DNA of 64,000 bases from Ginsengibacter hankyongi (lineage in GTDB: Bacteria; Bacteroidota; Bacteroidia; Chitinophagales; Chitinophagaceae), in the NCBI RefSeq assembly GCF_008710285.1, contig NZ_VYQF01000001.1, forward strand, positions 1,497,501 to 1,561,500. Direction: 5' to 3'. The translations under genes were made by a program, and so were the position numbers. This document shows, piece after piece, positions 1 to 64,000 of this stretch (its first letter is position 1; each line of letters starts with the position of its first letter). The notes beneath the pieces were generated by a model. It worked only from the letters and a program-made list of their open reading frames with translations, did not search any database and had not been told where the DNA came from.

Positions 1-431
1 GTATGTCCGAAACCTCCTTCACCTCGTGAAGAAACTTCCAATTTTTCAACAGGTTGCAACAGTGCCCGCTCCACTTTCGATATAACGACCTGGGCTATAC
101 GCTCTCCGTGGTTGATAATTTGTTCCTGCGATGATAAATTTATCAGGATAACTTTTAGTTCACCGCGGTAATCGCTGTCAATGGTACCCGGTGAATTTAA
201 ACAGGTTATCCCTTGTTTATGTGCAAGGCCGCTTCGGGGGCGCATTTGAGCTTCATAACCATTTGGTATTTCTAAAAAAATTCCTGTAGGAATCATAGCT
301 CGTTCCAAAGGTTGTAATATAACAGGATTTTGCAAATAAGCTCTTATATCCATACCTGCAGAACCTGCAGTTGAATATTCAGGTAAATCGTTTCCTGATG
401 TGTTGATGATTTTTATTACCACTTCATGCAT
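1..431 (-). CDS. dut: dUTP diphosphatase, C-terminus cut by window edge
   Basis: Hydrolyses dUTP to dUMP and pyrophosphate, keeping uracil out of DNA and feeding dTMP synthesis. Reading the minus strand from the ATG at 431 gives MHEVVIKIINTSG, then the trimeric dUTPase motifs: an AGxD-type motif 1 (AGSAGMDIRA), motif 2 (RPRSGLAHK), motif 3 with the catalytic Asp (GTIDSDYRGE) and, at the very edge, the glycine-rich motif 5 (GGFGHT). Only the last few residues should lie outside the window. An ATG four bases downstream (427) is out of frame. It is followed on the same strand by ispF in reverse order (ispF ends at 477), so the two may be cotranscribed. Confident. Confidence 0.93.
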   Translation of the reverse strand, partial: MHEVVIKIINTSGNDLPEYSTAGSAGMDIRAYLQNPVILQPLERAMIPTGIFLEIPNGYEAQMRPRSGLAHKQGITCLNSPGTIDSDYRGELKVILINLSSQEQIINHGERIAQVVISKVERALLQPVEKLEVSSRGEGGFGH

Positions 432-476
432 TGCGACAAAGATAATGATGCATGAGTTTAAAAAAATAAAGTTGTG

Positions 477-962
477 TCAATTATTAATCGAAATAAGCAA
501 AGTTGTTGCATATGCTGCAACTCCTTCTTCCCTGCCAACAAATCCCATTTTTTCGGATGTGGTTGCTTTTATAGAAACTGCATTTTCATTTAATGAAAGA
601 ATTGTTGAAATTACTTTTTGCATTTCGGGAATGTATTGTTTTATTTTAGGTTGTTCGAGGCAAACTGTTGAATCGATGTTTTCGATTTTATAACCAGCCT
701 CGGCAATAAGCCTGTAAGTTTTTTGTAAAAGTATTTTACTGTCTATGTCTTTAAAATCCGCAGATGTATCGGGAAAATGAACACCAATATCCCCAAGGCA
801 AGCTGCGCCAAGTAATGCATCGCAAATAGCATGAAGCAATACATCAGCATCGCTGTGCCCAAGAGCGCCTTTCACATGAGGAAGTTTTACGCCACCAATC
901 CATAAATCTCTCCCAGCTACCAATTGGTGAAAATCAATTCCAAAACCTATTCTAAATGACAT
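477..962 (-). CDS. ispF: 2-C-methyl-D-erythritol 2,4-cyclodiphosphate synthase
   Basis: Fifth step of the MEP isoprenoid pathway: cyclises CDP-ME 2-phosphate to MEcPP with release of CMP. The 161-aa length is typical. Metal ligands are visible: Asp10 and His12 in GIDFH, and His44 in HSDADVLLH. The C-terminal signature TSEKMGFVGREEGVAA, which binds the cytidine nucleotide, is intact. The start at 962 gives MSFRIGFGIDFHQL, the expected N-terminus. It lies upstream of dut on the same strand with a 45-bp gap. Family assignment is secure. Confidence 0.96.
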   Translation of the reverse strand: MSFRIGFGIDFHQLVAGRDLWIGGVKLPHVKGALGHSDADVLLHAICDALLGAACLGDIGVHFPDTSADFKDIDSKILLQKTYRLIAEAGYKIENIDSTVCLEQPKIKQYIPEMQKVISTILSLNENAVSIKATTSEKMGFVGREEGVAAYATTLLISINN

Positions 963-1094
963 GTAATTTTTTTATGTATTCTACGCTTAATTTTTATTAC
1001 GGCAAATATAATTTGAATCTTACTAAAAGTTTATTAACACCGCAATAGCATTATTAAGATTGAGACTTTTAAAAATTTCCCGACATGGCAATAA

Positions 1095-1128
1095 TAAAAA
1101 AAGCCTCATAAATGAAGCTTTAAAATTT
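1095..1128 (-). terminator. Intrinsic terminator of porV
   Basis: On the minus strand a stem AAAGC-T-TCAT pairs with ATGA-G-GCTTT and is followed by a run of T. It starts about 20 bases beyond the porV stop codon. Confidence 0.6.
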
Positions 1129-1146
1129 ATTTTTTAAAAGATTAAA

Positions 1147-2325
1147 TTATTCTTGCGTAGTTCCGACTGCAGTCTCTTTGTCAAGATTAAAAATAATACT
1201 AAAACGGAGTGTATTCGACAATGGATTGCGGTTGATTCCGTTACCTGAAGGAACGAGGTAAGAAAAGTTCAATCCAAACATATTATAATTTAACCCAGCC
1301 CCAAGAGTAAAATATTTGCGGTCGCCCTTTGTAGGATTTTCATAAAAATAACCTGCCCTGAAAGCAAACTGGCTATTATAGGAATACTCAGCTCCAACAG
1401 ATATTTGAAATTCTTTTAATTCTTCCTTAAACCCGCCTGGTGCATCGCTGAATGAGCTAAACCAACTGCTTACAACACCTTTACTATGATAGGCCACAAG
1501 GCCCGCAGAATCGCCAACAAGTGGAGGAGTAGGAACCAATAGCTTATTCACATCTAATCCGAAAGTAACTTTATTACTTTCATCAAAAGCCTTTACGTAA
1601 GCAATTCCCAGCCCCATGTTGGCGGGAATAAAATCTTTTTCAGATGCATCATTCGTGTATGATATTTTTGAACCAAGGTTAGAAAGTGCTATACCCCAAT
1701 TAAGGCCTGAGCCGTCACTGCTATTTACCGTTCCATCGTGGAACAATGAAACATCGCCTGCTACCGCACTTCCTGTTTTATAAGTGGAGCCACTTGCGGA
1801 TTGTCCACTTGCCAAATTTGAATTAATATATCTGAGGGCAATTCCCAGTCCCAGGTTATCTGCAAGTTTAAGAGAATAACCTGCATCAAATGCAAACTCA
1901 CGGGGCCGGTATGTTTGTAGGTTATTACCAAGGTTATCGGTAAACTGTATGTTTCCAAGACTAAAATACCGGAGAGATGCTGAAATGGCCTGGCGATCAT
2001 CTAGTTTGTAATACCCTGCGAGCGAGGCAAGATAAACATCGTTAAGATCTAGGCCTTTCAACCATGGAGTGTAAGTAACCGCAATTGCAGATTTGCTGGC
2101 AGCAAAAGGATATTTAGCCTGATTCCAAAAAGATGAATTCGCATCCGGTATAGTGGCAACTCCTACATCTCCCATACCACCGGCACGGGCGTCTGGAGAA
2201 ATTCTTAAAAATGGAACTGCTGTCGTAACAACATTAATTGAATTTGCTGTGCTTTGTGCGTTAACGACAAATACACTCCCAACCAGCATCACTAATGCCG
2301 TTAATGTCAAAGTTGCTTGTTTCAT
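1147..2325 (-). CDS. porV: Type IX secretion outer-membrane protein PorV (LptO)
   Basis: Outer-membrane beta-barrel of the FadL-like PorV family. In the type IX secretion system it shuttles cargo from the SprA translocon to the PorU attachment complex. The reading frame opens at 2430, but the natural start is the ATG at 2325, which gives a clean Sec signal peptide (MKQATLTLTALVMLVGSVFVVNAQ region, residues 1-24) and a 392-aa protein. The conserved N-terminal plug motif FLRISPDARAGGMGD with ATIPDANSSFWNQAK is present. The C-terminus ends in a barrel strand (LSNTLRFSIIFNLD) with a short tail. It is divergent from gldJ across 465 bp; porU, the usual neighbour, is not in the window. Confidence 0.9.
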   Translation of the reverse strand: MKQATLTLTALVMLVGSVFVVNAQSTANSINVVTTAVPFLRISPDARAGGMGDVGVATIPDANSSFWNQAKYPFAASKSAIAVTYTPWLKGLDLNDVYLASLAGYYKLDDRQAISASLRYFSLGNIQFTDNLGNNLQTYRPREFAFDAGYSLKLADNLGLGIALRYINSNLASGQSASGSTYKTGSAVAGDVSLFHDGTVNSSDGSGLNWGIALSNLGSKISYTNDASEKDFIPANMGLGIAYVKAFDESNKVTFGLDVNKLLVPTPPLVGDSAGLVAYHSKGVVSSWFSSFSDAPGGFKEELKEFQISVGAEYSYNSQFAFRAGYFYENPTKGDRKYFTLGAGLNYNMFGLNFSYLVPSGNGINRNPLSNTLRFSIIFNLDKETAVGTTQE

Positions 2326-2790
2326 GTGTAAATTTTGCTTGGTTAGGTAGAGCTGGACCTTATAGAAATTTCTTTTGGGTTTTGTAAAAATAAATTTTTT
2401 ATAGAAATAGCCAATTAAAATATAAACCACTTATAATTCAACAGGTTTTATTTCGCAAAACCAGTTTGAATAAATTTCTGAAAAATATTTATAAATTTTT
2501 TATTGTTACCTGAACGGATTTTATCGTACATTTATTGCTCAATCAAATCGCCATCTGTTAATTAAATCAATAAAAGGATTTTAAATTTCTACAAAAAACA
2601 TTTTTGGGTAAATACATTTAAAGATGGCGCTATCCTTTATTTGTGAATGGTTTGCAAAAAATTCTTTAAGCCTTTTATATTTATTTTCTGCTAAAATCGA
2701 AATCAGATAAAGTATCTATATTCGCATCTACAAATTGATACCCTAATACAATAATAAAGAAAACCTTTCGTTAAATAATCTTCTAAACGA
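2326..2790. promoter_or_regulatory. Divergent porV-gldJ intergenic region
   Basis: 465 bp without a gene between the divergent starts of porV and gldJ. It is very AT-rich. One TAnnTTYG-type -7 box (TATATTCG, 2717-2724) lies 66 bp upstream of gldJ; no convincing -33 partner is visible. I see no repeat or RNA structure in the rest. Confidence 0.35.
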
Positions 2791-4347
2791 ATGCACATGC
2801 AAAAATCAATATCTGCCGGAAATTTATGCCTTATTATCCTGGCCTCTTCTTTCACATTTATGTCTTGTCATAAAAAGAAAGATAAATCCTCTGTAACCGG
2901 ATGGAATTATGATGATAAGAACTATGGTAATTTCCATGTACTTAAAGCCAAAGAACAGAAAACCGGTCCAGGCCTGGTTTTCATACAAGGCGGAACATTT
3001 GTAATGGGCGCCAAAGAAGAAGATGTTATGGGCGATTGGAATAATATACCACGGCGTGTAAGTGTGAATTCATTTTATATTGATGAAACAGAGGTTGCCA
3101 ATGTACATTATCGCGAATATCTTTATTGGCTGGCTAACACATTTGATAATGACACTGCCGTAATGAGAATGGCGTTACCGGATACTTTGGTTTGGAGAAG
3201 TGAACTTGCGTATAACGAACCTTATGTGGAATATTATTTTCGCTATCCTGCGTATAATTATTATCCGGTAGTAGGTGTAACATGGGAACAAGCGCACGAT
3301 TTCTGTATCTGGAGAAGTGATCGTGTAAATGAAAAAATATTAATTGATAAAGGTTATTTAAATAAGCGAGCACCATTAGCGGAAATGAAAGGTGGCCAGG
3401 GCGATCAGACGTTTAATACAGATACGTATCTTATGAACCCCGACATGATAAACAATAAAACGGCTCCCAAAAAAGGTGGGCTTAAAGATGTGAGTGGAAG
3501 GCCAAGAAAAGTAATCACATTTGAAGATGGTCTTTTATTACCGGGATATCGTTTACCAACAGAAGCCGAATGGGAATATGCAGCGTATGGAATTGTTGCT
3601 CAAAATCCGAGCCCCCGCACCAAAGAAAAAAATCATGGTGAAGAATTGCTTTCGAACCAACAGGTTTATTCCTGGAGCAAGAATGTAAACGGACTGCGTG
3701 ATAACCGCCGGGGAAGCTGGCAGGGACAATTTTTAGCGAATTTCAAAAGAGGTAATGGTGACGTAATGGGCGTTGCCGGGGGCTTAAACGACCGTGCAGC
3801 GATACCTGGTCCTATCAAATCGTTTTATCCTAATGGTTTCGGATTATATAATATGAGCGGTAACGTGAGCGAATGGGTAGGAGATGTTTATCGTCCGCTA
3901 ACATCACTTGATGAAGATGACGTAAATCCTTATCGCGGGAATAAATTCAGCAAATTTTATAAAGATGCCCAGGGGGATTATGAGAGAGATACTTTGGGAC
4001 GTTTGAAGAAAGTAGTGGTAACAGATTCTGAAGCAGTTACCCGCCGCAACTACCAAAAAGGCGACGTTATAAACTATCTTGATGGTGACTCAATTTCGAG
4101 TGTGACTTACGGTTATGGTATAACTTCTTTAATTAGTGACAAATCCCGTGTTATAAAAGGGGGGAGCTGGAATGATATGCCATATTGGTTATCTCCCGGA
4201 GCAAGACGTTATATGGAACAGGACCAGGCAAGCAGTACAGTTGGATTCCGTTGTGCAATGACAAGACTAGGAAGTCCTGAAGGAAACGGATTTAAAGAAG
4301 GTAATATATTTGGAAAACGTAAGCAAAATAAAAAGCAAAGACGTTAA
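2791..4347 (+). CDS. gldJ: Gliding-motility lipoprotein GldJ (SUMF1 fold)
   Basis: Outer-membrane-associated lipoprotein needed for gliding and type IX secretion in Bacteroidota. The 518-aa product starts with a lipoprotein signal peptide and a lipobox ending FMSC, lipidated Cys26 being followed by a Lys-rich linker. A formylglycine-generating-enzyme-like (SUMF1) domain follows from about residue 62, with FIQGGTFVMGAKEED, YRLPTEAEWEYAA, FGLYNMSGNVSEWVGD and VIKGGSWNDMPYWLSPGARR. The C-terminus is strongly basic (GKRKQNKKQRR). GldK shares the same fold, but the motif TGPGLVFIQGGTF near the N-terminus, the adjacent porV and the downstream murF fit gldJ better. The Cys residues of true FGE enzymes are not expected here; the role is structural. 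Confidence 0.82.
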   Translation: MHMQKSISAGNLCLIILASSFTFMSCHKKKDKSSVTGWNYDDKNYGNFHVLKAKEQKTGPGLVFIQGGTFVMGAKEEDVMGDWNNIPRRVSVNSFYIDETEVANVHYREYLYWLANTFDNDTAVMRMALPDTLVWRSELAYNEPYVEYYFRYPAYNYYPVVGVTWEQAHDFCIWRSDRVNEKILIDKGYLNKRAPLAEMKGGQGDQTFNTDTYLMNPDMINNKTAPKKGGLKDVSGRPRKVITFEDGLLLPGYRLPTEAEWEYAAYGIVAQNPSPRTKEKNHGEELLSNQQVYSWSKNVNGLRDNRRGSWQGQFLANFKRGNGDVMGVAGGLNDRAAIPGPIKSFYPNGFGLYNMSGNVSEWVGDVYRPLTSLDEDDVNPYRGNKFSKFYKDAQGDYERDTLGRLKKVVVTDSEAVTRRNYQKGDVINYLDGDSISSVTYGYGITSLISDKSRVIKGGSWNDMPYWLSPGARRYMEQDQASSTVGFRCAMTRLGSPEGNGFKEGNIFGKRKQNKKQRR

Positions 4348-4366
4348 ATAATTTTTTTATAAATCG

Positions 4367-4403
4367 AAACCTCTTATTGAAAAATGAGAGGTTTTTTATT
4401 TTT
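4367..4403 (+). terminator. Intrinsic terminator after gldJ
   Basis: A 10-bp stem (ACCTCTTATT with AATGAGAGGT, one G-T pair), GAAA loop, then TTTTTT. It sits 20 bases beyond the gldJ stop and separates gldJ from murF. Confidence 0.85.
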
Positions 4404-4424
4404 AATAATAAAAACAGCAGTCTT

Positions 4425-4432
4425 TAAATTTG
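4425..4432 (+). promoter_or_regulatory. -7 box of murF promoter
   Basis: TAAATTTG matches the Bacteroidota -7 consensus TAnnTTTG and ends only 4 bases before the murF ATG. Transcription would begin at or within a few bases of the start codon, so the mRNA may be leaderless. It follows the gldJ terminator, which supports a separate promoter. Confidence 0.45.
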
Positions 4433-4436
4433 AAAC

Positions 4437-5735
4437 ATGCAAATTGAAGAAATTTATAAAATATACCAGCGATATCCTTCTGTTCAAACAGATACAAGGA
4501 AATTAAAAACGAACGATTTATTCTTTGCTTTAAAAGGCCCCAATTTTAATGGAAATCTTTTTGCAGAACAAGCTCTTGAAAAAGGTGCGGCTTATGTATT
4601 TGCAGATGAAATAACTTCGTTTAACCATGAGCGTATTATTTATACAAATAATGCACTTGAAACGTTACAACAGCTGGCACAATTCCATCGCCAGCAATTC
4701 AATGCTATTCCGGGAAAAGAAAGCGGCGTTCCATTTATTGCTATTACCGGTAGTAATGGAAAAACAACAACTAAAGAGCTGGTACATGCAGTACTCTCAA
4801 CAACGTACAAGACTTATACAACAGAAGGAAACTTGAATAACCATATTGGCGTTCCTCTCACGATTTTAAAGGTTAAGCCCGATGCGGAAATGGCTGTAAT
4901 TGAAATGGGCGCCAATCATTTAAATGAAATAGCAGGCTATTGCGAATACGCAATGCCTACACATGGTTTAATAACTAATATCGGGAAAGCACATTTAGAA
5001 GGATTTGGGGGCGTAGAAAATGTGAAAAAAGGCAAGGGAGAACTTTTCGCCTATCTCCGCAATACTAACGGAACAGCATTTGTAAATTCAGATGACGACG
5101 CTATTGCTGCGCTATGTAAAAACTTAAATAATAAAATATTTTATGGCGCTTCAGGAAAGAACCTGCAAGGTAAAATCATCAAAACAGATCCTTTTCCAGA
5201 AATACAAATTTTAGGTCCTGACTCCTTCAATATAAAAACAAGACTTACAGGAGCATATAATTTTTCAAATGTACTAGCTGCTGTTTGTATTGGCAGATAT
5301 TTTAAAGTAGATGATAAAAATATAAAAGATGCTATTGAAAGTTATACACCTTCCAACAGCCGTTCTCAATTAATACAACAAAAAAGTAATACCATTATTT
5401 TAGATGCGTACAATGCAAATCCGGGCAGCATGAAGGCAGCCATCGAAAACTTCGCATCTATGAAAGGAGATAAAAAAATTCTGCTGCTTGGTGCTATGAT
5501 GGAACTGGGCGCAGACAGCGAAAAAGAGCATGCAGCATTAATTTCACTTATTGATAAATATAAATGGGAAGATGTAGTTCTTGTAGGAAAAAATTTTAAT
5601 AACCTCAATCATAAATATATTAAATACGATAATGCCTTAGAAGTTAAAGGTTGGCTGCATAATCAACATCTTGAAAATGCCCAAATACTCATTAAAGGTT
5701 CACGCAGTATGCAAATGGAAAAAGTGTTGGAATGA
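4437..5735 (+). CDS. murF: UDP-MurNAc-tripeptide--D-alanyl-D-alanine ligase
   Basis: Adds D-Ala-D-Ala to the UDP-MurNAc tripeptide, the last cytoplasmic step of the peptidoglycan precursor. The 432-aa protein shows the three Mur-ligase domains: an N-terminal substrate domain with DTRKLKTNDLFFALKG, a central ATPase with P-loop TGSNGKTTTKE (residues 104-114) followed by TEGNLNNHIGVPLT and EMGANHLNEI, and a C-terminal domain with LDAYNANPGSMKAAIENF and GAMMELG. Length is usual. It lies directly upstream of the tRNA-Ser gene. gldJ-murF adjacency is often seen in Bacteroidota. Confidence 0.96.
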   Translation: MQIEEIYKIYQRYPSVQTDTRKLKTNDLFFALKGPNFNGNLFAEQALEKGAAYVFADEITSFNHERIIYTNNALETLQQLAQFHRQQFNAIPGKESGVPFIAITGSNGKTTTKELVHAVLSTTYKTYTTEGNLNNHIGVPLTILKVKPDAEMAVIEMGANHLNEIAGYCEYAMPTHGLITNIGKAHLEGFGGVENVKKGKGELFAYLRNTNGTAFVNSDDDAIAALCKNLNNKIFYGASGKNLQGKIIKTDPFPEIQILGPDSFNIKTRLTGAYNFSNVLAAVCIGRYFKVDDKNIKDAIESYTPSNSRSQLIQQKSNTIILDAYNANPGSMKAAIENFASMKGDKKILLLGAMMELGADSEKEHAALISLIDKYKWEDVVLVGKNFNNLNHKYIKYDNALEVKGWLHNQHLENAQILIKGSRSMQMEKVLE

Positions 5736-5740
5736 TGATG

Positions 5741-5748
5741 TACATTTG
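5741..5748 (+). promoter_or_regulatory. -7 box of the tRNA-Ser promoter
   Basis: TACATTTG is an exact TAnnTTTG box immediately after the murF stop and 28 bp before the mature tRNA 5' end. No clear -33 element is visible at the expected spacing. Confidence 0.5.
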
Positions 5749-5776
5749 CACTCCTTTTTTAAGAATTTATAATAAT

Positions 5777-5863
5777 GGAGACTTGTCCGAGTGGTTGAAG
5801 GAGCACGCCTGGAAAGTGTGTATACGGGAAACTGTATCAAGGGTTCGAATCCCTTAGTCTCCG
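5777..5863 (+). tRNA. tRNA-Ser(GGA)
   Basis: An 87-nt class II tRNA. The acceptor stem GGAGACT pairs with AGTCTCC (5856-5862), with discriminator G at 5863. The anticodon stem CACGC/GTGTG encloses loop CTGGAAA, anticodon GGA, reading UCC/UCU. A long variable arm follows (pairing around TACGGGAAACTGTA), then T-loop TTCGAAT. CCA is not encoded. The last 22 bases form part of the 23-bp duplicated sequence repeated at 18311-18333, so the island integrated here and left the tRNA intact. Confidence 0.95.
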
Positions 5864-5864
5864 C
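5842..5864 (+). repeat. attL core (23-bp direct repeat, copy 1)
   Basis: Starts GGTTCGAATC and ends GTCTCCGC; identical to 18311-18333 over 23 bp and different on both sides. It covers the T-arm and 3' acceptor strand of tRNA-Ser. Confidence 0.93.
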
Positions 5865-5876
5865 CTACTAAATTCA

Positions 5877-5901
5877 AAAACCCTTATTCAGTAAGGGTTT
5901 T
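5877..5901 (+). terminator. Terminator-like hairpin just inside attL
   Basis: Stem AAACCCTTA with TAAGGGTTT, loop TTCAG, then TTTTATTATT. It lies 13 bp inside the island and probably terminates the tRNA-Ser transcript, replacing the host terminator displaced by integration. It occupies the 56-bp spacer between the attL core and the arm repeats. Confidence 0.7.
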
Positions 5902-5920
5902 ATTATTTATAAGCAATAGG

Positions 5921-5940
5921 GGTAGCAAAAAAGGTAGCAA
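5921..5940 (+). repeat. Arm-type repeat pair, left end
   Basis: GGTAGCAA-AAAA-GGTAGCAA, a 12-bp-period direct repeat 56 bp inside the attL core. Other pairs lie at 9944-9963, 15306-15325 and 18183-18202. Paired short direct repeats beside the core are what arm-binding domains of tyrosine integrases recognise in other systems; binding here is inference. Confidence 0.65.
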
Positions 5941-6693
5941 AAAAGCAAAAATATTGCGTTGATTGAGCTATTGCACGTCAAATAGTATAAGTCCGTACTC
6001 ATTAACTTCTCAAAGCCGCATAAATATGCACTTTTTCTTTTCGAAAAAATTTTATTTAAAATGTGCAAAAAAATTTTAAACTCAATGTGCATATAGCTTA
6101 CATAATTATACACACTTCTTTTCCACAGACTGTTCAAAAGATTGACTGTGTTTTGTGAGTGTGAAAAAATAATTTTACAAAATAGCAAAACTCACCGGCC
6201 AGGGTGAGTTTTACAAGAAGGTTTCTAGAATTAGAGTTCTTTGAAAGAGTGATTGTTTAAACTAACAGAGCAAAAATAGCTCAGTCTCTCACATTACGCA
6301 AAACTTTTGTTTTGCACACGATGCAAATTTTGTTAATAACGCATGAAAGCCTTATCAGTTTAGGCCGTTTGTTGATAATTTTTGTAGCCAGATTTTACCT
6401 TTAGTTTACCTGTCAGGTGAAAATAATACACACAGTACAATGTAAAAATTATGTTTCAGGCCTGTTTTATAAAGGCTTAATAAACCTGTCCCCGATAGCG
6501 TAAAAACCGGAAAGTACCTTTGGTTAGCCGTATTGAGGGAAGAGGTTATTACTATTATATAAAATATTAAGACTTAACAATTCTTTAAATAGGTTGTTGT
6601 ACTTTAATTTTGAATTTGTTCACTAACACATGTGAGCAAATACTATAAAATTTAGCCAAATGAAGAAAACTATTTAACTATTTTTGATATAAT
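5941..6693. other. Non-coding left end of the island
   Basis: About 750 bp with no convincing gene; the one open frame here (minus, 5907-6188) overlaps the arm repeats and has no recognisable domain. It holds an 8-bp inverted repeat ATATGCAC (6024-6031) with GTGCATAT (6087-6094) around a very A/T-rich stretch, a strong hairpin at 6187-6212, a GCAAAAC-TTTT-GTTTTGC hairpin (6298-6315), and a small ACCTG-T-CAGGT palindrome near 6411-6421. It may contain integration-arm or host-factor sites. No function can be assigned with confidence. Confidence 0.5.
6187..6212. terminator. Symmetric hairpin, probable bidirectional terminator
   Basis: A 10-bp perfect stem AAAACTCACC/GGTGAGTTTT with a GGCCAG loop. 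The A and T runs are part of the stem, so it can act on either strand. Confidence 0.6.
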
Positions 6694-6725
6694 AAAAAAA
6701 GCCGTAGATGCGGTAACATCCACGG
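6694..6725 (-). terminator. Intrinsic terminator of the DUF6046 operon
   Basis: On the minus strand stem GCCGTGGATG pairs with CATCTACGGC (one G-T), loop TTACCG, then TTTTTTT. It lies about 200 bp beyond the DUF6046 stop codon, so the operon transcript would run antisense through the tRNA-like gene before ending. Confidence 0.75.
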
Positions 6726-6740
6726 CCAAAGTTTTAAGTT

Positions 6741-6814
6741 AGTCCCGTAGCTCAATTGAATAGAGCCGACATCTGTCTAATGTTTTAATGTGGGTTTGAA
6801 TCCCACCGGGACTA
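6741..6814 (+). tRNA. tRNA-Asp(GTC)-like gene carried by the island
   Basis: A 74-nt cloverleaf can be drawn by eye. The acceptor stem AGTCCCG/CGGGACT has seven Watson-Crick pairs with discriminator A. D-stem is GCTC/GAGC with loop AATTGAATA. The anticodon stem GACAT/ATGTT (one G-T) holds loop CTGTCTA, anticodon GTC. T-stem is GTGGG/CCCAC with loop TTTGAAT. CCA is not encoded. Oddities: position 37 is T rather than a purine, and the GG of the D-loop is GA while C56 of the T-loop is T, so the 19-56 tertiary pair could be A-U in place of G-C. A15 and T48 can still form the Levitt pair. It may be a real minor tRNA, a decayed one or a tRNA mimic. Confidence 0.6.
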
Positions 6815-6921
6815 CTTTATACTTACAAATGTAAACACAATACCGATACCAAGAAATATTTTAAAAAAAAAAATTGCATAAATTTTTTGTACAATTTTTT
6901 TGGCTCAAAACGTTGGAAAGT

Positions 6922-7545
6922 TCACAAAACCTGCAACAACACATCATGATCACTTAATGCATTTATAGTAAACGGCTGGGAAGAATAGCCGCCCGCTTCC
7001 TGTTCGAAAGTGATATCCTTTATAACAATATTATTAATGTCCAGGTTATTCAAATAAGCGCAAATGACAGGAATGGGCACGTTTGCAATCAGTTGATTTT
7101 TTAACGCGATTATTTCGTCGGCTGGATGGTGCCCGTTGCCGCCAACGATAAGGCCATTAATTTTTATTTGCCAATCATCAAGTCCAACAAATTCTTTTAT
7201 CGTACCATTACGGCCGGGGATAGATGTTCTAACTATATTCTTTGTCATAGAACAACTGAAAAGAATATTTATGAGGGTTAGCGGCTTTGTGGTTCTTTGC
7301 CTACCTGTATTTTGATCCGTATAAAGAACAGATCCAAAAGTGATATCCTGCATAACAGGCGTACCCAGGGGAGACATATAAAGCGGCTTATCCGGTGTGA
7401 ATGCCTGTATCTTACCTTGAAACTGGTTTTGCTCTGGTGGCATAGTTGGCATGCCTGCAATATTGAAGGCTCTTACAATTTCAGCAATAGGGGCACTCTT
7501 TATAAAAATTGGTTGCGGTATGTTGTTTAGGTCTGGCATGTACAT
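6922..7545 (-). CDS. DUF6046 phage-associated protein
   Basis: A 207-aa protein with features I associate with DUF6046, a family seen in Bacteroidota phages and probably baseplate- or tail-associated. The core motif SCSMTKNIVRTSIPGRNGTIKEFVGLDDW (about residues 93-121) is followed by INGLIVGG and a C-terminal ITFEQEAGGYSSQPFTINALSD segment. There is no signal peptide or membrane segment. Its ATG overlaps the TAA of the upstream 98-aa gene by one base (TAATG), so the two are translationally coupled. A second ATG lies two codons downstream. It is the only tail-type gene seen in the island, which makes its role unclear: a helper-remodelling part, or the last relic of a tail module. Confidence 0.65.
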   Translation of the reverse strand: MYMPDLNNIPQPIFIKSAPIAEIVRAFNIAGMPTMPPEQNQFQGKIQAFTPDKPLYMSPLGTPVMQDITFGSVLYTDQNTGRQRTTKPLTLINILFSCSMTKNIVRTSIPGRNGTIKEFVGLDDWQIKINGLIVGGNGHHPADEIIALKNQLIANVPIPVICAYLNNLDINNIVIKDITFEQEAGGYSSQPFTINALSDHDVLLQVL

Positions 7546-7841
7546 TATTTAAGTAAATCGTTTATATCAATGCTTTCCCCATGATCTTCATACAGGTTCT
7601 TTACTATTTCATCTTTTGCTACGTTCGTTACATAAAGAACAGATTCGGCAAACCGTTTTTTCTCTTCATCTGTTTTACAAAGTGTATTACTAATGGTTTG
7701 CTGTAATGCAATTTGGTTTGCATAAATATCGATGAGAAGATCGGTTATTAACCGGCGATTAATTATTATATCGTATCCGTCGTTTTCCATGTATTCATTA
7801 AAAAATGGGGCCAGTTTTCGGCGGTGCTGGTAAGGCTTCAA
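7545..7841 (-). CDS. Unknown 98-aa island protein
   Basis: No family recognised. It is mainly helical, with IINRRLITDLLIDIYANQIALQQTISNTL in the middle and an acidic C-terminus (EDHGESIDINDLLK). The longest frame begins at a TTG at 7841; an ATG at 7790 would give 81 aa starting MENDGYDII and may be the true start. Its stop overlaps the start of the DUF6046 gene (TAATG), so the two probably act together, for example as a small phage-structure partner or chaperone. That role is inference only. Confidence 0.55.
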   Translation of the reverse strand: MKPYQHRRKLAPFFNEYMENDGYDIIINRRLITDLLIDIYANQIALQQTISNTLCKTDEEKKRFAESVLYVTNVAKDEIVKNLYEDHGESIDINDLLK

Positions 7842-7890
7842 CCCCGAATTCCTCAGCGGCCCCTCGTTCTAGGCACTTAAAATAAAATCT

Positions 7891-8082
7891 TTATGCTGTT
7901 TGCATTTCTTTCTCTTCCTGAATTACTTTGTTAGAAGAGTATGTTTGCAAATATTTTACTATTGCTTCGCGTGCAAGCTCACTCTCTTTTTTCCCTTCAT
8001 TCTCACAGATATTATCGAACATCTTTAAAAACCCAAGCGGCAAAGTTGCTCTGATTTGGCGGCGCTTATTTTTGTTACTCAT
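7891..8082 (-). CDS. Ribbon-helix-helix DNA-binding protein
   Basis: A 63-aa protein with an Arc/CopG-type fold: a basic N-terminus with an alternating strand (RRQIRATLPLGFLKMF, residues 7-22), then two helices (DNICENEGKKESELAREAIVKYLQTY), and an acidic tail. Such proteins act as dimeric repressors in phages, plasmids and toxin-antitoxin pairs. There is no toxin-like partner directly beside it. It could bind the perfect inverted repeat at 8666-8685 upstream of its own gene cluster, but this is a guess. Confidence 0.7.
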   Translation of the reverse strand: MSNKNKRRQIRATLPLGFLKMFDNICENEGKKESELAREAIVKYLQTYSSNKVIQEEKEMQTA

Positions 8083-8094
8083 AAAAACAGTTTT

Positions 8095-8640
8095 TTAACG
8101 ATGTTCGGGTACAGGCAATTCAATGTTTTTATTCTTCAGTTGCAACATTGGATGAACGTCTAAGAAATTATTTATGTAATCCACGTCATCGGCGTAGCCA
8201 ATAGCTTTCCATTTATTACGCATATACTCTTTGAACTTATTGTACAACCCCTGCTCATCAGCAGTGCTTATTTTGAACGAGGAAAGCACTTTATTTTCGT
8301 AAGCTGTATTCTGTTTATAATTCCGGGTAGCTCCCATCATCTTTACAGCCTTGTCGTTAAAGTCGGCTTCAGCTTTCGCTCGATTATTACCGTATCGATC
8401 TTTAAAAACACTTAACGCGTTAGCGTGGTCAGGGTGCGTGTGGTTAGTCACTTTCGACATAAAAGCATTCGTGTCATGTTTACCGATGATTAAAGCGTTC
8501 CTGTATTCACGGTCATTGACCCCGGGATCCTCACTTTCGCGGGCAGCAAGTATATCGTGAAAAGATTTGCCGTCGTTTTTTTCAATGATTTTTTTGTACT
8601 CATTGTTTTTATCTTCTATTGATTTAACTGAAGCGTTCAT
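8095..8640 (-). CDS. Unknown 181-aa island protein
   Basis: Not recognised. A soluble, charged, largely helical protein without membrane segments; notable stretches are KSIEDKNNEYKKIIEKNDGKSFHDILAARE at the N-terminus and KFKEYMRNKWKAIGYADDVDYINNFL near the C-terminus. The frame opens at a TTG (8667), but the ATG at 8640 is preferred; this start leaves a leader between it and a -7 box at 8692-8699. It ends 12 bases before the RHH gene, so it heads a short operon with the RHH, 98-aa and DUF6046 genes. Confidence 0.55.
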   Translation of the reverse strand: MNASVKSIEDKNNEYKKIIEKNDGKSFHDILAARESEDPGVNDREYRNALIIGKHDTNAFMSKVTNHTHPDHANALSVFKDRYGNNRAKAEADFNDKAVKMMGATRNYKQNTAYENKVLSSFKISTADEQGLYNKFKEYMRNKWKAIGYADDVDYINNFLDVHPMLQLKNKNIELPVPEHR

Positions 8641-8665
8641 GTTGTAAATTTTTGTGTGATAACTC

Positions 8666-8699
8666 AATTAGCTTAATTGCTAATTACAGCACAAGGATA
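8666..8699 (-). promoter_or_regulatory. Promoter with operator-like inverted repeat
   Basis: On the minus strand a TATCCTTG box (8692-8699), one base off TAnnTTTG, has a TTG about 18 bp upstream. Just downstream lies a perfect 7-bp inverted repeat AATTAGC-N6-GCTAATT (8666-8685), where transcription would start. A repressor bound there would block the operon. Confidence 0.4.
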
Positions 8700-9047
8700 G
8701 AGCTATTTGAAGCGCAAGAAGGAATTATAAGTTACAAATTTTTGGAAAAAAAAGGGCCATGTAAAAACACGGCCCGTACGTTAAATGCCAAATGAATGGC
8801 AATATAAAAATAATTTAATTTAACACTAAATAGATTGATTAAACCACAGGGGACAAATTACTTCAATCCATTTTGCAAAACTAATTTTAGTCCCAACCGC
8901 AGTTAGTTGAAGCATCCTTTTTTAACGGTTATTGTTTGCATTAATCTAATAAAAGTGGAAAAATTTGTTGGATAGGTATTTTTGATTCATATTTACATGA
9001 AGAAAGGCAATAAGAAAACATCGTAGTAATTTTACTGAAATTTTTCG
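8700..9047. other. Non-coding region between the two divergent units
   Basis: About 350 bp without a gene. It holds a minus-strand terminator (8746-8775), a small TGCCA/TGGCA hairpin beside it, and a nested inverted repeat (CTTCAA, AACTAA ... TTAGTT, GAAG; about 8860-8912). These could be parts of a minus-strand small RNA ending at the terminator. Otherwise nothing is seen. Confidence 0.35.
8746..8775 (-). terminator. Strong minus-strand intrinsic terminator
   Basis: On the minus strand a 9-bp stem GGGCCGTGT/ACATGGCCC (one G-T), loop TTTT, then eight T. No minus-strand protein gene ends just before it; it may end a small RNA or read-through from the terminase operon running antisense under the DUF6169 module. 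Confidence 0.75.
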
Positions 9048-9055
9048 TAACTTTG
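9048..9055 (+). promoter_or_regulatory. -7 box of the DUF6169 module
   Basis: TAACTTTG, an exact TAnnTTTG match, on the plus strand 170 bp upstream of the 50-aa gene. It gives the divergent module its own promoter and a long leader of about 165 nt. Confidence 0.5.
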
Positions 9056-9225
9056 ACTAGTTTTTAAATTGCAATTCGATTGAACAGCTTCCTAATATCC
9101 TTGTCATAGCTTAGTTTTATCCATACTCCTGTGCTCACCGAGTTTACCACTACGTTACTACTATTGGAATTGACTTTTAAGAATATTAACTTTATTTTTA
9201 AAATCACTTGGTTTATATATAAAAA

Positions 9226-9378
9226 ATGAAAAATAAAATAATTATATCACCTTCGAATAAAAAGGCAATTGAGCTAATTAAATCTCTCAAAGATAAGAAA
9301 GCTCAAATTCAGAAGCACTTTGCCCAAGCTGGAAAGCTTTCCTCGTTTAAGGTGGATTTCACCCACAGAGAGAAATAA
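9226..9378 (+). CDS. Small 50-aa protein coupled to the DUF6169-like gene
   Basis: A basic 50-aa frame starting MKNKIIISPSNKKAIELIKSL and ending HREK. The N-terminal strand and helix (IIISPSNKKAIELIKSLKDKKA) resemble the start of small antitoxin-like proteins, but no family is assigned. Its TAA overlaps the ATG of the next gene by one base (TAATG), so translation is coupled. It is too short for standard ORF lists. Gene size, order and coupling suggest a two-component toxin-antitoxin or defence pair; this is inference. Confidence 0.6.
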   Translation: MKNKIIISPSNKKAIELIKSLKDKKAQIQKHFAQAGKLSSFKVDFTHREK

Positions 9379-9941
9379 TGTTACCGGTCGTAAAAGACTT
9401 TTATTCCCATTCATTCGATACTGAAGAAGATATTACAGTTGCTTGGTTTCAAACAAAAACTGATACTGTTTACAGGGCGTATTTTTATCCATTAAAAGAC
9501 TACTTAGATATTGTAAAGTCGGGCACAATCCTTTTTGAAAAAGGATTTTTTTTTGGTTTTACAAAAGTAGGTGACAATGAAGATAAGAAAGAGGCCATGG
9601 ACTCCAAAATAAAGAACACAATTATCAATATAGTTACTGAGTTTTTTTCTGATGTGAATGACTGTGTATTGATTTTCCATTGCGACAATGGTGATAATAA
9701 GAAAAAACTCCGAAACAAAAGGTTTGACGAATGGTTTGCAAACTCGAGTATCGAAAATTCTTATTTAAAATATGATGAAACGGTAATAAGTTTTGAAATT
9801 GGCCCTAATGGGCAAGTTATTGAAGATACTGAATACCTCAGCTTAATTATCCATTCAGGCAATCCCGTAATAGAGCAAGCCGTCCAGGAATTTCAAAAAA
9901 TAAAGGATCAACTCATATTAAACAAGTCTAATGGAGATTAA
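9378..9941 (+). CDS. DUF6169-like protein
   Basis: A 187-aa protein with features I associate with the DUF6169 family of Bacteroidota: an N-terminal Y-x-F-type beta segment (KDFYSHSFDTEEDITVAWFQTKTDTVYRAYFYP), then DSKIKNTIINIVTEFFSDVNDCVLIFHCDNGD followed by KLRNKRFDEWFAN. The family has no known function. It is the only protein-coding unit of the island read rightward, with its own promoter and a coupled 50-aa upstream gene. That is typical of accessory cargo. Its stop codon lies 2 bases before an arm-type repeat pair (9944-9963). Confidence 0.6.
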   Translation: MLPVVKDFYSHSFDTEEDITVAWFQTKTDTVYRAYFYPLKDYLDIVKSGTILFEKGFFFGFTKVGDNEDKKEAMDSKIKNTIINIVTEFFSDVNDCVLIFHCDNGDNKKKLRNKRFDEWFANSSIENSYLKYDETVISFEIGPNGQVIEDTEYLSLIIHSGNPVIEQAVQEFQKIKDQLILNKSNGD

Positions 9942-9943
9942 AA

Positions 9944-9963
9944 TTGCTACCAAATTTGCTACC
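9944..9963 (-). repeat. Internal arm-type repeat pair A
   Basis: Reads GGTAGCAA-ATTT-GGTAGCAA on the minus strand, identical to the right-end pair at 18183-18202. It lies exactly 56 bp from the core-like sequence at 10020-10042. Confidence 0.7.
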
Positions 9964-10019
9964 TTATTAAATATAGCCTGCATCAATGCCTATACTCATT
10001 GATTTTTAAAAAAATATTT

Positions 10020-10042
10020 TTGGAGCAACAGCGATTTGAACC
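10020..10042 (-). repeat. Internal att-core-like sequence A
   Basis: On the minus strand it reads GGTTCAAATCGC then TGTTGCTCCA, about 15 of 23 bases identical to the attL core and like a tRNA 3' end. It begins directly after the TAA of the 168-aa gene. The distance to arm pair A equals that at attL (56 bp). Confidence 0.55.
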
Positions 10043-10549
10043 TTACTTTTTAAGTGTCGCATAGTAAGAAGAATACATGCTGATTTTTAAAAACCCTTTC
10101 TTTATCAGGATGTCTATTTCCGTTTCAGATTCGTGAATTAATTCCTTTGCAGCTAGCCAGGCTGGATGTTCATTTCTGATCTGAAACATTCTATCATAAA
10201 CAAGACAGCCGTTTACAATATCCCTTAAATGAGTCCCCCAATTTTTTATTAAGTGCTTTTTTAAACATTCGTTGGCATCGCCCTTTTCAACAACGAAACT
10301 ATTTTCAAAATCATACCAGTCTGAAAGGTTATTGATATCAGCTTCAAGCGAAGCGTCAAGTCTTAGCAGGTAAGCATCTTTCAAAGTTTCAGGACCATCT
10401 TTATAATTAAGGTTCGCCGCTTTTCTTTTTGCAGCGGCTACCAATACGAACAAGGCCCAATCAGTATCAATACTTGCAAGATATTCATTAGCCATTAATT
10501 TTATTTTTTCCATTAGCATTGAATGGATATACCCATTAAATTTTTTCAT
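10043..10549 (-). CDS. Unknown 168-aa protein after TerL
   Basis: No family recognised. A helical, soluble protein with motifs such as EYLASIDTDWALFVLVAAAKRKAANLNYKDG and HLIKNWGTHLRDIVNGCLVYDRMFQIRNEHPAWLAAKELI. It overlaps the TerL stop by 4 bases (ATGA), so it is translationally coupled to the terminase and may be a packaging partner; that is inference from position. Its stop codon abuts the internal att-like sequence A. Confidence 0.55.
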   Translation of the reverse strand: MKKFNGYIHSMLMEKIKLMANEYLASIDTDWALFVLVAAAKRKAANLNYKDGPETLKDAYLLRLDASLEADINNLSDWYDFENSFVVEKGDANECLKKHLIKNWGTHLRDIVNGCLVYDRMFQIRNEHPAWLAAKELIHESETEIDILIKKGFLKISMYSSYYATLKK

Positions 10550-11997
10550 TTGTATGCACTATTATGGTTAGAAATATTTTTTCCGTAAGTAATTAACATT
10601 GGCCGTCCACCTCTTCGGTATTTATCAAATTCTCCCGGGAAGATGGAAGTAACTGCATAATCTAAAAGGTCTGTAAAATGATGGTGTTTCTCGAACGTTG
10701 CGCCCGTGTCAGCGTCTTTAACTTTCTGTTTTAACTTAGTCCCGTCGCTTGCTTCTAAACCATACAAAAGATCATTAATCATTTTGCTACACCTGTTGCC
10801 TATTATTATTTCAATCCCCTCATATCCAGTTTCGAAAATTGTGTTTATAAAATTCCCCCTCATTACAACCGGCGGCGCTAACTTACCGTAACGCATAGAC
10901 GGAAGAAACTGCTTTAACTCCTGTTGAATGATTGTATAATCATTAAAACCCTTTTCGCTTCGTGTATCTTCGTGCACACCTGCTGGGTCTCCAGTGATCA
11001 ACATTCCAGCTGAATGATTTTGATACTTTCTTATGACTTCCCGGCAAACATTTGAAGTCGTATTGTTTGGGCTTGGCAGTTGAATTTCGTCTATCATTTT
11101 CATTTTCCTGCTCTCTATCTGGAAGATACCACAAGACACGCCGGGAAGCACATTAAAATCAAATGACAGCCATAAAGGCAATGATGGATTATACTTTGTT
11201 TCACTTACGTTTTTCCCAATAGAAAAAAGTTTATAAAATTGGCCGCCTGTGATCTTATTACCCCAACGCCCCAGGCAATAAATGGTGTAATAGTATGGAT
11301 TTGTTTTTTTAAGTTCCTGAAGAAAAGCAATAAATTCATCAGGTATATAACGGTTATCCTTATGCGTACTATGATGCGAAGTATATCGCATTTCAATAGT
11401 TTTGTTCTGGTCTATTTCTACCCGCGTTATATCGGTAAAACTTGTTTCTAGTTTATCTTCAAAAAACTTCTTCCAAAACCAATTTTGCGTGTAGTCCCCT
11501 TCCACTTCAGGATTGATTGAAAATATTTCTTGCAAGTAATTTGCTTTACTTGTTCTAATCGAAGTCGTGATCGTTATAAAATCCTTTTCTGAAATAATAT
11601 CTTCTTCATACCATGCCCCGGTGGGATCCTTAATTGATTTGAGCCGTGTGGTATCATCACAGCCCCTGGCAAGGAATTTATTTCCATTAATGCAAACGAT
11701 CTCGAGCGGACTTACTTTGAACTGAAACAAAGGATCTAGCCCTAGATCAAAAACAATATCTTTTAATGTCTGAAACTGGCTGTCCTTAATCGATATGTAC
11801 TCATTGCGAACCAGTATGTATCTAAAATACTTTTCAGTAAGGCATCTATAGATTAATTTCTTTGCTGCAAAATCGGATTTAGACGAACCACGGCCGCCCC
11901 ACAAAATTAAATACCTGTCTGTATTATCAACTAGAGGAACAAACCTTTCATTAATTAATTCATTCCATTCAGGCCATAAGATTTCATAGTCCCTCAT
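10546..11997 (-). CDS. Phage terminase large subunit
   Basis: The DNA-packaging motor: an N-terminal ATPase pumps DNA and a C-terminal RNase H-like nuclease cuts it. The 483-aa protein has Walker A LWGGRGSSKSDFAAKK (about residues 32-47), Walker B region GAWYEEDI, and nuclease-domain motifs WLSFDFNVLPG, ITGDPAGVHED and HHFTDLLDYAVTSIF, with acidic residues in place. Length is normal, so the gene looks intact. It overlaps the DUF5681-like gene upstream and the 168-aa gene downstream by 4 bases each. A TerL without portal or capsid genes is unusual for a prophage. Confidence 0.9.
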   Translation of the reverse strand: MRDYEILWPEWNELINERFVPLVDNTDRYLILWGGRGSSKSDFAAKKLIYRCLTEKYFRYILVRNEYISIKDSQFQTLKDIVFDLGLDPLFQFKVSPLEIVCINGNKFLARGCDDTTRLKSIKDPTGAWYEEDIISEKDFITITTSIRTSKANYLQEIFSINPEVEGDYTQNWFWKKFFEDKLETSFTDITRVEIDQNKTIEMRYTSHHSTHKDNRYIPDEFIAFLQELKKTNPYYYTIYCLGRWGNKITGGQFYKLFSIGKNVSETKYNPSLPLWLSFDFNVLPGVSCGIFQIESRKMKMIDEIQLPSPNNTTSNVCREVIRKYQNHSAGMLITGDPAGVHEDTRSEKGFNDYTIIQQELKQFLPSMRYGKLAPPVVMRGNFINTIFETGYEGIEIIIGNRCSKMINDLLYGLEASDGTKLKQKVKDADTGATFEKHHHFTDLLDYAVTSIFPGEFDKYRRGGRPMLITYGKNISNHNSAYK

Positions 11998-12269
11998 GTC
12001 GACTGCTTAACCTTTACTTCAATTCTCACAGGCCCATCCAGCCCGGTTAATTCTGTACGTTGCAATTTTGGCTTTACGTATTCAAATAAGGTCATGTAAG
12101 CCGTAATAAATTCTTTGCCTTCCAATTTATTCAGTTCTGCTTTAAACTTTTTCATGCCGCCTTCAACAATTGTTTGCGCGAATGTTTCAAGTATTAGTGT
12201 CTTTTTACTTTTTAATCCTGGCGGCTTGCCTGTAATGTTTCCGCTTTCTCCCTTTTTAAATTGTGCCAT
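11994..12269 (-). CDS. DUF5681-like protein, putative small terminase
   Basis: A 91-aa protein beginning MAQFKKGESGNITGKPPGLK, the basic Gly/Pro-rich start typical of DUF5681 proteins, which often precede TerL in phages and are treated as small-terminase-like. A helical middle (KTLILETFAQTIVEGGMKKFKAELNKLE) and a tail ending KVKQST follow. The stop overlaps the TerL start by 4 bases. The small terminase would choose the DNA to be packaged; in satellites it redirects packaging to satellite DNA. That function is inferred from position and N-terminal resemblance. Confidence 0.7.
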   Translation of the reverse strand: MAQFKKGESGNITGKPPGLKSKKTLILETFAQTIVEGGMKKFKAELNKLEGKEFITAYMTLFEYVKPKLQRTELTGLDGPVRIEVKVKQST

Positions 12270-12289
12270 AATTTTCCTGATTTTGCCTG

Positions 12290-12760
12290 CTATTTGCAGG
12301 TAATTGAAGTTATTTTGTTAGAGCCAATCTGAGGAATGGATAAGTTATGAAAACTGTATCCCTTTGCTTCATAAGGTGTGATGTACCTTTCAATAAAGAA
12401 GTCAATTTCCTTGGCTATTTTTACCTCACCTTTTTTGTAATGCCTGGTTAAATCATATACCTTCTTTTGCCGTAATAATGAATTGAGATTACCATCAAAA
12501 AAAATAGTCATCTCTTGCCCCGCAACTTTAGCCGGAAATCCCTGCTTTAAATTGAGAAACCAGTTTTCCGGACTCCCTTTAAAGATTAACGGCATATAAA
12601 GATTTCCGCGGTATTTAAACGATGCGTCTTTGGCTTCCAATATTAATTTCTGTACAGCTGGCAAACTGTCAATACAAAAAACATCCATTGATAATATTTT
12701 ATCAGTTTCGAAAAACGTTTTCGCGTCTGTGATTAACGATAATTCTGAAATTTTTATCAT
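12290..12760 (-). CDS. Unknown 156-aa island protein
   Basis: Not recognised. A soluble mixed alpha/beta protein with motifs such as KYRGNLYMPLIFKGSPENWFLNLKQGFP and EIDFFIERYITPYEAKGYSFHNL. It lies between the candidate origin (12785-12900) and the DUF5681-like gene, 20 bp upstream of the latter on the same strand. A role in replication or packaging choice is only suggested by this place. Confidence 0.5.
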   Translation of the reverse strand: MIKISELSLITDAKTFFETDKILSMDVFCIDSLPAVQKLILEAKDASFKYRGNLYMPLIFKGSPENWFLNLKQGFPAKVAGQEMTIFFDGNLNSLLRQKKVYDLTRHYKKGEVKIAKEIDFFIERYITPYEAKGYSFHNLSIPQIGSNKITSITCK

Positions 12761-12784
12761 TGTATTTGGGTTATTAAAGTCAGA

Positions 12785-12900
12785 GTATTAGCGGTATTAA
12801 CGTTTGTATAGTAGCATTAGGATTATATAATTATTCTTATAGGCTATTATTAATTTTTTAATTCTATACTCTCCTATACAAACGTTAATACTGCTAATAC
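12785..12900. other. Candidate replication origin (27-bp inverted repeat around AT-rich core)
   Basis: Arms 12785-12811 and 12874-12900 are reverse complements with 26 of 27 bases matching. Each holds two GTATTA-type repeats and the string AACGTTTGTATAG. Between them lie 62 very AT-rich bases. The site is 8 bp beyond the end of the VirE-type primase-helicase gene, a usual place for a satellite or plasmid-type origin. A terminator or packaging site is possible. Confidence 0.5.
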
Positions 12901-12908
12901 CGGCCCCT

Positions 12909-15239
12909 TTAAAATGGTAAATCATCCGCACCAGAAATACATTCAAACTCAGGCCTATTAATAATCACACGCTTTTCAACAACAAAATACCATGATGCAA
13001 AAACCCCTTCGATTTTTCTTTGCTTCCCTTCAATATCAATAGCTCTTAACGCTGCCGAAAGTTTATTAGGGTTTATTTTCTCTTTTGAGAAAAGTTCAAT
13101 CCTGTTTCTAATATCAGTGGCAGTCCTATAAACTCCGTTAGTATCATACTCATTTAAGGGCTTTTTGTAAAGTTGGATAACCATTTCAAACTCTGTCTGA
13201 ATCTGAGTAAACTTAGCAGTGCAACTATTTAAAAGTTTCATATCACTTCCCAGTACGTTATACTGGAATCCGTCATGGTATAAGTGATATGCTTCCATAA
13301 TATAGTCAACGGGGTTTATTCTATCTTTTCGTTCGAAGTCGATACTCAAAACCTCAATTGGAATGAACCTTCTATTGCCTGTGTGATCTCCTAATATTTG
13401 CAGGTCATTAGTTGTGCCCCCAAAAGTTGCTATACGCTTACGGCTTTCCTCAGCCTTAGCATAAGCGGCCCTCACATTAGTTCCCCCGGTAGAAAGCAAT
13501 GCTTTTATAGCTCCTTGGTCACGTTTCGATTTACCGGACATCTCATCATCATAAATAAGCCAATAACGGGAAATCGCGATATCCATGTCCCGCTTAAATG
13601 TGTCACTTGTTAGGGAAGAAAGATTTTTAATTGTGCAATATTTGCTTAATTCCTTTGGGAGAAAATTTTCAAAGAAAAAAGTTTTGCCAGTGCCCTGATC
13701 CATCCCGCAAAGAATAAGCATTAGAGGGGAAACATTTTCGTATAAGCATGCAACCATACCAACCATCCATTTTTTTCCAAAATAACGTGCGTACTCTTCC
13801 CCTACAGCATCTTCACAAATCCCGTCGCCTGTATTGGTCTTAATGCATGCGAATAATTCATCAATGGCTCCAGTAGGCCTGTAATCGACATTCTTTTTAA
13901 AAAATTCAAAAATGGGATGGTATTTATGAATGAAATTTGAATCGAGTATTTTGCCGATAGTGGTATAATCAGTTTTAGGAAATTTTTCCTTTATAGCAAG
14001 TTCAATACTGTGTATCTCATAATTAGTAAGCTCTTTATTGTCATTTTCTAACCGGTTAGTAATTTCGTTTATTCTCAGTGTGTAATTTGCTTTCAAAAAT
14101 TCTCTTATGCATTCCATGTCTGAGGTATCCTCATTAACATAGTCTTTCTCCATTACCTGGGTAACAATATCAATAGTCTGTTCCGGTGAAAAGCCAACAA
14201 ACTTTTCAAGATTATTTATTATAGTTTGGGACGAACATCCAGCCTGCTTTTGAGTGTAAGCAGCTTTTTTTATCATTGCAGTTTCCGGGGATTCAGTTGT
14301 GATCCCGGCTGCCTTGCAAATATTAAAGAAGAAGTTTATTGTAATTGCATGGTTTTTAATGTCCCGTTTCCTGTCATAGTATAAGCAAGCGTCATACTGC
14401 TTATCACACATCGCCTTATCATAATCACCAAATGCACTTATTCTATGGAAATAATCCCTCCCATCCTCTTTAAATTGATTAGCAATAGCAAATCCAACGT
14501 TTAGCCATATTCCGTATGAAGGCACAAGATCGATACCCCTTTCCTCAATTTCTTTTAGTATAACGTTTTCAAAATCACTCTTGACACCAATTGCAGGCCG
14601 TGAATTTTCTTTACGGGCTGCCGCTGTTTCGCGCTTTGGATAAAGTTTAAATACTTTGCTTTTTTCATTCAATATTAGAGACGGATCGTAAGAAACGAAC
14701 CGGGCGCGTGAAATTTCCTTGCAGCGCTCATCAACTGTTAATTTGTATTTCTCATATAAATAGATACGAAGTCCCTCGAAAGCTTCCCGATGTTTATCCG
14801 GAACGATTTTAAATATTATACAAAGGCCCGTATTCGAAATTGACACAAAGCATGCATAAACATAAGGGTCATTCCTTAGTTGCTTTTTTATCGCCTGAAT
14901 ATTGGGAACGTCATCCGCATCCATCCCGATAAAACCAGAGTGTTCAGTAATGCCAGCATTTGTGCGACTATTGCCACATCCTGAAATACAAACGATGGGA
15001 ACACCAGTTTTTTTTGCGTCTGTCCGTGCATCTTTATCTTTAATTGACCTAACCTTAAAAACATACTCTTGGTAAGTATCTCCTTGAACATTATCAAGAA
15101 AAATACCTATTGGTATGGTTACACAGCTTTTCGAATCTAAGACGTCTTTACCAAAATATAATTTTGCATCGGCTGTACCTGCGTCATGTTGAACCGCACA
15201 GGCATTTTTATTAGCGGTTTCTTGTATCTTTGGTTCCAT
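12909..15239 (-). CDS. VirE-type primase-helicase (BT4734-like N-terminal domain)
   Basis: Probable replication protein of the island, 776 aa. The N-terminal part (about residues 50-190) is BT4734-like, a primase-related fold, with HSGFIGMDADDVPN carrying the acidic pair near residue 105 and SISNTGLCIIFKI. The C-terminal part is the VirE/VapE helicase-type ATPase: Walker A CGMDQGTGKTFFF near residue 515, Walker B YWLIYDDE, sensor region GGTTNDLQILGDHTGNRRFIPIEV near residue 620. Such proteins are common in satellites and islands of Bacteroidota. Upstream is a leader with a stem-loop (15257-15284); downstream is the candidate origin. Confidence 0.85.
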   Translation of the reverse strand: MEPKIQETANKNACAVQHDAGTADAKLYFGKDVLDSKSCVTIPIGIFLDNVQGDTYQEYVFKVRSIKDKDARTDAKKTGVPIVCISGCGNSRTNAGITEHSGFIGMDADDVPNIQAIKKQLRNDPYVYACFVSISNTGLCIIFKIVPDKHREAFEGLRIYLYEKYKLTVDERCKEISRARFVSYDPSLILNEKSKVFKLYPKRETAAARKENSRPAIGVKSDFENVILKEIEERGIDLVPSYGIWLNVGFAIANQFKEDGRDYFHRISAFGDYDKAMCDKQYDACLYYDRKRDIKNHAITINFFFNICKAAGITTESPETAMIKKAAYTQKQAGCSSQTIINNLEKFVGFSPEQTIDIVTQVMEKDYVNEDTSDMECIREFLKANYTLRINEITNRLENDNKELTNYEIHSIELAIKEKFPKTDYTTIGKILDSNFIHKYHPIFEFFKKNVDYRPTGAIDELFACIKTNTGDGICEDAVGEEYARYFGKKWMVGMVACLYENVSPLMLILCGMDQGTGKTFFFENFLPKELSKYCTIKNLSSLTSDTFKRDMDIAISRYWLIYDDEMSGKSKRDQGAIKALLSTGGTNVRAAYAKAEESRKRIATFGGTTNDLQILGDHTGNRRFIPIEVLSIDFERKDRINPVDYIMEAYHLYHDGFQYNVLGSDMKLLNSCTAKFTQIQTEFEMVIQLYKKPLNEYDTNGVYRTATDIRNRIELFSKEKINPNKLSAALRAIDIEGKQRKIEGVFASWYFVVEKRVIINRPEFECISGADDLPF

Positions 15240-15256
15240 TTCGGTTATACATTTTT

Positions 15257-15284
15257 AAGCCTGTCAGCTCGTAACTACAGGCTT
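15257..15284 (-). promoter_or_regulatory. Leader stem-loop of the primase-helicase gene
   Basis: Stem AAGCCTGT/ACAGGCTT, 12-base loop, 17 bp upstream of the start codon. On the minus strand no T run follows, so it is not a normal terminator for this gene; it might affect translation. On the plus strand it is followed by TTTTATAT. Confidence 0.35.
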
Positions 15285-15305
15285 TTATATTGGATTTGTT
15301 CTCAA

Positions 15306-15325
15306 TTGCTACCTTTTTTGCTACA
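15306..15325 (-). repeat. Internal arm-type repeat pair B
   Basis: Reads TGTAGCAA-AAAA-GGTAGCAA on the minus strand, one mismatch to the left-end pair. It lies exactly 56 bp from the core-like sequence at 15382-15404. Confidence 0.65.
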
Positions 15326-15381
15326 CGGATTATTCATTATGTAAAAATTAGTTGGTAATCATTTTGTTAAGGTTTCATTTC

Positions 15382-15404
15382 ATAGAGACAATTGGATTTG
15401 AACT
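15382..15404 (-). repeat. Internal att-core-like sequence B
   Basis: On the minus strand it reads AGTTCAAATCC then AATTGTCTCTAT, about 15 of 23 bases matching the attL core including GTCTC. It starts directly after the TGA of the HTH gene, the same geometry as sequence A. Confidence 0.5.
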
Positions 15405-15698
15405 TCACTTTTTTTTATTTTTATACTTCGTGTCTTCGAGCGCCTTCATTACCTCCGGGATATTAAACCTAACGTGTGTGCCTACCAGAAAAAAAGGAAT
15501 CTTCCCTTTCTTTCTCAAGCTAAGTGCTGTTGGTTCTGTGACTCCTAAAAACTTACAAAGCTCCGCCTGGGTGACTGGCTTATCAATGCTAGTATCATTT
15601 GAATGAGTTGAGTTAGTGACAATTTCTTCACGGACTGCCTGTTTAACCAGGGCTAGCAAATCTTGTACAGGTATCTGTGAAAGAATAATGTTATCCAT
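15405..15698 (-). CDS. Helix-turn-helix protein (excisionase/AlpA-like)
   Basis: A 97-aa DNA-binding protein of the HTH_17 type: TQAELCKFLGVTEPTALSLRKKGKIPFFLVGTHVRFNIPEVMKAL (about residues 47-92) shows a winged-helix with a wing and the usual R-F/Y contact. The N-terminus (IPVQDLLALVKQAVREEI) resembles the helix found before the HTH in Bacteroidota mobile-element regulators. It overlaps the upstream HTH gene by 8 bases, so the two form one operon. Probable role: excision factor or activator of replication genes, as AlpA does in other satellites. Confidence 0.72.
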   Translation of the reverse strand: MDNIILSQIPVQDLLALVKQAVREEIVTNSTHSNDTSIDKPVTQAELCKFLGVTEPTALSLRKKGKIPFFLVGTHVRFNIPEVMKALEDTKYKNKKK

Positions 15699-15891
15699 TG
15701 TTTGTATTTCTTTCGTTATGTGAATCGGTGCCAGTTGATATAGCGGAATTAACTTCGCTTTCTTTATAGCGAATCACACGACCGATTTTATGAGAATTCA
15801 ATATTCCTTTATCGGTCCAATTCTTTACAGTTTTGGGCACAACCTGTAGTTTGTTTGCTACCTGTTTTCGAGTTAAATAATTGTCAGACAT
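15691..15891 (-). CDS. Helix-turn-helix protein (excisionase-type)
   Basis: A 66-aa protein, nearly all HTH_17: YLTRKQVANKLQVVPKTVKNWTDKGILNSHKIGRVIRYKESEVNSAI. This is the compact winged-helix of Xis/AlpA-like recombination directionality factors. It shares an operon with the following 97-aa HTH protein. Its promoter region (15892-16192) has a 14-bp palindrome and 10-bp repeats that could be its own operator or that of its partner. Confidence 0.72.
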   Translation of the reverse strand: MSDNYLTRKQVANKLQVVPKTVKNWTDKGILNSHKIGRVIRYKESEVNSAISTGTDSHNERNTNNG

Positions 15892-16192
15892 AGTGATAAA
15901 ATTTTACTTTTTACCTGATAGGAAATGAGCGAACCAGAATGTAATCAAGTGCTAAATAATAGAATCTTAGTGGTAAAAAAGACACTTTAGAGGGAGCGAA
16001 AAACCTCAAAAACGATATATCGTTCGGTATCATTCGGCATCATTCGTTAGGTTCGTTAATATTTTGTTAAAATAGAAAAGGAACGAAAAAAATACTTGCT
16101 GTGGAGTTGTTTAGGCAAACTAACGACAAAGCATAATCGAAATAAAAAAGCCCCGGTTAAGGGGCTTTTTGTGTTTATGCTGCTTTTTTTGT
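15892..16192. promoter_or_regulatory. Control region of the two-HTH operon
   Basis: 301 bp without a gene. A perfect 14-bp palindrome AACGATATATCGTT (16011-16024) runs into about three to four 10-bp-period repeats of the type CATTCGGCAT (16021-16060), one per helical turn on the same DNA face. A terminator closes the 162-aa gene at 16144-16171. The layout suggests a regulator binding site; the regulator is unknown. Confidence 0.5.
16144..16171 (-). terminator. Intrinsic terminator after the 162-aa gene
   Basis: Stem AAAAAAGCCCC/GGGGCTTTTT, GGTTAA loop, able to work in both directions; it lies just past the stop codon of the minus-strand gene at 16193. Confidence 0.85.
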
Positions 16193-16681
16193 TTATGCTG
16201 CTTTTTTTGTTTCCTTTTCCAGTTCATCTTTATGAAACTCGTAATCTTCAAGCATTTCACAGATAGACAAGAGAGGTAAATATATACTCATAAATTCCTC
16301 TATCTGCCAAGCGCCAAAAAAAAGGCCTTTGAAGCTTTTTAGAAAGTTTTCGCCTAATTGAAATAAAGACCTATTAGCAAATTCGTAATACTCAAAGGAG
16401 GTAGGTAATTCTTTCTTTAGAAACTTAATTCTGTCTTGGGGGGTTTTTGCCTCAATCAATGCTGGTAAAATTTCATGTCCTAACCCCCACATCAGATCAT
16501 CGCGGGTATCCAAATTGTCCTTTGCGATTACTACCCATTTTGCAAATTTGCTGGCGGTAATTTTCTTTTCAAATAATAAAGCCATTTTGTTTGCAATCTT
16601 GTCCATTTCTTTTTGATGTTCATTAATTGGCATATCAAATGCCTGTTTTTTTACATTTGCTTTTTTTACTTTTGTGTTCAT
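16193..16681 (-). CDS. Unknown 162-aa island protein
   Basis: Not recognised. A soluble helical protein with a basic N-terminus (MNTKVKKANVKKQAF) and segments ANKMALLFEKKITASKFAKWVVIAKDNLDTRDDLMWGLGHEILPAL and FMSIYLPLLSICEMLEDYEF. The C-terminus (KETKKAA) and its stop are part of an 18-bp sequence repeated again just downstream. It lies between the integrase and the HTH operon. Confidence 0.55.
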   Translation of the reverse strand: MNTKVKKANVKKQAFDMPINEHQKEMDKIANKMALLFEKKITASKFAKWVVIAKDNLDTRDDLMWGLGHEILPALIEAKTPQDRIKFLKKELPTSFEYYEFANRSLFQLGENFLKSFKGLFFGAWQIEEFMSIYLPLLSICEMLEDYEFHKDELEKETKKAA

Positions 16682-16756
16682 GATAATTGATTTTTATTGA
16701 TTATTAATACAAGGGGTACGGTCCGCAACTGTTGCCCCTTGTTGGTTACTGATTTA

Positions 16757-18148
16757 TCACACAGCCTTTAATTTAGGCTTACGAATCTCTCCCCAGGCAT
16801 TGCGCATTACAATTTTTGAACGCTGCTCTGTAATCTTTACATACCGTGAGAAGCTGGCATAATCTTTATGACCACTTATCTTCATTACTTCTTCTGCGCT
16901 CATCCCCTTTTCAAGTGATAAAGTACAAAAGGTTTTTCTCCCGGTGTGAACACTGATTAATTCATATTTAGGATATGAATTTTCTTCCCGTTTAGCCCCA
17001 CGAAAACGAACAATTTGAACAGGCTCATTTATTTCTGCAAGTTTGCAAAGATCCTTTAAGTAATCATTCATTTTTTGATTTGAAATAACAGGCAAGGGGC
17101 GAAGCATTTTCGAATACTTCTCCAGTATAGAATGAGAGAAAGGATTTAACGGTATGCTGGATTGCTGTTTTGTTTTGGTTACAATCAACCTGATTTCATC
17201 CTTTTTAATATGCTCTCTTTTTAATTGCGCAAGGTCTGAATAACGAAGTCCAGTTGCACATGAAAAACAAAAAACGTCCCTTACCTGGTCAAGCTTTTTA
17301 TTTTTAGAAAGATCAAAATTGTATAAGGTTTCAAACTCTTCGTTAGTCAATGCAATAACTTCTAAACTCTCTTTTTTTATTTTAAAATCCTTATACGAGT
17401 CTGAAACTGTAATCCCATGCATGCGGGCATAATTCAGGAATGTTTTTAATGTAGAAAGCTGCTTTGCGATTGTTACATTCCCAAGACCGTTTGGCGCTCT
17501 CTTGCTCTTGCTTTTTATAAGGTAGTTTTGAAAATCCATAAAAAAAGAAAGATCGATTTCATCAAAAGCAACCCTTCTTTTTTTTTCGATTTGATAATTC
17601 TGCAAATGATTTTTTAAAGATTTATAAACAGACATGCTGCCCGCTTCACGGCTTAACTTGTTGTCCTCAATATACTTTTCTATAAAATCAAATACCTGGT
17701 TAGTGGGGGCCTTCTTTTTGGTTGTTGGAAGCCTACTATCTTTTAATTCTTCAATGACCATTTCGGCGGAATAAATAACTCTGTTCAACTTAAACCGCTT
17801 TTCAATATCAGCCACATCCCTACAAAAGGACGCAAGCTCTGAATTTATATCTTTAATATCATTCGAAGACGGTAATAAATCAAAATTAAAGTTGGAAATA
17901 TTTCCCTCCTTTGTTGCCTTTTTTATGTAGCTCCTCTCCCTGGATATTGCCTGTTGTGAATCATTATCCCAATTAACAGGATGTAGCTTTTTGCCTGTTG
18001 TAAAATATTTCCTCTTATGTTCGTATTTCTCGTTTACGGGATTGCGGACGCCCCCAAGTTGATAAACCATTTGAATTGGTGAAAAGCCTTCTTTATCTGG
18101 CTTATCTGTACGAAGTACAAAACGGATAGTACCCATATACTTTGACAT
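16757..18148 (-). CDS. int: Tyrosine-type integrase of the island
   Basis: Catalyses insertion into and excision from the tRNA-Ser 3' end. The 463-aa protein has the Bacteroidota layout: an N-terminal arm-binding domain (MGTIRFVLRTDKPDKEGFSPIQMVYQLGG), a SAM-like core-binding domain (about residues 150-250) and the catalytic domain with Arg in CATGLRYSDLAQL, HTGRKTF (His and Arg), GHKDYASFSRY and nucleophile Tyr near residue 436. It looks intact and points inward from the right end. Its start is 34 bp from the arm repeat pair at 18183-18202, so integrase binding could also repress its own promoter. Confidence 0.92.
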   Translation of the reverse strand: MSKYMGTIRFVLRTDKPDKEGFSPIQMVYQLGGVRNPVNEKYEHKRKYFTTGKKLHPVNWDNDSQQAISRERSYIKKATKEGNISNFNFDLLPSSNDIKDINSELASFCRDVADIEKRFKLNRVIYSAEMVIEELKDSRLPTTKKKAPTNQVFDFIEKYIEDNKLSREAGSMSVYKSLKNHLQNYQIEKKRRVAFDEIDLSFFMDFQNYLIKSKSKRAPNGLGNVTIAKQLSTLKTFLNYARMHGITVSDSYKDFKIKKESLEVIALTNEEFETLYNFDLSKNKKLDQVRDVFCFSCATGLRYSDLAQLKREHIKKDEIRLIVTKTKQQSSIPLNPFSHSILEKYSKMLRPLPVISNQKMNDYLKDLCKLAEINEPVQIVRFRGAKREENSYPKYELISVHTGRKTFCTLSLEKGMSAEEVMKISGHKDYASFSRYVKITEQRSKIVMRNAWGEIRKPKLKAV

Positions 18149-18182
18149 TTAACGTTCATCAAATGTATAACCTATTGTTGAA

Positions 18183-18202
18183 GGTAGCAAATTTGGTAGC
18201 AA
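18183..18202 (+). repeat. Arm-type repeat pair, right end
   Basis: GGTAGCAA-ATTT-GGTAGCAA, 108 bp before the attR core and in the same orientation as the left-end pair. In the excised circle the core would be flanked by arm pairs at 108 bp and 56 bp. Confidence 0.65.
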
Positions 18203-18310
18203 TTATTTTTTAATGCAGGTTTGGTTAATTTTGGTTGTATTTGTATAAATGTCCGTGTTTACTGTGTTACACTAAGGTTCAAAGAAACCAGAACAAACAA
18301 AAAACAAATA

Positions 18311-18333
18311 GGTTCGAATCCCTTAGTCTCCGC
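18311..18333 (+). repeat. attR core (23-bp direct repeat, copy 2)
   Basis: Perfect copy of 5842-5864, preceded by A-rich island DNA (AAACAAATA). Beyond it host sequence resumes. Confidence 0.93.
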
Positions 18334-18625
18334 TGAAATTAATTATTTACAGTAAAGTGAATTTATGAAATCCAGTAAAATCAAGGGTTTCAAACTTTTA
18401 CACTTCTTTATTTTACTAATATTTACTCCATTTAATCACTATTTAAGTGGAGTAATTCGTGGAGTATTTACTTCTCTTTATTTTAACTCCACTAAATTAC
18501 CATAAGTCTTATCTATTAACATTTATAAAAACGCATGTATGAATTTTACTATGCGTTAACTGTAATTCTTTAACCTTAAATAACATGTATATGTCAAGCA
18601 TAATTGATTATAAAGCCATAAAGGG

Positions 18626-18735
18626 ATGGTGAGAAGCGGGCTGGTATTAAGAGCCGCTTAAAGACCAATTAAACGCTGTTTTTGTATTGGTATTTTGTCT
18701 TTAGGAAAGCGATTTTATAGTAGCTTTCCTTTTTA
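18626..18735 (+). ncRNA. Candidate structured RNA
   Basis: Three successive pairings are visible on the plus strand: AAGCGG (18634-18639) with CCGCTT (18654-18659); AAAGAC and CCAAT (18660-18669) with ATTGG and GTCTTT (18686-18702); and a final terminator hairpin AGGAAAGC/GCTTTCCT (18703-18730) followed by T residues. No known RNA family is recognised, and no clear promoter is seen. It could equally be the terminator region of a lost transcript. Confidence 0.3.
18703..18735 (+). terminator. Intrinsic terminator
   Basis: Stem AGGAAAGC/GCTTTCCT, 12-base loop, then TTTTT. No protein gene precedes it on the plus strand. Confidence 0.6.
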
Positions 18736-18954
18736 TAAAATGCGAAAAATGGTAACTTAAATAGTTTAACTAAGTTTAATTTAAGCGTATTATTTTTATA
18801 ATTGTGAGGATTGGAAAAGGTAATATTTAATGCGTGTCTTTTGTTATTTAAATTTGTAAAAAGGTTAATATTTAAGGTATAATCAAATTAACACCTAAAG
18901 TGTCCGTCATAAATTGAACTTATTAATGAAAATAATATGATTTTTTCAATATCA

Positions 18955-19530
18955 TTAATCAGTTGTAGTTACCTGTTTCATAAATTTTGCCGGAATACCT
19001 GCCCAAACCTGGAAGGAAGGCACACTCTTAGTAACGACTGCTGATGCTGCAATAACTGAAAATTCTCCTATCTGAATTCCCTTTAATATAGACGCTTTGG
19101 CACCTATCCAGACATTTTCTGCTATTTCCACAGGCGCTGTTACGAACTCTTCTTGTTTATGTTTTCCATTTAAAATTTTTGTTATATGGTCCTGGTCCCG
19201 GATAACCACCATTTCTGCAATGAGACAGTTTTTATTGATCATCACCTTTTTCTTGGCGGTTATAACACAATTTCTTCCGATGAATGACTGGTCTATCAGA
19301 AGTATACTGCCAGTGTCAGCAATTATGTTTGTACCGAAAGATATTTTGGAATTTGAAATAATTAGTCTCCCTCCTTTAATACAGACAATCGAGCAATTAC
19401 CTTCTATCCTGGTTTTAAAATCAATGGTAATTCCGGGGTATAATAATTTTAACCTGACTATTCTTAAAAAATATAATACAGAATGAAATCGGCTTAAAAT
19501 GAACCTGGATATTTTTGAAATGAAGTTCAT
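18955..19530 (-). CDS. Hexapeptide-repeat acyltransferase
   Basis: Left-handed beta-helix O-acetyltransferase of the WcaF/maltose-acetyltransferase type, likely to acetylate a sugar of the surface polysaccharide. The 191-aa protein shows hexapeptide repeats (LIISNSKISFGTNIIADTGSILLIDQSFIGRNCVITAKKKVMINKNCLIAEMVVIRDQDHI) and the typical C-terminal part IAENVWIGAKASILKGIQIGEFSVIAASAVVTKSVP followed by AGIPAKFMKQ. The catalytic His is in RDQDHI. It is the last gene of the polysaccharide locus before the island. Confidence 0.85.
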   Translation of the reverse strand: MNFISKISRFILSRFHSVLYFLRIVRLKLLYPGITIDFKTRIEGNCSIVCIKGGRLIISNSKISFGTNIIADTGSILLIDQSFIGRNCVITAKKKVMINKNCLIAEMVVIRDQDHITKILNGKHKQEEFVTAPVEIAENVWIGAKASILKGIQIGEFSVIAASAVVTKSVPSFQVWAGIPAKFMKQVTTTD

Positions 19531-19727
19531 TAACTATGGTGAATAATTTTGAAGATATAGATTCTGGATAAAGTTCTGTTATACAGAAATTATTCAACGT
19601 CAAATCAATTTAAAAAGTATTATCAAGCGATCGTAAAGCAAATAATTCATAAATCGAGGTAACTTTATTGTTTATGCATATACTTTAGAGCCAGCAGTGT
19701 GGTATAAAAAATTGTTTTAAATTATGG

Positions 19728-20858
19728 TCAAACTGCTATAATCTCCCGATACCAATCAGCTGTTTCTTTTGCCATTCTTGCTACGTTATAGTAGGAAACA
19801 TACTCATTATAGGCATTTGCGGATATCCGCTCCCGTTCTGATGATGACGAAAGCAAATAAATAATTTTTTCTGCCAAAGCAGATACATCTCCTTTAGGAA
19901 CTAAAATACCGGTTTCATTATTTTCAATTATTTCGTTACCGGCTTCAGCATCGAAGGCTATAACCGGAATTTTTAGAGCAAAGGACTCAATGTAAACCAG
20001 CCCGAAGGATTCAAAAAGAGACGGCAGTATCATAACCTGGCATTCCTGCGAGTAATCTTCAGGTTTTGCGAAACCTGCAAATTTAATATGGTCAATCACC
20101 TGTAAAGAAGTAGCCTCGTTTATCAAATCGGTTTTCAATGGGCCATCCCCGACCAAAATCACTTTAATCGAAGGGAATGCCTTAATAATCTCTGGAAGCG
20201 CCTGTATAAGGTACGTATGACCTTTAATTACTGATAATCTTCCGACCGTTAATATTTTTGGATTTTCATCAATGCGAACACTTTTTTCGACGGGAGGCTG
20301 CAATTTAATACCATGATGGATATAAGGCATTTGCTTTTTACCAAGTCTTAAATGAACATATAACCTGGATAATGAGCGTGAAACTGCAAGGTTATGAGTT
20401 GTATTATTTATCACATATTTTGAAATATAATAATAAAAGTTATTTCTGATTTTCTTATTACCTAGCCCATATTGTATTAAATATTCTTCTTCATATCCGT
20501 GTTTGGTTGATAATGTAATTAGATTTTTAAGATAGAGTTTTTTCACAAGAACTACTATAAGATCGGCACTGAACAGGTGTGAATGGACTGCCTGAATATT
20601 ATTTGATTTTATGTATCCCGCAATTTTTCTTGCAAGATTGATATAGGAAATTTTTGAAGAGGCGGTAAATAAAGTGGTCTTTACAGCGTTACGCTCCATT
20701 TCACTGCAATATTCCAATAAGCTAGTTCTGTTTTTTATTGGGCATATACATATCAATTCACAGTTAATACCCAGTTTTTTAGCGGCAGGCAACAAATCAA
20801 GCAAATGTTTTTCCGCCCCCGATACACTGGTCATGTAAATAATATGAAGAATTTTCAA
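19728..20858 (-). CDS. Glycosyltransferase family 4
   Basis: GT-B retaining glycosyltransferase, 376 aa. It starts MKILHIIYMTSVSGAEKHLLDLLP, with the Gly-Ala-Glu acceptor-side motif, and has the donor-binding half: PKILTVGRLSVIKGHTYLIQAL, ILVGDGPLKTDL and the EX7E motif in LFESFGLVYIESFALKIPVIAFDAEAGNEII. No signal peptide; acts at the inner face of the cytoplasmic membrane in repeat-unit assembly. The donor sugar cannot be told. It is the second gene from the island-proximal end of the locus. Confidence 0.88.
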   Translation of the reverse strand: MKILHIIYMTSVSGAEKHLLDLLPAAKKLGINCELICICPIKNRTSLLEYCSEMERNAVKTTLFTASSKISYINLARKIAGYIKSNNIQAVHSHLFSADLIVVLVKKLYLKNLITLSTKHGYEEEYLIQYGLGNKKIRNNFYYYISKYVINNTTHNLAVSRSLSRLYVHLRLGKKQMPYIHHGIKLQPPVEKSVRIDENPKILTVGRLSVIKGHTYLIQALPEIIKAFPSIKVILVGDGPLKTDLINEATSLQVIDHIKFAGFAKPEDYSQECQVMILPSLFESFGLVYIESFALKIPVIAFDAEAGNEIIENNETGILVPKGDVSALAEKIIYLLSSSSERERISANAYNEYVSYYNVARMAKETADWYREIIAV

Positions 20859-21072
20859 CGGGGTATAACTTTAGTAATTGCCAAAAAAAGGATAATTAGC
20901 TGATACTTCCAAATCAGTCATTATGTGAGCGTGAATAAAGATTGAAAGAAAATAACGTCTGAGAAAAATGTTGTTGCTTCGAAGATTCTCTAAATTGTTG
21001 TAGCTGTTAAAATAATGAGTTCTAAAGAACTATATTTAAAATTTAATCCCGATTTTTAATAAAATTAATTAG

Positions 21073-21807
21073 ATGAAAAGAATTTTATATTCCGTGTTTT
21101 ATCACCTTGGCTACCGAATTTCAGAATTAAACTCCAACTCGGAAAACGCTTTCAAAACCCAGAAATATTTAATGAGATCCGCTGATGTAACCGTTTTTGA
21201 TGCAGGCGCTCATTTCGGTGAAACCGTAGTAATTTATAATAAACTGTTCAAAAATCCCTCTATTTATTCTTTCGAACCTTTTTTATCATCGTTTGAAGTA
21301 TTAAAACGCAACGTAAAAACTTTTCCTAATGTAAAAATATTTAACGTGGCACTTTCAAACGTTAGCGGTGAACTCGATTTTCATGTTAACAAATCATCAG
21401 CAACAAATTCAATACTTCCGACAAGTAAGGATAGTGCAAAAAATTGGGGCGAAAATTTACTGGAAACAGTCGAAACTGTCAAAATAAATTCCATAACAAT
21501 TGATGAATTTGTCGAAAAGCATAACATTGAAGTTATTCATATCTTAAAAATCGATACGCAAGGAACTGAGTATGAAATCATCCAGGGTGCAAGTAAGACT
21601 ATTGAAGCGAATAAGATTAAAGTTATTTATTTAGAAATAATAATTATTTCAACATACGTTGGGCAAAGATATCCGGACGAAATATTTTTATTGCTAAGAA
21701 AAAATGGTTTCCGTTTATTTAATCAATATAATTATACCCACTCTAATTCCGGAGAACTGCAACAATTTGATGCAATATTTGTGCATAAAAGCTTCGATCA
21801 TGAGTAA
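21073..21807 (+). CDS. FkbM-family methyltransferase
   Basis: SAM-dependent methyltransferase, 244 aa. Motif I VFDAGAHFGETVVIYNKLF (about residues 42-60), then SFEPFLSSFEVLKRNV and the FkbM middle VETVKINSITIDEFVEKHNIEVIHILKIDTQGTEYEIIQGA. Such enzymes often O-methylate sugars in surface polysaccharides. It is alone on the plus strand here, tail-to-tail with the parallel beta-helix gene (42-bp gap). Confidence 0.85.
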   Translation: MKRILYSVFYHLGYRISELNSNSENAFKTQKYLMRSADVTVFDAGAHFGETVVIYNKLFKNPSIYSFEPFLSSFEVLKRNVKTFPNVKIFNVALSNVSGELDFHVNKSSATNSILPTSKDSAKNWGENLLETVETVKINSITIDEFVEKHNIEVIHILKIDTQGTEYEIIQGASKTIEANKIKVIYLEIIIISTYVGQRYPDEIFLLLRKNGFRLFNQYNYTHSNSGELQQFDAIFVHKSFDHE

Positions 21808-21849
21808 TGAAATAATGACAGAAAGCGAGTAACTCAATGCAGTCAAGCA

Positions 21850-23376
21850 TCAAAGCCTTACATTTCTAATGTCGGTGACTACCTGATTGTTGTAAATTAT
21901 TTTACCCGTGAAATCAGATTGCGAGGTAATAAGCGTTCCTTTCCCTTTCATTACAAATTTTGTTGTGCCTTTAAAAATTGCTGCAGCATTAAAATTCTCA
22001 TTGCTGTTTTGAGAGAAGGTACAATTTAAAAATACAATCTCCGGTGTATTAACAGTAGGCAGGTGTTTAGTTGCTGCATCAAAGGTACAATGGTCAAAAA
22101 TCACATTTTGCCCTTCATAAAATTCCCATGTATCGCCAAATACTCTACGATCAGGAGACATTTTAGAATCCATTGTAAAAAGGCAATCTTTAAAAAAACA
22201 AGCTTTACTTTTATCTGCGGAGCCATAAATTCTTTGTACCATTCCTACAAATGTGCAATTATCAAAACTGAATCCCTTCGACTTAGGGTATGCTGCACTG
22301 TTAGTTGTGCCAATAAATGTGCATCTTTTGAAATTTATATTGTAGGTATCATGCCCTATTGAAATAATACCCGGTCCTGCATTATTATACACAAAGCAAT
22401 TAATAAAACTCCCGTTTCTAATAATGGAGTTTTCAATTTCAATATCAATACCTGCTGATGGTTTACTAATAACGGGTAAGCTCATATTTAACGCTTTGCC
22501 TGTTGAAGAAAATTCACAATCAGTTACTGTTAAATTATTGCCGCCAACCCATGATAAACCTTGCCTGCCATTATATTCGCACTTTACATTAGTTATTGTA
22601 TGCGGATAAACAGGATCACTAACTTTTAAACCCGGCCATGCTACAATTATTCCATCCAACGCACAATGATGTATATAGCAATCAGCAACGCTTACATTTT
22701 TATTTCCGTAAAGACCAATACCTAATGCAGACAGTTGAATGCCTTCAGGGCCAAAAGCAGGGCCGATATTTAATTTTCCTGCATTGCCATCAAGAGTTAA
22801 GCCTTTTATGGTAATTGATAAGCAGTTTATTATACTTATAAAGGTGAATGCAGATGCATTGTATGAGCTTCTGTTGCCCTCTTTTCGTATACTGTCTTTT
22901 TCGCCCGTTACGGGGTTGAATGATCCAAATTTTAATCCGCTTGCAGCCTTTAATATGGCATTGTATCCCTTAATTATAACTGGTTTTTTTGCATTTAATA
23001 AGCTAAGAATTGGTTCTGCGGTGTAAGACACCCCTGCTGAGTAACTTCCTGATAGTTTTTGTTTCCCAACAATATAAGTTCCTGCGCCAATAATAAGTGT
23101 TCCTCCGTTTGCCTCCAGAAACGCAGATGCTTTTTGGAATGCTTCTGTATTATTTGTGACTCCATCAGCAACCGCGCCGAAATCTTTTATATAAATTGTG
23201 TTTTTTGTTGAGATTGCCGGAGAACTATCGGGGGAATTTTCTTTTGGCCAAAGGCTTTTCTTTAAGAGTGAACTGCCGTTTGCTGTTAAACTCAAGATGG
23301 AAAAAAGCAATAACAAGAAATGAAAGGTATTAAAAAAATGTTTTTTGCTATGATGATTGGCAGCATTATTTGCCAT
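21850..23376 (-). CDS. Secreted right-handed parallel beta-helix protein (pectate-lyase-like)
   Basis: A polysaccharide lyase/hydrolase-like or binding protein of the pectate-lyase superfamily. After a signal peptide (hydrophobic FHFLLLLFSILSLTA) comes the hallmark start IYIKDFGAVADGVTNNTEAFQKASAFLEANGGTLIIGAGTYIVG, then many beta-helix turns with Asn/Cys ladders (ITNVKCEYNGRQGLSWVGGNNLTVTDCEF and so on). The frame is open to 23415; I prefer the ATG at 23376 (MANNAANHH), giving about 508 aa, because it puts the hydrophobic segment closer to the N-terminus. No catalytic residues can be named. It may trim or modify the exported polymer. Confidence 0.75.
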   Translation of the reverse strand: MANNAANHHSKKHFFNTFHFLLLLFSILSLTANGSSLLKKSLWPKENSPDSSPAISTKNTIYIKDFGAVADGVTNNTEAFQKASAFLEANGGTLIIGAGTYIVGKQKLSGSYSAGVSYTAEPILSLLNAKKPVIIKGYNAILKAASGLKFGSFNPVTGEKDSIRKEGNRSSYNASAFTFISIINCLSITIKGLTLDGNAGKLNIGPAFGPEGIQLSALGIGLYGNKNVSVADCYIHHCALDGIIVAWPGLKVSDPVYPHTITNVKCEYNGRQGLSWVGGNNLTVTDCEFSSTGKALNMSLPVISKPSAGIDIEIENSIIRNGSFINCFVYNNAGPGIISIGHDTYNINFKRCTFIGTTNSAAYPKSKGFSFDNCTFVGMVQRIYGSADKSKACFFKDCLFTMDSKMSPDRRVFGDTWEFYEGQNVIFDHCTFDAATKHLPTVNTPEIVFLNCTFSQNSNENFNAAAIFKGTTKFVMKGKGTLITSQSDFTGKIIYNNQVVTDIRNVRL

Positions 23377-23618
23377 ATGTAAGATTCTTTTAAAAACGAC
23401 CATTAGCCTACACAATATTAAAAATTATAACATGTGCCTTAATAAATAGTAAACTACAAAAACAAAACTTTATAATGAAAGCCATTATAAATCTATCAGC
23501 AAAAGAAATTAGTACATAAGTCGGATTCTAATGTTTAGGCTGCCGGGTAACAAAAATTTCAGGGGTTGCTGGGCAGTGCAAATCGGATTGCAAGTGATAA
23601 TGTACTTTAATCAAGTTA

Positions 23619-24965
23619 CTAAATAATATCGACTACTTTATAATTATTAAATATAAATTTATTTTGTTTGCTGCAAAAAATAACAACCGTAGCAATAAAC
23701 CAAAACCAGGGGTACCAAAAATTTGCAATGAAGTAAAAATGGAAAATTCCGGAAAGAAGAGAAGCAAGCAAAAAAAAGCCAATCTTATCCGTTATTTTCA
23801 AAGCACATATAATAAGATAAAAAAGGAGTGATAAAATGAGAAAAATCCCCAAAAATCCCATTTCAAAAGTTATATTATGATATAACGAAAGGATACTATT
23901 AGTTTCATCAAACCCTAAAATATTATATCCCGCCGGGCCGGCACCGAAAATTTTTTTGACGAGACCAAAACGGGAGAAATTTGAATAAAAAAAATCAATT
24001 TTTGCTTCCCTGTCATCAAATGAGGTCGAATCAAGCTTACTTGTTATACTCAATAATATTAAGGTATAAAAAGATAAAAAATAATTTAATAATATAACTG
24101 TTGTAGAGATAAGGAAAGTGGTAATTACAAATTTTCTTAAAAATCGTTTTATATACAAGTAAATTTTCTTTGCGTAAAAGACAGCAGCGCATATAAATGC
24201 TAAAGGGACGATTATAAATGATGCAGTACTCACAGCAAAAATAAAACTAAGTACAATAATAATTATTGAAAGCGTTTTCAATAATTTATGCCATTTACAT
24301 AACCCTGAGAAGTATAAATAATAAATAACAAGTGGAGCAAACAATTCCATCATAAAAGTATAGTGTCCCGATTCTGGAGCAAAGCCCCTGGCTCTGTAAA
24401 ACAATCCTAATACAGTTGCATCATACCATGCTTCTACTTCACTGGGTCTCGGTATATAATCATTGAGATTTAACCCAAAAAAATTACTTGAAATAAACTC
24501 GACATTCCCATACAAAGCACTCAGAATAGTAGTGTAAGTTATAAATTGAAGAATTCGCTTTAGAAGTAGATTTTTATTCGGTGCACTAAAAAAGGTGAAT
24601 TTTATTGCCACATAAAAAAGTAAAAACGTGGAGCCATAAGCTACCGTATGATTCAAAGATTTAGAATTACCCCATCCGTTTATAAAATATGAAAAAACAA
24701 CAATGAACAGGAAGAAGAAAATTATTACCAGGTCGAATCCCAGAAAGTGAGGTGGCAATGCTCCACGTTGAATAATTTTTGCCCCCATTATCAAGAATAA
24801 AAACACGGCAAAAATTAATGGCCAGGAAATAGTACCTGTAAATGCAAATGCAGAAACAAAGGGCATTGTAAATATATAACACATTAAGAATAGATTACTC
24901 CAGTAATGCATACTTAAGTACCTCGGTAACTTTTTCCTGCGTTTAGCAGTTTGTAATATATCCAT
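23619..24965 (-). CDS. O-antigen polymerase (Wzy)-like membrane protein
   Basis: A 448-aa protein with about ten hydrophobic segments and a larger periplasmic loop in the second half, as in O-antigen ligase/polymerase proteins. The segment YDATVLGLFYRARGFAPESGHYTFMMELFAPLVIYYLY and the later LVKKIFGAGPAGYNILGFDETNSILSLYHNITFEMGFLG match the usual loop region (short GxGxxxf then N/H-x-x-E pattern). It would polymerise lipid-linked repeats flipped by Wzx. Its start overlaps the 3' end of the upstream glycosyltransferase gene by 52 bases. Confidence 0.78.
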   Translation of the reverse strand: MDILQTAKRRKKLPRYLSMHYWSNLFLMCYIFTMPFVSAFAFTGTISWPLIFAVFLFLIMGAKIIQRGALPPHFLGFDLVIIFFFLFIVVFSYFINGWGNSKSLNHTVAYGSTFLLFYVAIKFTFFSAPNKNLLLKRILQFITYTTILSALYGNVEFISSNFFGLNLNDYIPRPSEVEAWYDATVLGLFYRARGFAPESGHYTFMMELFAPLVIYYLYFSGLCKWHKLLKTLSIIIIVLSFIFAVSTASFIIVPLAFICAAVFYAKKIYLYIKRFLRKFVITTFLISTTVILLNYFLSFYTLILLSITSKLDSTSFDDREAKIDFFYSNFSRFGLVKKIFGAGPAGYNILGFDETNSILSLYHNITFEMGFLGIFLILSLLFYLIICALKITDKIGFFLLASLLSGIFHFYFIANFWYPWFWFIATVVIFCSKQNKFIFNNYKVVDII

Positions 24966-25729
24966 AACGTATAGTAAAAGAAAACGCGGCTAAGGTAGGA
25001 ATGTTGGTAATATCCATGTTGCCGTAATATATTTTTTCTTTCAAAGTTTATTTTCCCCGTTGCTGTAATGCTGTTTTCATGTATCCTGAACTTTGATATA
25101 TACATGTTAAGATATTTTCCTTTTCTGCCTGCAGCAAATAAAGCTCTTAATATATAATCATAATCAGAGGCATATTGATAAGTGAGGTCATAACCCGCCA
25201 GTTCTTTATTAAATTCCCTGGAAATAAAAAAACAGGGATGTGGCACAAACGTTCCATGGGTTGAAAATAATAGTTGCTTAAATGTAACAGGAAACAATTT
25301 AACTTTTTTGTTTTTCCCGTCTTTTAATTTAATGAGGTTCCCGTAATAATAATCAAGCCTGTCATTGCCTATCAGGTTTACTGCATTTTTTATGGTATCA
25401 TTGTTTGCCAATACATCATCAGAATTAAGTATTAGAATATAATCCCCGGTGGCAAGTTTTAAACCTTTATTGATTGCATCATACATCCCATTATCTCTTT
25501 CGCTAACCCAGTAATCAATATTGGATGAATATTGTTTAATAATGTTTACAGTGGCATCAGTTGAATTACCATCAATTACAATATATTGAATGTTTTGATA
25601 AGTTTGTTTGATAACACTACTAATTGTTTCCTCCAAAAAATCGTCACTGTTTTTGCAAACAGTGACGATTGTAATTTTTAAACCTTCGGAAATTTTCAAA
25701 ATAATTTTTGTTGTGGAGCAAACATACAA
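24914..25729 (-). CDS. Glycosyltransferase family 2
   Basis: GT-A inverting glycosyltransferase, up to 271 aa: KITIVTVCKNSDDFLEETISSVIKQTYQNIQYIVIDGNSTDATVNIIKQY, then YWVSERDNGMYDAINKGLKLATGDYILILNSDD, the DxD-like metal motif, and a C-terminal amphipathic helix. The longest frame starts at 25729; a TTG at 25699 would give MKISEGLKITIV and is as likely. Codons for TIVTVCKNSDDF form a perfect 14-bp inverted repeat with terminator shape. The downstream wzy-like gene overlaps its 3' end by 52 bases. Confidence 0.88.
   Translation of the reverse strand: MYVCSTTKIILKISEGLKITIVTVCKNSDDFLEETISSVIKQTYQNIQYIVIDGNSTDATVNIIKQYSSNIDYWVSERDNGMYDAINKGLKLATGDYILILNSDDVLANNDTIKNAVNLIGNDRLDYYYGNLIKLKDGKNKKVKLFPVTFKQLLFSTHGTFVPHPCFFISREFNKELAGYDLTYQYASDYDYILRALFAAGRKGKYLNMYISKFRIHENSITATGKINFERKNILRQHGYYQHSYLSRVFFYYTLWIYYKLLNAGKSYRGT
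25639..25670 (-). promoter_or_regulatory. Perfect 14-bp hairpin inside the GT2 coding sequence
   Basis: Stem AATCGTCACTGTTT/AAACAGTGACGATT, loop GCAA on the minus strand, followed by four T beyond the stem. It has the form of an intrinsic terminator about 60-90 bases into the gene. Possibly an attenuator; function unproven. Confidence 0.5.
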
Positions 25730-25868
25730 AAAGATATTTCAGTGTTTTAAACGATGTTGTCTACGATATTTAACTTTATTTAGCCTAAATAGCAGGACGT
25801 TATTTTTAATAATTTCAATAATGTGTGTAGCGCTAGTCGCACAACAAATCAACTTCACTTTATTTAAT

Positions 25869-25876
25869 TATTTTCG
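25869..25876 (+). promoter_or_regulatory. -7-like box upstream of wzx
   Basis: TATTTTCG (TAnnTTYG) ends 6 bases before the wzx ATG; predicts a near-leaderless transcript. Confidence 0.35.
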
Positions 25877-25882
25877 CACGTA

Positions 25883-27286
25883 ATGAGTAGAATAATAGGC
25901 CTGATCGTTACGAACTGGTTGAAATTAAAAACGATTTTTCAATTTAAACCACACGATATAACTAACGTAGAAGGTAAATCACATGAACGCTACAGACGTA
26001 TTTTATTAACCGGGGGGAGTACAGCGGTGGTGAAAATATTTTCTGCAGCTATTAATCTAATTACGGTACCATTAACCGTTCATTATTTAGGTTCTGAACG
26101 TTACGGATTGTGGATGGCAATTTCTTCTGTTATTACTCTTATGGGTTTTGCAGATTTGGGTTTAGGCAACGGCCTTCTCAATGCTGTATCGAAGGCGAAT
26201 GGACGCAATAATGTTAATGAAGCACAGGTTGCAGTTTCCAGTACATTTTTTATTTTATTGGGTATATCCTTTTTGCTTTTTCTCATTTTTATTTCCATTT
26301 TCCCTTTTATTTCGTGGAAAGATGTTTTTAATGTAAGGTCTGCATTAGCAGTACGGGAGGCAGGACCAACTATGTTTACCTTGGTTATGATATTATTGAT
26401 AAATATCCCTTTAGGAATAATACAACGAATACAGGATGGCTACCAGGAGGGTTACAGATTTCAGCTTTGGCTAATCCTTGGTTCCCTGGTAAGCTTTGCG
26501 GGACTCCTTATTTGTATTTACTTTAAAGGAAGTCTTACCTGGCTGGTGCTCGCTTATTCGGGCGGACCAATTATTGCAACAACTTTAAACGGGATTCACC
26601 TGTTTAGTAAAAAGCGAAAAAGTCTTATACCTAACTTTCGTTTTTTTAACTTAAAAACAGGCAAAGCTCTCATTAAATCAGGGTTGGTTTTTTTTTTATT
26701 GGGGCTCTTTACGTTACTTGCAAATGCTTCGGATGACATCGTTATAACACAAACCTTAGGGCCTTCGGCAGTTGCGGGTTATGAAATTGTAAAAAAGCTC
26801 TTCTTTTTTTCTATGTTTACGCAATATATCATTCAACCCTTATGGCCCGCTTTTGCAGAAGCCATGGAAAGTGGCGACATTGCATGGGCAAAAAATACGG
26901 TGAAAAAAGGGCTTATGCTAAGTATTATCAGTGCGGCCATCATTTCTCTTCCTTTATTAATTTTTGGCAAACAAATAGTAACGATTTGGGTTAGCGCTCA
27001 ATATATCCCTTCGTGGTCGCTATTAGTCGGTTTTTATGTTTTTGTGCTTTTGGGAAATTATGGAGGAGTAATGTCAACTTTCTTGAACAGCGGACCTTTA
27101 CTTTCTAAACAACTTATAATGGTAGGGTTAGCGGGTACCGGTTCAGTCTTATTGAAGATATTTTTTTCGTTAAATTTTGGGGTTAGCGGAATTATTTGGG
27201 CAACGGTAATAAGTTATAGCATCTTTTTTATCGTTCCAAGTTATAAATTAGCTTTCAATTATTTGAACAGTAAATTACGTGGGTAA
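25883..27286 (+). CDS. Wzx-type polysaccharide flippase
   Basis: MATE/PST-family membrane protein, 467 aa with about twelve hydrophobic segments, that flips lipid-linked repeat units to the periplasm. The N-terminal part GGSTAVVKIFSAAINLITVPLTVHYLGSERYGLWMAISSVITLMGFADLGLGNGLLNAVSKANG is the family hallmark. A cytoplasmic tail of about 50 residues precedes the first membrane segment. It starts the plus-strand block wzx-GT-methyltransferase-GT4, and it is divergent from the GT2 gene. Confidence 0.88.
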   Translation: MSRIIGLIVTNWLKLKTIFQFKPHDITNVEGKSHERYRRILLTGGSTAVVKIFSAAINLITVPLTVHYLGSERYGLWMAISSVITLMGFADLGLGNGLLNAVSKANGRNNVNEAQVAVSSTFFILLGISFLLFLIFISIFPFISWKDVFNVRSALAVREAGPTMFTLVMILLINIPLGIIQRIQDGYQEGYRFQLWLILGSLVSFAGLLICIYFKGSLTWLVLAYSGGPIIATTLNGIHLFSKKRKSLIPNFRFFNLKTGKALIKSGLVFFLLGLFTLLANASDDIVITQTLGPSAVAGYEIVKKLFFFSMFTQYIIQPLWPAFAEAMESGDIAWAKNTVKKGLMLSIISAAIISLPLLIFGKQIVTIWVSAQYIPSWSLLVGFYVFVLLGNYGGVMSTFLNSGPLLSKQLIMVGLAGTGSVLLKIFFSLNFGVSGIIWATVISYSIFFIVPSYKLAFNYLNSKLRG

Positions 27287-27302
27287 TGGCAAAATTGCGT
27301 TA

Positions 27303-28247
27303 ATGCAACCTATCTTCAATTATATCATAACTATTCATAATAAAGAAGACTTGATAGAAAAAGTCTTGGGGTCTGTTATTAAGTGTTGCAATAATAATAG
27401 CTTTATTTATCCGGTATTAGACGGATGTACCGATAGGTCTGAAGAGATAATTGATAAAATAATAAAGGAAAATTCGGCTGTCAAAATAATGAAGATTCAC
27501 ACGCCAGACGTTCATGAAACGAAATCTATTAATGCCGGCTTGCGAAACTCGGACCAAAGAAAATATGGGTTTAATATCATTTTGCAGGATGATGTAATTA
27601 TCAAGGATTTTAAGATTGAGGAGAAGATAGAATTTATTTATAAATGGAGTAAAAAGCCGTTGGGAATTGTTTCGTTTAGAATGGGGGCGAATTTCAAAAG
27701 AAACTGGTTGACGAATGAAGAAAATATGCCCTTTAAAGATTTCATTGAGAATATATGTGGACATGGATCAGTTAGTACGAAAATTGTTATACCAGGTCAA
27801 TTTAATTATCGGGCTTTCCCCTTTAAAAGCCCGATTTGTGTCCCTTGCGATGTGATTGATAAATTCGGCGTTTTGGAAGAAAAACTGTCGCCACATACCT
27901 ATGATGACGTGGAGTATTCATTAAGACTTATTAAGGCAGGATATAAGAATGGAGTCTTTGCATTAAAATTCCATTCGGAAAAAGAATGGGGTGGAACCAG
28001 AAGAATACAACAAAATGTTTCCGAGGTTCAGAAGCGCAACATAAATTTTATTCGTAACAATTATGCTGACGTCCTCAATGAAAAAGAACTTTACGGGATT
28101 GACATGAAGACCTATAATACGCCTTATTATAGTGTGTGGAAATTAAATATAAATAATGTTTTCACTATAATAAAACATCGTGTCAAATTAGTTCTTTATT
28201 TGGCTAAAATTTTCTTTAAGAAGTTAATAAAATATGGAAATCGATAA
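27303..28247 (+). CDS. Glycosyltransferase family 2-like protein
   Basis: A 314-aa protein starting MQPIFNYIITIHNKEDLIEKVLGSVIKC, a GT2 N-terminus with HNKED where many have the N-x-x-x-x-L motif, then YPVLDGCTDRSEEIIDKII and a later acidic LQDDVII that may hold the metal-binding Asp pair. The frame is open to a GTG at 27279, but the ATG at 27303 is preferred because it lies clear of the wzx stop (27286). Stop overlaps the next gene by 14 bases. Donor and acceptor unknown. Confidence 0.75.
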   Translation: MQPIFNYIITIHNKEDLIEKVLGSVIKCCNNNSFIYPVLDGCTDRSEEIIDKIIKENSAVKIMKIHTPDVHETKSINAGLRNSDQRKYGFNIILQDDVIIKDFKIEEKIEFIYKWSKKPLGIVSFRMGANFKRNWLTNEENMPFKDFIENICGHGSVSTKIVIPGQFNYRAFPFKSPICVPCDVIDKFGVLEEKLSPHTYDDVEYSLRLIKAGYKNGVFALKFHSEKEWGGTRRIQQNVSEVQKRNINFIRNNYADVLNEKELYGIDMKTYNTPYYSVWKLNINNVFTIIKHRVKLVLYLAKIFFKKLIKYGNR

Positions 28248-29187
28248 TGGCGTTATTTGCCCTATTTGTGGCGGATTGTCCAAAAAAATCAAAAGTCTTG
28301 ACTCGGCCTATATCAAAAGTCAATTATCAATACAATTTAATACTCCAGTGCTTAAAGATGTAGAAATTGTTGACTATGAATTGCTGCGATGTAATGAATG
28401 CAGTTTCGAGTTTGCATTTCCTCAAATCGAAGGGTCCAGGTCTTTTTATGATTGGGTAACCTCCCAACCAAAATATTATGTTGAAAACAGATGGGAATAT
28501 TATAAGGTTCTTGATCTTTTAGCAAAGGGCTCAAAAGGAATAAAATTGCTTGACGTTGGATGTGGTGATGGTCAGTTTTTTGATGTAATTAACCAAGGCG
28601 GGCGTCTCATAATAGATTTATATGGGCTGGATACGACAGATGCGAGTATTGAAATATGCAGAAATAAAGGCTATAAAGTATTTTGTATGGATATACAAAA
28701 ATTTAAATCGGTGCACGAAGAAACTCTTTTCAGTACTATAACTGCATTTCATGTCCTGGAGCATATCGCAGATCCGAAAAAATTTCTAGCTGAAATGGCA
28801 GATTTACTAGAACCCGCTGGGTCTATATTCATAAGTACACCCTATTCACCAATGGATTTTGAACTCGATTGGTATGATGTTCTTAACCATCCCCCGCATC
28901 ATATGGGACGCTGGAACATGAATTCTTATATAAAAATTGCAAAAATTCTTGGACTAAAACCCGAGTTTTTTATGCCCGAATATCCCGGCTTGTTAAGAAG
29001 CGCTATTTTGTCTTTTAAATTTTCTATTTATGGGTCTGCACAATTAGAATCAAAAATGAAAATTTTGAAGGCGATAGGTCGCCGCCCGGGTAAATTTTTC
29101 ACCCATTTATTAAAACAATCTAAGCGAACCAGGATATCAGGGAAAAGAGCTTCAAACGTTATTTTGGTGAAATTCACGAAAATATAA
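28234..29187 (+). CDS. Class I SAM methyltransferase with N-terminal zinc-ribbon
   Basis: 317 aa. CPICGG near residues 9-14 and CNECSFEF near residue 53 form a possible Cys4 zinc site, as in C-methyltransferases acting on nucleotide sugars and related enzymes. The methyltransferase core follows: LLDVGCGDGQFFDVI (motif I), TAFHVLEHIADPKKFLAEMADLLEPAGSIFISTP. The start overlaps the previous gene, so the two are coupled. The likely role is sugar methylation in the polysaccharide; the substrate is unknown. Confidence 0.82.
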   Translation: MEIDNGVICPICGGLSKKIKSLDSAYIKSQLSIQFNTPVLKDVEIVDYELLRCNECSFEFAFPQIEGSRSFYDWVTSQPKYYVENRWEYYKVLDLLAKGSKGIKLLDVGCGDGQFFDVINQGGRLIIDLYGLDTTDASIEICRNKGYKVFCMDIQKFKSVHEETLFSTITAFHVLEHIADPKKFLAEMADLLEPAGSIFISTPYSPMDFELDWYDVLNHPPHHMGRWNMNSYIKIAKILGLKPEFFMPEYPGLLRSAILSFKFSIYGSAQLESKMKILKAIGRRPGKFFTHLLKQSKRTRISGKRASNVILVKFTKI

Positions 29188-29239
29188 AATAGCAAATTAT
29201 CAAAACCTAGTTCAAAGTCCTAAGTTTTAAAATTATAAA

Positions 29240-30250
29240 GTGAAAGTAAAATATTTTCCATGCCAGCCACACTGTTTTGCCTTTGGCGGATTTGATCTGC
29301 AAATGTTGAATACTTTAGACGCTGTAATAAAAGCAGGAGTTGAAGCAAGTAAACTGGATATTTGGAGCAGAGATAGCGACTTTGACATTCTTCATTTATG
29401 GGGAGTTGGCCCTCATAATTATCACCTAATCGATTGGGCTAAAAAAGCGGAAAAAAAAATAGTCGCAACAGTGTTATCACCTTATCATGACACATTTAAA
29501 TCAAAGTTAGGGTTTTATTATCGACACTTTTTCCCTGATTATGTCGGACAATTAATTCATTACTACAAAATCATCGATAAAATTATTGTTTTAAATAATC
29601 TGCAGTTAAATGTGCTGAATAAATATTACCGTGTGCCTGCTTCTAAGATGGAAATAATACCAAATATTGTAGAAGATAAATATTTTGAAATTCCCAATTT
29701 CAATTTTAAGATGGAATACCGCATTGACAATTATGTTCTTTGCGTTGGTAATATCTGCACTAGAAAAAATCAGTATAACCTTGCACTAGCTTGCATAAAT
29801 TTAAATGCAAATCTTGTAATTATAGGAAACCTGCTCGATGGTGAATTGACTTATGGGAGACAATTGGAAACACTTATAGCAGACAATAAAAATATTTTGT
29901 GGATCAGGGAGTTGCCGAAAGCTTCGGAAGAACTTGTGGCGGCGTATTATAACTGTTCTGTATATGCATTGCCCAGCAACGAAGAAACCCAGCCAATTAG
30001 CGCATTAGAGGCGATCGCAATGCGAAAACCATTGGTTTTGATTGATAGAGAGTACGCTCACCAGAGTTTTTACCAGGGAGCAATCCTAAGCAAATCATCC
30101 TCTGTTAAAAATATAGAAACGGCACTTAAAAGAGCTATGACAATGAGCGTTCTTCAAGTGATAAATCCGGAAATATTAAATTGTAAAGAAAAGGTGGTGG
30201 GCGAAAAATACAAAATGTGCTATGTGAAATTGTTGCAAAAAAATTTGTGA
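29240..30250 (+). CDS. Glycosyltransferase family 4-like protein
   Basis: 336 aa, GTG start at 29240 (reads VKVKYFPCQPHCFAFGGFDLQ, first residue Met in the protein). GT-B features: NIVEDKYFEI before the donor domain, YVLCVGNICTRKNQYNLALACINL, and the carboxyl-proximal NCSVYALPSNEETQPISALEAIAMRKPLVLIDREYA with the acidic pair of the EX7E motif. It ends the plus-strand block and is tail-to-tail with the wzz-like gene (4-bp gap). Confidence 0.8.
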   Translation: MKVKYFPCQPHCFAFGGFDLQMLNTLDAVIKAGVEASKLDIWSRDSDFDILHLWGVGPHNYHLIDWAKKAEKKIVATVLSPYHDTFKSKLGFYYRHFFPDYVGQLIHYYKIIDKIIVLNNLQLNVLNKYYRVPASKMEIIPNIVEDKYFEIPNFNFKMEYRIDNYVLCVGNICTRKNQYNLALACINLNANLVIIGNLLDGELTYGRQLETLIADNKNILWIRELPKASEELVAAYYNCSVYALPSNEETQPISALEAIAMRKPLVLIDREYAHQSFYQGAILSKSSSVKNIETALKRAMTMSVLQVINPEILNCKEKVVGEKYKMCYVKLLQKNL

Positions 30251-30254
30251 TGTG

Positions 30255-31295
30255 TTATGAGGCTCTAAATCTAAAAAAATTCATAATTATAAAAATCACT
30301 AAGAAGATGAAAGCCGCCATCACTGAAAAAATAATTGCAGTTTTTAATTTACTCATCTTAATTTTTTTCATCGGATAATCTGCATTATCAATAACCTGCA
30401 TTAGCGGAATGCTCTTCAAATATTGAAAGCGGGCAAGCTCGAGATTTCTAAACATTTCTGCATAAGCCGCCGCATAAACTTGTCCATTGCTCTCCTGCTT
30501 TAATAAAGGGATTCGAGCATTTTCAAAGGCAGTATTCAGGTTAGCATCCTGTATGGCTGCCTTACTTGTAATTGTTGCGTCTAATTTTTCCTTCATATCC
30601 GGAACTCTTTTTTCCAAAATCTCTAAAGTTTCTTTTGACTTTTTACTTCGTATTTCCGTATAAAAACTGTTTGTTTCCAATATTAATTTATCGGTAAAAA
30701 CTTTTGAGAATTCTTCAAATCTACTGGTAACTAAAAGTTCATAAATATTAAGTCTTTTATCCGGTCTTCTGGCAGTAATATGATAATTTTTAAATTCCAG
30801 ATACGTATTATAAAGTATACTATCCTTTAAATACGAAAAGCTGCTTCTCTGCTCGCCAGGATAAAAATGAATATTAACCTCTTTGTTTTTTCGTGGATTG
30901 TTTTGCAGGTAATACTCAATTAAAGTCATGGGTTTGTTGTCAAAAGTATCTACAGAAAGCAATGCTCTTTCAATCACCCGCCTGCTTTGCATTATTTCTA
31001 AAATATTATCCCCTGTAAAAACATCCTGAGATCCGCCAATTGATATTCCAAATTGAGCTGCAAGTCCCATAGCTCCCGATGCACCTCCTTCTGAACCACC
31101 TTCATCTAACGCAAATGAAAGATAACTTTCGTAAACTGGCTTCTGAAGTTTGGCATATATAAATCCGATAATCCCCCCCACCAATCCAACTATGCAGAAA
31201 AGCCACCATTTATGCACGATACTATTAAAGATGCGCATTAATATAACACTTTCCGTAGTTTGATCTTGCGTTATTTGTAGTTCCTCACGGTGCAT
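30255..31295 (-). CDS. Wzz/GumC-type chain-length determinant
   Basis: Polysaccharide co-polymerase, 346 aa: TM1 KWWLFCIVGLVGGIIGFIYAKL (about residues 32-53), a periplasmic coiled-coil domain, then TM2 LKTAIIFSVMAAFIFLVIFIIMNFF near the C-terminus with the preceding PMKK element of PxxK type. No C-terminal tyrosine-kinase domain is present. It controls polymer length together with Wzy. It follows the export protein gene by 26 bp and shares its strand, so the two form an operon. Confidence 0.85.
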   Translation of the reverse strand: MHREELQITQDQTTESVILMRIFNSIVHKWWLFCIVGLVGGIIGFIYAKLQKPVYESYLSFALDEGGSEGGASGAMGLAAQFGISIGGSQDVFTGDNILEIMQSRRVIERALLSVDTFDNKPMTLIEYYLQNNPRKNKEVNIHFYPGEQRSSFSYLKDSILYNTYLEFKNYHITARRPDKRLNIYELLVTSRFEEFSKVFTDKLILETNSFYTEIRSKKSKETLEILEKRVPDMKEKLDATITSKAAIQDANLNTAFENARIPLLKQESNGQVYAAAYAEMFRNLELARFQYLKSIPLMQVIDNADYPMKKIKMSKLKTAIIFSVMAAFIFLVIFIIMNFFRFRAS

Positions 31296-31321
31296 TATGC
31301 GTTATTTATTTGAAGTAGTTG

Positions 31322-33766
31322 TTATAGTTTCAGCACATTTGCCATAATTCCCAACGACGAAACAAGCAATGCCAATTCTGCTATGCTAAGTTTGGGTCTG
31401 TTACTTTTTTCCTTTTGGGGTACATAAATTTCTGATCTTGGTGTAACAGAAGGATAACTTTTGAACCATAAGAAATGTTTTACTGAGGCGGCTTTCCCAT
31501 CTGGATAAATTACCAACGCCCCTGTTTTACGGGCATACCCTGTAAAATTACCTGCCTGTTGCACATAGTATTTGAGGTTTTTATTAACCTTATATGCTAC
31601 AATTGTTGGAAAATAAACTTCGCCGGATATCTTCACCAAGTTGCTGCTTCGGTTTATCGTCAATATATCGCCATCTTCCAAGGCGAGGTTTTCAGAACTT
31701 TCAGGATGCGAGAGTGCTGTGCCCAAATCAACACTAATCAAATCGTAGGTCTTATTTATCTCTTGGGAGAGCCTCGAATTTTGAGCAAGACTATCGGGAC
31801 TAATATCTAGAATTCTTTGGAAAAGCCCTCCTTTTTCCTGATTAGTTAAATTGGATTTTGACCTTCTTCTAATAGTAATAGAATTACTATCAGCCGATGC
31901 TTTAAATCCTCCGGTTCTTTGTATGATTTCGCTGATTCTTTCGCCGCTTTTTTCTAAACCATATCTTCCAGGGCTTTTTACTTCCCCTTGAATTAAAACA
32001 CTTCTTTGTGGCGTATAACCGGGCAGTGTTTTAATTATTACCATATCAAATGGCTGCAGGAGTACATCATTTTGTGATTGATTGTTATTAGAAAGGTCTA
32101 CATTAAAAATGGTGCTTTCATTATGATTAGCTTTATCAACATTTGCATCTTTTATTCTTCTAGAAATCTCAATATTAGAAGAGTCACCCGACTCTGTCAA
32201 ACCTCCGACAGAAAGAAGCAGATCATGAAGTGTAAAATTTTCCCGCCATTGAACGTTCCCTGGTTTTCTTACATTGCCCTCAACGGTAATATAATTTTTA
32301 TCATTGAATTCAAAAATTGAATGTACATAAAGAGAATCATCTTTTTGCAAGTAAACAATTTGATTACTTTGCAAAACAGAATCGAGATTTATAGAACCAG
32401 ATACCGGCGTTTTATTAGCATGATATCTGAAAATAGTAACTCGTTTTGTATATGCATCCTTCGTTAATCCGCCTGCTTTATCGATCAAATTTTTAACAGT
32501 TATACCTGAAGTTAATTGGTATGGCCCAGGCCTGTTTACAGCACCGGAGATAACAACCCGGTTAGCATACTCATCCTGTAATTTTCTAACGATATATTCA
32601 TCACTGCCTCTTGGTTTGAAATTATTGTAGTCCGATGATTGAATGTCGATGATTTTCTTTTCTGTGTCTGTAATTCTTGTCACTGTAACAGCTCCTCTAT
32701 AAGCATTATCAGTAAAACCTCCGCAATATTTAAGAAGATCGCTGAATGTTTCGGAATCAACTAATTCAAACTTGCCCTCTCGTTTGACGTTACCTGAAAT
32801 TGTTACCCTGTTTTTGTAATATGGAATCCGTATTACATCGCCTTCCTGAAGTAAGATATTGTCTTTCTGATTACCATCTACTAAAAATGCGTACAGGTCT
32901 GCTGTTCTTTTAATGTTATTGCCACGAATAATTTCGATATCCCGATAGCTTCCCATAGGGGTAGGACCACCACATAAATAAAGTGCATTGAAAAGAGTAG
33001 TTAAGGATGATACAGTAAATGTTCCTGGCTTTCTAGCTTGGCCAATTACCGTTATACGAATGCTTTTTATTTTTCCTAAAGTAACCTGTACTTCAGTCCG
33101 ACCGTTATTAATGGCTTTATATATTGTTGAGGCTAGTCTGGCCTTTATTTTGTCCCTGGCTTCTTCAATACTTAATCCGCTCACCATTATAGGACCCACA
33201 TTGGGTATATAAATTTCGCCTTGTTCATTTACCCGGAGATTGTATTTTTTTTCACTATATCCATACACAGAAACGACAATTTCATCGTCTGGCCCTAGCA
33301 TATACCCAGCTGGCGCCGGAATGCGAAGGTTAGGCTCAAAAACTGAACTGCTGCTCGCAAAAAGTTCAGATCCAAATATGGTTGGATCAGTTTTAAATGC
33401 TTGTGTCGGAATTTCAGAAACTGAAGTGTTATATTCATGTCCGGACGAAGAATCTTCTGCTGTATTTTCTAAAAAATTGCTTCCGCTGGAAGAATTCTCT
33501 TTACTGATAAATTGCAGCCTGTTACGCAACTTGGTTATTTCGGACGGAGGTAAACCTTTATCGGCAACTAATTTGAGCAATTGTGATTCTGATAAGCCTG
33601 ACTCTTTTGCTTTATTAAGCATAGAACTTATATCATCATCACTATACTTATCTATATTAGTATTACTTAGATCATTTGTGTTAAATAAATTAGCTTGCGC
33701 ATGCAAACCGGTAGAACAAAAACAAATTGTAAACAAAACAAATACAGCAATTCCAATGAGTTTCAT
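31322..33766 (-). CDS. Polysaccharide export outer-membrane protein (Wza-like, multi-SLBB)
   Basis: Large export channel protein, 814 aa. Sec signal (LIGIAVFVLFTICFCSTGLHAQ, residues 3-24), then a low-complexity stretch with SxLLKLVADKGLP, the poly-export domain (YMLGPDDEIVVSVYGYSEKKYNLRVNEQGEIYIPNVGPI near residues 154-195), and about six SLBB repeats (ITVIGQARKPGTFTVSS, VTISGNVKREGKFEL, VVISGAVNRPGPYQL, ITVEGNVRKPGNVQW, VLIQGEVKSPGRYGL, VKISGEVYFPTIVAY). The C-terminal segment SIAELALLVSSLGIMANVLKL may cross the outer membrane. Normal for Bacteroidota. Confidence 0.9.
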   Translation of the reverse strand: MKLIGIAVFVLFTICFCSTGLHAQANLFNTNDLSNTNIDKYSDDDISSMLNKAKESGLSESQLLKLVADKGLPPSEITKLRNRLQFISKENSSSGSNFLENTAEDSSSGHEYNTSVSEIPTQAFKTDPTIFGSELFASSSSVFEPNLRIPAPAGYMLGPDDEIVVSVYGYSEKKYNLRVNEQGEIYIPNVGPIMVSGLSIEEARDKIKARLASTIYKAINNGRTEVQVTLGKIKSIRITVIGQARKPGTFTVSSLTTLFNALYLCGGPTPMGSYRDIEIIRGNNIKRTADLYAFLVDGNQKDNILLQEGDVIRIPYYKNRVTISGNVKREGKFELVDSETFSDLLKYCGGFTDNAYRGAVTVTRITDTEKKIIDIQSSDYNNFKPRGSDEYIVRKLQDEYANRVVISGAVNRPGPYQLTSGITVKNLIDKAGGLTKDAYTKRVTIFRYHANKTPVSGSINLDSVLQSNQIVYLQKDDSLYVHSIFEFNDKNYITVEGNVRKPGNVQWRENFTLHDLLLSVGGLTESGDSSNIEISRRIKDANVDKANHNESTIFNVDLSNNNQSQNDVLLQPFDMVIIKTLPGYTPQRSVLIQGEVKSPGRYGLEKSGERISEIIQRTGGFKASADSNSITIRRRSKSNLTNQEKGGLFQRILDISPDSLAQNSRLSQEINKTYDLISVDLGTALSHPESSENLALEDGDILTINRSSNLVKISGEVYFPTIVAYKVNKNLKYYVQQAGNFTGYARKTGALVIYPDGKAASVKHFLWFKSYPSVTPRSEIYVPQKEKSNRPKLSIAELALLVSSLGIMANVLKL

Positions 33767-33849
33767 TGATTTCTTTGTTTAATTGATTTCGATATTACGG
33801 AATAGGCTGATAAAATAGCGACCGAAGATATAATATTTTTTTCTTCACT

Positions 33850-33893
33850 TGTTTTACAACAGGGCAATTATTGTTTTACAACAGGGCAATTAT
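33850..33893. repeat. 22-bp tandem duplication upstream of the export gene
   Basis: Two exact copies of a 22-bp unit (TGTTTTACAACAGGGCAATT then AT), period 33850 to 33872, in the 183-bp gap between rfbA and the export gene. It lies about 85 bp upstream of that gene's start, in a likely promoter region. Confidence 0.8.
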
Positions 33894-33949
33894 TGGCGCC
33901 CAACTTAGTCCTGGAAGTTGAAAAACTGTTTAATAATAATACCGAAGCT

Positions 33950-34807
33950 CTATACCACATTCTTCAAATACTCCCCATATCCACTCTTCTCAAATTTCTT
34001 CGCAAGAATATTCAATTGCTCTTTATTAATGAATCCCATCCGATAAGCAATTTCTTCTAAGCAACCGATTTTAAAGCCCTGCCTCTTTTCAATCACTCTA
34101 ACAAATTCTGAAGCATCGTGAAGTGATTCAAAAGTTCCTGTATCCAGCCAGGCAAATCCGCGGTTAAGTACAGCCACTTTTAATTTTTTATCTGATAAAT
34201 ATTTGCGGTTTACGTCTGTAATTTCATATTCGCCCCTGGCTGAGGGCGCAATATTTTTTGCAATTTCTACAACGCTATTATCGTAAAAATATAAGCCGGG
34301 CACCGCATAATTAGATTTTGGTTTTGATGGCTTTTCTTCTATGCTTACAGCGGTAAGATCCTTATCAAACTCTACCACACCATATCTCTCAGGGTCGCTA
34401 ACAGGATAAGCAAAAATTACTGCTCCATCAGGATTTGCAGATTTTTGTAACAAGTTCGAAAAGCCACTTCCATAGAAAATATTATCTCCCAAGACTAATG
34501 CTACCGGATCTTTTCCAACAAATTTTTCACCAATTACAAATGCTTGGGCAAGCCCGTTTGGCTTTTCCTGTACTTCGTATTGAATATTGCATCCCCACTG
34601 GCTCCCATCGCCTAATAAACGCTTAAACTGTTGTTGATCTTCAGGAGTTGTTATGATAAGAATTTCTTTTATGCCTGCAAGCATTAATGTCGATAGCGGA
34701 TAATAGATCATTGGTTTATCATAAATAGGCATGAGTTGCTTGCTAATACCCATTGTTATAGGATACAACCTGGTTCCACTCCCACCTGCGAGAACAATTC
34801 CTTTCAT
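33950..34807 (-). CDS. rfbA: Glucose-1-phosphate thymidylyltransferase
   Basis: Makes dTDP-glucose from dTTP and glucose 1-phosphate. The 285-aa protein has the nucleotide-binding motif [32 protein letters not shown] (residues 8-39), VLGDNIFYG and [20 protein letters not shown], all canonical. It is the fourth gene of the wlbB-wlbA-rfbB-rfbA operon on the minus strand. rfbC and rfbD, needed for dTDP-rhamnose, are not in the window; the dTDP-4-keto-6-deoxyglucose made here may go to another sugar or to enzymes elsewhere. Confidence 0.95.
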
Positions 34808-34860
34808 TTAGTTAGAATTTGAGTCTTTAATATTGTATTAAGATTATGAAGTTATACAAA

Positions 34861-35913
34861 CTATATCCCATACTGCTTTTCATAATAACTTCTATAAGCG
34901 CCACTCGTTACATCATTCAACCATTCAGTATTATTTAAATACCAGTCTATAGTCTTGGATAAGCCTTCTTCAAATTGAAGTGATGGCTGCCAGCCCAATT
35001 CATTTTTTAACTTAGTTGCGTCTATGGCATACCGTAAGTCATGACCGGCCCTGTCTTTTACAAAAGTTATTAGCTTTTCAGAAGTTCCTTTTTCCCGGCC
35101 GAGTTTTTCGTCCATCTGCCGGCAAAGTTCTTTTATGATGTCAATATTTTTCCATTCATTATGGCCACCGATATTATAAGTTTCTCCTGGCTTCCCGTTA
35201 TGGAAAATAGTATCGATAGCCCTTACATGGTCTTCAACGAATAACCAATCCCGAACATTCAAACCTTTGCCATAAATAGGCAATGGTTTATTATTAATAA
35301 TATTATGGATGCAAAGAGGAATCAGCTTTTCAGGAAAATGATAAGGGCCGTAATTATTGGAACAATTGGATATAATTACGGGTAAGTGATAAGTATGATG
35401 GTAGGCACTTACAAAATGATCAGAGGAAGCTTTCGACGCAGAATAAGGACTCCTGGGATCATAAGCAGTCTCTTCTGTAAAAAAACCTGTCTCACCCAGG
35501 CTTCCATACACTTCATCTGTAGAAATATGATAAAATAATTTTCCTTCATAATTATCTTTCCATGCATCTTTAGCTACCTGCAATAATGATACGGTTCCTA
35601 ATACGTTCGTTTTTACAAATGCTAACGGATCGGTTATTGACCGGTCAACATGGCTTTCTGCAGCGCAGTGTAAAACACCGGTAAAATCATACTTTATAAA
35701 AAGACTTTTTACTAATTCCATATTTTCTATATCGCCTTTTATAAAAGTATAGTTGGGTTTATCTTCAATATCCTTCAAATTTTCCAGGTTGCCGGCATAA
35801 GTAAGTTTATCGAGATTAACTATTGTATAATCAGGGTATTTATTTATAAAAAGCCTTGTGAGATGGGAACCTATAAAGCCAGCTCCCCCGGTAATCAAAA
35901 TATTTTTTTTCAT
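34861..35913 (-). CDS. rfbB: dTDP-glucose 4,6-dehydratase
   Basis: Converts dTDP-glucose to dTDP-4-keto-6-deoxyglucose. The 350-aa SDR protein shows the NAD motif GGAGFIGSH (residues 8-16), the HCAAESHVDRSI motif, the catalytic Thr-Asp-Glu in HISTDEVYGSLG and YxxxK in YSASKASSDH, plus NNYGPYHFPEKLIPL for substrate binding. It is 53 bp upstream of rfbA and 2 bp downstream of the Gfo/Idh gene. Confidence 0.95.
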   Translation of the reverse strand: MKKNILITGGAGFIGSHLTRLFINKYPDYTIVNLDKLTYAGNLENLKDIEDKPNYTFIKGDIENMELVKSLFIKYDFTGVLHCAAESHVDRSITDPLAFVKTNVLGTVSLLQVAKDAWKDNYEGKLFYHISTDEVYGSLGETGFFTEETAYDPRSPYSASKASSDHFVSAYHHTYHLPVIISNCSNNYGPYHFPEKLIPLCIHNIINNKPLPIYGKGLNVRDWLFVEDHVRAIDTIFHNGKPGETYNIGGHNEWKNIDIIKELCRQMDEKLGREKGTSEKLITFVKDRAGHDLRYAIDATKLKNELGWQPSLQFEEGLSKTIDWYLNNTEWLNDVTSGAYRSYYEKQYGI

Positions 35914-35915
35914 TA

Positions 35916-36809
35916 TCAGCCTTGTCTTATTTTATGAACTAATTCAATTGCTCTTTTTGATTCGGTCATTGGAAACCCTTTCCCTGCAATTATATCATTA
36001 TAGGATTGTGTATGCAATTCTGTGAAGCCTTCACTGAATTCAAAAGCATCTCCATTAATAGTTAACGTTCTGAAAGTGCGTTTACCCGCCGCTCTTACAT
36101 CTGCAGGAAGTGTATTAACGTCTATACTCAGCATCCAGGTCACAGTTGCCTTGTCTAATTCAAGCTTACCGGATGCAGTGGTTGTTGTATGTTGCATGAC
36201 AATATTTTCTTTCGCTTCGCCAAAAACCCACATTAGCATATCAAAAAAATGAACACCGATATTGGTAGCAATGCCACCACTTTTTGTAATATCTCCTTTC
36301 CAACTGGTGTGATACCAATGGCCTCGTGAAGTGATATATTGCAGATCTACTGTATATTTTTTCCCGCGAGGTGCTGCATCAATTTTTTGTTTTAAAGCAA
36401 TAATGGCGGGATGAAGGCGTAGTTGCAAAATAGTAAAGACTCTGCCGCCTGTTTCTTTTTCTATTTCTTCTAAAGCGTCAATGTTCCATGGATTTAGTAC
36501 GATAGGTTTTTCGCATATAACGTCTGCGCCTATTCGCAGCCCAAATCGGATATGCGCATCGTGTAAATAATTAGGGCTGCATACTGATACGTAATCAATT
36601 TTTGTGCCCTGGCGTTTTAATTTCTCCAAATGCCTGTCGAAGCGCTCAAATTCTGTAAAAAAATCTGCATCCGGAAAATAACTGTCAAGAATCCCTACGG
36701 AATCGTTTTTATCTAATGCCGCCACTAAATTATTACCTGTATCTTTTATGGCTTTCATATGTCGCGGAGCTATGTAGCCTCCGGCGCCTATTAGTGCAAA
36801 ATTTTTCAT
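35916..36809 (-). CDS. Gfo/Idh/MocA oxidoreductase, WlbA/WbpB-like
   Basis: NAD-dependent sugar-nucleotide oxidoreductase, 297 aa: Rossmann FALIGAGGYIAPRHMKAIKDTG, EKPIVLNPWN (the conserved Glu-Lys-Pro) and LQLRLHP, then GGIATNIGVHFFDMLMWVFG. The LRLHP and ITSRGHWYHTSWKGD motifs resemble WlbA, which oxidises UDP-GlcNAcA at C3. Its partner WlbB is next in the operon. The aminotransferase WlbC and the dehydrogenase that makes UDP-GlcNAcA are not in the window. Confidence 0.8.
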   Translation of the reverse strand: MKNFALIGAGGYIAPRHMKAIKDTGNNLVAALDKNDSVGILDSYFPDADFFTEFERFDRHLEKLKRQGTKIDYVSVCSPNYLHDAHIRFGLRIGADVICEKPIVLNPWNIDALEEIEKETGGRVFTILQLRLHPAIIALKQKIDAAPRGKKYTVDLQYITSRGHWYHTSWKGDITKSGGIATNIGVHFFDMLMWVFGEAKENIVMQHTTTTASGKLELDKATVTWMLSIDVNTLPADVRAAGKRTFRTLTINGDAFEFSEGFTELHTQSYNDIIAGKGFPMTESKRAIELVHKIRQG

Positions 36810-36811
36810 CT

Positions 36812-37384
36812 TTATTTTATTCTTTTCAACTGATTCTTTTCCAGTAAATATTCCTGCTTACTTTCAGGACAAACGGCAATATTATTTTTATCGAAACTTA
36901 ACTTAATTCCATATTCACTCATCCAGCCAACGTGGCGGGCAGGATTCCCGACAACCAGCGAATAAGGAGCCACTTCTTTAGTGACCACCGCGCCAGCTCC
37001 TATAAAAGCATATTCACCAATATTATGCCCGCAAACTATAGTTGCGTTTGCGCCAATTGAAGCGCCTTTTTTTACAATCGTTTTTTTAAATTCTTCTTTC
37101 CGGCTAACGGCGCTTCTTGGGTTAATTACGTTGGTAAATACCATTGAGGGGCCAAGGAAAACGTCATCTTCGCATATAACACCTTCATAAATAGATACAT
37201 TATTTTGAACTCTTACATTCTTGCCAAGAACTACTTTTGGCGATACTACTACGTTTTGCCCGATGTTACAATTTTCGCCGATGACACAACCGGGCATTAT
37301 GTGAGAAAAATGCCAGATTTTAGCTCCAGGGCCTATTTCACAGCCATCATCTATTACGGCTGTGGGATGTGCAAAATAATTCAT
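36812..37384 (-). CDS. N-acetyltransferase, WlbB/WbpD-like
   Basis: Left-handed beta-helix acyltransferase, 190 aa. Repeats run from IGPGAKIWHFSHIMPGCVIGENCNIGQNVVVSPKVVLGKNVRVQNNVSIYEGVICEDDVFLGPSMVFTNV to the C-terminal GAVVTKEVAPYSLVVGNPARHVGWMSEYG. WbpD-family features include NPRSAVSRKEEFKKTIVKKGASIGANATIVCG. It is the first gene of the operon and should acetylate UDP-GlcNAc(3NH2)A. A 2-bp gap separates it from the Gfo/Idh gene. Confidence 0.83.
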   Translation of the reverse strand: MNYFAHPTAVIDDGCEIGPGAKIWHFSHIMPGCVIGENCNIGQNVVVSPKVVLGKNVRVQNNVSIYEGVICEDDVFLGPSMVFTNVINPRSAVSRKEEFKKTIVKKGASIGANATIVCGHNIGEYAFIGAGAVVTKEVAPYSLVVGNPARHVGWMSEYGIKLSFDKNNIAVCPESKQEYLLEKNQLKRIK

Positions 37385-37587
37385 TTATATTTTTGAGTGG
37401 GCGCAAAGTTAATGAACTATTGCCTTTTTTAAAGTTTCTGACTTAGGATAAATGTGCTGAGCGTCAACAATCGATTTATGTTACCGAACACAAAACGAAA
37501 ACGTAATAGTGTTAGTATTTTTTGCTAAATGAATTCACAAAATGATAATTTTTTAATATATTATTTTAATTACCTCTGCGTGTCAAG

Positions 37588-37595
37588 TACCTTCG
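37588..37595 (+). promoter_or_regulatory. -7-like box upstream of the ABC-F gene
   Basis: TACCTTCG (TAnnTTYG) ends 4 bases before the start codon; near-leaderless transcript predicted. Confidence 0.35.
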
Positions 37596-37599
37596 CAGC

Positions 37600-39492
37600 A
37601 TGCATTATGCCTCAGTAGAAAACTTAAGTAAATCGTTCGGCGTTCGAAAACTTTTCAGCAATATAAGCTCTCATGTGGAAGAAGGAGATAAAATTGCCTT
37701 TGTAGCACGCAATGGAAGCGGTAAATCAACATTACTTAAAATAATTGCGGGTCAGGATACCGCTGATAGCGGAACTGTTTGGATACATAAGGACGTAAAA
37801 GTTATTATGCTACAGCAGGAAACGGCCTTTGAAAACGACCGGTCTATCTGGGACAATATTTTAAATATCGATAATCCCGTTGTGCGTATTGTTAAGGAAT
37901 ATGAAATTTTACTGGAGAGTGAAAGCAATGATGAACATCGTATAAGCGAGCTCGTTACCGAGCTCACCGAAGCTAATGCGTGGAGTTTTGAAAGTGATTT
38001 GAAACAAATTTTAGGAAAACTGGATCTTCACCATCTTAATGAGCAGGTTAAAAATTTAAGTGGTGGCCAGCGAAAAAGAGTTGCACTAGCCCAGGCTTTA
38101 ATAGAAGCTCAATTGCATGAAGGTAAATGTTTGCTTATTCTCGATGAACCTACCAACCACCTTGATGTTGAAATGATAGAGTGGCTTGAAAATTTTCTGG
38201 CTTCCAATAAAAGTACATTGTTATTGGTAACCCATGACCGGTATTTTCTAGACACGGTTTGTAATGAAATAATTGAACTGGAGGATGAAAAATTATATGT
38301 GTACAAAGGGGATTATGATTATTTTTTGGAACAAAAATCATTACGGCTTGAGGTGCAGCAAAGTGAGCTTTTAAAAGATAAAAATATTTTCAGGAAAGAA
38401 TTGGAATGGATGCGTAAGCAACCAAAGGCACGAACTACCAAATCAAAAAGCAGGCAGGATGCGTTTGCTGATATTGAAGAAAGGGTGAGCCAGCGAAAAG
38501 ATACAGCCGAGGTTTCTTTACAGGTTAAAATGACACGTCTCGGCGGTAAGGTTCTTGAGATGAAAAAAGTGTATAAGTCTTATGGAGATAAAGTTATAAT
38601 GAAAGGATTTGATTATACTTTTAAAAAGGGAGAACGTATAGGAATTGTTGGTAAAAACGGAACCGGAAAATCGACCTTTCTTAAAATTGCACTTGATCTT
38701 ATTCCGCCGGATAGTGGAAAAATTAATCATGGTGATACAGTTGTATTTGGAAATTTTGCACAGGAAGGTTTGCAATATAAAGAAGATAAAAGAGCCATAG
38801 AATATGTAAAAGATTTTGCAGAATTTTTCCCCCTGGCCGATGGAAGTAAAATTAGCGCAACCCAGTTCATGGAAAAATTTGGCTTTACGGCCCAACAGCA
38901 ATTTACTCCATTAAGTAAATTAAGTGGGGGTGAAAAAAGACGCTTACATTTATTGAGTATTTTATTTCGTAATCCTAATTTTTTAGTGTTGGATGAGCCT
39001 ACCAACGATTTGGATTTACAGACCTTAAGAACACTCGAAGAATTTCTGCAGGATTTTCCCGGTTGTATATTAATTGTGAGTCACGACAGGTATTTTATGG
39101 ATCGCCTGGTGAATCATTTATTTGCTTTTGAAGGCAATGGAGAGATTAAAGATTTCCCGGGTAATTATACACAGTACAGAACATGGAAGCAACTGGAAGA
39201 AAATAAACCCAAGGCCATTGTAGCTACCGCACAAAACAATATTGAAAAAGTAAAACCTAAAAATATAGACGGGCTTGGTCAAAAATTTACTTTTAAGGAG
39301 AAACATGAATTTGAGTTACTGGAAAAAGAAATTCCTGCTTTGGAAAAAGAAAAAAAATTATTAGAAGTAAAAATGAATAACGGTAATTTGGATTTTGAAA
39401 AATTACAGGAGGCGGCAGAAAGAGTGAGCGACATAATTGTTCTTCTTGATAAAAAAGAAATGAGGTGGCTTGAGTTGAGTGAAAAAATTTAG
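37600..39492 (+). CDS. ABC-F family ATPase (Uup-like)
   Basis: Soluble twin-ATPase protein, 630 aa, without membrane segments. First domain: FVARNGSGKSTLLKIIAG, LSGGQRKRVALAQALIEA, LLILDEPTNHLD. Second: GIVGKNGTGKSTFLKIAL, LSGGEKRRLHLLSILFRNPNFLVLDEPTNDLD. A C-terminal coiled coil follows from about residue 560, as in Uup, which acts on replication intermediates or ribosomes. In the first Walker A the leading Gly is Ala36, a minor change. The product is a general housekeeping protein. Confidence 0.92.
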   Translation: MHYASVENLSKSFGVRKLFSNISSHVEEGDKIAFVARNGSGKSTLLKIIAGQDTADSGTVWIHKDVKVIMLQQETAFENDRSIWDNILNIDNPVVRIVKEYEILLESESNDEHRISELVTELTEANAWSFESDLKQILGKLDLHHLNEQVKNLSGGQRKRVALAQALIEAQLHEGKCLLILDEPTNHLDVEMIEWLENFLASNKSTLLLVTHDRYFLDTVCNEIIELEDEKLYVYKGDYDYFLEQKSLRLEVQQSELLKDKNIFRKELEWMRKQPKARTTKSKSRQDAFADIEERVSQRKDTAEVSLQVKMTRLGGKVLEMKKVYKSYGDKVIMKGFDYTFKKGERIGIVGKNGTGKSTFLKIALDLIPPDSGKINHGDTVVFGNFAQEGLQYKEDKRAIEYVKDFAEFFPLADGSKISATQFMEKFGFTAQQQFTPLSKLSGGEKRRLHLLSILFRNPNFLVLDEPTNDLDLQTLRTLEEFLQDFPGCILIVSHDRYFMDRLVNHLFAFEGNGEIKDFPGNYTQYRTWKQLEENKPKAIVATAQNNIEKVKPKNIDGLGQKFTFKEKHEFELLEKEIPALEKEKKLLEVKMNNGNLDFEKLQEAAERVSDIIVLLDKKEMRWLELSEKI

Positions 39493-39524
39493 ATACCGAA
39501 TATCATTATAAAATATAATTCGAA

Positions 39525-40946
39525 ATGAAAAAATTTACGATTGCTTTTTTTTCAATAGTTATTTGCTCCACCTTTTTTTTACATGCAAAAGCAGATGTAC
39601 GCTTACCAGCTGTCATCAGCAACCATATGGTGCTTCAGCAAAATACGTATGTAAATATTTGGGGATGGAGCGAACCTGGAGAAAAAATAATTATATCTCC
39701 ATCCTGGGATACTACAAGTTATACAACTTCAGGTTCTCCTGAAGCGAAATGGATTTTAAAAATTAAAACTCCAATAGCTGGTGGCCCATATTCACTCACA
39801 ATAAAAGGCAATAATAAAATTGTAATTGATGATGTTTTGATTGGTGAGGTGTGGGCCTGCAGCGGCCAAAGCAATATGGAAATGAGTTATAGCTGGGGAA
39901 TTAAACAGTATACAAATGATATTGAAAAATCGGCTAATCAAAGTATACGATTGTTTCATGTTCCAAAATTAACAGCAGCCTTTCCTCAGGATGACTTAAA
40001 AGGTTATTGGGTCGTGTGTAACCCGGAAGATTTAAAAACTTTCAGCCTTGCCGGTTATTTTTTTGGTCAGAAATTGCACGAGGTATTATCAGTTCCTGTG
40101 GGGCTTATTGAGGCAAGCTGGGGTGGTACACCCGCTGAAGTGTGGACGCCAAAAGACTCTGTAGATAATAACGCTGTTTTAAAAAAGGCAGCCGATAGTC
40201 TTAAGCCGTCGAAGGGTTGGCCTATCAAGCCGTCTGTAACCTTCAATGCAATGATCAGCCCAATCACAAATTATAATATTGCCGGAGTTATCTGGTACCA
40301 GGGAGAATCAAATGTTGGCACGGCATCTACTTATCACCAATTATTTTCAACCATGATAAAATCATGGCGAACAGCCTGGCAAACGGATTTTCCGTTTTAC
40401 TTTGTTCAAATTGCTCCGTTTTCAGGTTATGGTTCTGGTTCTGCAGCATTATTGCAGGAAGCACAAACTAATACCCTTGACGTGCCAAATACAGGAATGG
40501 TTGTTATAACCGACCTTGTAAACGACTTAAAAGATATTCATCCAAAAGATAAAAAAGATGTGGGTTATCGTTTGGCTAATCTTGCCCTTTCTCAAACGTA
40601 TGGTAAAACTAATTTCCCTTATAAATACCCGATGTTAAAAAGCATGCATGTTAAAAGGAACAGAGTTACCATTTATTTTACAAATGCCAACGATGGTTTA
40701 AAGAGCAAAGGCGATACCATCAATGGTTTTTATATAGCAGGTGCTGATAAGATTTTTTTACCCGCTACAGCCAAGATTACTGGCAATACAGTTGAAGTGT
40801 GGAATGAAAATATAAAGAATCCGGTAGCGGTTCGTTTCGACTTTACAAATTCTTCAATTGCAGAATTGTTTAACAAAGAAGGCCTGCCGGTAAACCTGTT
40901 TCGGACCGATAATTGGGATAATGTGAATACTATAAATAGTAAATAG
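39525..40946 (+). CDS. Sialate O-acetylesterase-type SGNH hydrolase
   Basis: Secreted esterase, 473 aa. Signal peptide residues 1-23 (KFTIAFFSIVICSTFFLHAKA). A beta-sandwich precedes the SGNH/DUF303 domain with GQSNMEM (nucleophile Ser116), VGLIEASWGGTPAEVW, IWYQGESNVGTASTYHQL and VITDLVNDLKDIHPKDK (the Asp-x-x-His pair). It removes O-acetyl groups from sialic acids or other glycans in family members. Specificity here is unknown. It could act on the polysaccharide made by the upstream locus, but it is also common in glycan-use loci. Confidence 0.88.
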   Translation: MKKFTIAFFSIVICSTFFLHAKADVRLPAVISNHMVLQQNTYVNIWGWSEPGEKIIISPSWDTTSYTTSGSPEAKWILKIKTPIAGGPYSLTIKGNNKIVIDDVLIGEVWACSGQSNMEMSYSWGIKQYTNDIEKSANQSIRLFHVPKLTAAFPQDDLKGYWVVCNPEDLKTFSLAGYFFGQKLHEVLSVPVGLIEASWGGTPAEVWTPKDSVDNNAVLKKAADSLKPSKGWPIKPSVTFNAMISPITNYNIAGVIWYQGESNVGTASTYHQLFSTMIKSWRTAWQTDFPFYFVQIAPFSGYGSGSAALLQEAQTNTLDVPNTGMVVITDLVNDLKDIHPKDKKDVGYRLANLALSQTYGKTNFPYKYPMLKSMHVKRNRVTIYFTNANDGLKSKGDTINGFYIAGADKIFLPATAKITGNTVEVWNENIKNPVAVRFDFTNSSIAELFNKEGLPVNLFRTDNWDNVNTINSK

Positions 40947-41017
40947 GATTTTTCGATTAAATTATTTTGTAATAATCAATAATTTAGATCGTTTTATAGA
41001 AGCTACTTTAAAATCAC

Positions 41018-41614
41018 ATGGTTTTGAATACATATTCCCCCGAAGAAAAATTTATACTGCAATGCCTGGAAAAGGAATTGCCAGGTAATCTCAGCTATCA
41101 CGGGTTGCATCATACACTCGATGTTTTTAATGCAGCAATGAAAATTGCAGCAACTGAAAATTTATCGGCCGAAGAAATAAAACTTTTAAGAATAGCGATT
41201 CTTTATCATGATGCAGGATTTACTGCAAAATATAAAGATCATGAAGAAAAAGGATGTGAAATGGCAAGAAAAAATCTGCCTTCATTTGGTTATACTGATG
41301 GCGACATTAAAATTATTTGCGGAATGATAATGGCCACTCAAATTCCTCAGACTCCGAAAACTATTTTGGAAAAAATAATTTGCGATGCAGACCTGGATTA
41401 TCTTGGCCGAAATGATTTTTATGAAATAAGCAATACGCTATTTGAAGAGATGAAGATTTATAACAATCTTCACGATGAAAAAGAATGGAATAAAATTCAG
41501 AAGAAATTTCTCGATAAGCACCAATACCACACTGAATTTGGTAAGAAACACCGGGAACATAAAAAGCAACAATATTTACAGGAGATCAACCAATTGGTTT
41601 CATCTGGTAACTAA
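41018..41614 (+). CDS. HD-domain phosphohydrolase
   Basis: 198-aa cytosolic metal-dependent phosphohydrolase of the HDc family. The signature His residues are in YHGLHHTLDVF, the HD pair in LYHDAGF, with a further acidic motif DADLDYLG. Substrate unknown. The C-terminus is Lys/Gln-rich (KKHREHKKQQ). It stands alone between the esterase gene and the YCII remnant. Confidence 0.78.
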   Translation: MVLNTYSPEEKFILQCLEKELPGNLSYHGLHHTLDVFNAAMKIAATENLSAEEIKLLRIAILYHDAGFTAKYKDHEEKGCEMARKNLPSFGYTDGDIKIICGMIMATQIPQTPKTILEKIICDADLDYLGRNDFYEISNTLFEEMKIYNNLHDEKEWNKIQKKFLDKHQYHTEFGKKHREHKKQQYLQEINQLVSSGN

Positions 41615-41805
41615 AGTTTTTTATTATAGTTGGCAATAAAATCTGTTGCTAAATAATCAACCAATAATTTTTTTACAAACGGTAATAGCTTTTCATGCAG
41701 GAGTGTTAGTTTAGTTACCTGGGTTTATTTTTAAGAAATTGGTATGAGTAAACTAATCCTTAAGGCAATCTCTTATTTTTTCCGTTTTGGTTTAAATAAA
41801 TAATT

Positions 41806-42263
41806 ATGAAAAAGCTGTCCGTTCTGTTGTCTTGTTTTTTCCTGTTTCTTATATCAGTTAATGCACAATCTGTTGCTGAAAAATACGATTCGGTACTTGC
41901 AAAGAAATTACATGCTGATGATTATGGAATGAAAAATTATATACTGGTATTGCTGAAGCCCGGAAGTAACACGACTCTTGATAAGGCAACCGAAGATTCT
42001 ATTTTTCACAGCCATCTTAATAACATTGGCAGGCTTGCGGATAATGGTGACCTCGTGTTAGCCGGCCGTTTGGAAAAAATAAATTATACAGCGGGCTTTT
42101 TATTCTAAACGTCTCCAATTTTGAAGATGCAAAAAAACTTTTATCAACTGATCCGGCTATAAAAGCAAATTTACTTGGTCCCGAAATGTATCTCTGGTAT
42201 GGCTCGGCATCTGTGCAGGAAATACCTTCCATGCATAAAAAAATACAGAAATTAAATTTTTAA
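41806..42263 (+). pseudogene. YCII-domain secreted protein, frameshifted
   Basis: The first frame gives 100 aa with a signal peptide (KKLSVLLSCFFLFLISVNAQ) and the start of a YCII-like domain (NYILVLLKPGSNTT). It stops at 42108 after NYTAGFLF. Dropping to the next frame just before (about 42090-42096) continues as GLFILNVSNFEDAKKLLSTDPAIKANLLGPEMYLWYGSA, the expected rest of the domain, ending at the TAA at 42261. A one-base loss in the TTTTT-rich stretch explains it; a sequencing error or a programmed shift cannot be excluded. Confidence 0.75.
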
Positions 42264-42284
42264 AGTTGTTATAAAAGCAAAATT

Positions 42285-43226
42285 TTATTTTTCAATTTGA
42301 GTAACCTGTTTTCTTTTTGCGGAAAGCATTTCTTTTTGAACTGAATTGCAAATTTCTTCTCTTAATATATCAATCACTCTTTGTTTTATAAAATGGCGGT
42401 AAGTAACAATGCTTATTTCGCGAACCGGAACTGGCGGTTTAAAATGACGCACGAACTTTTTATCTTTTTTGCTTAGTTCATTCAACGCAAGTCCCGGCAA
42501 TATTGTAATACCGTTATTCATATCTACCATTTTTTTTAATGTTTCAATACTTCCTGCTTCGTATTCAAGGTTGCTGACCCCCAAGCCTTTTTTTCTTAGT
42601 TCGCACAAATTTAAAATTTGAGATCTAAGGCAATGCCCTTCTTCCAATAACCATAAATGATTAATGTCAATATCATTTGGAATTAAAAACTTTTTCTTCA
42701 TCAAAGTTTCATTCCTGGACGCATACACTACAAATTGTTCATAATAGAGTGGCTGTTCTTTTAAAGCATCGTTATTAAGTGGAGTAGCCAGTATACCTGC
42801 ATCCAGTTGATGATTTTTCAACTTTTCGATAATCTGTTCGGTGGTAAATTCAGCTATTTTTATTTTCAGCAATGGGTATTTCTTTAAAAACGAATTTAAA
42901 AATAATGGCAATAGATAAGGTGCTACGGTGGGTATAATAGCGAGCTTTAATTCGCCCTTTATTTCTCCTTTAAGTTCATCCACAATAAGCCTCATTTTAT
43001 CAGCTTCCTGTAAAATTATTTTTGCCTGCTTTATTATCGCTTCGCCAGCTTCCGTAGGCACAACGGGTTGCTTGCTCCTGTCAAAAATTTTCACACCCAG
43101 TTCTTCTTCCAGTTTCTGGATCATCATACTAAGCGTAGGTTGTGTAACAAAACATTTTTGTGCAGCCTTTGCAAAATGTCTCTGTGTATCAACTTCAAGA
43201 ATATATTTTAAATGCTGAATGTTCAT
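42285..43226 (-). CDS. oxyR: Hydrogen-peroxide-inducible activator OxyR (LysR family)
   Basis: 313-aa LysR-type regulator. N-terminal HTH LKYILEVDTQRHFAKAAQKCFVTQPTLSMMIQKLEEELGVKIFDR (residues 6-50). In the effector domain, GHCLRSQILNLCELR places Cys199 and Cys208, the redox cysteines of OxyR, at the same positions as in E. coli. It senses peroxide by a disulfide and activates katG, dps and similar genes; none of these targets is in the window. A palindromic OxyR-type half-site lies directly before its start, so autorepression is likely. Confidence 0.93.
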   Translation of the reverse strand: MNIQHLKYILEVDTQRHFAKAAQKCFVTQPTLSMMIQKLEEELGVKIFDRSKQPVVPTEAGEAIIKQAKIILQEADKMRLIVDELKGEIKGELKLAIIPTVAPYLLPLFLNSFLKKYPLLKIKIAEFTTEQIIEKLKNHQLDAGILATPLNNDALKEQPLYYEQFVVYASRNETLMKKKFLIPNDIDINHLWLLEEGHCLRSQILNLCELRKKGLGVSNLEYEAGSIETLKKMVDMNNGITILPGLALNELSKKDKKFVRHFKPPVPVREISIVTYRHFIKQRVIDILREEICNSVQKEMLSAKRKQVTQIEK

Positions 43227-43229
43227 TGT

Positions 43230-43244
43230 ATAGATTTTGTCTAT
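43230..43244. promoter_or_regulatory. OxyR-type binding site at the oxyR start
   Basis: ATAGATTTTGTCTAT has the form ATAG-N7-CTAT, one OxyR half-site. It begins 4 bp upstream of the oxyR ATG. A second tandem half-site is not clear. Probably a site of autoregulation. Confidence 0.55.
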
Positions 43245-43278
43245 GTAAATATAAATATTATCAATTTGTTTTATAAAT

Positions 43279-43404
43279 ATGCATTATCGATCTTGGATAA
43301 ATGTTGGTATGATAGAATTGAATCAAATTCAAAAAAAATATTTTGCAGAAGTAGAACAATCCACGTTAGGTAATCTTCAACATTATGAACCCGTAATGTC
43401 TTAA
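43279..43404 (+). CDS. Possible small protein, 41 aa
   Basis: ATG at 43279, or Met11 (MIELNQIQKKYFAEVEQSTL...) at 43309, ending at 43404. Composition is plausible and an intrinsic terminator follows at 43425-43449. It has no recognised family or ribosome site. Could be a real small gene or the remnant of a larger one. It is oriented divergently from oxyR. Confidence 0.25.
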   Translation: MHYRSWINVGMIELNQIQKKYFAEVEQSTLGNLQHYEPVMS

Positions 43405-43424
43405 GCCCATGAAAATTGAACATC

Positions 43425-43449
43425 AAAGCAACTGAAAGGTTGCTTTTTT
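43425..43449 (+). terminator. Intrinsic terminator
   Basis: Stem AAAGCAAC/GTTGCTTT, TGAAAG loop, then T run. It separates the oxyR upstream region and the small ORF from the next gene. Confidence 0.8.
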
Positions 43450-43523
43450 GTGCATGTTATTTTATATCAACAATTTTATTTCTAAAGGTTAATAATCAAA
43501 GATTACTTCTTTACACAATTAAG

Positions 43524-43531
43524 TACATTCG
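43524..43531 (+). promoter_or_regulatory. -7-like box of the NagX-like gene
   Basis: TACATTCG, matching TAnnTTYG, 17 bases before the start codon. Confidence 0.4.
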
Positions 43532-43548
43532 TTAAATAATAATTTATA

Positions 43549-44745
43549 ATGAAGGAACGATTTTACTCGCTTGATGTTTTTCGGGGAGCCACTGTATGCT
43601 TAATGATTATGGTAAATAACCCCGGAAGCTGGGAGCATATTTACGCTCCTTTAGATCATTCGCCGTGGCATGGCGGTACACCTACAGATCTTGTTTTTCC
43701 TTTTTTTCTTTTTGCAGTAGGAAATGCATTGGCTTTTGTAATGCCACGGCTCGAAGTGGCAGGTCCTTCGATATTCTGGAAAAAAATAATTAAAAGAACT
43801 ACACTTATTTTTCTAATAGGCCTTTTTCTTAACTGGATGCCTTTTGTACAATGGGACAACAATTATTTAGCGTTTAAGCGCTGGAGTTATATTAATGCTG
43901 AAGGGCATCCTGCGGGTGTAAGAATTTTAGGAGTATTGCAGCGTATCGCTCTTGCTTATTTTTTTGCATCCATAATTATTTATTTCTTAAAAATTCGCGG
44001 GGCATTTTTTGTAGCTTGTGTTATTCTTTTAGGTTACTGGTTTTTATGTGTGGCTGGCAATCCTGCGGATCCATTTAGTTTAACCGGCTGGTTTGGAACC
44101 AATGTGGATAAATCAATTCTGGGTGAGGCTCACATGTACCACGGTGAATCTTTAAATGGCCATCCAATTGCATTTGATCCGGAAGGATTCATGAGTTTAT
44201 TTGGTGCTATCGTGCAGGTAATTTTTGGATACCTCATTGGTGATTACATTATTAAAAAAGGAAAAACACCAGAAATGGTTAACGGGCTATTTGTGGCAGG
44301 CGCGATATTTCTTTTTGCAGGATATGCGTGGGATATGGTTTTCCCGATTAATAAAAAAATCTGGACAAGCTCTTACGTCGTCTACACTACAGGGCTAGCC
44401 ACGGTTATTCTTGCCGTCATGATTTATTTAATTGAATTAAAAAATAAAAAAGGATGGCTTACTAGATTCTTTGATGTGTTTGGCAAGAACCCGCTTTTTA
44501 TTTTTATATTAAGTGGGTTTTTACCGCGTGCATTAGGACTTATAAAAATCCCTGCAAATGAAACAGATGCAACAGGAAAGCCGGTTTATTTCACTCCTTT
44601 TAGCTGGTTTTATGAACATGTATGCAAACCCATTTTTTCTTCCAATTTAAAAAATGGCTCGTTGTTATATGCCCTTTGTATGATTACTTTTTTATGGCTG
44701 ATTGCCCGGTGGATGGATAAAAAGAAAATTTATATAAAAGTATGA
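43549..44745 (+). CDS. DUF5009/NagX-like membrane acyltransferase
   Basis: 398-aa membrane protein with about ten hydrophobic segments, of the heparan-alpha-glucosaminide N-acetyltransferase type. N-terminal motif RFYSLDVFRGATVCLMIMVNNPGSWEHIYAPLDHSPWHGGTPTDLVFPFFLFAVGNAL is the hallmark; further on ILGVLQRIALAYF. Members are thought to move acetyl groups across the inner membrane onto GlcNAc-derived sugars. Ends overlap the convergent aldose epimerase gene by 16 bp. Confidence 0.85.
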   Translation: MKERFYSLDVFRGATVCLMIMVNNPGSWEHIYAPLDHSPWHGGTPTDLVFPFFLFAVGNALAFVMPRLEVAGPSIFWKKIIKRTTLIFLIGLFLNWMPFVQWDNNYLAFKRWSYINAEGHPAGVRILGVLQRIALAYFFASIIIYFLKIRGAFFVACVILLGYWFLCVAGNPADPFSLTGWFGTNVDKSILGEAHMYHGESLNGHPIAFDPEGFMSLFGAIVQVIFGYLIGDYIIKKGKTPEMVNGLFVAGAIFLFAGYAWDMVFPINKKIWTSSYVVYTTGLATVILAVMIYLIELKNKKGWLTRFFDVFGKNPLFIFILSGFLPRALGLIKIPANETDATGKPVYFTPFSWFYEHVCKPIFSSNLKNGSLLYALCMITFLWLIARWMDKKKIYIKV

Positions 44746-45704
44746 ACCTGTAATAAAAGCTTAATCTTGTAAGTCGTTTTAAATAACGTCGATTCTCCGG
44801 GTTCAAGTGTTATAACACCCATACCGTTGTTAAAAGCATCGGGTGCGCCGCTTAGATTTTCTATCGCAATACTTTTGCGATCCGGAGGAATATAAATTTG
44901 CAAATAAGGATATGATTTTTCAGGATGAATTTCTATCTCTATTTTCTTTGAAGGATTGCGCAAAACACACAGCGGCTGGCAGGCTTCCATATTCAGTGTA
45001 AAACAATTATCAAGAAAAATGGTACCAATTTTTTTAAGCGAATTAAACTCAGCGTATGGAATAAGATTTTGTGTTGGTAGTAATTCACTGTTAAATTCAA
45101 CCATTTCCTTCGATTGAAATTCAAGTTGTAATTCATCAACTGAATCGCCCAAATTAAAATATGGATGCCATCCATCCTGTATTGGAATTAATCCTTCGTC
45201 TTTATTAATACATTCTGTAGTTACTGAAAGTTTATTATCGTTTTCCAATTGCCAGGTAACAATGCAATCATAATTAAAAGGAAAGCCGCCATCTTCGGCC
45301 CGGTACTCATATTTCATCGTTAGAGAAGCATGAAGTTCGTTGGAGGTTTGTCCCGTTACTTTAAATGGCTTGTTATATAAAATGCCGTGTAAAGCATTTT
45401 TTCCAAGATAAAATTTTTCAAACGTATATTTTTTTTCACCAAAATGATAAGCCCCGTATTTTAAGCGACAAACAAATGGAGACAATTTTGTACCTAAAAA
45501 ACCTTTGGTTTCAACATTTTCTTTAAAATCATCCGCTGTTGAATAACTATCAATTACGTTTATGCGATCCCCGTTATAGATGGTTTCAAACGAATGAAGA
45601 ATGGCGCCACAAGCCGGAAGTATTACTGCAGATGTATTTGAATCGTTATCTTTTAAAATAAATTTTTCAAATCCATTCTCTTCTTTCTTATAAATAGAAA
45701 ACAT
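44730..45704 (-). CDS. Aldose 1-epimerase (galactose mutarotase-like)
   Basis: 324-aa cytosolic sugar epimerase, one galactose-mutarotase beta-sandwich. Characteristic residues: NALHGILYNKPF (His), IQDGWHPYFNLGD (His with Asp/Trp) and a late acidic residue in EIHPEKSYPYLQIYIP. The substrate is a hexose; the exact one is not clear. It ends in convergence with the NagX-like gene. Confidence 0.83.
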   Translation of the reverse strand: MFSIYKKEENGFEKFILKDNDSNTSAVILPACGAILHSFETIYNGDRINVIDSYSTADDFKENVETKGFLGTKLSPFVCRLKYGAYHFGEKKYTFEKFYLGKNALHGILYNKPFKVTGQTSNELHASLTMKYEYRAEDGGFPFNYDCIVTWQLENDNKLSVTTECINKDEGLIPIQDGWHPYFNLGDSVDELQLEFQSKEMVEFNSELLPTQNLIPYAEFNSLKKIGTIFLDNCFTLNMEACQPLCVLRNPSKKIEIEIHPEKSYPYLQIYIPPDRKSIAIENLSGAPDAFNNGMGVITLEPGESTLFKTTYKIKLLLQVHTFI

Positions 45705-45731
45705 AATGCGCCAATTTACAGAAAGTTTTTT

Positions 45732-46820
45732 TTAATTGGATTCTAAAATTTTTAGAACAATTTTTTCTTCCGGCGTAAGGTCAATTTTATTATTACTATT
45801 TTCAATCCTGTCGAGTTCATTCATATATTTTTCCAGGTCTTTACTTTCATACAATGAAAGGATAAGCGGATGAACATAATATTTTTTACAAACGGTTCTC
45901 GTATTGCCTAATTGCTCCGAAACGGTGTCAAGCGCTTCAACGATTCTTCTTTTGGTTTCTGTTTGCGTATCACAACATCCTATTGATTTTAATGCAAGAA
46001 AAGCCTGCACCGTTCCTGACCACGTTCTAAAATCTTTGGCCGTAAAATCTGCATTGCTTATTTCCCTGATATAATTATTTACAAGTCCGGAGTCAATTGA
46101 TTGATGATTGCCTTCTTCATCATAAAATTGGAATAATTCTTTCCCTGGTATATCACGGCATTTTTTTATAATGCCTGCAAGTTTTTTATTTTTAAGTGTG
46201 ATGTTGTGTGAGACTCCTTTTTTACCAACAAAGGCAAAGGTTACAGAATGGCCATTAAACTTCACGTGTTTATCTTTTAAAGTGGTTAGTCCAAACGAGC
46301 CATAAGTTTTTTCATAATAATTATTGCCAATTCTAATATTAGTGCGTTCCATTAATTTAACCACTGCTGCCAGCACTTTTTTTAATGATAGCTCAGGTGA
46401 GTTGATATCTTTTTCCAGTTGCTCTCTTATGGCAGGAAGTACTTTTCCAAAATCTAAAAGTCTGTAAAATTTTGTATGGTTTCGTAGAGAGTTCCAGTGT
46501 GGATGATACTTATATTGTTTCCTGTTTTTAATATCATAACCGGTAACCTGCAAATGACCATTTTCTTTTTTGCAGATCCACACATTAGTCCATGCTGGCG
46601 GAATTACTAAATGTTTTATGCGAAGCAGTTCTTCATCATCGTTAATAATTTTTCCATTGAAATAGTATTCAAACTTATCGCCTTTCTTTTTTCTTTCAAT
46701 GCCGGGTTCCTGGTCGGTTACATAAACTAAATTAGCTGCTCTTGCAGTTTTCTCTTCATCTTTTACAATACTTTTTAATATCCTTTTAGTAATTTTTGGA
46801 ACTTCAATGGTTTCGTTCAT
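45732..46820 (-). CDS. DNA topoisomerase IB
   Basis: 362-aa type IB topoisomerase of the bacterial (poxvirus-like) kind, relaxing supercoils through a 3'-phosphotyrosine. N-terminal WICKKENGHLQVTGYDIKNRKQYKYHPHWN is the usual DNA-clamp start. Core motifs include LMERTNIRIGNNYYEKTYGSFGLTTLKDKHV, FRTWSGTVQAFLAL (catalytic Arg), and the nucleophile Tyr in CKKYYVHPLILSLYE. Length typical. Commonly found in Bacteroidota genomes. Confidence 0.93.
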   Translation of the reverse strand: MNETIEVPKITKRILKSIVKDEEKTARAANLVYVTDQEPGIERKKKGDKFEYYFNGKIINDDEELLRIKHLVIPPAWTNVWICKKENGHLQVTGYDIKNRKQYKYHPHWNSLRNHTKFYRLLDFGKVLPAIREQLEKDINSPELSLKKVLAAVVKLMERTNIRIGNNYYEKTYGSFGLTTLKDKHVKFNGHSVTFAFVGKKGVSHNITLKNKKLAGIIKKCRDIPGKELFQFYDEEGNHQSIDSGLVNNYIREISNADFTAKDFRTWSGTVQAFLALKSIGCCDTQTETKRRIVEALDTVSEQLGNTRTVCKKYYVHPLILSLYESKDLEKYMNELDRIENSNNKIDLTPEEKIVLKILESN

Positions 46821-46870
46821 TGGTGCTTATTCTTCTTGAGGAAATTATTCTACAACCATTTATTATTTAA

Positions 46871-46897
46871 ACAAAAGGCGGGCTGTGCGCCCGCCTT
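46871..46897 (-). terminator. Intrinsic terminator after the 78-aa gene
   Basis: A perfect 9-bp stem AAGGCGGGC/GCCCGCCTT, TGTGC loop; on the minus strand followed by TT and more T-rich sequence. It lies 18 bp past the stop codon of the gene at 46916. Confidence 0.75.
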
Positions 46898-46915
46898 ATA
46901 GCTTATGATGAAAAA

Positions 46916-47152
46916 TTATTCATCGGTTTCATTCGCCTGGATAAATTCATTTTCGCCATTGGATTTTTTTATAACCTTTTCATCGTCGTTGACGTTTTTA
47001 TCTTTCTTATGTTTATTTCCGGCCTTTGCTGCAAGATGCAGTTGGGTATCGCTTCCTGCCGAAACCCCACCTTCTAAGTGAGTATCACTTGTTTCTGTTC
47101 CTAATTCATTACTCCCCATAGACGGTTGCGTTATTTGTTCTCTGTCTGCCAT
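46916..47152 (-). CDS. Hypothetical 78-aa hydrophilic protein
   Basis: No family recognised. Very polar, without hydrophobic core: MADREQITQPSMGSNELGTETSD then a Gly/Ser/Thr-rich part and a Lys-rich KHKKDKNVNDDEKVIKKSNG; likely disordered. A strong terminator follows. Its composition is like stress-related disordered proteins, but no function can be claimed. Confidence 0.6.
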   Translation of the reverse strand: MADREQITQPSMGSNELGTETSDTHLEGGVSAGSDTQLHLAAKAGNKHKKDKNVNDDEKVIKKSNGENEFIQANETDE

Positions 47153-47261
47153 AACAATTATTTTAAAAGTGAATAATATTTTGTTAGTGAAAATTATATG
47201 CCAATAATCAAAAGCCCTACTTTATAACCAGTTCTTAACAAGGAATAATGTTATTTTGGAG

Positions 47262-47858
47262 ATGAATTACCTTGCTCATGCGTTTCTCTCTTTTAACAAA
47301 ACGGATATACTTGCAGGAAATATGATTAGTGATTTTGTAAAAGGAAAAACAAAATATGATTACCCCGAAGAAGTTCAAAAAGGAATTTATTTGCATCGGT
47401 TAATTGATGAATTTACTGATGCACATCCTGTAACTGCAAAAGCAAAAACTTATTTCAGGCCTCAGTATCGCTTATACTCCGGCGCTTTTATTGACGTTGT
47501 TTATGATCATTTTCTTGCGATCGACGAAAAGCAATTTGGGGAATACGGAAATATCGAAGCGTTTTCACAACAGGTTTATCAATTGCTTGATAATAATCTC
47601 CTTTTGCTTCCTTTGCGTTTTCAAAAAATGTTTTCTCACATGAGGTCGCAAAACTGGTTGTATAACTACCAATATAAGGAAGGTATCCAAAGAAGTTTCC
47701 AAGGGCTTGTTTACAGGGCAGCTTACCTAAATGAATCTGAAATTGCTTATGAAATATTTAATGAATATTACGCCGAACTTCAAAATTGTTATAGGGAATT
47801 TTTTCCCGAGCTGTTGCAATTTGCTTCTGAAAATTTAGACAAACTTCTGGCAGATTAA
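47262..47858 (+). CDS. acpH: Acyl-carrier-protein phosphodiesterase (AcpH)-like
   Basis: Removes 4'-phosphopantetheine from holo-ACP. The 198-aa protein has AcpH motifs: MNYLAHAFLSFNKTDILAGNMISDFVKG, GIYLHRLIDEFTDAHPVTAKAK and FIDVVYDHFLAID, with the metal-type His/Asp residues. The frame opens at a TTG (47256) two codons upstream, but the ATG at 47262 matches the family N-terminus MNYLAHA. Confidence 0.85.
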   Translation: MNYLAHAFLSFNKTDILAGNMISDFVKGKTKYDYPEEVQKGIYLHRLIDEFTDAHPVTAKAKTYFRPQYRLYSGAFIDVVYDHFLAIDEKQFGEYGNIEAFSQQVYQLLDNNLLLLPLRFQKMFSHMRSQNWLYNYQYKEGIQRSFQGLVYRAAYLNESEIAYEIFNEYYAELQNCYREFFPELLQFASENLDKLLAD

Positions 47859-47865
47859 TTCCTTC

Positions 47866-47873
47866 TATCTTTG
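47866..47873 (+). promoter_or_regulatory. -7 box upstream of the Cys/Met-metabolism gene
   Basis: TATCTTTG, an exact TAnnTTTG box, 82 bp upstream of the TTG start. Confidence 0.45.
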
Positions 47874-47955
47874 CAAAAAAATCAATCACTTTTTACATCT
47901 TCCAATTAACAAACTATTCCTGGTGATTAACAGGGTTATTAAAATTTAAATTGAA

Positions 47956-49095
47956 TTGAAACTTTCAACAAAATTAATACATGCAGGCCTCGAGCCCGAT
48001 CCCTCAACAGGAGCCATTATGACTCCTATTTTTCAAACATCTACCTATGTGCAGGAAAGCCCGGGTGTTCATAAAGGTTATGAATACGCCAGAACGCAAA
48101 ATCCCACCCGGCATGCATTGCAGAATGCATTAGCATCAATAGAAAATGGCAAATACGGACTTTGCTTTGCAAGTGGCTCGGCAGCAACTGATGCAGTTAT
48201 AAAACTTCTAAACCCGGGCGATGAAGTAATTGCAGCCAATGATATGTACGGAGGTACTTATAGAATGTTTACTAAAATATTTCAAAAATATGGATTGAAA
48301 TTTCATTTCATAAATATGCAGGACGCCAATGAAATTTCGAAATATATAAATGCAAATACAAAACTCATCTGGACAGAAACTCCTACTAATCCAATGATGA
48401 ACATAACCGATATTAAAGCGGTTGCATCTATTGCAAAGCCGCATAATATTTTGCTTTGTGTTGATAATACTTTTGCATCACCTTATTTACAAAATCCTTT
48501 GGATCTTGGCGCTGATATCGTTGTACATTCTGCTACAAAATATCTTGGCGGCCATAGTGATTCGGTGCATGGTTGTTTAATTATGAATGATGAAAAACTT
48601 AATGAACAACTTGCCTTTATACAAAATAGCACAGGTGCGGTTCCTGGCCCACAGGATTGCTTTTTAATTTTAAGAGGAGTAAAAACATTGCATGTAAGAA
48701 TGCAACGCCATTGTGAGAATGGAGAAAAAATTGCCAGGTGGCTCAAAAAAAACCCAAAGGTTGATAAAGTTTTTTGGTGCGGATTTGAAGATCATCCTAA
48801 TCATGAAATTGCTAAAAAGCAAATGCGTGGCTTTGGTGGTATGATGAGTTTTACCTTGAAGGATGACAGTATGGAAGCTGCTTATAAAGTACTTTCATCA
48901 ACTAAGCTTTTTGCATTGGCAGAAAGCCTTGGTGGTGTTGAAAGCCTTATCGGGCATCCTGCAAGTATGACGCATGCAAGCATACCGCGTGAAGAAAGAA
49001 TTAAAAACGGATTGGTCGATTCGTTGATAAGATTGAGTGTAGGCATTGAAGATGCCGATGATTTAATTGATGATTTGGCAAATGCGATTGGATAA
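47956..49095 (+). CDS. Cystathionine gamma-synthase/lyase-family PLP enzyme
   Basis: 379-aa trans-sulfuration enzyme that uses PLP. The start is a TTG at 47956 that yields MKLSTKLIHAGLEPDPSTGAIMTPIFQTSTYVQ. Signatures: YARTQNPTRHALQNALASIENG, FASGSAATDAV, ETPTNPMMNITDIKA, the PLP lysine in VHSATKYLGGHSD (Lys195) and SLGGVESLIGHPASMTHASIP near the C-terminus. The family acts as cystathionine gamma-synthase (metB), gamma-lyase or sulfhydrylase; these cannot be told apart from motifs alone. Confidence 0.92.
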   Translation: MKLSTKLIHAGLEPDPSTGAIMTPIFQTSTYVQESPGVHKGYEYARTQNPTRHALQNALASIENGKYGLCFASGSAATDAVIKLLNPGDEVIAANDMYGGTYRMFTKIFQKYGLKFHFINMQDANEISKYINANTKLIWTETPTNPMMNITDIKAVASIAKPHNILLCVDNTFASPYLQNPLDLGADIVVHSATKYLGGHSDSVHGCLIMNDEKLNEQLAFIQNSTGAVPGPQDCFLILRGVKTLHVRMQRHCENGEKIARWLKKNPKVDKVFWCGFEDHPNHEIAKKQMRGFGGMMSFTLKDDSMEAAYKVLSSTKLFALAESLGGVESLIGHPASMTHASIPREERIKNGLVDSLIRLSVGIEDADDLIDDLANAIG

Positions 49096-49154
49096 AAGAA
49101 TTAGCTTTTAGGTTTATGTATCTTTTTGTAAATTGTAAAAAACAATGAAGAATT

Positions 49155-49370
49155 ATGTCATACAACAGAGATGAACTTTTGAAATTGCCGCCGAAGGAAA
49201 AATTAGAACTTGTAGAGGCTTTGTGGGATAGTATTGATGATGAGTTGTTAATAGGTAAATTGAGTACCGAGCAAATGCAGGAATTAGATAAAAGATTAAG
49301 CGACCTTGATGAAAATCCTGAATCTCTTATTCCTTGGGAAGATGTAAAAAAGGAAATGAATAAAAGATGA
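49155..49370 (+). CDS. Antitoxin of a RelBE/ParE-like pair
   Basis: 71-aa acidic protein of the addiction-module component type (TIGR02574-like): MSYNRDELLKLPPKEKLELVEALWDSIDDE, then ELDKRLSDLDENPESLIPWEDVKKEM. The stop overlaps the toxin start by 4 bases (ATGA). These antitoxins bind their toxin with the C-terminal region and usually repress the operon. Confidence 0.85.
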   Translation: MSYNRDELLKLPPKEKLELVEALWDSIDDELLIGKLSTEQMQELDKRLSDLDENPESLIPWEDVKKEMNKR

Positions 49371-49666
49371 AAGTTTTTTCAGTTCTTTTTACTCCTGAAG
49401 CCAAAAATGACACGTTGAAAGCTCGTAATTGGTATGAACGACATAATATCGGATTAGCCAGGAGCTTTCAGGAATGTTTGGATTCTAAAATCGAATCTTT
49501 AAAACGTAATCCTTTAGCAGCCTCATACTTATACAAAAATTTGAGAAGTTCAAAAATCAAAAGATTTCCTTATAATATTATTTATAAAGTTTCCGGAAAT
49601 CAAATTCAAATCATCGCTATATTTCATCATTCGAGAAATCCGCGTGAATGGAAAAAGAGAATATAG
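49367..49666 (+). CDS. RelE/ParE-family toxin
   Basis: 99-aa toxin: SVLFTPEAKNDTLKARNWYERHNIGLARSFQECLDSKIESLKRNP, then KIKRFPYNIIYKVSGNQIQIIAIFHHSRNPREWKKR. This is the plasmid-stabilisation ParE/RelE fold with conserved RFPYNIIYK and the HHSRNP loop. Whether it cuts mRNA or poisons gyrase is not clear. The gene looks intact. The next gene starts inside its 3' end. Confidence 0.88.
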   Translation: MKVFSVLFTPEAKNDTLKARNWYERHNIGLARSFQECLDSKIESLKRNPLAASYLYKNLRSSKIKRFPYNIIYKVSGNQIQIIAIFHHSRNPREWKKRI

Positions 49667-50439
49667 CAAGAGACTTAAAAAAATTCCTTGATCAAAAAGT
49701 AATTCAATTTAATAATCCATCTTTTATTAAAGATGATCCGGTTTGCATTCCACATTTATTTTCAAAAAAGCAAGATATAGAAATTGCGGGTTTTTTTGCT
49801 GCAACATTTGCATGGGGAATCAGGAAGACTATTATCAATAAAAGCAAATTGCTTTTGCAATTAATGGATAATGCACCTTATGATTTTTGTTTGCATCACA
49901 ATGATGAAGATTTAAAAAAAGTAGAGAGATTTTGTCACCGTACTTTTAATGATACTGATCTTTTATATTTTATTTCGTTCTTTAAATTTCACTATTCAAA
50001 ACATAATTCATTGGAAGTTGCTTTCTTCAACAATAAAACAATAAAACAGTTTGATAATGTAGTTGAACATTCTTTAAACTATTTTAATCAATATTTTTTT
50101 TCTTTGGAAGATGTGCCTGCGAGAACCAAAAAGCATATTGCTTCGCCACAAAAAAATTCAACCTGTAAGCGTTTAAATATGTATTTACGCTGGATGGTAC
50201 GTAATGATGATAAAGGTGTTGATTTTGGGATCTGGAAAAAAATTTCACCTTCACAATTGATTTGCCCGGTAGACTTACACGTGGCAAGAGTTGCTAAACA
50301 TTTTAATTTACTAAAAAGAAAACAGGTAGATTGGCGGGCCGCAATTGAATTAACTGAAGCCTTAAAAAAATTTGATGTACAGGATCCTGTAAAATATGAT
50401 TTTGCATTATTTAGTTTAGGAGCTTTAGGGAAATATTGA
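49648..50439 (+). CDS. TIGR02757 family protein (DUF2400)
   Basis: 263-aa protein of the TIGR02757/DUF2400 family, function unknown. Recognised from FFAATFAWGIRKTIINKSKLLLQLMDNAPYDF, RFCHRTFNDTDLLYFISFFKF, RLNMYLRWMVRNDDKGVDFGIWKKISPSQLICPVDLHVARVAKHFNLLKRK and the end VKYDFALFSLGALGKY. It has a HhH-like, DNA-glycosylase-related flavour in the PVDLHVARVA segment. Its start lies 19 bases inside the toxin gene, so it is in the toxin-antitoxin transcript. Confidence 0.85.
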   Translation: MEKENIARDLKKFLDQKVIQFNNPSFIKDDPVCIPHLFSKKQDIEIAGFFAATFAWGIRKTIINKSKLLLQLMDNAPYDFCLHHNDEDLKKVERFCHRTFNDTDLLYFISFFKFHYSKHNSLEVAFFNNKTIKQFDNVVEHSLNYFNQYFFSLEDVPARTKKHIASPQKNSTCKRLNMYLRWMVRNDDKGVDFGIWKKISPSQLICPVDLHVARVAKHFNLLKRKQVDWRAAIELTEALKKFDVQDPVKYDFALFSLGALGKY

Positions 50440-50482
50440 GAAAGTCTTTGGTGTTTTACGAACATTAATAAATGATGTAATA

Positions 50483-50806
50483 ATGGATAAAGAAAATAGA
50501 ATATCAACACCGGATAAAATAATTGTTCTCACAAATTCTATCCGGGAAGTTCCTTCTAATGACTTAAGGAACCAACTGATTTCTTTTATAAATGATTTAA
50601 TCAACGAAGATTTTAATGCTTTGGTTCAATTACTTTACCGCGTTGATGTCAATGAAAAAAAGCTGAAAGAGCTTCTGAAAGAAAATGAAAATGCTGACGC
50701 TCCTGTAATAATTGCCGACCTTATTATAACCAGGCAATTGCAAAAAATTGAATCGAAAAAACAATTTAGCCAAAGAAAAAAAAGCGATGCTGAGGATAGT
50801 TGGTAA
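50483..50806 (+). CDS. Hypothetical 107-aa protein
   Basis: Unrecognised. Soluble and helical, starting MDKENRISTPDKIIVLTNSIREVPSNDLRNQLISFINDLINEDFNALVQLLYRVDVNEKKLKELLKEN. The pattern NALVQLLYRVDVNEKKLKELL is often found in small Bacteroidota proteins encoded near TIGR02757 genes. The C-terminus is Lys-rich (KKQFSQRKKSDAED). Probably in the same operon. Confidence 0.65.
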   Translation: MDKENRISTPDKIIVLTNSIREVPSNDLRNQLISFINDLINEDFNALVQLLYRVDVNEKKLKELLKENENADAPVIIADLIITRQLQKIESKKQFSQRKKSDAEDSW

Positions 50807-50820
50807 GTAAACGATTTTTG

Positions 50821-50828
50821 TATCTTAG
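50821..50828 (+). promoter_or_regulatory. -7-like box before the GNAT-like gene
   Basis: TATCTTAG, one base off TAnnTTTG, ends 6 bases before the ATG at 50835. Confidence 0.3.
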
Positions 50829-50834
50829 GCATCT

Positions 50835-51950
50835 ATGATATTAGAAGTGAACGATAAAAAAACACGAAAGGAATTTCTTTTACTTCCGCATAGATTATAT
50901 AAAGATGACCGCAATTTTATCTCTCCGCTTCATAATGATATAGAATCAGTTTTTGATCCTGAAAAAAATAATTTTCATTCTCATGGTATTTGCAAAAGAT
51001 GGATTTTAAAAAAAGATCAGTTAACCATTGGCCGCATTGCAGCTTTTATTAATTACGAAAAAAATAAAAATCCTGATGCAATAATTGGTGGCATCGGTTT
51101 TTTTGAATGTATAAATGATGAGGCCGCAGCGTTCGAACTTTTTGATACGGCAAAGCAATGGCTACAGCAACATAATGCCAAGGGAATGGACGGCCCGGTC
51201 AATTTTGGGGAGAATGATAAATACTGGGGATTGCTGATTGAGGGGTTTATGCCACCAGGTGTGGGCATGAGCTATAACCATAAATACTACCAGCAATTTT
51301 TTGAAAACTATGGGTTCAAAACTCTTTACGATCAGTACACAAATGTCATTTATGTAACGAAGCCGTTTCCTGATCGGTTTACAAAAATTGCAGATTGGAT
51401 TGGTAATAAACCTGAATATTCTTTTGTTCATTTTGAAATGAAAAATTTTGAAAAATTTGCGAAAGATTTTATGGAAATATATAATGATGCCTGGAGCGAT
51501 TTTGAAAATTTTACGCCAATTAAATTAGATACGATAAAGCAATCGTTTAAAGAAATGAGGCCAATTGTAGATGAAAAAATAATCTGGTTTACTTATTATA
51601 ATGGCGAACCAATTGCTTTCATACTCGCAGTTCCTGACATCAACGTTATTCTAAAGCCTTTGAAAGGAAAACTCAACCTGTTGAATAAAATAAGATTTTT
51701 ATGGCTTAAAAAAACAACGAAAATTCATCGTATACGCTTTATAGTTATGGGCTGCAAAAAGAAATTCCAGAATAAAGGAATAGAAAGCGGCATGATAAGA
51801 AAGTTACAACTCGAAGTAGTACCCAGGAATACAATAACGGAAGCGGAACTTGCATGGGTAGGGGATTTCAACAAGAAAATGATTGCCTTGCATGATGCCA
51901 CCGGTGCCGTTCGTGAAAAGGTTCACAGGACTTACCGAAAAATGTTTTGA
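50835..51950 (+). CDS. GNAT-like (YghO-type) protein of unknown function
   Basis: 371 aa, cytosolic. N-terminal FLLLPHRLYKDDRNFISPLHNDIESVFDPEKNNF resembles YghO-like hypothetical proteins with a double GNAT acyltransferase fold; later RIRFIVMGCKKKFQNKGIESGMIRKLQLEVVPRNTITEAELAWVGDFNKKMIALHDATGA fits the second GNAT part (motif A-like region). Substrate and true activity are unknown. Confidence 0.65.
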   Translation: MILEVNDKKTRKEFLLLPHRLYKDDRNFISPLHNDIESVFDPEKNNFHSHGICKRWILKKDQLTIGRIAAFINYEKNKNPDAIIGGIGFFECINDEAAAFELFDTAKQWLQQHNAKGMDGPVNFGENDKYWGLLIEGFMPPGVGMSYNHKYYQQFFENYGFKTLYDQYTNVIYVTKPFPDRFTKIADWIGNKPEYSFVHFEMKNFEKFAKDFMEIYNDAWSDFENFTPIKLDTIKQSFKEMRPIVDEKIIWFTYYNGEPIAFILAVPDINVILKPLKGKLNLLNKIRFLWLKKTTKIHRIRFIVMGCKKKFQNKGIESGMIRKLQLEVVPRNTITEAELAWVGDFNKKMIALHDATGAVREKVHRTYRKMF

Positions 51951-51955
51951 AAAAA

Positions 51956-52618
51956 TCAGTCTTTAAACATTAGATTTTTAACAGCCTCTTTATCTTCTTT
52001 TTCTTTCTTTAAATCGAAACCTGTTCCAAAAACTTTATCCCAAAAATGGGAACTTACTCCAAAGCCTTTTTCATCATTTTTATAATGATGCAAATGATGA
52101 TTCCGCCAGATGGGTTTCATCCATTTAAGCGGCGGAGGCCACGCATGAATAGCATAATGCATACTTGCATAAAGAAGATATCCTAAAATAAATCCAGGGA
52201 AAAAAACATACGCATTTTCCAGCATTAATAAATACATCATTACAAAAACTACCGAAGAAATAATTATGCTTGGTAAAGGAGGCATAAAAAGCCTGGTGCG
52301 GTCCCTGGGAAATTCATGATGATTGCCATGCAGAATGTAGGCAATTCTTTTAGTTCGCGGATTTTCGGTAATTAAATGAAAAATAAAGCGATGAACCATA
52401 TATTCAAAAAAAGTCCAGAATATAACGCCTGCAAAAAAAATCAAAGCAATTCTTGAACTACTAAATCCATACTTATTCGATGCATAATAAGGCAGATAGG
52501 CGATGAAGGGCAGGTACATACTCCAGATGACCAACGGATGTGTTCTTGTAAAAAATTCAAGTGTTTTATTTGTGAATATTTGAGCCTGCCCTTTGTTATT
52601 TATTTTTTCGAATTTCAT
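51956..52618 (-). CDS. Fatty acid hydroxylase (sterol desaturase superfamily)
   Basis: 220-aa membrane di-iron hydroxylase. Four or more hydrophobic segments with the histidine clusters HRFIFHLI, HGNHHEFP, HYAIHAW and NHHLHHY, all needed to bind two irons. The order and the FEYMVHRFIFHL segment resemble FA2H-type 2-hydroxylases, which act on sphingolipid acyl chains; sphingolipids occur in Bacteroidota. Convergent with the GNAT-like gene by 5 bp. Confidence 0.85.
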   Translation of the reverse strand: MKFEKINNKGQAQIFTNKTLEFFTRTHPLVIWSMYLPFIAYLPYYASNKYGFSSSRIALIFFAGVIFWTFFEYMVHRFIFHLITENPRTKRIAYILHGNHHEFPRDRTRLFMPPLPSIIISSVVFVMMYLLMLENAYVFFPGFILGYLLYASMHYAIHAWPPPLKWMKPIWRNHHLHHYKNDEKGFGVSSHFWDKVFGTGFDLKKEKEDKEAVKNLMFKD

Positions 52619-52773
52619 AAAGGCGATTCTTTACCCAAATTTAATAAAATATAAAAAAAGATCATTTGTATTTGGTTACAATTAATGAGGTGTTGAAATT
52701 CTTTTCAATTTTCAGGCATAATTTATTGCCTTTATAAAATAAATTACCTTGCGCCATCAATAAATAATTACAG

Positions 52774-53781
52774 ATGAAATTAGTTTCTTATTTAAAGGAA
52801 GACCATGCGCAATTGGCATTTTTGGTAGATGGAATTTTATATGATACAGATCGGATGCATCCGGACCTTCCACTTTCTATGACGATGTTTTTAAATTATT
52901 GGGAAGATATTTTTCCATTGGCTCATTCTATAAACCGTTCATTGCTAGACGGCAACAAAAAATTTACAGGTATTAAAATGGAAGATGTTGAAATACTTGC
53001 CCCCGTTCCTAATCCAACGAGTTGCAGGGATGGATACGCCTTTCGTCAGCATGTTGCAGCCGCAAGAAAAAATAGGAGAATGGATATGATACCTGAATTT
53101 GACCAGTTCCCGATATTTTATTTTACCAATCACAATAGTATACAAGGCCCTGGCGAAATTGTATGTATGCCGGATCATCTTGTTAAACTTGATTTTGAGT
53201 TGGAAGCGGCCATTGTTATTTGTAAGCCTGGAAAAAATATTAAAGCTGAAGAAGCTGATGAATATATAGGAGGTTATATGATCATGAATGATGTTAGTGC
53301 AAGAGAATTACAAATGGAAGAAATGAAATTAAACCTGGGACCTGCAAAAGGAAAAGATTTTTCTACAGTAATAGGCCCTATGTTGGTTACGCCAGATGAG
53401 TTGGAAGAATATTTAATTCCGGCAAAAGAAAATCATATTGGCAATGCTTATAATCTTACTATGAAATGTTGGGTAAATGGAGTGCAGGTAAGTGAAGGAA
53501 ATCTTGGTGATATGGATTGGACATTTGCAGAAATTATTGAACGTTGCAGTTATGGCGTGCAATTATATCCTGGTGATATTATCGGAAGCGGAACAGTAGG
53601 CACGGGCTGTTTCCTTGAATTAAACGGAACAGGAAAACTCAATAACCCGGAATATAAGGAACAATGGTTGAAGGAAGGTGATGAAGTAGAGATGGAAATA
53701 GAAAATCTTGGGAGATTAAAAAATACAATTGTAAAAGATGAAAGTGATTTTTCGATTCTGGCTTTAAAAAAGAGTATTTAA
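52774..53781 (+). CDS. Fumarylacetoacetate hydrolase family protein
   Basis: 335 aa. The FAH core is recognisable: VEILAPVPNPTSCRDGYAFRQHV, the metal-binding GPGEIVCMPDHLVKLDFELEAAIVICK, GGYMIMNDVSARELQMEE, GKDFSTVIGPMLVTPDEL and SYGVQLYPGDIIGSGTVGTGCFLELNG. Family members hydrolyse C-C bonds in aromatic catabolism or act on beta-keto acids. It is followed at 4 bp by a flavin-reductase-type gene, in one operon. Confidence 0.9.
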   Translation: MKLVSYLKEDHAQLAFLVDGILYDTDRMHPDLPLSMTMFLNYWEDIFPLAHSINRSLLDGNKKFTGIKMEDVEILAPVPNPTSCRDGYAFRQHVAAARKNRRMDMIPEFDQFPIFYFTNHNSIQGPGEIVCMPDHLVKLDFELEAAIVICKPGKNIKAEEADEYIGGYMIMNDVSARELQMEEMKLNLGPAKGKDFSTVIGPMLVTPDELEEYLIPAKENHIGNAYNLTMKCWVNGVQVSEGNLGDMDWTFAEIIERCSYGVQLYPGDIIGSGTVGTGCFLELNGTGKLNNPEYKEQWLKEGDEVEMEIENLGRLKNTIVKDESDFSILALKKSI

Positions 53782-53785
53782 TTGT

Positions 53786-54673
53786 ATGTATAAAACAATT
53801 TTATTAAAAGATATTAAAGTTGCAGAAGTACAAAATTTTCTTAATTATGTTATAGCGCCAAGGCCAATTTGTTTTGCTTCAACTATAGATTCAAAAGGAT
53901 CTGTAAACCTTAGTCCCTTTAGCTATTTTAATTTATTCAGCGTCAATCCGCCGGTAATTATTTTTTCCCCTTCAAGGAAGGTGAGAGATAACACAACCAA
54001 GCATACATTCGAAAATTTGCTTGAAGTTCCTGAAGTGGCTGTAAACATTGTAACTTATAATATGGTGCAGCAGGTAAGTCTCAGCAGTTGCGAATTTCCA
54101 AAAGGCACAGATGAATTTATAAAAACTGGTTTTACCAAAGAACCTTCAAGTGTAATAAAACCACCAAGAGTTAAAGAAAGCCCTGTGCAGATGGAATGTA
54201 AAGTAATTGAAATAAAATCGTTGGGTAAGGAACCGGGCGCAGGAAATCTCATTATTGCAGAAGTACTGTTGATGCATATCAGTGAAAATATTCTTGATAA
54301 AAACGGTAAGATTGATCAACAAAAGCTAGATCTTGTTGCACGATTAGGTGGTAATTGGTATGCAAGAATAAACAGAGATAATTTATTTGAAGTTGAAAAA
54401 CCAACTATATTAATTGGCCTTGGAATAGATAACCTCCCTGAATCTATTAAACATAGCAACATATTAACAGGAAATCATTTAGGCCAGTTGGCCAATGTTC
54501 ATGAATTACCTTCAGTTGATCCTTCATTTGAAGATGAAATATTGAAAAATATTTTTCAATATTATTCATTGAATCCTGAAGAAATGGAAACAGAATTGCA
54601 TCTGTATGCTGCCGCATTGCTAAATGAAGGAAAAGTGAATGAGGCGTGGCAGGTTTTATTGGCTTTAGCCTGA
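53786..54673 (+). CDS. Flavin reductase-like FMN-binding split-barrel protein
   Basis: 295 aa. NYVIAPRPICFASTIDSKGSVNLSPFSYFNLFSVNPPVIIFSP is the FMN-binding start of the flavin-reductase domain (about residues 20-62), with VNIVTYNMVQQVSLSSCEFPKGTDEF further on. A C-terminal extension of about 95 residues ends in helices (YSLNPEEMETELHLYAAALLNEGKVNEAWQVL). It lies in an operon with the FAH-family gene, a link often seen in aromatic-acid breakdown; specificity unknown. Confidence 0.87.
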   Translation: MYKTILLKDIKVAEVQNFLNYVIAPRPICFASTIDSKGSVNLSPFSYFNLFSVNPPVIIFSPSRKVRDNTTKHTFENLLEVPEVAVNIVTYNMVQQVSLSSCEFPKGTDEFIKTGFTKEPSSVIKPPRVKESPVQMECKVIEIKSLGKEPGAGNLIIAEVLLMHISENILDKNGKIDQQKLDLVARLGGNWYARINRDNLFEVEKPTILIGLGIDNLPESIKHSNILTGNHLGQLANVHELPSVDPSFEDEILKNIFQYYSLNPEEMETELHLYAAALLNEGKVNEAWQVLLALA

Positions 54674-54751
54674 AAAACTACCCCGAAATTTTTAACTTTT
54701 CATCAGGTTTTATATCTCGCTGAGGGTTATTAACTATTGTAATTTCACCAA

Positions 54752-55849
54752 ATGAAATTATGTTTTGTAGCAATACTTCTAATTCCTACTTTGGTTTTTT
54801 CTCAATATGATTATCAATATAAAAATTTAGCCCTTGAAGGCGGGGGCGTTCGCGGACTTGCTTATGGAGGCGCACTCGAAGTTTTGGAACAAAAAGGTAT
54901 CCTTTCGCACGTAGAAAGAGTCGCTGGTTCTTCAGCAGGAGCTATTGCCGGTTTAATGATTTCTCTGGGATATAATGCAAATGAAATTGATTCTATCCTG
55001 CAGACTTTAAAGATCCAGGAGTTTAACGATGGGAAAGATATTTTTGGAAAAATAAAGAGAGTAAAAAAAGAATACGGAGTTTACAAAGGAGATAAATTTG
55101 AAAACTGGCTTGCAGAGCTTATTGTAAGAAAGACCGGAAATCCTAATACAACTTTTCTCCAACTGCATGAATTGCATAAAAAAAACACTGACTTCAAAGA
55201 TTTTTATTGTACCGGAACCAATGTTACTAAACAGCAACTTGAGATTTTATCCTGGGAAAAATGGCCACACATGACATTAAAAACAGCTGTGCACATAAGC
55301 GGATGCATTCCATTTTATTTTAAACCTGTACCTATTGATAGTTTGGGTAATGAAGTTTCATTAAAAGATACATTGTGCAAATATGACTTATATGTCGATG
55401 GAGGAACTTTATGCAATTATCCCATAAATATGTTTGACTCCTGCAGAGATAATGGCAATCCTTTAACAAGCGAACAAGTAATCTATAATCCGCAAACTCT
55501 TGGCCTTAAGTTGGAAAGAGATGAACAAATAAAAGCGTTAAGTGATGGTAACACGGCTATTGCACCCTACGATATTAAAAACATGAAGCAGTACACCCGC
55601 GCAATTATGAACCTGATTATGGAAAATATCAATCGCAAATCTGGTGATTTGAGTAACGAAAAAGGCAGAACGATTTATATTAGTTATGGAGATATTTCCG
55701 CCCGTGTAAGAAAAATTTCAACTACGGAGAAAAAATTGCTACATGATAATGGGGTAACTGCAGCCTCAAATTTTTTAATGAACCTACTGCCAGGCTTTAA
55801 GCAGAATTTGTTACTTTGTTCGTCTCCACGCCAAAAGTTACCTTTGTAA
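54752..55849 (+). CDS. Patatin-like phospholipase, secreted
   Basis: 365 aa with a Sec signal peptide (KLCFVAILLIPTLVFS). Patatin motifs: oxyanion-hole GGGVRG (30-35), nucleophile elbow GSSAG with Ser61, and catalytic Asp in YVDGGTLCNYPINMFD. Homologous Bacteroidota enzymes are lipid acyl hydrolases, exported, sometimes by T9SS, but no CTD is evident here. Length and motif order are regular. Confidence 0.88.
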   Translation: MKLCFVAILLIPTLVFSQYDYQYKNLALEGGGVRGLAYGGALEVLEQKGILSHVERVAGSSAGAIAGLMISLGYNANEIDSILQTLKIQEFNDGKDIFGKIKRVKKEYGVYKGDKFENWLAELIVRKTGNPNTTFLQLHELHKKNTDFKDFYCTGTNVTKQQLEILSWEKWPHMTLKTAVHISGCIPFYFKPVPIDSLGNEVSLKDTLCKYDLYVDGGTLCNYPINMFDSCRDNGNPLTSEQVIYNPQTLGLKLERDEQIKALSDGNTAIAPYDIKNMKQYTRAIMNLIMENINRKSGDLSNEKGRTIYISYGDISARVRKISTTEKKLLHDNGVTAASNFLMNLLPGFKQNLLLCSSPRQKLPL

Positions 55850-55900
55850 AAAATTTAGTATTGTTTGTCTTTATAACGACAAACTTTTTTATTTACAATT

Positions 55901-57448
55901 ATGAATAATCAACATTTATCAGAGCAAGAAACTATCAGGAGAGAAAAATTAAAAGAACTTTCAAAACTTGGGATTGATGCATACCCGGCTGAGTTATACC
56001 CGGTAAACAGTACCGCAGCTTTTATAAAATCAAGCTATACAGGAGAAGAAAATAAAAGTGATTTTGCAAATGTGTGTATTGCCGGAAGAATAATGAGCAT
56101 ACGGGATATGGGAAAAGCTTCTTTTGCCGTATTGCAGGATTATAGTGGTAAAATACAGATTTATGTCCGGAAAGATGATGTTACTAACGGTGAAGATAAA
56201 ATGCTGTACGATGTTGTTTGGAAAAAACTCCTGGATATAGGGGATATCATCGGTGTAAAGGGTTATGTTTTCACAACAAAAACCGGGGAAACTTCAATTC
56301 ACGTTACGTCGTTTACATTGCTTTCCAAATCGCTTAGGCCATTGCCGGTTGTAAAAGAAAAAGACGGAGAAACATTTGATGAAGTTACTGATGCAGAATT
56401 CAGGTATCGCCAGCGTTATGCTGATTTGATTGTGAACCCGCATGTGAAGGAAACCTTCATAAGGCGTACTAAAATGATTAATACCATTCGCAACTTTTTA
56501 AACGAACGTGGGGCACTTGAAGTGGATACACCTGTATTGCAAAATATTCCCGGAGGTGCGGCAGCAAGGCCTTTTGTAACACATCATAATGCATTGGATG
56601 TTCCTTTTTATCTCCGCATTGCCAATGAACTTTTTTTGAAAAGATTAATCGTTGGCGGTTTTGAATGGGTGTATGAATTCAGCCGTAATTTTCGTAACGA
56701 GGGAATGGATCGTACCCACAATCCGGAGTTTACAGTGCTTGAATTTTACACCGCCTACAAAGATTATATCTGGATGATGGAAACAACCGAGCAACTTTTG
56801 GAAACAACTGCCATAGCTGTTAATGGTACTTCTAAGGTAACGTCAGGAGCAAATGAAATTGATTTTAAAGCACCATACAAGAGAATAACAATGTACGATG
56901 CTATTAAAGAATATACCGGAATTGATATAAGCGAAAAAGATGAAAAAGGGTTAAGAGAAGTTTGCCAACAGTTAGGCATACACGCAGATAGAACCATGGG
57001 AAAGGGGAAATTGGTTGATGAAATCTTTTCAGAAAAATGCGAACATCATTTTATACAACCCACTTTTATAATTGATTACCCGTTAGAAATGAGCCCGCTT
57101 ACAAAGAAGCACCGCAGCAAGGCCGGCCTGGTTGAGCGTTTCGAATTGATAGTTAACGGTAAGGAAATCGCTAATGCTTATAGTGAGCTCAATGATCCCC
57201 TGGAACAAAGAGAACGCTTTGAAGAACAGGCAAAGCTTATGGAACGCGGGGATGATGAGGCAATGTTTATTGATTATGACTTTTTGCGTGCTTTGGAATA
57301 TGGTATGCCGCCAACCAGTGGTATTGGTTTTGGAATTGACCGGCTGTGTATGTTACTTACGAATCAACCTTCTATACAGGATGTATTGTTATTTCCTCAA
57401 ATGCGGCCGGAAAAAGAATTTCAAACGGGTGACAGGGCAACCAAATAA
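55901..57448 (+). CDS. lysS: Lysyl-tRNA synthetase, class II
   Basis: 515 aa, charges tRNA-Lys. OB-fold anticodon-binding domain (about residues 60-145: [37 protein letters not shown]). Class II motifs: motif 1 [42 protein letters not shown], motif 2 [25 protein letters not shown], motif 3 [37 protein letters not shown] confirms Lys specificity. It ends at the base just before the convergent ABC exporter stop. Confidence 0.97.
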
Positions 57449-59209
57449 TTAAACGACATTTTCTTTTTCTGCAAACTGCATTTTATGCAATTTGTAATAA
57501 TGTCCTTTAAGCTGTAAAAGTTCCTGGTGAGTTCCTGTTTCTTTAATTTCGCCTTTATCAAGAACCATAATTTTACTGGCCTTGCGTATAGTAGATAAAC
57601 GATGGGCAATTACAATTGAGGTACGTCCTTTAATTAATGTATCAATAGCATGCTGAATCAGTACTTCACTTTCACTATCGATAGAAGAAGTTGCCTCGTC
57701 CAAAATTAAAATAGCGGGATTAAAAAGTAAAGCTCTTATGAAAGATAATAACTGCCTTTGTCCCAAAGAAAGTGTGGCACCGCGTTCCATTACATTGTAG
57801 TCGTATCCGCCGGGCAATTGCATAATAAAATCATGCACGCCAATCATTTTCGCAGCCTCTTCCACCTGCTCTTTTGAAATGGAATGATTTCGAAGAGTTA
57901 CATTATCATAAACCGAACCACCAAACAAAAAAACGTCCTGCAGCACGACGGCTATCTTACTTCTTAAAAATTCAATATCGTAAGCTTCTATGTTTTTATC
58001 ATCAATTTTTATTGTTCCCTCATTAATATGATACAACCGGTTTATAAGGCTGATGATGGAGGTTTTGCCGCTTCCTGTATGCCCAACAATGGCCAGCGTT
58101 TCCCCCGGCTTAATTAAGAATGAAATATTTTTTAAAACGTAGTCTTCACTAATGTAAGCAAACCAAACTTTATCGAACTCCACTTTACCCAGCATGTTAA
58201 TTTGACTAATTCCATTATGCGTTTCCGGTGTTACATCAGGATTGTCCAAAACTTTAAAGACTCTTTCGCTCGCAATCATCCCCATCTGCAATACATTAAA
58301 TTTATCTGCTATCACGCGAAGCGGCCTGAATAATAAATTCAGGTACATAATGAAGGCAATAATTACTCCCGCATTAAACTCGTTATTGGCGCCCCACCAT
58401 ACTAACAAACCGGTTGAAAATGCCAAAATGATTTCAACCACAGGAAAAAAAACTGAGTAAGCAAGTATTGCCCTGATATTGGCATTGCGGTGTTCCTTGT
58501 TTATTTCTCTGAACTTTTTAAATTCTTTATCTTCTACAGCAAAAGCTTGTACCACGCTCATTCCTGTAATGTGTTCCTGCACAAAAGCATTAAGCGCCGC
58601 AACTGCATTTCTTACTTTTATAAACGATTTGTTTACACTTTCTTTAAAAAAATAAGTGGCAATAATTAATATTGGAAAAGGCGCAAGGCTTATTAACGTT
58701 AATCTCCAATCGACAAAGAACATAAATAACAAAATAGAAACAATTGAAAGCAGATCTGAAATAATTGGAATAAGCCCGTCAGAAAAAATATCATTGATCG
58801 ATTCAATATCATTAATGGTTCGTGTAGTTAATGTTCCAATCGGCGTTTTATCAAATTGAGAAAGATTAAACCCAAGAATTTTTTTATAAACCTTTACTCG
58901 TAAATCTCTTACAACTGTTTGTCCAAGCCACGAGGTTAAAAAAGCAAAATAGAAACGCATGCCTGTTTCAATTAATAAAATTCCTATTTGTATAACGGTT
59001 ATAAGAATAAGCCAATGAATGTTTTTGTCTTTGATAAAAACATTCACTGTGTATTGAATCAAGAAAGGGCGCAGCGGTGAAACAACTGCGAGGAGTATCG
59101 AAAGGAATATCGATAAATATAATTTCTTTTTGTATGGTTTGGTAAAAGCAAAAACTCTTCTAAGCACACTGAAATCCAATAGTTTTTTGCGCTTTTTTTT
59201 TTCGGACAT
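57449..59209 (-). CDS. ABC exporter (MsbA/LmrA-like half-transporter)
   Basis: 586 aa: a transmembrane domain with six segments (about residues 25-310), then an ATPase with Walker A VGHTGSGKTSIISLINRLYHI, Q-loop VVLQDVFLFGGSVYDNV, signature LSLGQRQLLSFIRALL, Walker B AILILDEATSSID and the switch His in IVIAHRLSTI. Works as a homodimer; substrate may be lipid or drug. It is convergent with lysS with no gap. Confidence 0.92.
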   Translation of the reverse strand: MSEKKKRKKLLDFSVLRRVFAFTKPYKKKLYLSIFLSILLAVVSPLRPFLIQYTVNVFIKDKNIHWLILITVIQIGILLIETGMRFYFAFLTSWLGQTVVRDLRVKVYKKILGFNLSQFDKTPIGTLTTRTINDIESINDIFSDGLIPIISDLLSIVSILLFMFFVDWRLTLISLAPFPILIIATYFFKESVNKSFIKVRNAVAALNAFVQEHITGMSVVQAFAVEDKEFKKFREINKEHRNANIRAILAYSVFFPVVEIILAFSTGLLVWWGANNEFNAGVIIAFIMYLNLLFRPLRVIADKFNVLQMGMIASERVFKVLDNPDVTPETHNGISQINMLGKVEFDKVWFAYISEDYVLKNISFLIKPGETLAIVGHTGSGKTSIISLINRLYHINEGTIKIDDKNIEAYDIEFLRSKIAVVLQDVFLFGGSVYDNVTLRNHSISKEQVEEAAKMIGVHDFIMQLPGGYDYNVMERGATLSLGQRQLLSFIRALLFNPAILILDEATSSIDSESEVLIQHAIDTLIKGRTSIVIAHRLSTIRKASKIMVLDKGEIKETGTHQELLQLKGHYYKLHKMQFAEKENVV

Positions 59210-59300
59210 TTCGCAAATTTAAATGAAAACTTACAGGTTAAGAGAACAAGTGATTTCAAAAATTACGGAAACCAATTCAGAATTAAACGGATGATGTGGC

Positions 59301-61517
59301 TTATTGTACTACCTCACCTCCACGGCTATACGCTTTTATCAATAAGGCGCCGAGGTTTTTTTGTGGTGGAATATAATCTTCAAAAGTTTCCCTTGTTTCT
59401 CTTGAAGTTTTATTAAAGTAGTTGGTTAGTCCTGCCCACATTTGCCTCCAGTCAATATTTTCCCCATTGCGCAGCGTATTATCCAGTGCGTCAATAATAG
59501 GTTTGTTTACATCCATTGCACCTGTTTGTTTTGTTGAAATGATGTGAGCCTCCGGGGCGAATTTCAAAATAGTTTTAAGGTTCTGATATCCACCACATGA
59601 ACCCAACATGATGATTTTTGCATTTTCGGAAAGCTGCTGTATGGTATAAGGCAGGTGATAGCTATGGCCACGATGTATAACAATTGACGGTTTCAGTCCA
59701 ATAGCCTCCAGATAATTAATGAGATCTTTTTGAGCGTCTGCGTCTTTATCAGTTTCATTGTCCAGCGGGAGGTTGGCAAATATCCAGATGGGCTTGCCTT
59801 TAATCGATTTTATTTCTATCCATTCTTTCTTTTGTGTAATCTGCCAGTCACTTCGCGGAAAAGAAGTAAGGTAGCTGTTGTAAGATTGTTTGCCATCCTT
59901 ATCTCCATAGAAAAATACTTGTTCAATAATGCGGCCCGAGTCATCTGCCAGGTAATTATAATTAACTGTAAACACCGGTGGAATTCCAATTTCTTTTGAA
60001 AGATCAATTCCATTTTTTTCATCAGAAGAAAGAAATATAATTCTTAAAAGATTATAGATTTTACTTCCATGTTCGTTATTATCTTTCAGGCATCTCTGCT
60101 CATTTGCTTCAACATTATTCAGCATTGATTTTTGCAATACAGGGTTAGCGATACTTCCATAAGCATCAGCAACATCAACCGCGTCCTCAAGGCTTCCGGT
60201 TTTTTCAAGATTAGAAACAAAAGCCTGCATCAACGTTTCGGATTCACCCGCGGGCATACTCTTTAAAAAGACATCCAGCTTGTTGTATTCTGCTGCCATT
60301 TTAATAAACTTTTTAAAATGGTCAAAGTTTAAGGTCATTAGCAAAGAATCTCCATGTGGCACGGGCCCCATTTTCTGCATCATTCTGTCAAATGCATATT
60401 TATAGCTCGAAGTATAAATATCATTTTCTCCAAATACCATCATATAATATAAATCTTCAGCGCTAAGGGGTTCAATGGCGCGGAACCGTACAGCAGGATT
60501 TGGGCTTTCATGCAGATCGTTTATAGGTTTAATAAAATGTTGAACAGCCTTTCTCTTCAGCATGTCTATTAATCCATCTGAACCAATCATAGCAACAGGC
60601 GTGTCACCGGCCACAAGCCTTGGGTAATAATTTTCCTCTGTTCTTACTAGTAATTTAAAATAGCCCACACTGTCATAAGTTTTGTCTGAAGAGCCTGCGT
60701 ACTTCGCAATGGTTTCTATTGTTTGACGTCCCTTAATGAGATCATCTAAAAAAGGAAAATAGAAAAGTGCACGCTGAACGTTGCTTAATGCTACTATGGT
60801 TTTTACCCGTACATCATTATTTCGTCTTATTAACCTCCCCTGAGGGCTACCTACTGCCTGCGCATAAGAATATAACTGGCTCGGATTATTTATAAAGGCT
60901 GCAATTACTAACGAATCAGCAAATGGTTCATTTACATAGGGCCCTATATACGCTAAAATTTTATCCGGATAAAGCTTGCAAAATTTCAAGAATAAGATCT
61001 TCTGACTCTCTTTGTACCCGGGGTTTTCATCAAATATTTGCGAGTTAATTAACCCTACTTCGTAAGGCACGTTTTGAATGAGCGTTGCCATACTTTCACC
61101 TCTTAGATTGGCATACATTATGTCGGCAAAATTATCAACCAGCAACGGCGCAAGCGCAGGTTCAATTTTGTGGGATCTCCAGTTATTGGTAAAATCTCTT
61201 ACCAGGTACTCCACATAACGCAAGTAACGTATTTTATCATTATTAGTAGCGAGTTGGGCATTAATTTCGATATCGTTCCTTAAAACATTTATTTTTCTGA
61301 AAATAGCATCAGTTACCTGCAGATTTATTTCAGGATTGGTAGAAACTTTTATCAATCCGTCAATACGGCCATCGGCCTTATCCGCTCTTTTTTGCTGCGC
61401 AATAATCTTGTCATGAAAAACCTGCCTGTTTAAAGGGATAGTTGTAGTATCGCCGTTAGCAAGGGTAAAAAGCGGAATAAAAAAATAAGTAGTGAAAATG
61501 TAAAAAGTAAGCCTCAT
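59301..61517 (-). CDS. Secreted 738-aa protein with caspase-like C-terminal motif
   Basis: Not recognised as a whole. Signal peptide LTFYIFTTYFFIPLFTLANG, then a long helical region (about residues 25-490), and a C-terminal alpha/beta domain with IVIHRGHSYHLPYTIQQL (His near residue 615) and ENAKIIMLGSCGGYQNL (Cys near residue 637). A His-Gly-His motif followed by a Cys after a hydrophobic strand is the pattern of clan CD (caspase/gingipain/CHAT-like) peptidases. This is inference from short motifs; the pair could also be unrelated. Confidence 0.55.
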   Translation of the reverse strand: MRLTFYIFTTYFFIPLFTLANGDTTTIPLNRQVFHDKIIAQQKRADKADGRIDGLIKVSTNPEINLQVTDAIFRKINVLRNDIEINAQLATNNDKIRYLRYVEYLVRDFTNNWRSHKIEPALAPLLVDNFADIMYANLRGESMATLIQNVPYEVGLINSQIFDENPGYKESQKILFLKFCKLYPDKILAYIGPYVNEPFADSLVIAAFINNPSQLYSYAQAVGSPQGRLIRRNNDVRVKTIVALSNVQRALFYFPFLDDLIKGRQTIETIAKYAGSSDKTYDSVGYFKLLVRTEENYYPRLVAGDTPVAMIGSDGLIDMLKRKAVQHFIKPINDLHESPNPAVRFRAIEPLSAEDLYYMMVFGENDIYTSSYKYAFDRMMQKMGPVPHGDSLLMTLNFDHFKKFIKMAAEYNKLDVFLKSMPAGESETLMQAFVSNLEKTGSLEDAVDVADAYGSIANPVLQKSMLNNVEANEQRCLKDNNEHGSKIYNLLRIIFLSSDEKNGIDLSKEIGIPPVFTVNYNYLADDSGRIIEQVFFYGDKDGKQSYNSYLTSFPRSDWQITQKKEWIEIKSIKGKPIWIFANLPLDNETDKDADAQKDLINYLEAIGLKPSIVIHRGHSYHLPYTIQQLSENAKIIMLGSCGGYQNLKTILKFAPEAHIISTKQTGAMDVNKPIIDALDNTLRNGENIDWRQMWAGLTNYFNKTSRETRETFEDYIPPQKNLGALLIKAYSRGGEVVQ

Positions 61518-61742
61518 AATTTGTATAAGCTAAGTAGCAAAAATACGACCAATGGTTGCAAATTTATTGCTTTGCCTGATTTATAAGAGATTACAGGCAC
61601 CCAAAAGGCTGCTTCATAATTGGGATTAACCTTTTTTTAAGAAGATATGTCAATGGTGATCAATCCCCTTACGTATAAACTCAATATTAAAAAATTGTAA
61701 ACAGTTTCCATCAGAATTTTTTTTAATATAGGTTTGCCTATT

Positions 61743-62426
61743 ATGGCACAAGAAACCAAGCCGAGGACAATTTTAATTGCGGATGATGAGCCCGATATCC
61801 TCGAGATTGTGAGCTTTAACCTGCAATCTGAGGGGTATGTAGTTATTACTGCCAGGAATGGTAATGAAGCAATAGAATTAGCTAAAATCCACAATCCTGA
61901 TTTAATAATTCTTGATGTGATGATGCCGGGTAAAACCGGATTTGAGGTTTGTAAAATACTAAGAACACTTCCTGCGTTTGAACATACCATCATTATGTTT
62001 TTAACGGCGTTAAACGATGACAGTACTGAAATTAAAGGACTGGAAACAGGCGGTGATGATTATATTACCAAACCTATAAGCCCAAAAGTATTGGTAAGCC
62101 GTGTGAATGCATTGTTTAGAAGGATTATAAAAGAATCAGGTAGCGTTTTGCAAATTGGCGATCTTAAAATTGACCGGGAAAAATATATTGTTACTTTCAA
62201 TAATGAAGAAATTATCTTGGCCCGCAAAGAATTTGAATTGCTTGCTTTGCTGGCTTCAAAACCATCTAAAGTTTTTTTACGTAATGAAATTCTACATAAA
62301 GTTTGGGGATCTGATGTTATAGTTGGGGACCGAACTATTGATGTACACATAAGGAAAATAAGACAGAAGCTTGGTAACGATTGTATCACAACTGTTAAAG
62401 GTGTTGGGTATAAATTTCAAATGTAA
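61743..62426 (+). CDS. PhoB/OmpR-family response regulator
   Basis: 227 aa from the ATG at 61743 (the frame opens at a TTG three codons upstream). Receiver domain: ILIADDEPDILEI with Asp14/Asp15, phospho-acceptor Asp58 in LIILDVMMPGKTG, Thr near residue 89 in FLTALND, Lys in YITKPISPKVL. C-terminal winged helix: YIVTFNNEEIILARKEFELLALLASKPSKVFLRNEILHKVWG then VIVGDRTIDVHIRKIRQKLG. No partner histidine kinase is adjacent, so it is an orphan in this window. Confidence 0.93.
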   Translation: MAQETKPRTILIADDEPDILEIVSFNLQSEGYVVITARNGNEAIELAKIHNPDLIILDVMMPGKTGFEVCKILRTLPAFEHTIIMFLTALNDDSTEIKGLETGGDDYITKPISPKVLVSRVNALFRRIIKESGSVLQIGDLKIDREKYIVTFNNEEIILARKEFELLALLASKPSKVFLRNEILHKVWGSDVIVGDRTIDVHIRKIRQKLGNDCITTVKGVGYKFQM

Positions 62427-62563
62427 AGGAAGCCAATCTCATAATAAAGAAATAGAAAATGCGTTTTTATTTGGCCCCTTTCAAACATCGATCCTTACTT
62501 AATTTTCACATTTGGTTTATGGTTTAAAGGGTAGATTTGATTTCTATTTTAATTTACTTCTCT

Positions 62564-63313
62564 ATGAAAGAAATTCTTACCTCAATTATCTTTTTACTTG
62601 CTTCGGTTTTATTATTTGCTCAAAAAGATTCATCGGGTAACCTGAATGGAATGTTCAAAAAAGCAAGTTCTTTATTTGGAAAAAAATCAGGTTCCAAATC
62701 TTCTTCTAATTTATCAAGCAATGAAATTGTTTCAGGTTTAAAAGAAGCTCTTTCATTAGGTGCAAAAAAAAGCGGCGATAAATTATCTGCTACTGACGGA
62801 TTTTTTAAAGATGCTGCTGTAAAAATATTATTGCCACAACAGATACGTGATGTTGAAAATAAAATCCGAATGTTAGGTTTTGGAAAATTGGTGGATAATG
62901 CTGAATTAAGCATGAACCGCGCAGCAGAAGATGCCTCAAAAGCAGCGGCTCCTATTTTTTTGGATGCTATAAAAAAGATGACTGTAACGGATGCATTAAA
63001 TATTTTAAGAGGAAGCGATACGGCTGCAACCGGCTATTTAAGAAAAACTACTTCGCCTGCATTAACTACCGCGTTTCGCCCGGTTATTGAAGAATCTCTT
63101 AAAAAAACAGACGCTAATAAATACTGGAAAGACGTGTTTAGTACTTACAATAGATTTACCAGTAAGCCTGTTGATGCCGACATTAACAGCTACGTAACGG
63201 GGAAAGCACTTGATGGGTTATTTTATTATGTGGCACAAGAAGAAGTAAACATTAGGAAAGACCCTGCAGCCCGGGTGACAGATATTTTGAAAAATGTTTT
63301 TGGTAGTAAATAA
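62564..63313 (+). CDS. DUF4197 family secreted protein
   Basis: 249 aa from the ATG at 62564 (the open frame begins 27 bases earlier). Signal peptide KEILTSIIFLLASVLLFAQ. Domain motifs: EIVSGLKEALSLGAKKSGDKLSATDGFFKDAAVKILLPQQIRDVENKIRMLG, MNRAAEDASKAAAPIFLDAIKKMTVTDALNILRGSDTAATGYLR and ALDGLFYYVAQEEVNIRKDPAARVTDILKNVFG, all typical of DUF4197. Function unknown; periplasmic. Confidence 0.88.
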   Translation: MKEILTSIIFLLASVLLFAQKDSSGNLNGMFKKASSLFGKKSGSKSSSNLSSNEIVSGLKEALSLGAKKSGDKLSATDGFFKDAAVKILLPQQIRDVENKIRMLGFGKLVDNAELSMNRAAEDASKAAAPIFLDAIKKMTVTDALNILRGSDTAATGYLRKTTSPALTTAFRPVIEESLKKTDANKYWKDVFSTYNRFTSKPVDADINSYVTGKALDGLFYYVAQEEVNIRKDPAARVTDILKNVFGSK

Positions 63314-63375
63314 AATCAATTCAAAAAAATTATCTCAACAGAGCTCTGAAAGAAGTTTATGTATTTTTATGAAAA

Positions 63376-64000
63376 ATGCGTAAACTTTTTTTTGTAAACA
63401 TTCTCGTGCTGGTTTCATCTTTTTCCTTCTCCCAAAATATTATTGGTAACTGGAGTGGAAATATCAGCGTGAATGGAAACCAAATTCCAATAGTATTTCA
63501 TTTTTACAATGACAGTTTAGGAAAAGTGCATGGAAAGTGGGACAGCCCTTCCCAAAATGCTAAAAATCTGCCATGCAGCGAGATTGACGCTATCGATGAT
63601 AGTATAACCATTGGTTTAAAAATTATTTCAGGATTTTATAAGGGAAAATTTATTACAAAAGATTCCATAGCAGGTTTGTGGCACCAGGGCAATGGGCAAT
63701 TGGCTCTTAATATTTCAAAAACAAACGGATCAACTTTTGAGCCACCGAAAAGGCCACAAACCCCAAAGCCGCCGTTTAATTATTTAAGTGAAGACGTGGT
63801 ATATTCCAATGCCGATAATTCAATGAAATATGGCGCAACATTTACAAAACCGAAGGGACCTTTAAATAAAAAATACCCGACGGTTTTATTAATAACAGGA
63901 AGTGGAAAACAGGACAGGGATGAAAATATTTTTGAACATAAACCATTTGCTGTAATTGCAGATTACTTAACCAAAAGAGGAATTGCAGTTTTAAGAGTGG
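63376..64000 (+). CDS. Alpha/beta hydrolase, C-terminus cut by window edge
   Basis: Starts MRKLFFVNILVLVSSFSFSQ, a signal peptide, from the ATG at 63376. About 208 residues lie in the window. The first 115 or so form a DUF3471-like beta-domain (NWSGNISVNGNQIPIVFHF and LWHQGNGQLALNISKT), followed by the hydrolase start KKYPTVLLITGSGKQDRDENIFEHKPFAVIADYLTKRGIAVLRV, i.e. the oxyanion-region GSG of a secreted serine hydrolase. The nucleophile lies beyond the edge. Confidence 0.8.
   Translation, partial: MRKLFFVNILVLVSSFSFSQNIIGNWSGNISVNGNQIPIVFHFYNDSLGKVHGKWDSPSQNAKNLPCSEIDAIDDSITIGLKIISGFYKGKFITKDSIAGLWHQGNGQLALNISKTNGSTFEPPKRPQTPKPPFNYLSEDVVYSNADNSMKYGATFTKPKGPLNKKYPTVLLITGSGKQDRDENIFEHKPFAVIADYLTKRGIAVLRV

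Follow-up and report, generated by a model that had tools for sequence, protein, structure and literature searches.

A lambda prophage has a single attL, whose core and P' arm sites are bound by the two-armed integrase, and to our knowledge lambda has no internal attL-like site. Why, then, does an integrated island of Ginsengibacter hankyongi carry two further stretches of attL layout between its true ends? The window analysed here (64,000 nucleotides of contig NZ_VYQF01000001.1, to which all positions refer) contains a small, phage-derived island with the integrase, regulator and replication genes of a phage satellite and an incomplete structural set. We recognized int, HTH_17, primase, terminase and a baseplate-hub-like gene, and no capsid or portal gene was matched when 13 ORFs were compared with Pfam and 10 with PHROGs. 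The features are as follows, the internal sites being named w1 and w2:

5777..5865, + strand: tRNA-Ser(GGA) gene targeted by the island, intact at attL (ARAGORN)
5842..5864, + strand: attL core, the tRNA 3' end, repeated at attR
5865..5920, + strand: attL spacer with the tRNA terminator hairpin (-13 kcal/mol, z -3.9)
5921..5940, + strand: P' arm pair at attL, GGTAGCAA-N4-GGTAGCAA
6922..7545, - strand: DUF6046/baseplate-hub-like protein (Pfam PF19512, phrog_5233)
9378..9941, + strand: DUF6169 protein (PF19666)
9944..9963, - strand: w1 arm pair, 16/16
10020..10042, - strand: w1 core-like stretch, GGTTCAAATC-GCTGTTG-CTCC
10043..10549, - strand: 168-aa ORF downstream of TerL, its stop adjoining the w1 core
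10546..11997, - strand: terminase large subunit (PF04466, phrog_3717)
12909..15239, - strand: primase/VapE-type helicase (PF05272, PF08800, phrog_15962)
15306..15325, - strand: w2 arm pair, 15/16, the first G being T
15382..15404, - strand: w2 core-like stretch, AGTTCAAATC-CAATTGT-CTCT
15405..15698, - strand: HTH_17 protein (PF12728) with a weak excisionase/regulator match (phrog_66, E 2e-6), its stop adjoining the w2 core
16757..18148, - strand: tyrosine integrase (SAM-like PF13102, catalytic PF00589, arm-binding PF17293)
18160..18191, - strand: predicted promoter of int, TTTG-N20-TACATTTG, which overlaps the P pair
18183..18202, + strand: P arm pair at attR
18311..18333, + strand: attR core

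Two internal half-sites of the attL type

Both w1 and w2 repeat the attL design, a core of the form GTTCRAATC-N7-CTC with the arm pair lying 78 bp away from its GTTC. The preliminary description had drawn attention to this geometry, and most of its account is confirmed: the four arm pairs were all recovered (5921-5940 and 18183-18202 on the + strand, 9963-9944 and 15325-15306 on the - strand), 15 of 23 bases of either internal core agree with attL, 56 bp separate core from pair at attL, w1 and w2 alike, and a stop codon directly precedes each internal core (TAA at 10043, TGA at 15405). Both sites stand at the ends of gene blocks, as do those of the relatives described below; the DUF6169 gene points towards w1 and ends 2 bp short of its arm pair. 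Two points held up less well. A possible hairpin had been noted in every spacer, a weak one at w2, but while that of attL is strong, the spacer at 9964-10019 is unremarkable (z -1.0) and that at 15326-15381 has none. The likeness of the internal cores to tRNA 3' ends extends to the T-loop and CTC positions only, and even when 3 mismatches are allowed, a threshold set without a positive control, their 20-base sequences are found nowhere else in the genome. The fixed distance between core and P' arm pair is that of an attL-type half-site, but the 7-mer that we take to be the crossover is not identical to that of a partner site (2/7 between w1 and attL, 4/7 between w2 and attL, 1/7 between w1 and w2). 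Over these 7 bp, the two true ends of the window island, attL and attR, do not differ.

With up to one mismatch, the arm pair occurs four times in the 5.5-Mb genome, always within the island. A scan for core plus pair returned exactly three P'-type sites in the window and one weaker match in 960 kb of shuffled window, and the composite pattern was present in 2 of 394 genomes of the family and 2 of 395 of the class, the genome's own occurrence being counted each time. The integrase presumed to bind these pairs has an arm-binding domain scoring 21.6 bits, slightly under the curated cut-off of 22.6. The prediction of its promoter relies on what we take to be the Bacteroidota promoter consensus, and overlap of this motif with the P pair was found in two of four tested cases, the window island and Fp2.

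Recurrence and anatomy in related islands

Eleven islands of the same integrase clade could be judged; five have internal half-sites (the window island W, Fp1, Cec, V781 and L267, with six sites) and six have none, and islands with sites do not group together on the integrase tree (4 changes over 10 labelled tips). The internal sites lie on the strand opposite to attL in all five islands, and opposite to attR in W, Fp1 and Cec; the attR of V781 is off the contig and that of L267 is lost. The six sites score 23.1-26.1, against a maximum of 19.1 in 20 shuffled sequences (of four islands) and of 18.4 on that strand of the six site-free islands, or 19.1 with any spacing of 40-95 bp; spacings in the first scoring had been picked after the sites were known, and the rescoring allowed any spacing. 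The V781 and L267 cores are degenerate, a core of equal quality arising by chance in 107 positions with probabilities of 0.014 and 0.048, respectively, and a chance core-like stretch adjoining the attR pair of a further island, Alg, scores 24.4. Together, the uniqueness of the pairs, the shuffled controls and the recurrence in relatives support w1 and w2 as attL-type half-sites.

The distance from GTTC to the pair is kept at three of the six internal sites (78, 78 and 79) and lost at three (68, 67 and 46), so the loss of exact spacing in homologues, named in advance by the preliminary description as speaking against its proposal, is seen in part. Helical phasing of the values 78, 68, 67 and 46 was considered and dropped, being weak against the spacings of the corresponding attLs (78, 77, 76 and 78). 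As to what had been expected in relatives, comparable sites were found, again at block ends, but block exchange was not seen. The genes ahead of the sites vary (HTH_17 and ORFs of 168, 84, 205 and 337 aa), a gene stop lies close before five of the six, and the right-hand blocks hold late genes (tape measure, TerS) or cargo. A collection of integrase relatives was limited to the 80 best of 345. A de novo arm search covered 113 loci that carry a relative of the integrase; 72 have a 12-bp-period arm pair, and sites on the same strand were confined to two islands, each present twice (L011/L263 and L014/L265). The set excluded the window and V781, many loci end less than 10 kb from int, and degenerate cores are missed at the threshold used.

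Over the six internal sites, 89 of 94 arm positions and 39 of 42 T-loop positions match, and only 15 of 42 crossover positions agree with the attL of the same island, which is near random; the crossover 7-mers have at most 4/7 in common among themselves and with their own attL. In the only site-bearing island with GGTGCAA arms, the internal pair is also of the GGTGCAA type (12/14). The T-loop purine is A in 6/6 internal sites and G in 11/11 attLs; because L013, Cec and Alg also have A in their attR cores, it separates internal sites from attL and not from P-side cores. A terminator-like fold was found in 0/6 internal spacers versus 10/11 attL spacers. The T-loop purine, the terminator difference and the intact arms rule out decayed copies of attL. 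Against an origin of the cores from tRNA genes stands the absence of another host-genome match for w1 and w2 within 3 mismatches; by eye, the right half ends in TCTA in four of the six internal cores, which would require a tRNA beginning with A. The internal pairs lack the full promoter motif, which speaks against a promoter operator there, although the half motif TAnnTTTG is in some excess (6 in 12 strand-windows versus about 2.4 expected).

Possible binding without recombination

The reading that we favour, at a probability of about 0.4, is that w1 and w2 are pseudo-attL sites at module ends: the integrase would bind them, but recombination between them and the true ends is most likely impossible. 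Such a site would be made of a left half-core, a scrambled 7-bp crossover stretch, a right half-core and a P' arm pair. The integrase would grip arm pair and core together, as at attL, forming an attL-like complex at the internal site; with a crossover for which attR, attL and the rest of the host genome offer no match, strand exchange would not be completed. The stalled complex could therefore serve as a decoy or bridge, or as an insulator, at the end of the integrase-proximal gene block, where it may hold back excision or separate early from late modules. The scores of the six sites, their placement on the opposite strand, the near-intact arms beside a non-matching crossover, the T-loop A, the missing terminator fold, the GGTGCAA-type internal pair in the island with such arms, the lack of another host match for the w1 and w2 cores and the int promoter motifs overlapping P pairs support this reading. 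Against it count the six of eleven islands without a site, the scattered presence, the varied positions, the lost spacings, the missing full promoter motif, the degenerate V781 and L267 cores and the chance score at Alg. More tentatively, these islands may represent a clade of Bacteroidota satellites with dedicated, non-recombining attL mimics, serving as decoys or boundary elements that time excision and part early from late modules. If so, a site-specific recombinase would have a second job, exerted through sites with scrambled crossover letters. An integrase that binds these sites and does not recombine them would also regulate its own element from within, and the timing of excision would be testable through two short sequences.

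Known systems resemble these islands in part. The attP of HE-PICIs (PMC10111431) likewise involves a tyrosine integrase, a doubled 12-bp-period motif and fixed, unequal distances on both sides of the crossover. Measured from the attP centre, the HE-PICI arms lie at 81 and 132 bp; in the window island the values are 78 and about 129 bp, but counted from another reference point, the T-loop GTTC. HE-PICIs differ in arm sequence, host bacteria and target (prophage late genes, no tRNA), and the part of that report covered here describes no extra internal half-sites. In KplE1, integrase and RDF control the integrase gene intS at attL (PMC2951348), the integrase binding sites acting as an operator over the int promoter; this is a parallel to the predicted promoter at the P pair, but the att site of KplE1 is terminal whereas w1 and w2 are internal. 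A literature search at the level of titles and abstract beginnings returned nothing on recurrent internal attL-like sites.

Rival readings: possible capture, stacking or exchange of modules

A close rival, only somewhat less likely, is that the internal sites are fossils of module capture. In the manner of helper-embedded satellites, an element of the same integrase clade would once have inserted away from its usual target, behind the 3' end of a gene that belonged to the resident island. Gene, core and P' arm would have been left as its attL, its integrase and P end would later have been deleted, and the right block would have been kept as cargo or late genes. The position of the sites at block ends, mostly close behind gene stops, and the nature of the right-hand blocks are consistent with capture, and the patchy presence suits repeated gains. 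Satellites embedded in helpers, integration away from the usual target and the capture of late genes have been described (PMC10111431); for the last of these, the part of that report covered here gives no sequence mark, which such fossils would provide. Moreover, G223 has an orphan site away from any tRNA, in which a tRNA-Lys core is followed by an apparent terminator and a P' pair. However, this orphan apparently keeps its terminator, whereas no internal spacer folds as one, and all six sites keep a single orientation. The five site-bearing islands contain no second integrase piece (the sole extra integrase match is in G227, an island without an internal site), and among the top four candidates in each of them no P-type site scores like most true attRs (25-26); a worn one may be present, because the scores of true attRs go down to 22.4 in two cases and only the top four per island were covered. 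Finally, the inner flanks of the internal pairs show no similarity to those of attL, the P' ends, apart from a 149-bp identity in L267 that is only the overlap of two facing 600-bp windows.

Similar observations bear on the earlier suggestion that att-bounded modules were acquired by stacking. In the 200 bp upstream of five internal sites, w1 and w2 included, every candidate P arm pair has at least 6 mismatches. A 3-mismatch pair stands about 88 bp upstream of the internal site of the L267 relic, and only there. The sites are oriented opposite to attL, and to attR in the three islands where it was seen, and form no internal P-core-P' junctions as tandem or CIME-like elements would; nor, among the candidates scored, are they accompanied by an additional integrase and the two ends, attL and attR, of an embedded element, as in helper-embedded satellites. 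Opposite orientation and missing P arms rule out tandem stacking; stacked acquisition at large, with its non-matching crossovers, and active block exchange are both unsupported because flank homology, a clear P arm and a second integrase were not found.

The exchange or inversion of blocks by the integrase between internal sites and attL or attR, also put forward in the preliminary description, appears improbable. Internal site and attL do face each other, bracketing the right block, and the orientation of the tape-measure block relative to int differs between islands, being (+) for Fp1 and Cec and (-) for V781; a simple flip nevertheless fails to explain Fp1 versus V781, because their gene order differs too. 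CTnDOT and NBU1, which also have Bacteroidota tyrosine integrases, NBU1 targeting a tRNA 3' end, tolerate overlap mismatches (PMC10865867), a feature of those integrases that is possible for the integrase of the window island. Against exchange stand the divergent internal crossovers, next to an attL and attR identical in theirs, the lack of another host match for the cores and the absence of any observed exchange. Chance resemblance can be dismissed: T-loop-like 9-mers are frequent, two of the six cores are degenerate and, as the Alg attR shows, high scores can arise by chance next to a real pair, but the pairs occur nowhere else in the genome, shuffled sequence gave one weaker match and four further islands have the same type of site.

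Whether the sites are pseudo-attLs or fossils, their geometry is a search pattern that yields further cases. On viral contigs, relatives sought by primase were not found; those sought by TerL were L223 and L224, which have TerL in common with the islands, plus one Fp2-like ORF in L223. Pattern A matched 4 stretches, this integrase being present only on the contig of L154. Pattern B matched 32, by inspection mostly chance or phage tRNA genes; in one of them, L228, an attP-like site lies next to a distant integrase.

Internal sites of the window island

The window island, about 12.5 kb long and inserted in a tRNA-Ser(GGA) gene, encodes, besides its integrase, an HTH_17 protein, a primase/VapE helicase, a terminase large subunit, a DUF6169 protein, a DUF6046/baseplate-hub-like protein and a small TerS-like protein (weak DUF5681 match, below the cut-off). 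As the scanned ORFs matched no family of capsid or portal proteins, "satellite-like" seems a fitting label. Its attachment features are:

5842-5864, attL core
5921 (+), arm pair of a true end
9963 (-), arm pair of internal site w1
15325 (-), arm pair of internal site w2, one mismatch
16757-18148 (minus), tyrosine integrase
18183 (+), arm pair of a true end
18311-18333, attR core

The arm pairs have the form GGTAGCAA-N4-GGTAGCAA and, at up to one mismatch, occur four times in the 5.5-Mb genome, always within the island. The three P'-type sites (arm pair on the attL side: attL, w1 and w2) share the core GTTCRAATC-N7-CTC, with 78 bp from the T-loop GTTC to the pair in 3/3. The two internal sites with attL geometry in the preliminary description are real; the possible hairpins it noted in their spacers are not borne out, a strong fold being present at attL only. 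A composite core-plus-pair pattern was found in 2/394 family genomes, the island's own included (L090, located at a tRNA-Ser, is the other), and a second one in 2/395 class genomes, again counting its own; 960 kb of shuffled sequence gave one, weaker, match. A genome-wide search with the w1 and w2 cores returned no further match within 3/20 bases.

The island also carries its own tRNA-Asp(GTC) (6741-6815, between attL and the DUF6046 gene), a 30-bp inverted repeat (12785-12900; 93%, arms 56 nt apart) between the primase gene and a 156-aa gene, possibly an origin or terminator, and a head-to-tail repeat of 18-bp spacing at the end of a 162-aa gene (16163-16208).

Recurrence in related islands

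Among the best 80 of 345 loci from an integrase search, the same-clade islands (integrase identity of ~43% or more) are:

Ferruginibacter paludis, Fp1 (L011/L263) and Fp2 (L010/L264)
Cecembia rubra, Cec (L014/L265)
Algoriphagus ratkowskyi, Alg (L015)
viral contig V781 (L154+L107)
loci L012, L013, L184 and L191; genome G227 (L185/L186); genome G223, contig C11

The attL geometry is steady, with 76-80 bp from GTTC to the pair across 11 islands. For most islands 127-131 bp separate the attR pair from its core; Cec, Alg and L191 deviate or have additional pairs, and L184 and G227 show worn attR half-cores. Arms are of the GGTAGCAA type in most islands and GGTGCAA in Cec and Alg. Five islands target tmRNA (L263, L265, L266, L191, L267); the one in L191 (9823-11974) spans 2.1 kb with little besides integrase between attR and attL. 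Fp1 carries an internal tRNA-Ser(GCT) (L263 16405-16477), and in V781 a frameshift breaks the integrase in two (L107 12957-13894).

Internal sites are present in 5/11 judged islands, the window island having two; the 11 exclude L012, whose contig is short, and the C11 island, for which at most one end is visible. The observation is confirmed and extends to:

Fp1, one contig: attR pair 105070 (-), internal 110920 (+), attL 122029 (-)
Cec: 139532 (-), internal 145213 (+), attL 152549 (-); GGTGCAA-type arms at all three
V781: attL 2618 (+), internal pair 17711 (-) with degenerate core; contig stops inside int, attR outside it
L267, relic without int at the G223 tmRNA: HTH_17 remnant, core-like stretch and pair on the remnant's strand, opposite attL

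On a common score the six internal sites reach 23.1-26.1, against a ceiling of 19.1 in 20 shuffled sequences (of four islands) and a maximum of 18.4 on the corresponding strand of the six site-free islands (Fp2, L013, Alg, L184, L191, G227), or 19.1 with any 40-95 bp spacing; the spacings of the first scoring were fixed after the sites had been seen, and caution is due as a true pair beside a chance core-like stretch can score 24.4 (Alg attR). In the wider integrase family an arm pair is recognisable at 72/113 loci, among which only Fp1 and Cec have same-strand sites.

Internal sites often follow a gene end, GTTC lying 1 (w1), 1 (w2), 7 (Fp1), 29 (Cec) and 28 bp (V781) after a stop codon; by the same rule L267 has no upstream stop within 200 bp, its HTH_17 remnant ending further away. 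The upstream neighbour is HTH_17 at w2 and L267, a 168-aa ORF behind TerL at w1, and the final gene of the int-proximal run in Fp1, Cec and V781. Late genes lie beyond the site in both Fp1 (TerS, tape measure) and Cec (tape measure, preceded by a ParB-like ORF); at w2 the next gene encodes a primase, and at w1 and L267 a gene is oriented towards the site. In V781 the tape-measure block has the (-) orientation with respect to int, against (+) in Fp1 and Cec; a block flip is only suggested, because gene order differs as well.

Differences from attL and history

The internal sites form a class of their own, because T-loop purine and spacer folding differ: (i) the purine is A in 6/6 internal sites and G in 11/11 attLs (in L013, Cec and Alg the attR core too has A), and (ii) a terminator-like fold is present in 10/11 attL spacers vs 0/6 internal ones. 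These two features, with the nearly intact arms, rule out worn attLs. Compared with the attL of the same island, the six internal sites keep 39/42 T-loop positions, 17/18 of CTC and 89/94 of the arms; the 7-bp stretch between the half-cores matches at 15/42, and internal sites share at most 4/7 of it with one another. We infer that this stretch is the crossover, since attL/attR identity in G227 and L184 begins only at about that point. For five internal sites, the 200 bp upstream contain no P pair (attR-side arms) with fewer than 6 mismatches; L267 has a pair with 3 mismatches ~88 bp upstream.

The integrase tree includes V781 on the basis of a partial sequence covering 42% of columns and leaves out L267, which has no integrase. 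Sites are scattered over this tree: its well-supported branches force four changes across the ten labelled tips, and the window island, with sites, is sister to Fp2, without.

Possible roles and alternatives

The sites form a recurrent class of internal attL-like integrase sites that probably do not recombine with the element's ends: the sequence data fit a pseudo-attL that integrase would grip without recombining it, and which would act as decoy or boundary. Such a recurrent class adds to known attachment-site biology; we found no account of it in searches of open-access papers.

A close rival makes the sites module-capture fossils and likens them to helper-embedded satellites, whose arm motifs are doubled and stand at fixed distances (PMC10111431). 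Patchy presence speaks for this, and the missing terminators and P ends against it. The inner flanks of internal pairs have no similarity to attL inner flanks, except in overlapping facing windows of L267; the one real flank link is the HTH_17 gene ahead of both w2 and the L267 site. The five site-bearing islands contain no second integrase piece, and none of their P-type sites reaches the score of most true attRs, although a worn one may be among them. Stray half-sites do arise, because an orphan core-terminator-arm pair on G223 contig C28 (L193 9989-10085) has a tRNA-Lys 3' end as core with no tRNA in the surrounding 19.8 kb; an intact tRNA-Lys lies at another place in G223 (L269). In contrast to the internal sites, this orphan appears to retain its terminator.

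The integrases of CTnDOT and NBU1 accept mismatches in the crossover (PMC10865867), which makes active exchange a possibility. The original proposal of stacked att-bounded modules or internal sites used by integrase is only partly supported: half-sites do recur at block ends, but their 7-bp stretches differ and P ends are missing.

Arm pairs could also plausibly serve as operators, because an int promoter motif, TTTG-N20-TACATTTG (window 18160-18191), shares bases with the P arm pair, and KplE1 provides a demonstrated precedent for control by integrase from an att site (PMC2951348). For the internal sites we prefer a decoy or insulator over a plain operator, because their pairs carry no full promoter motif (half motifs, 6 observed vs ~2.4 expected in 12 strand-windows). 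The overlap at the P pair recurs in Fp2, not in Fp1 or Cec (2/4 tested), and suggests that int may be autoregulated through this pair in the window island.
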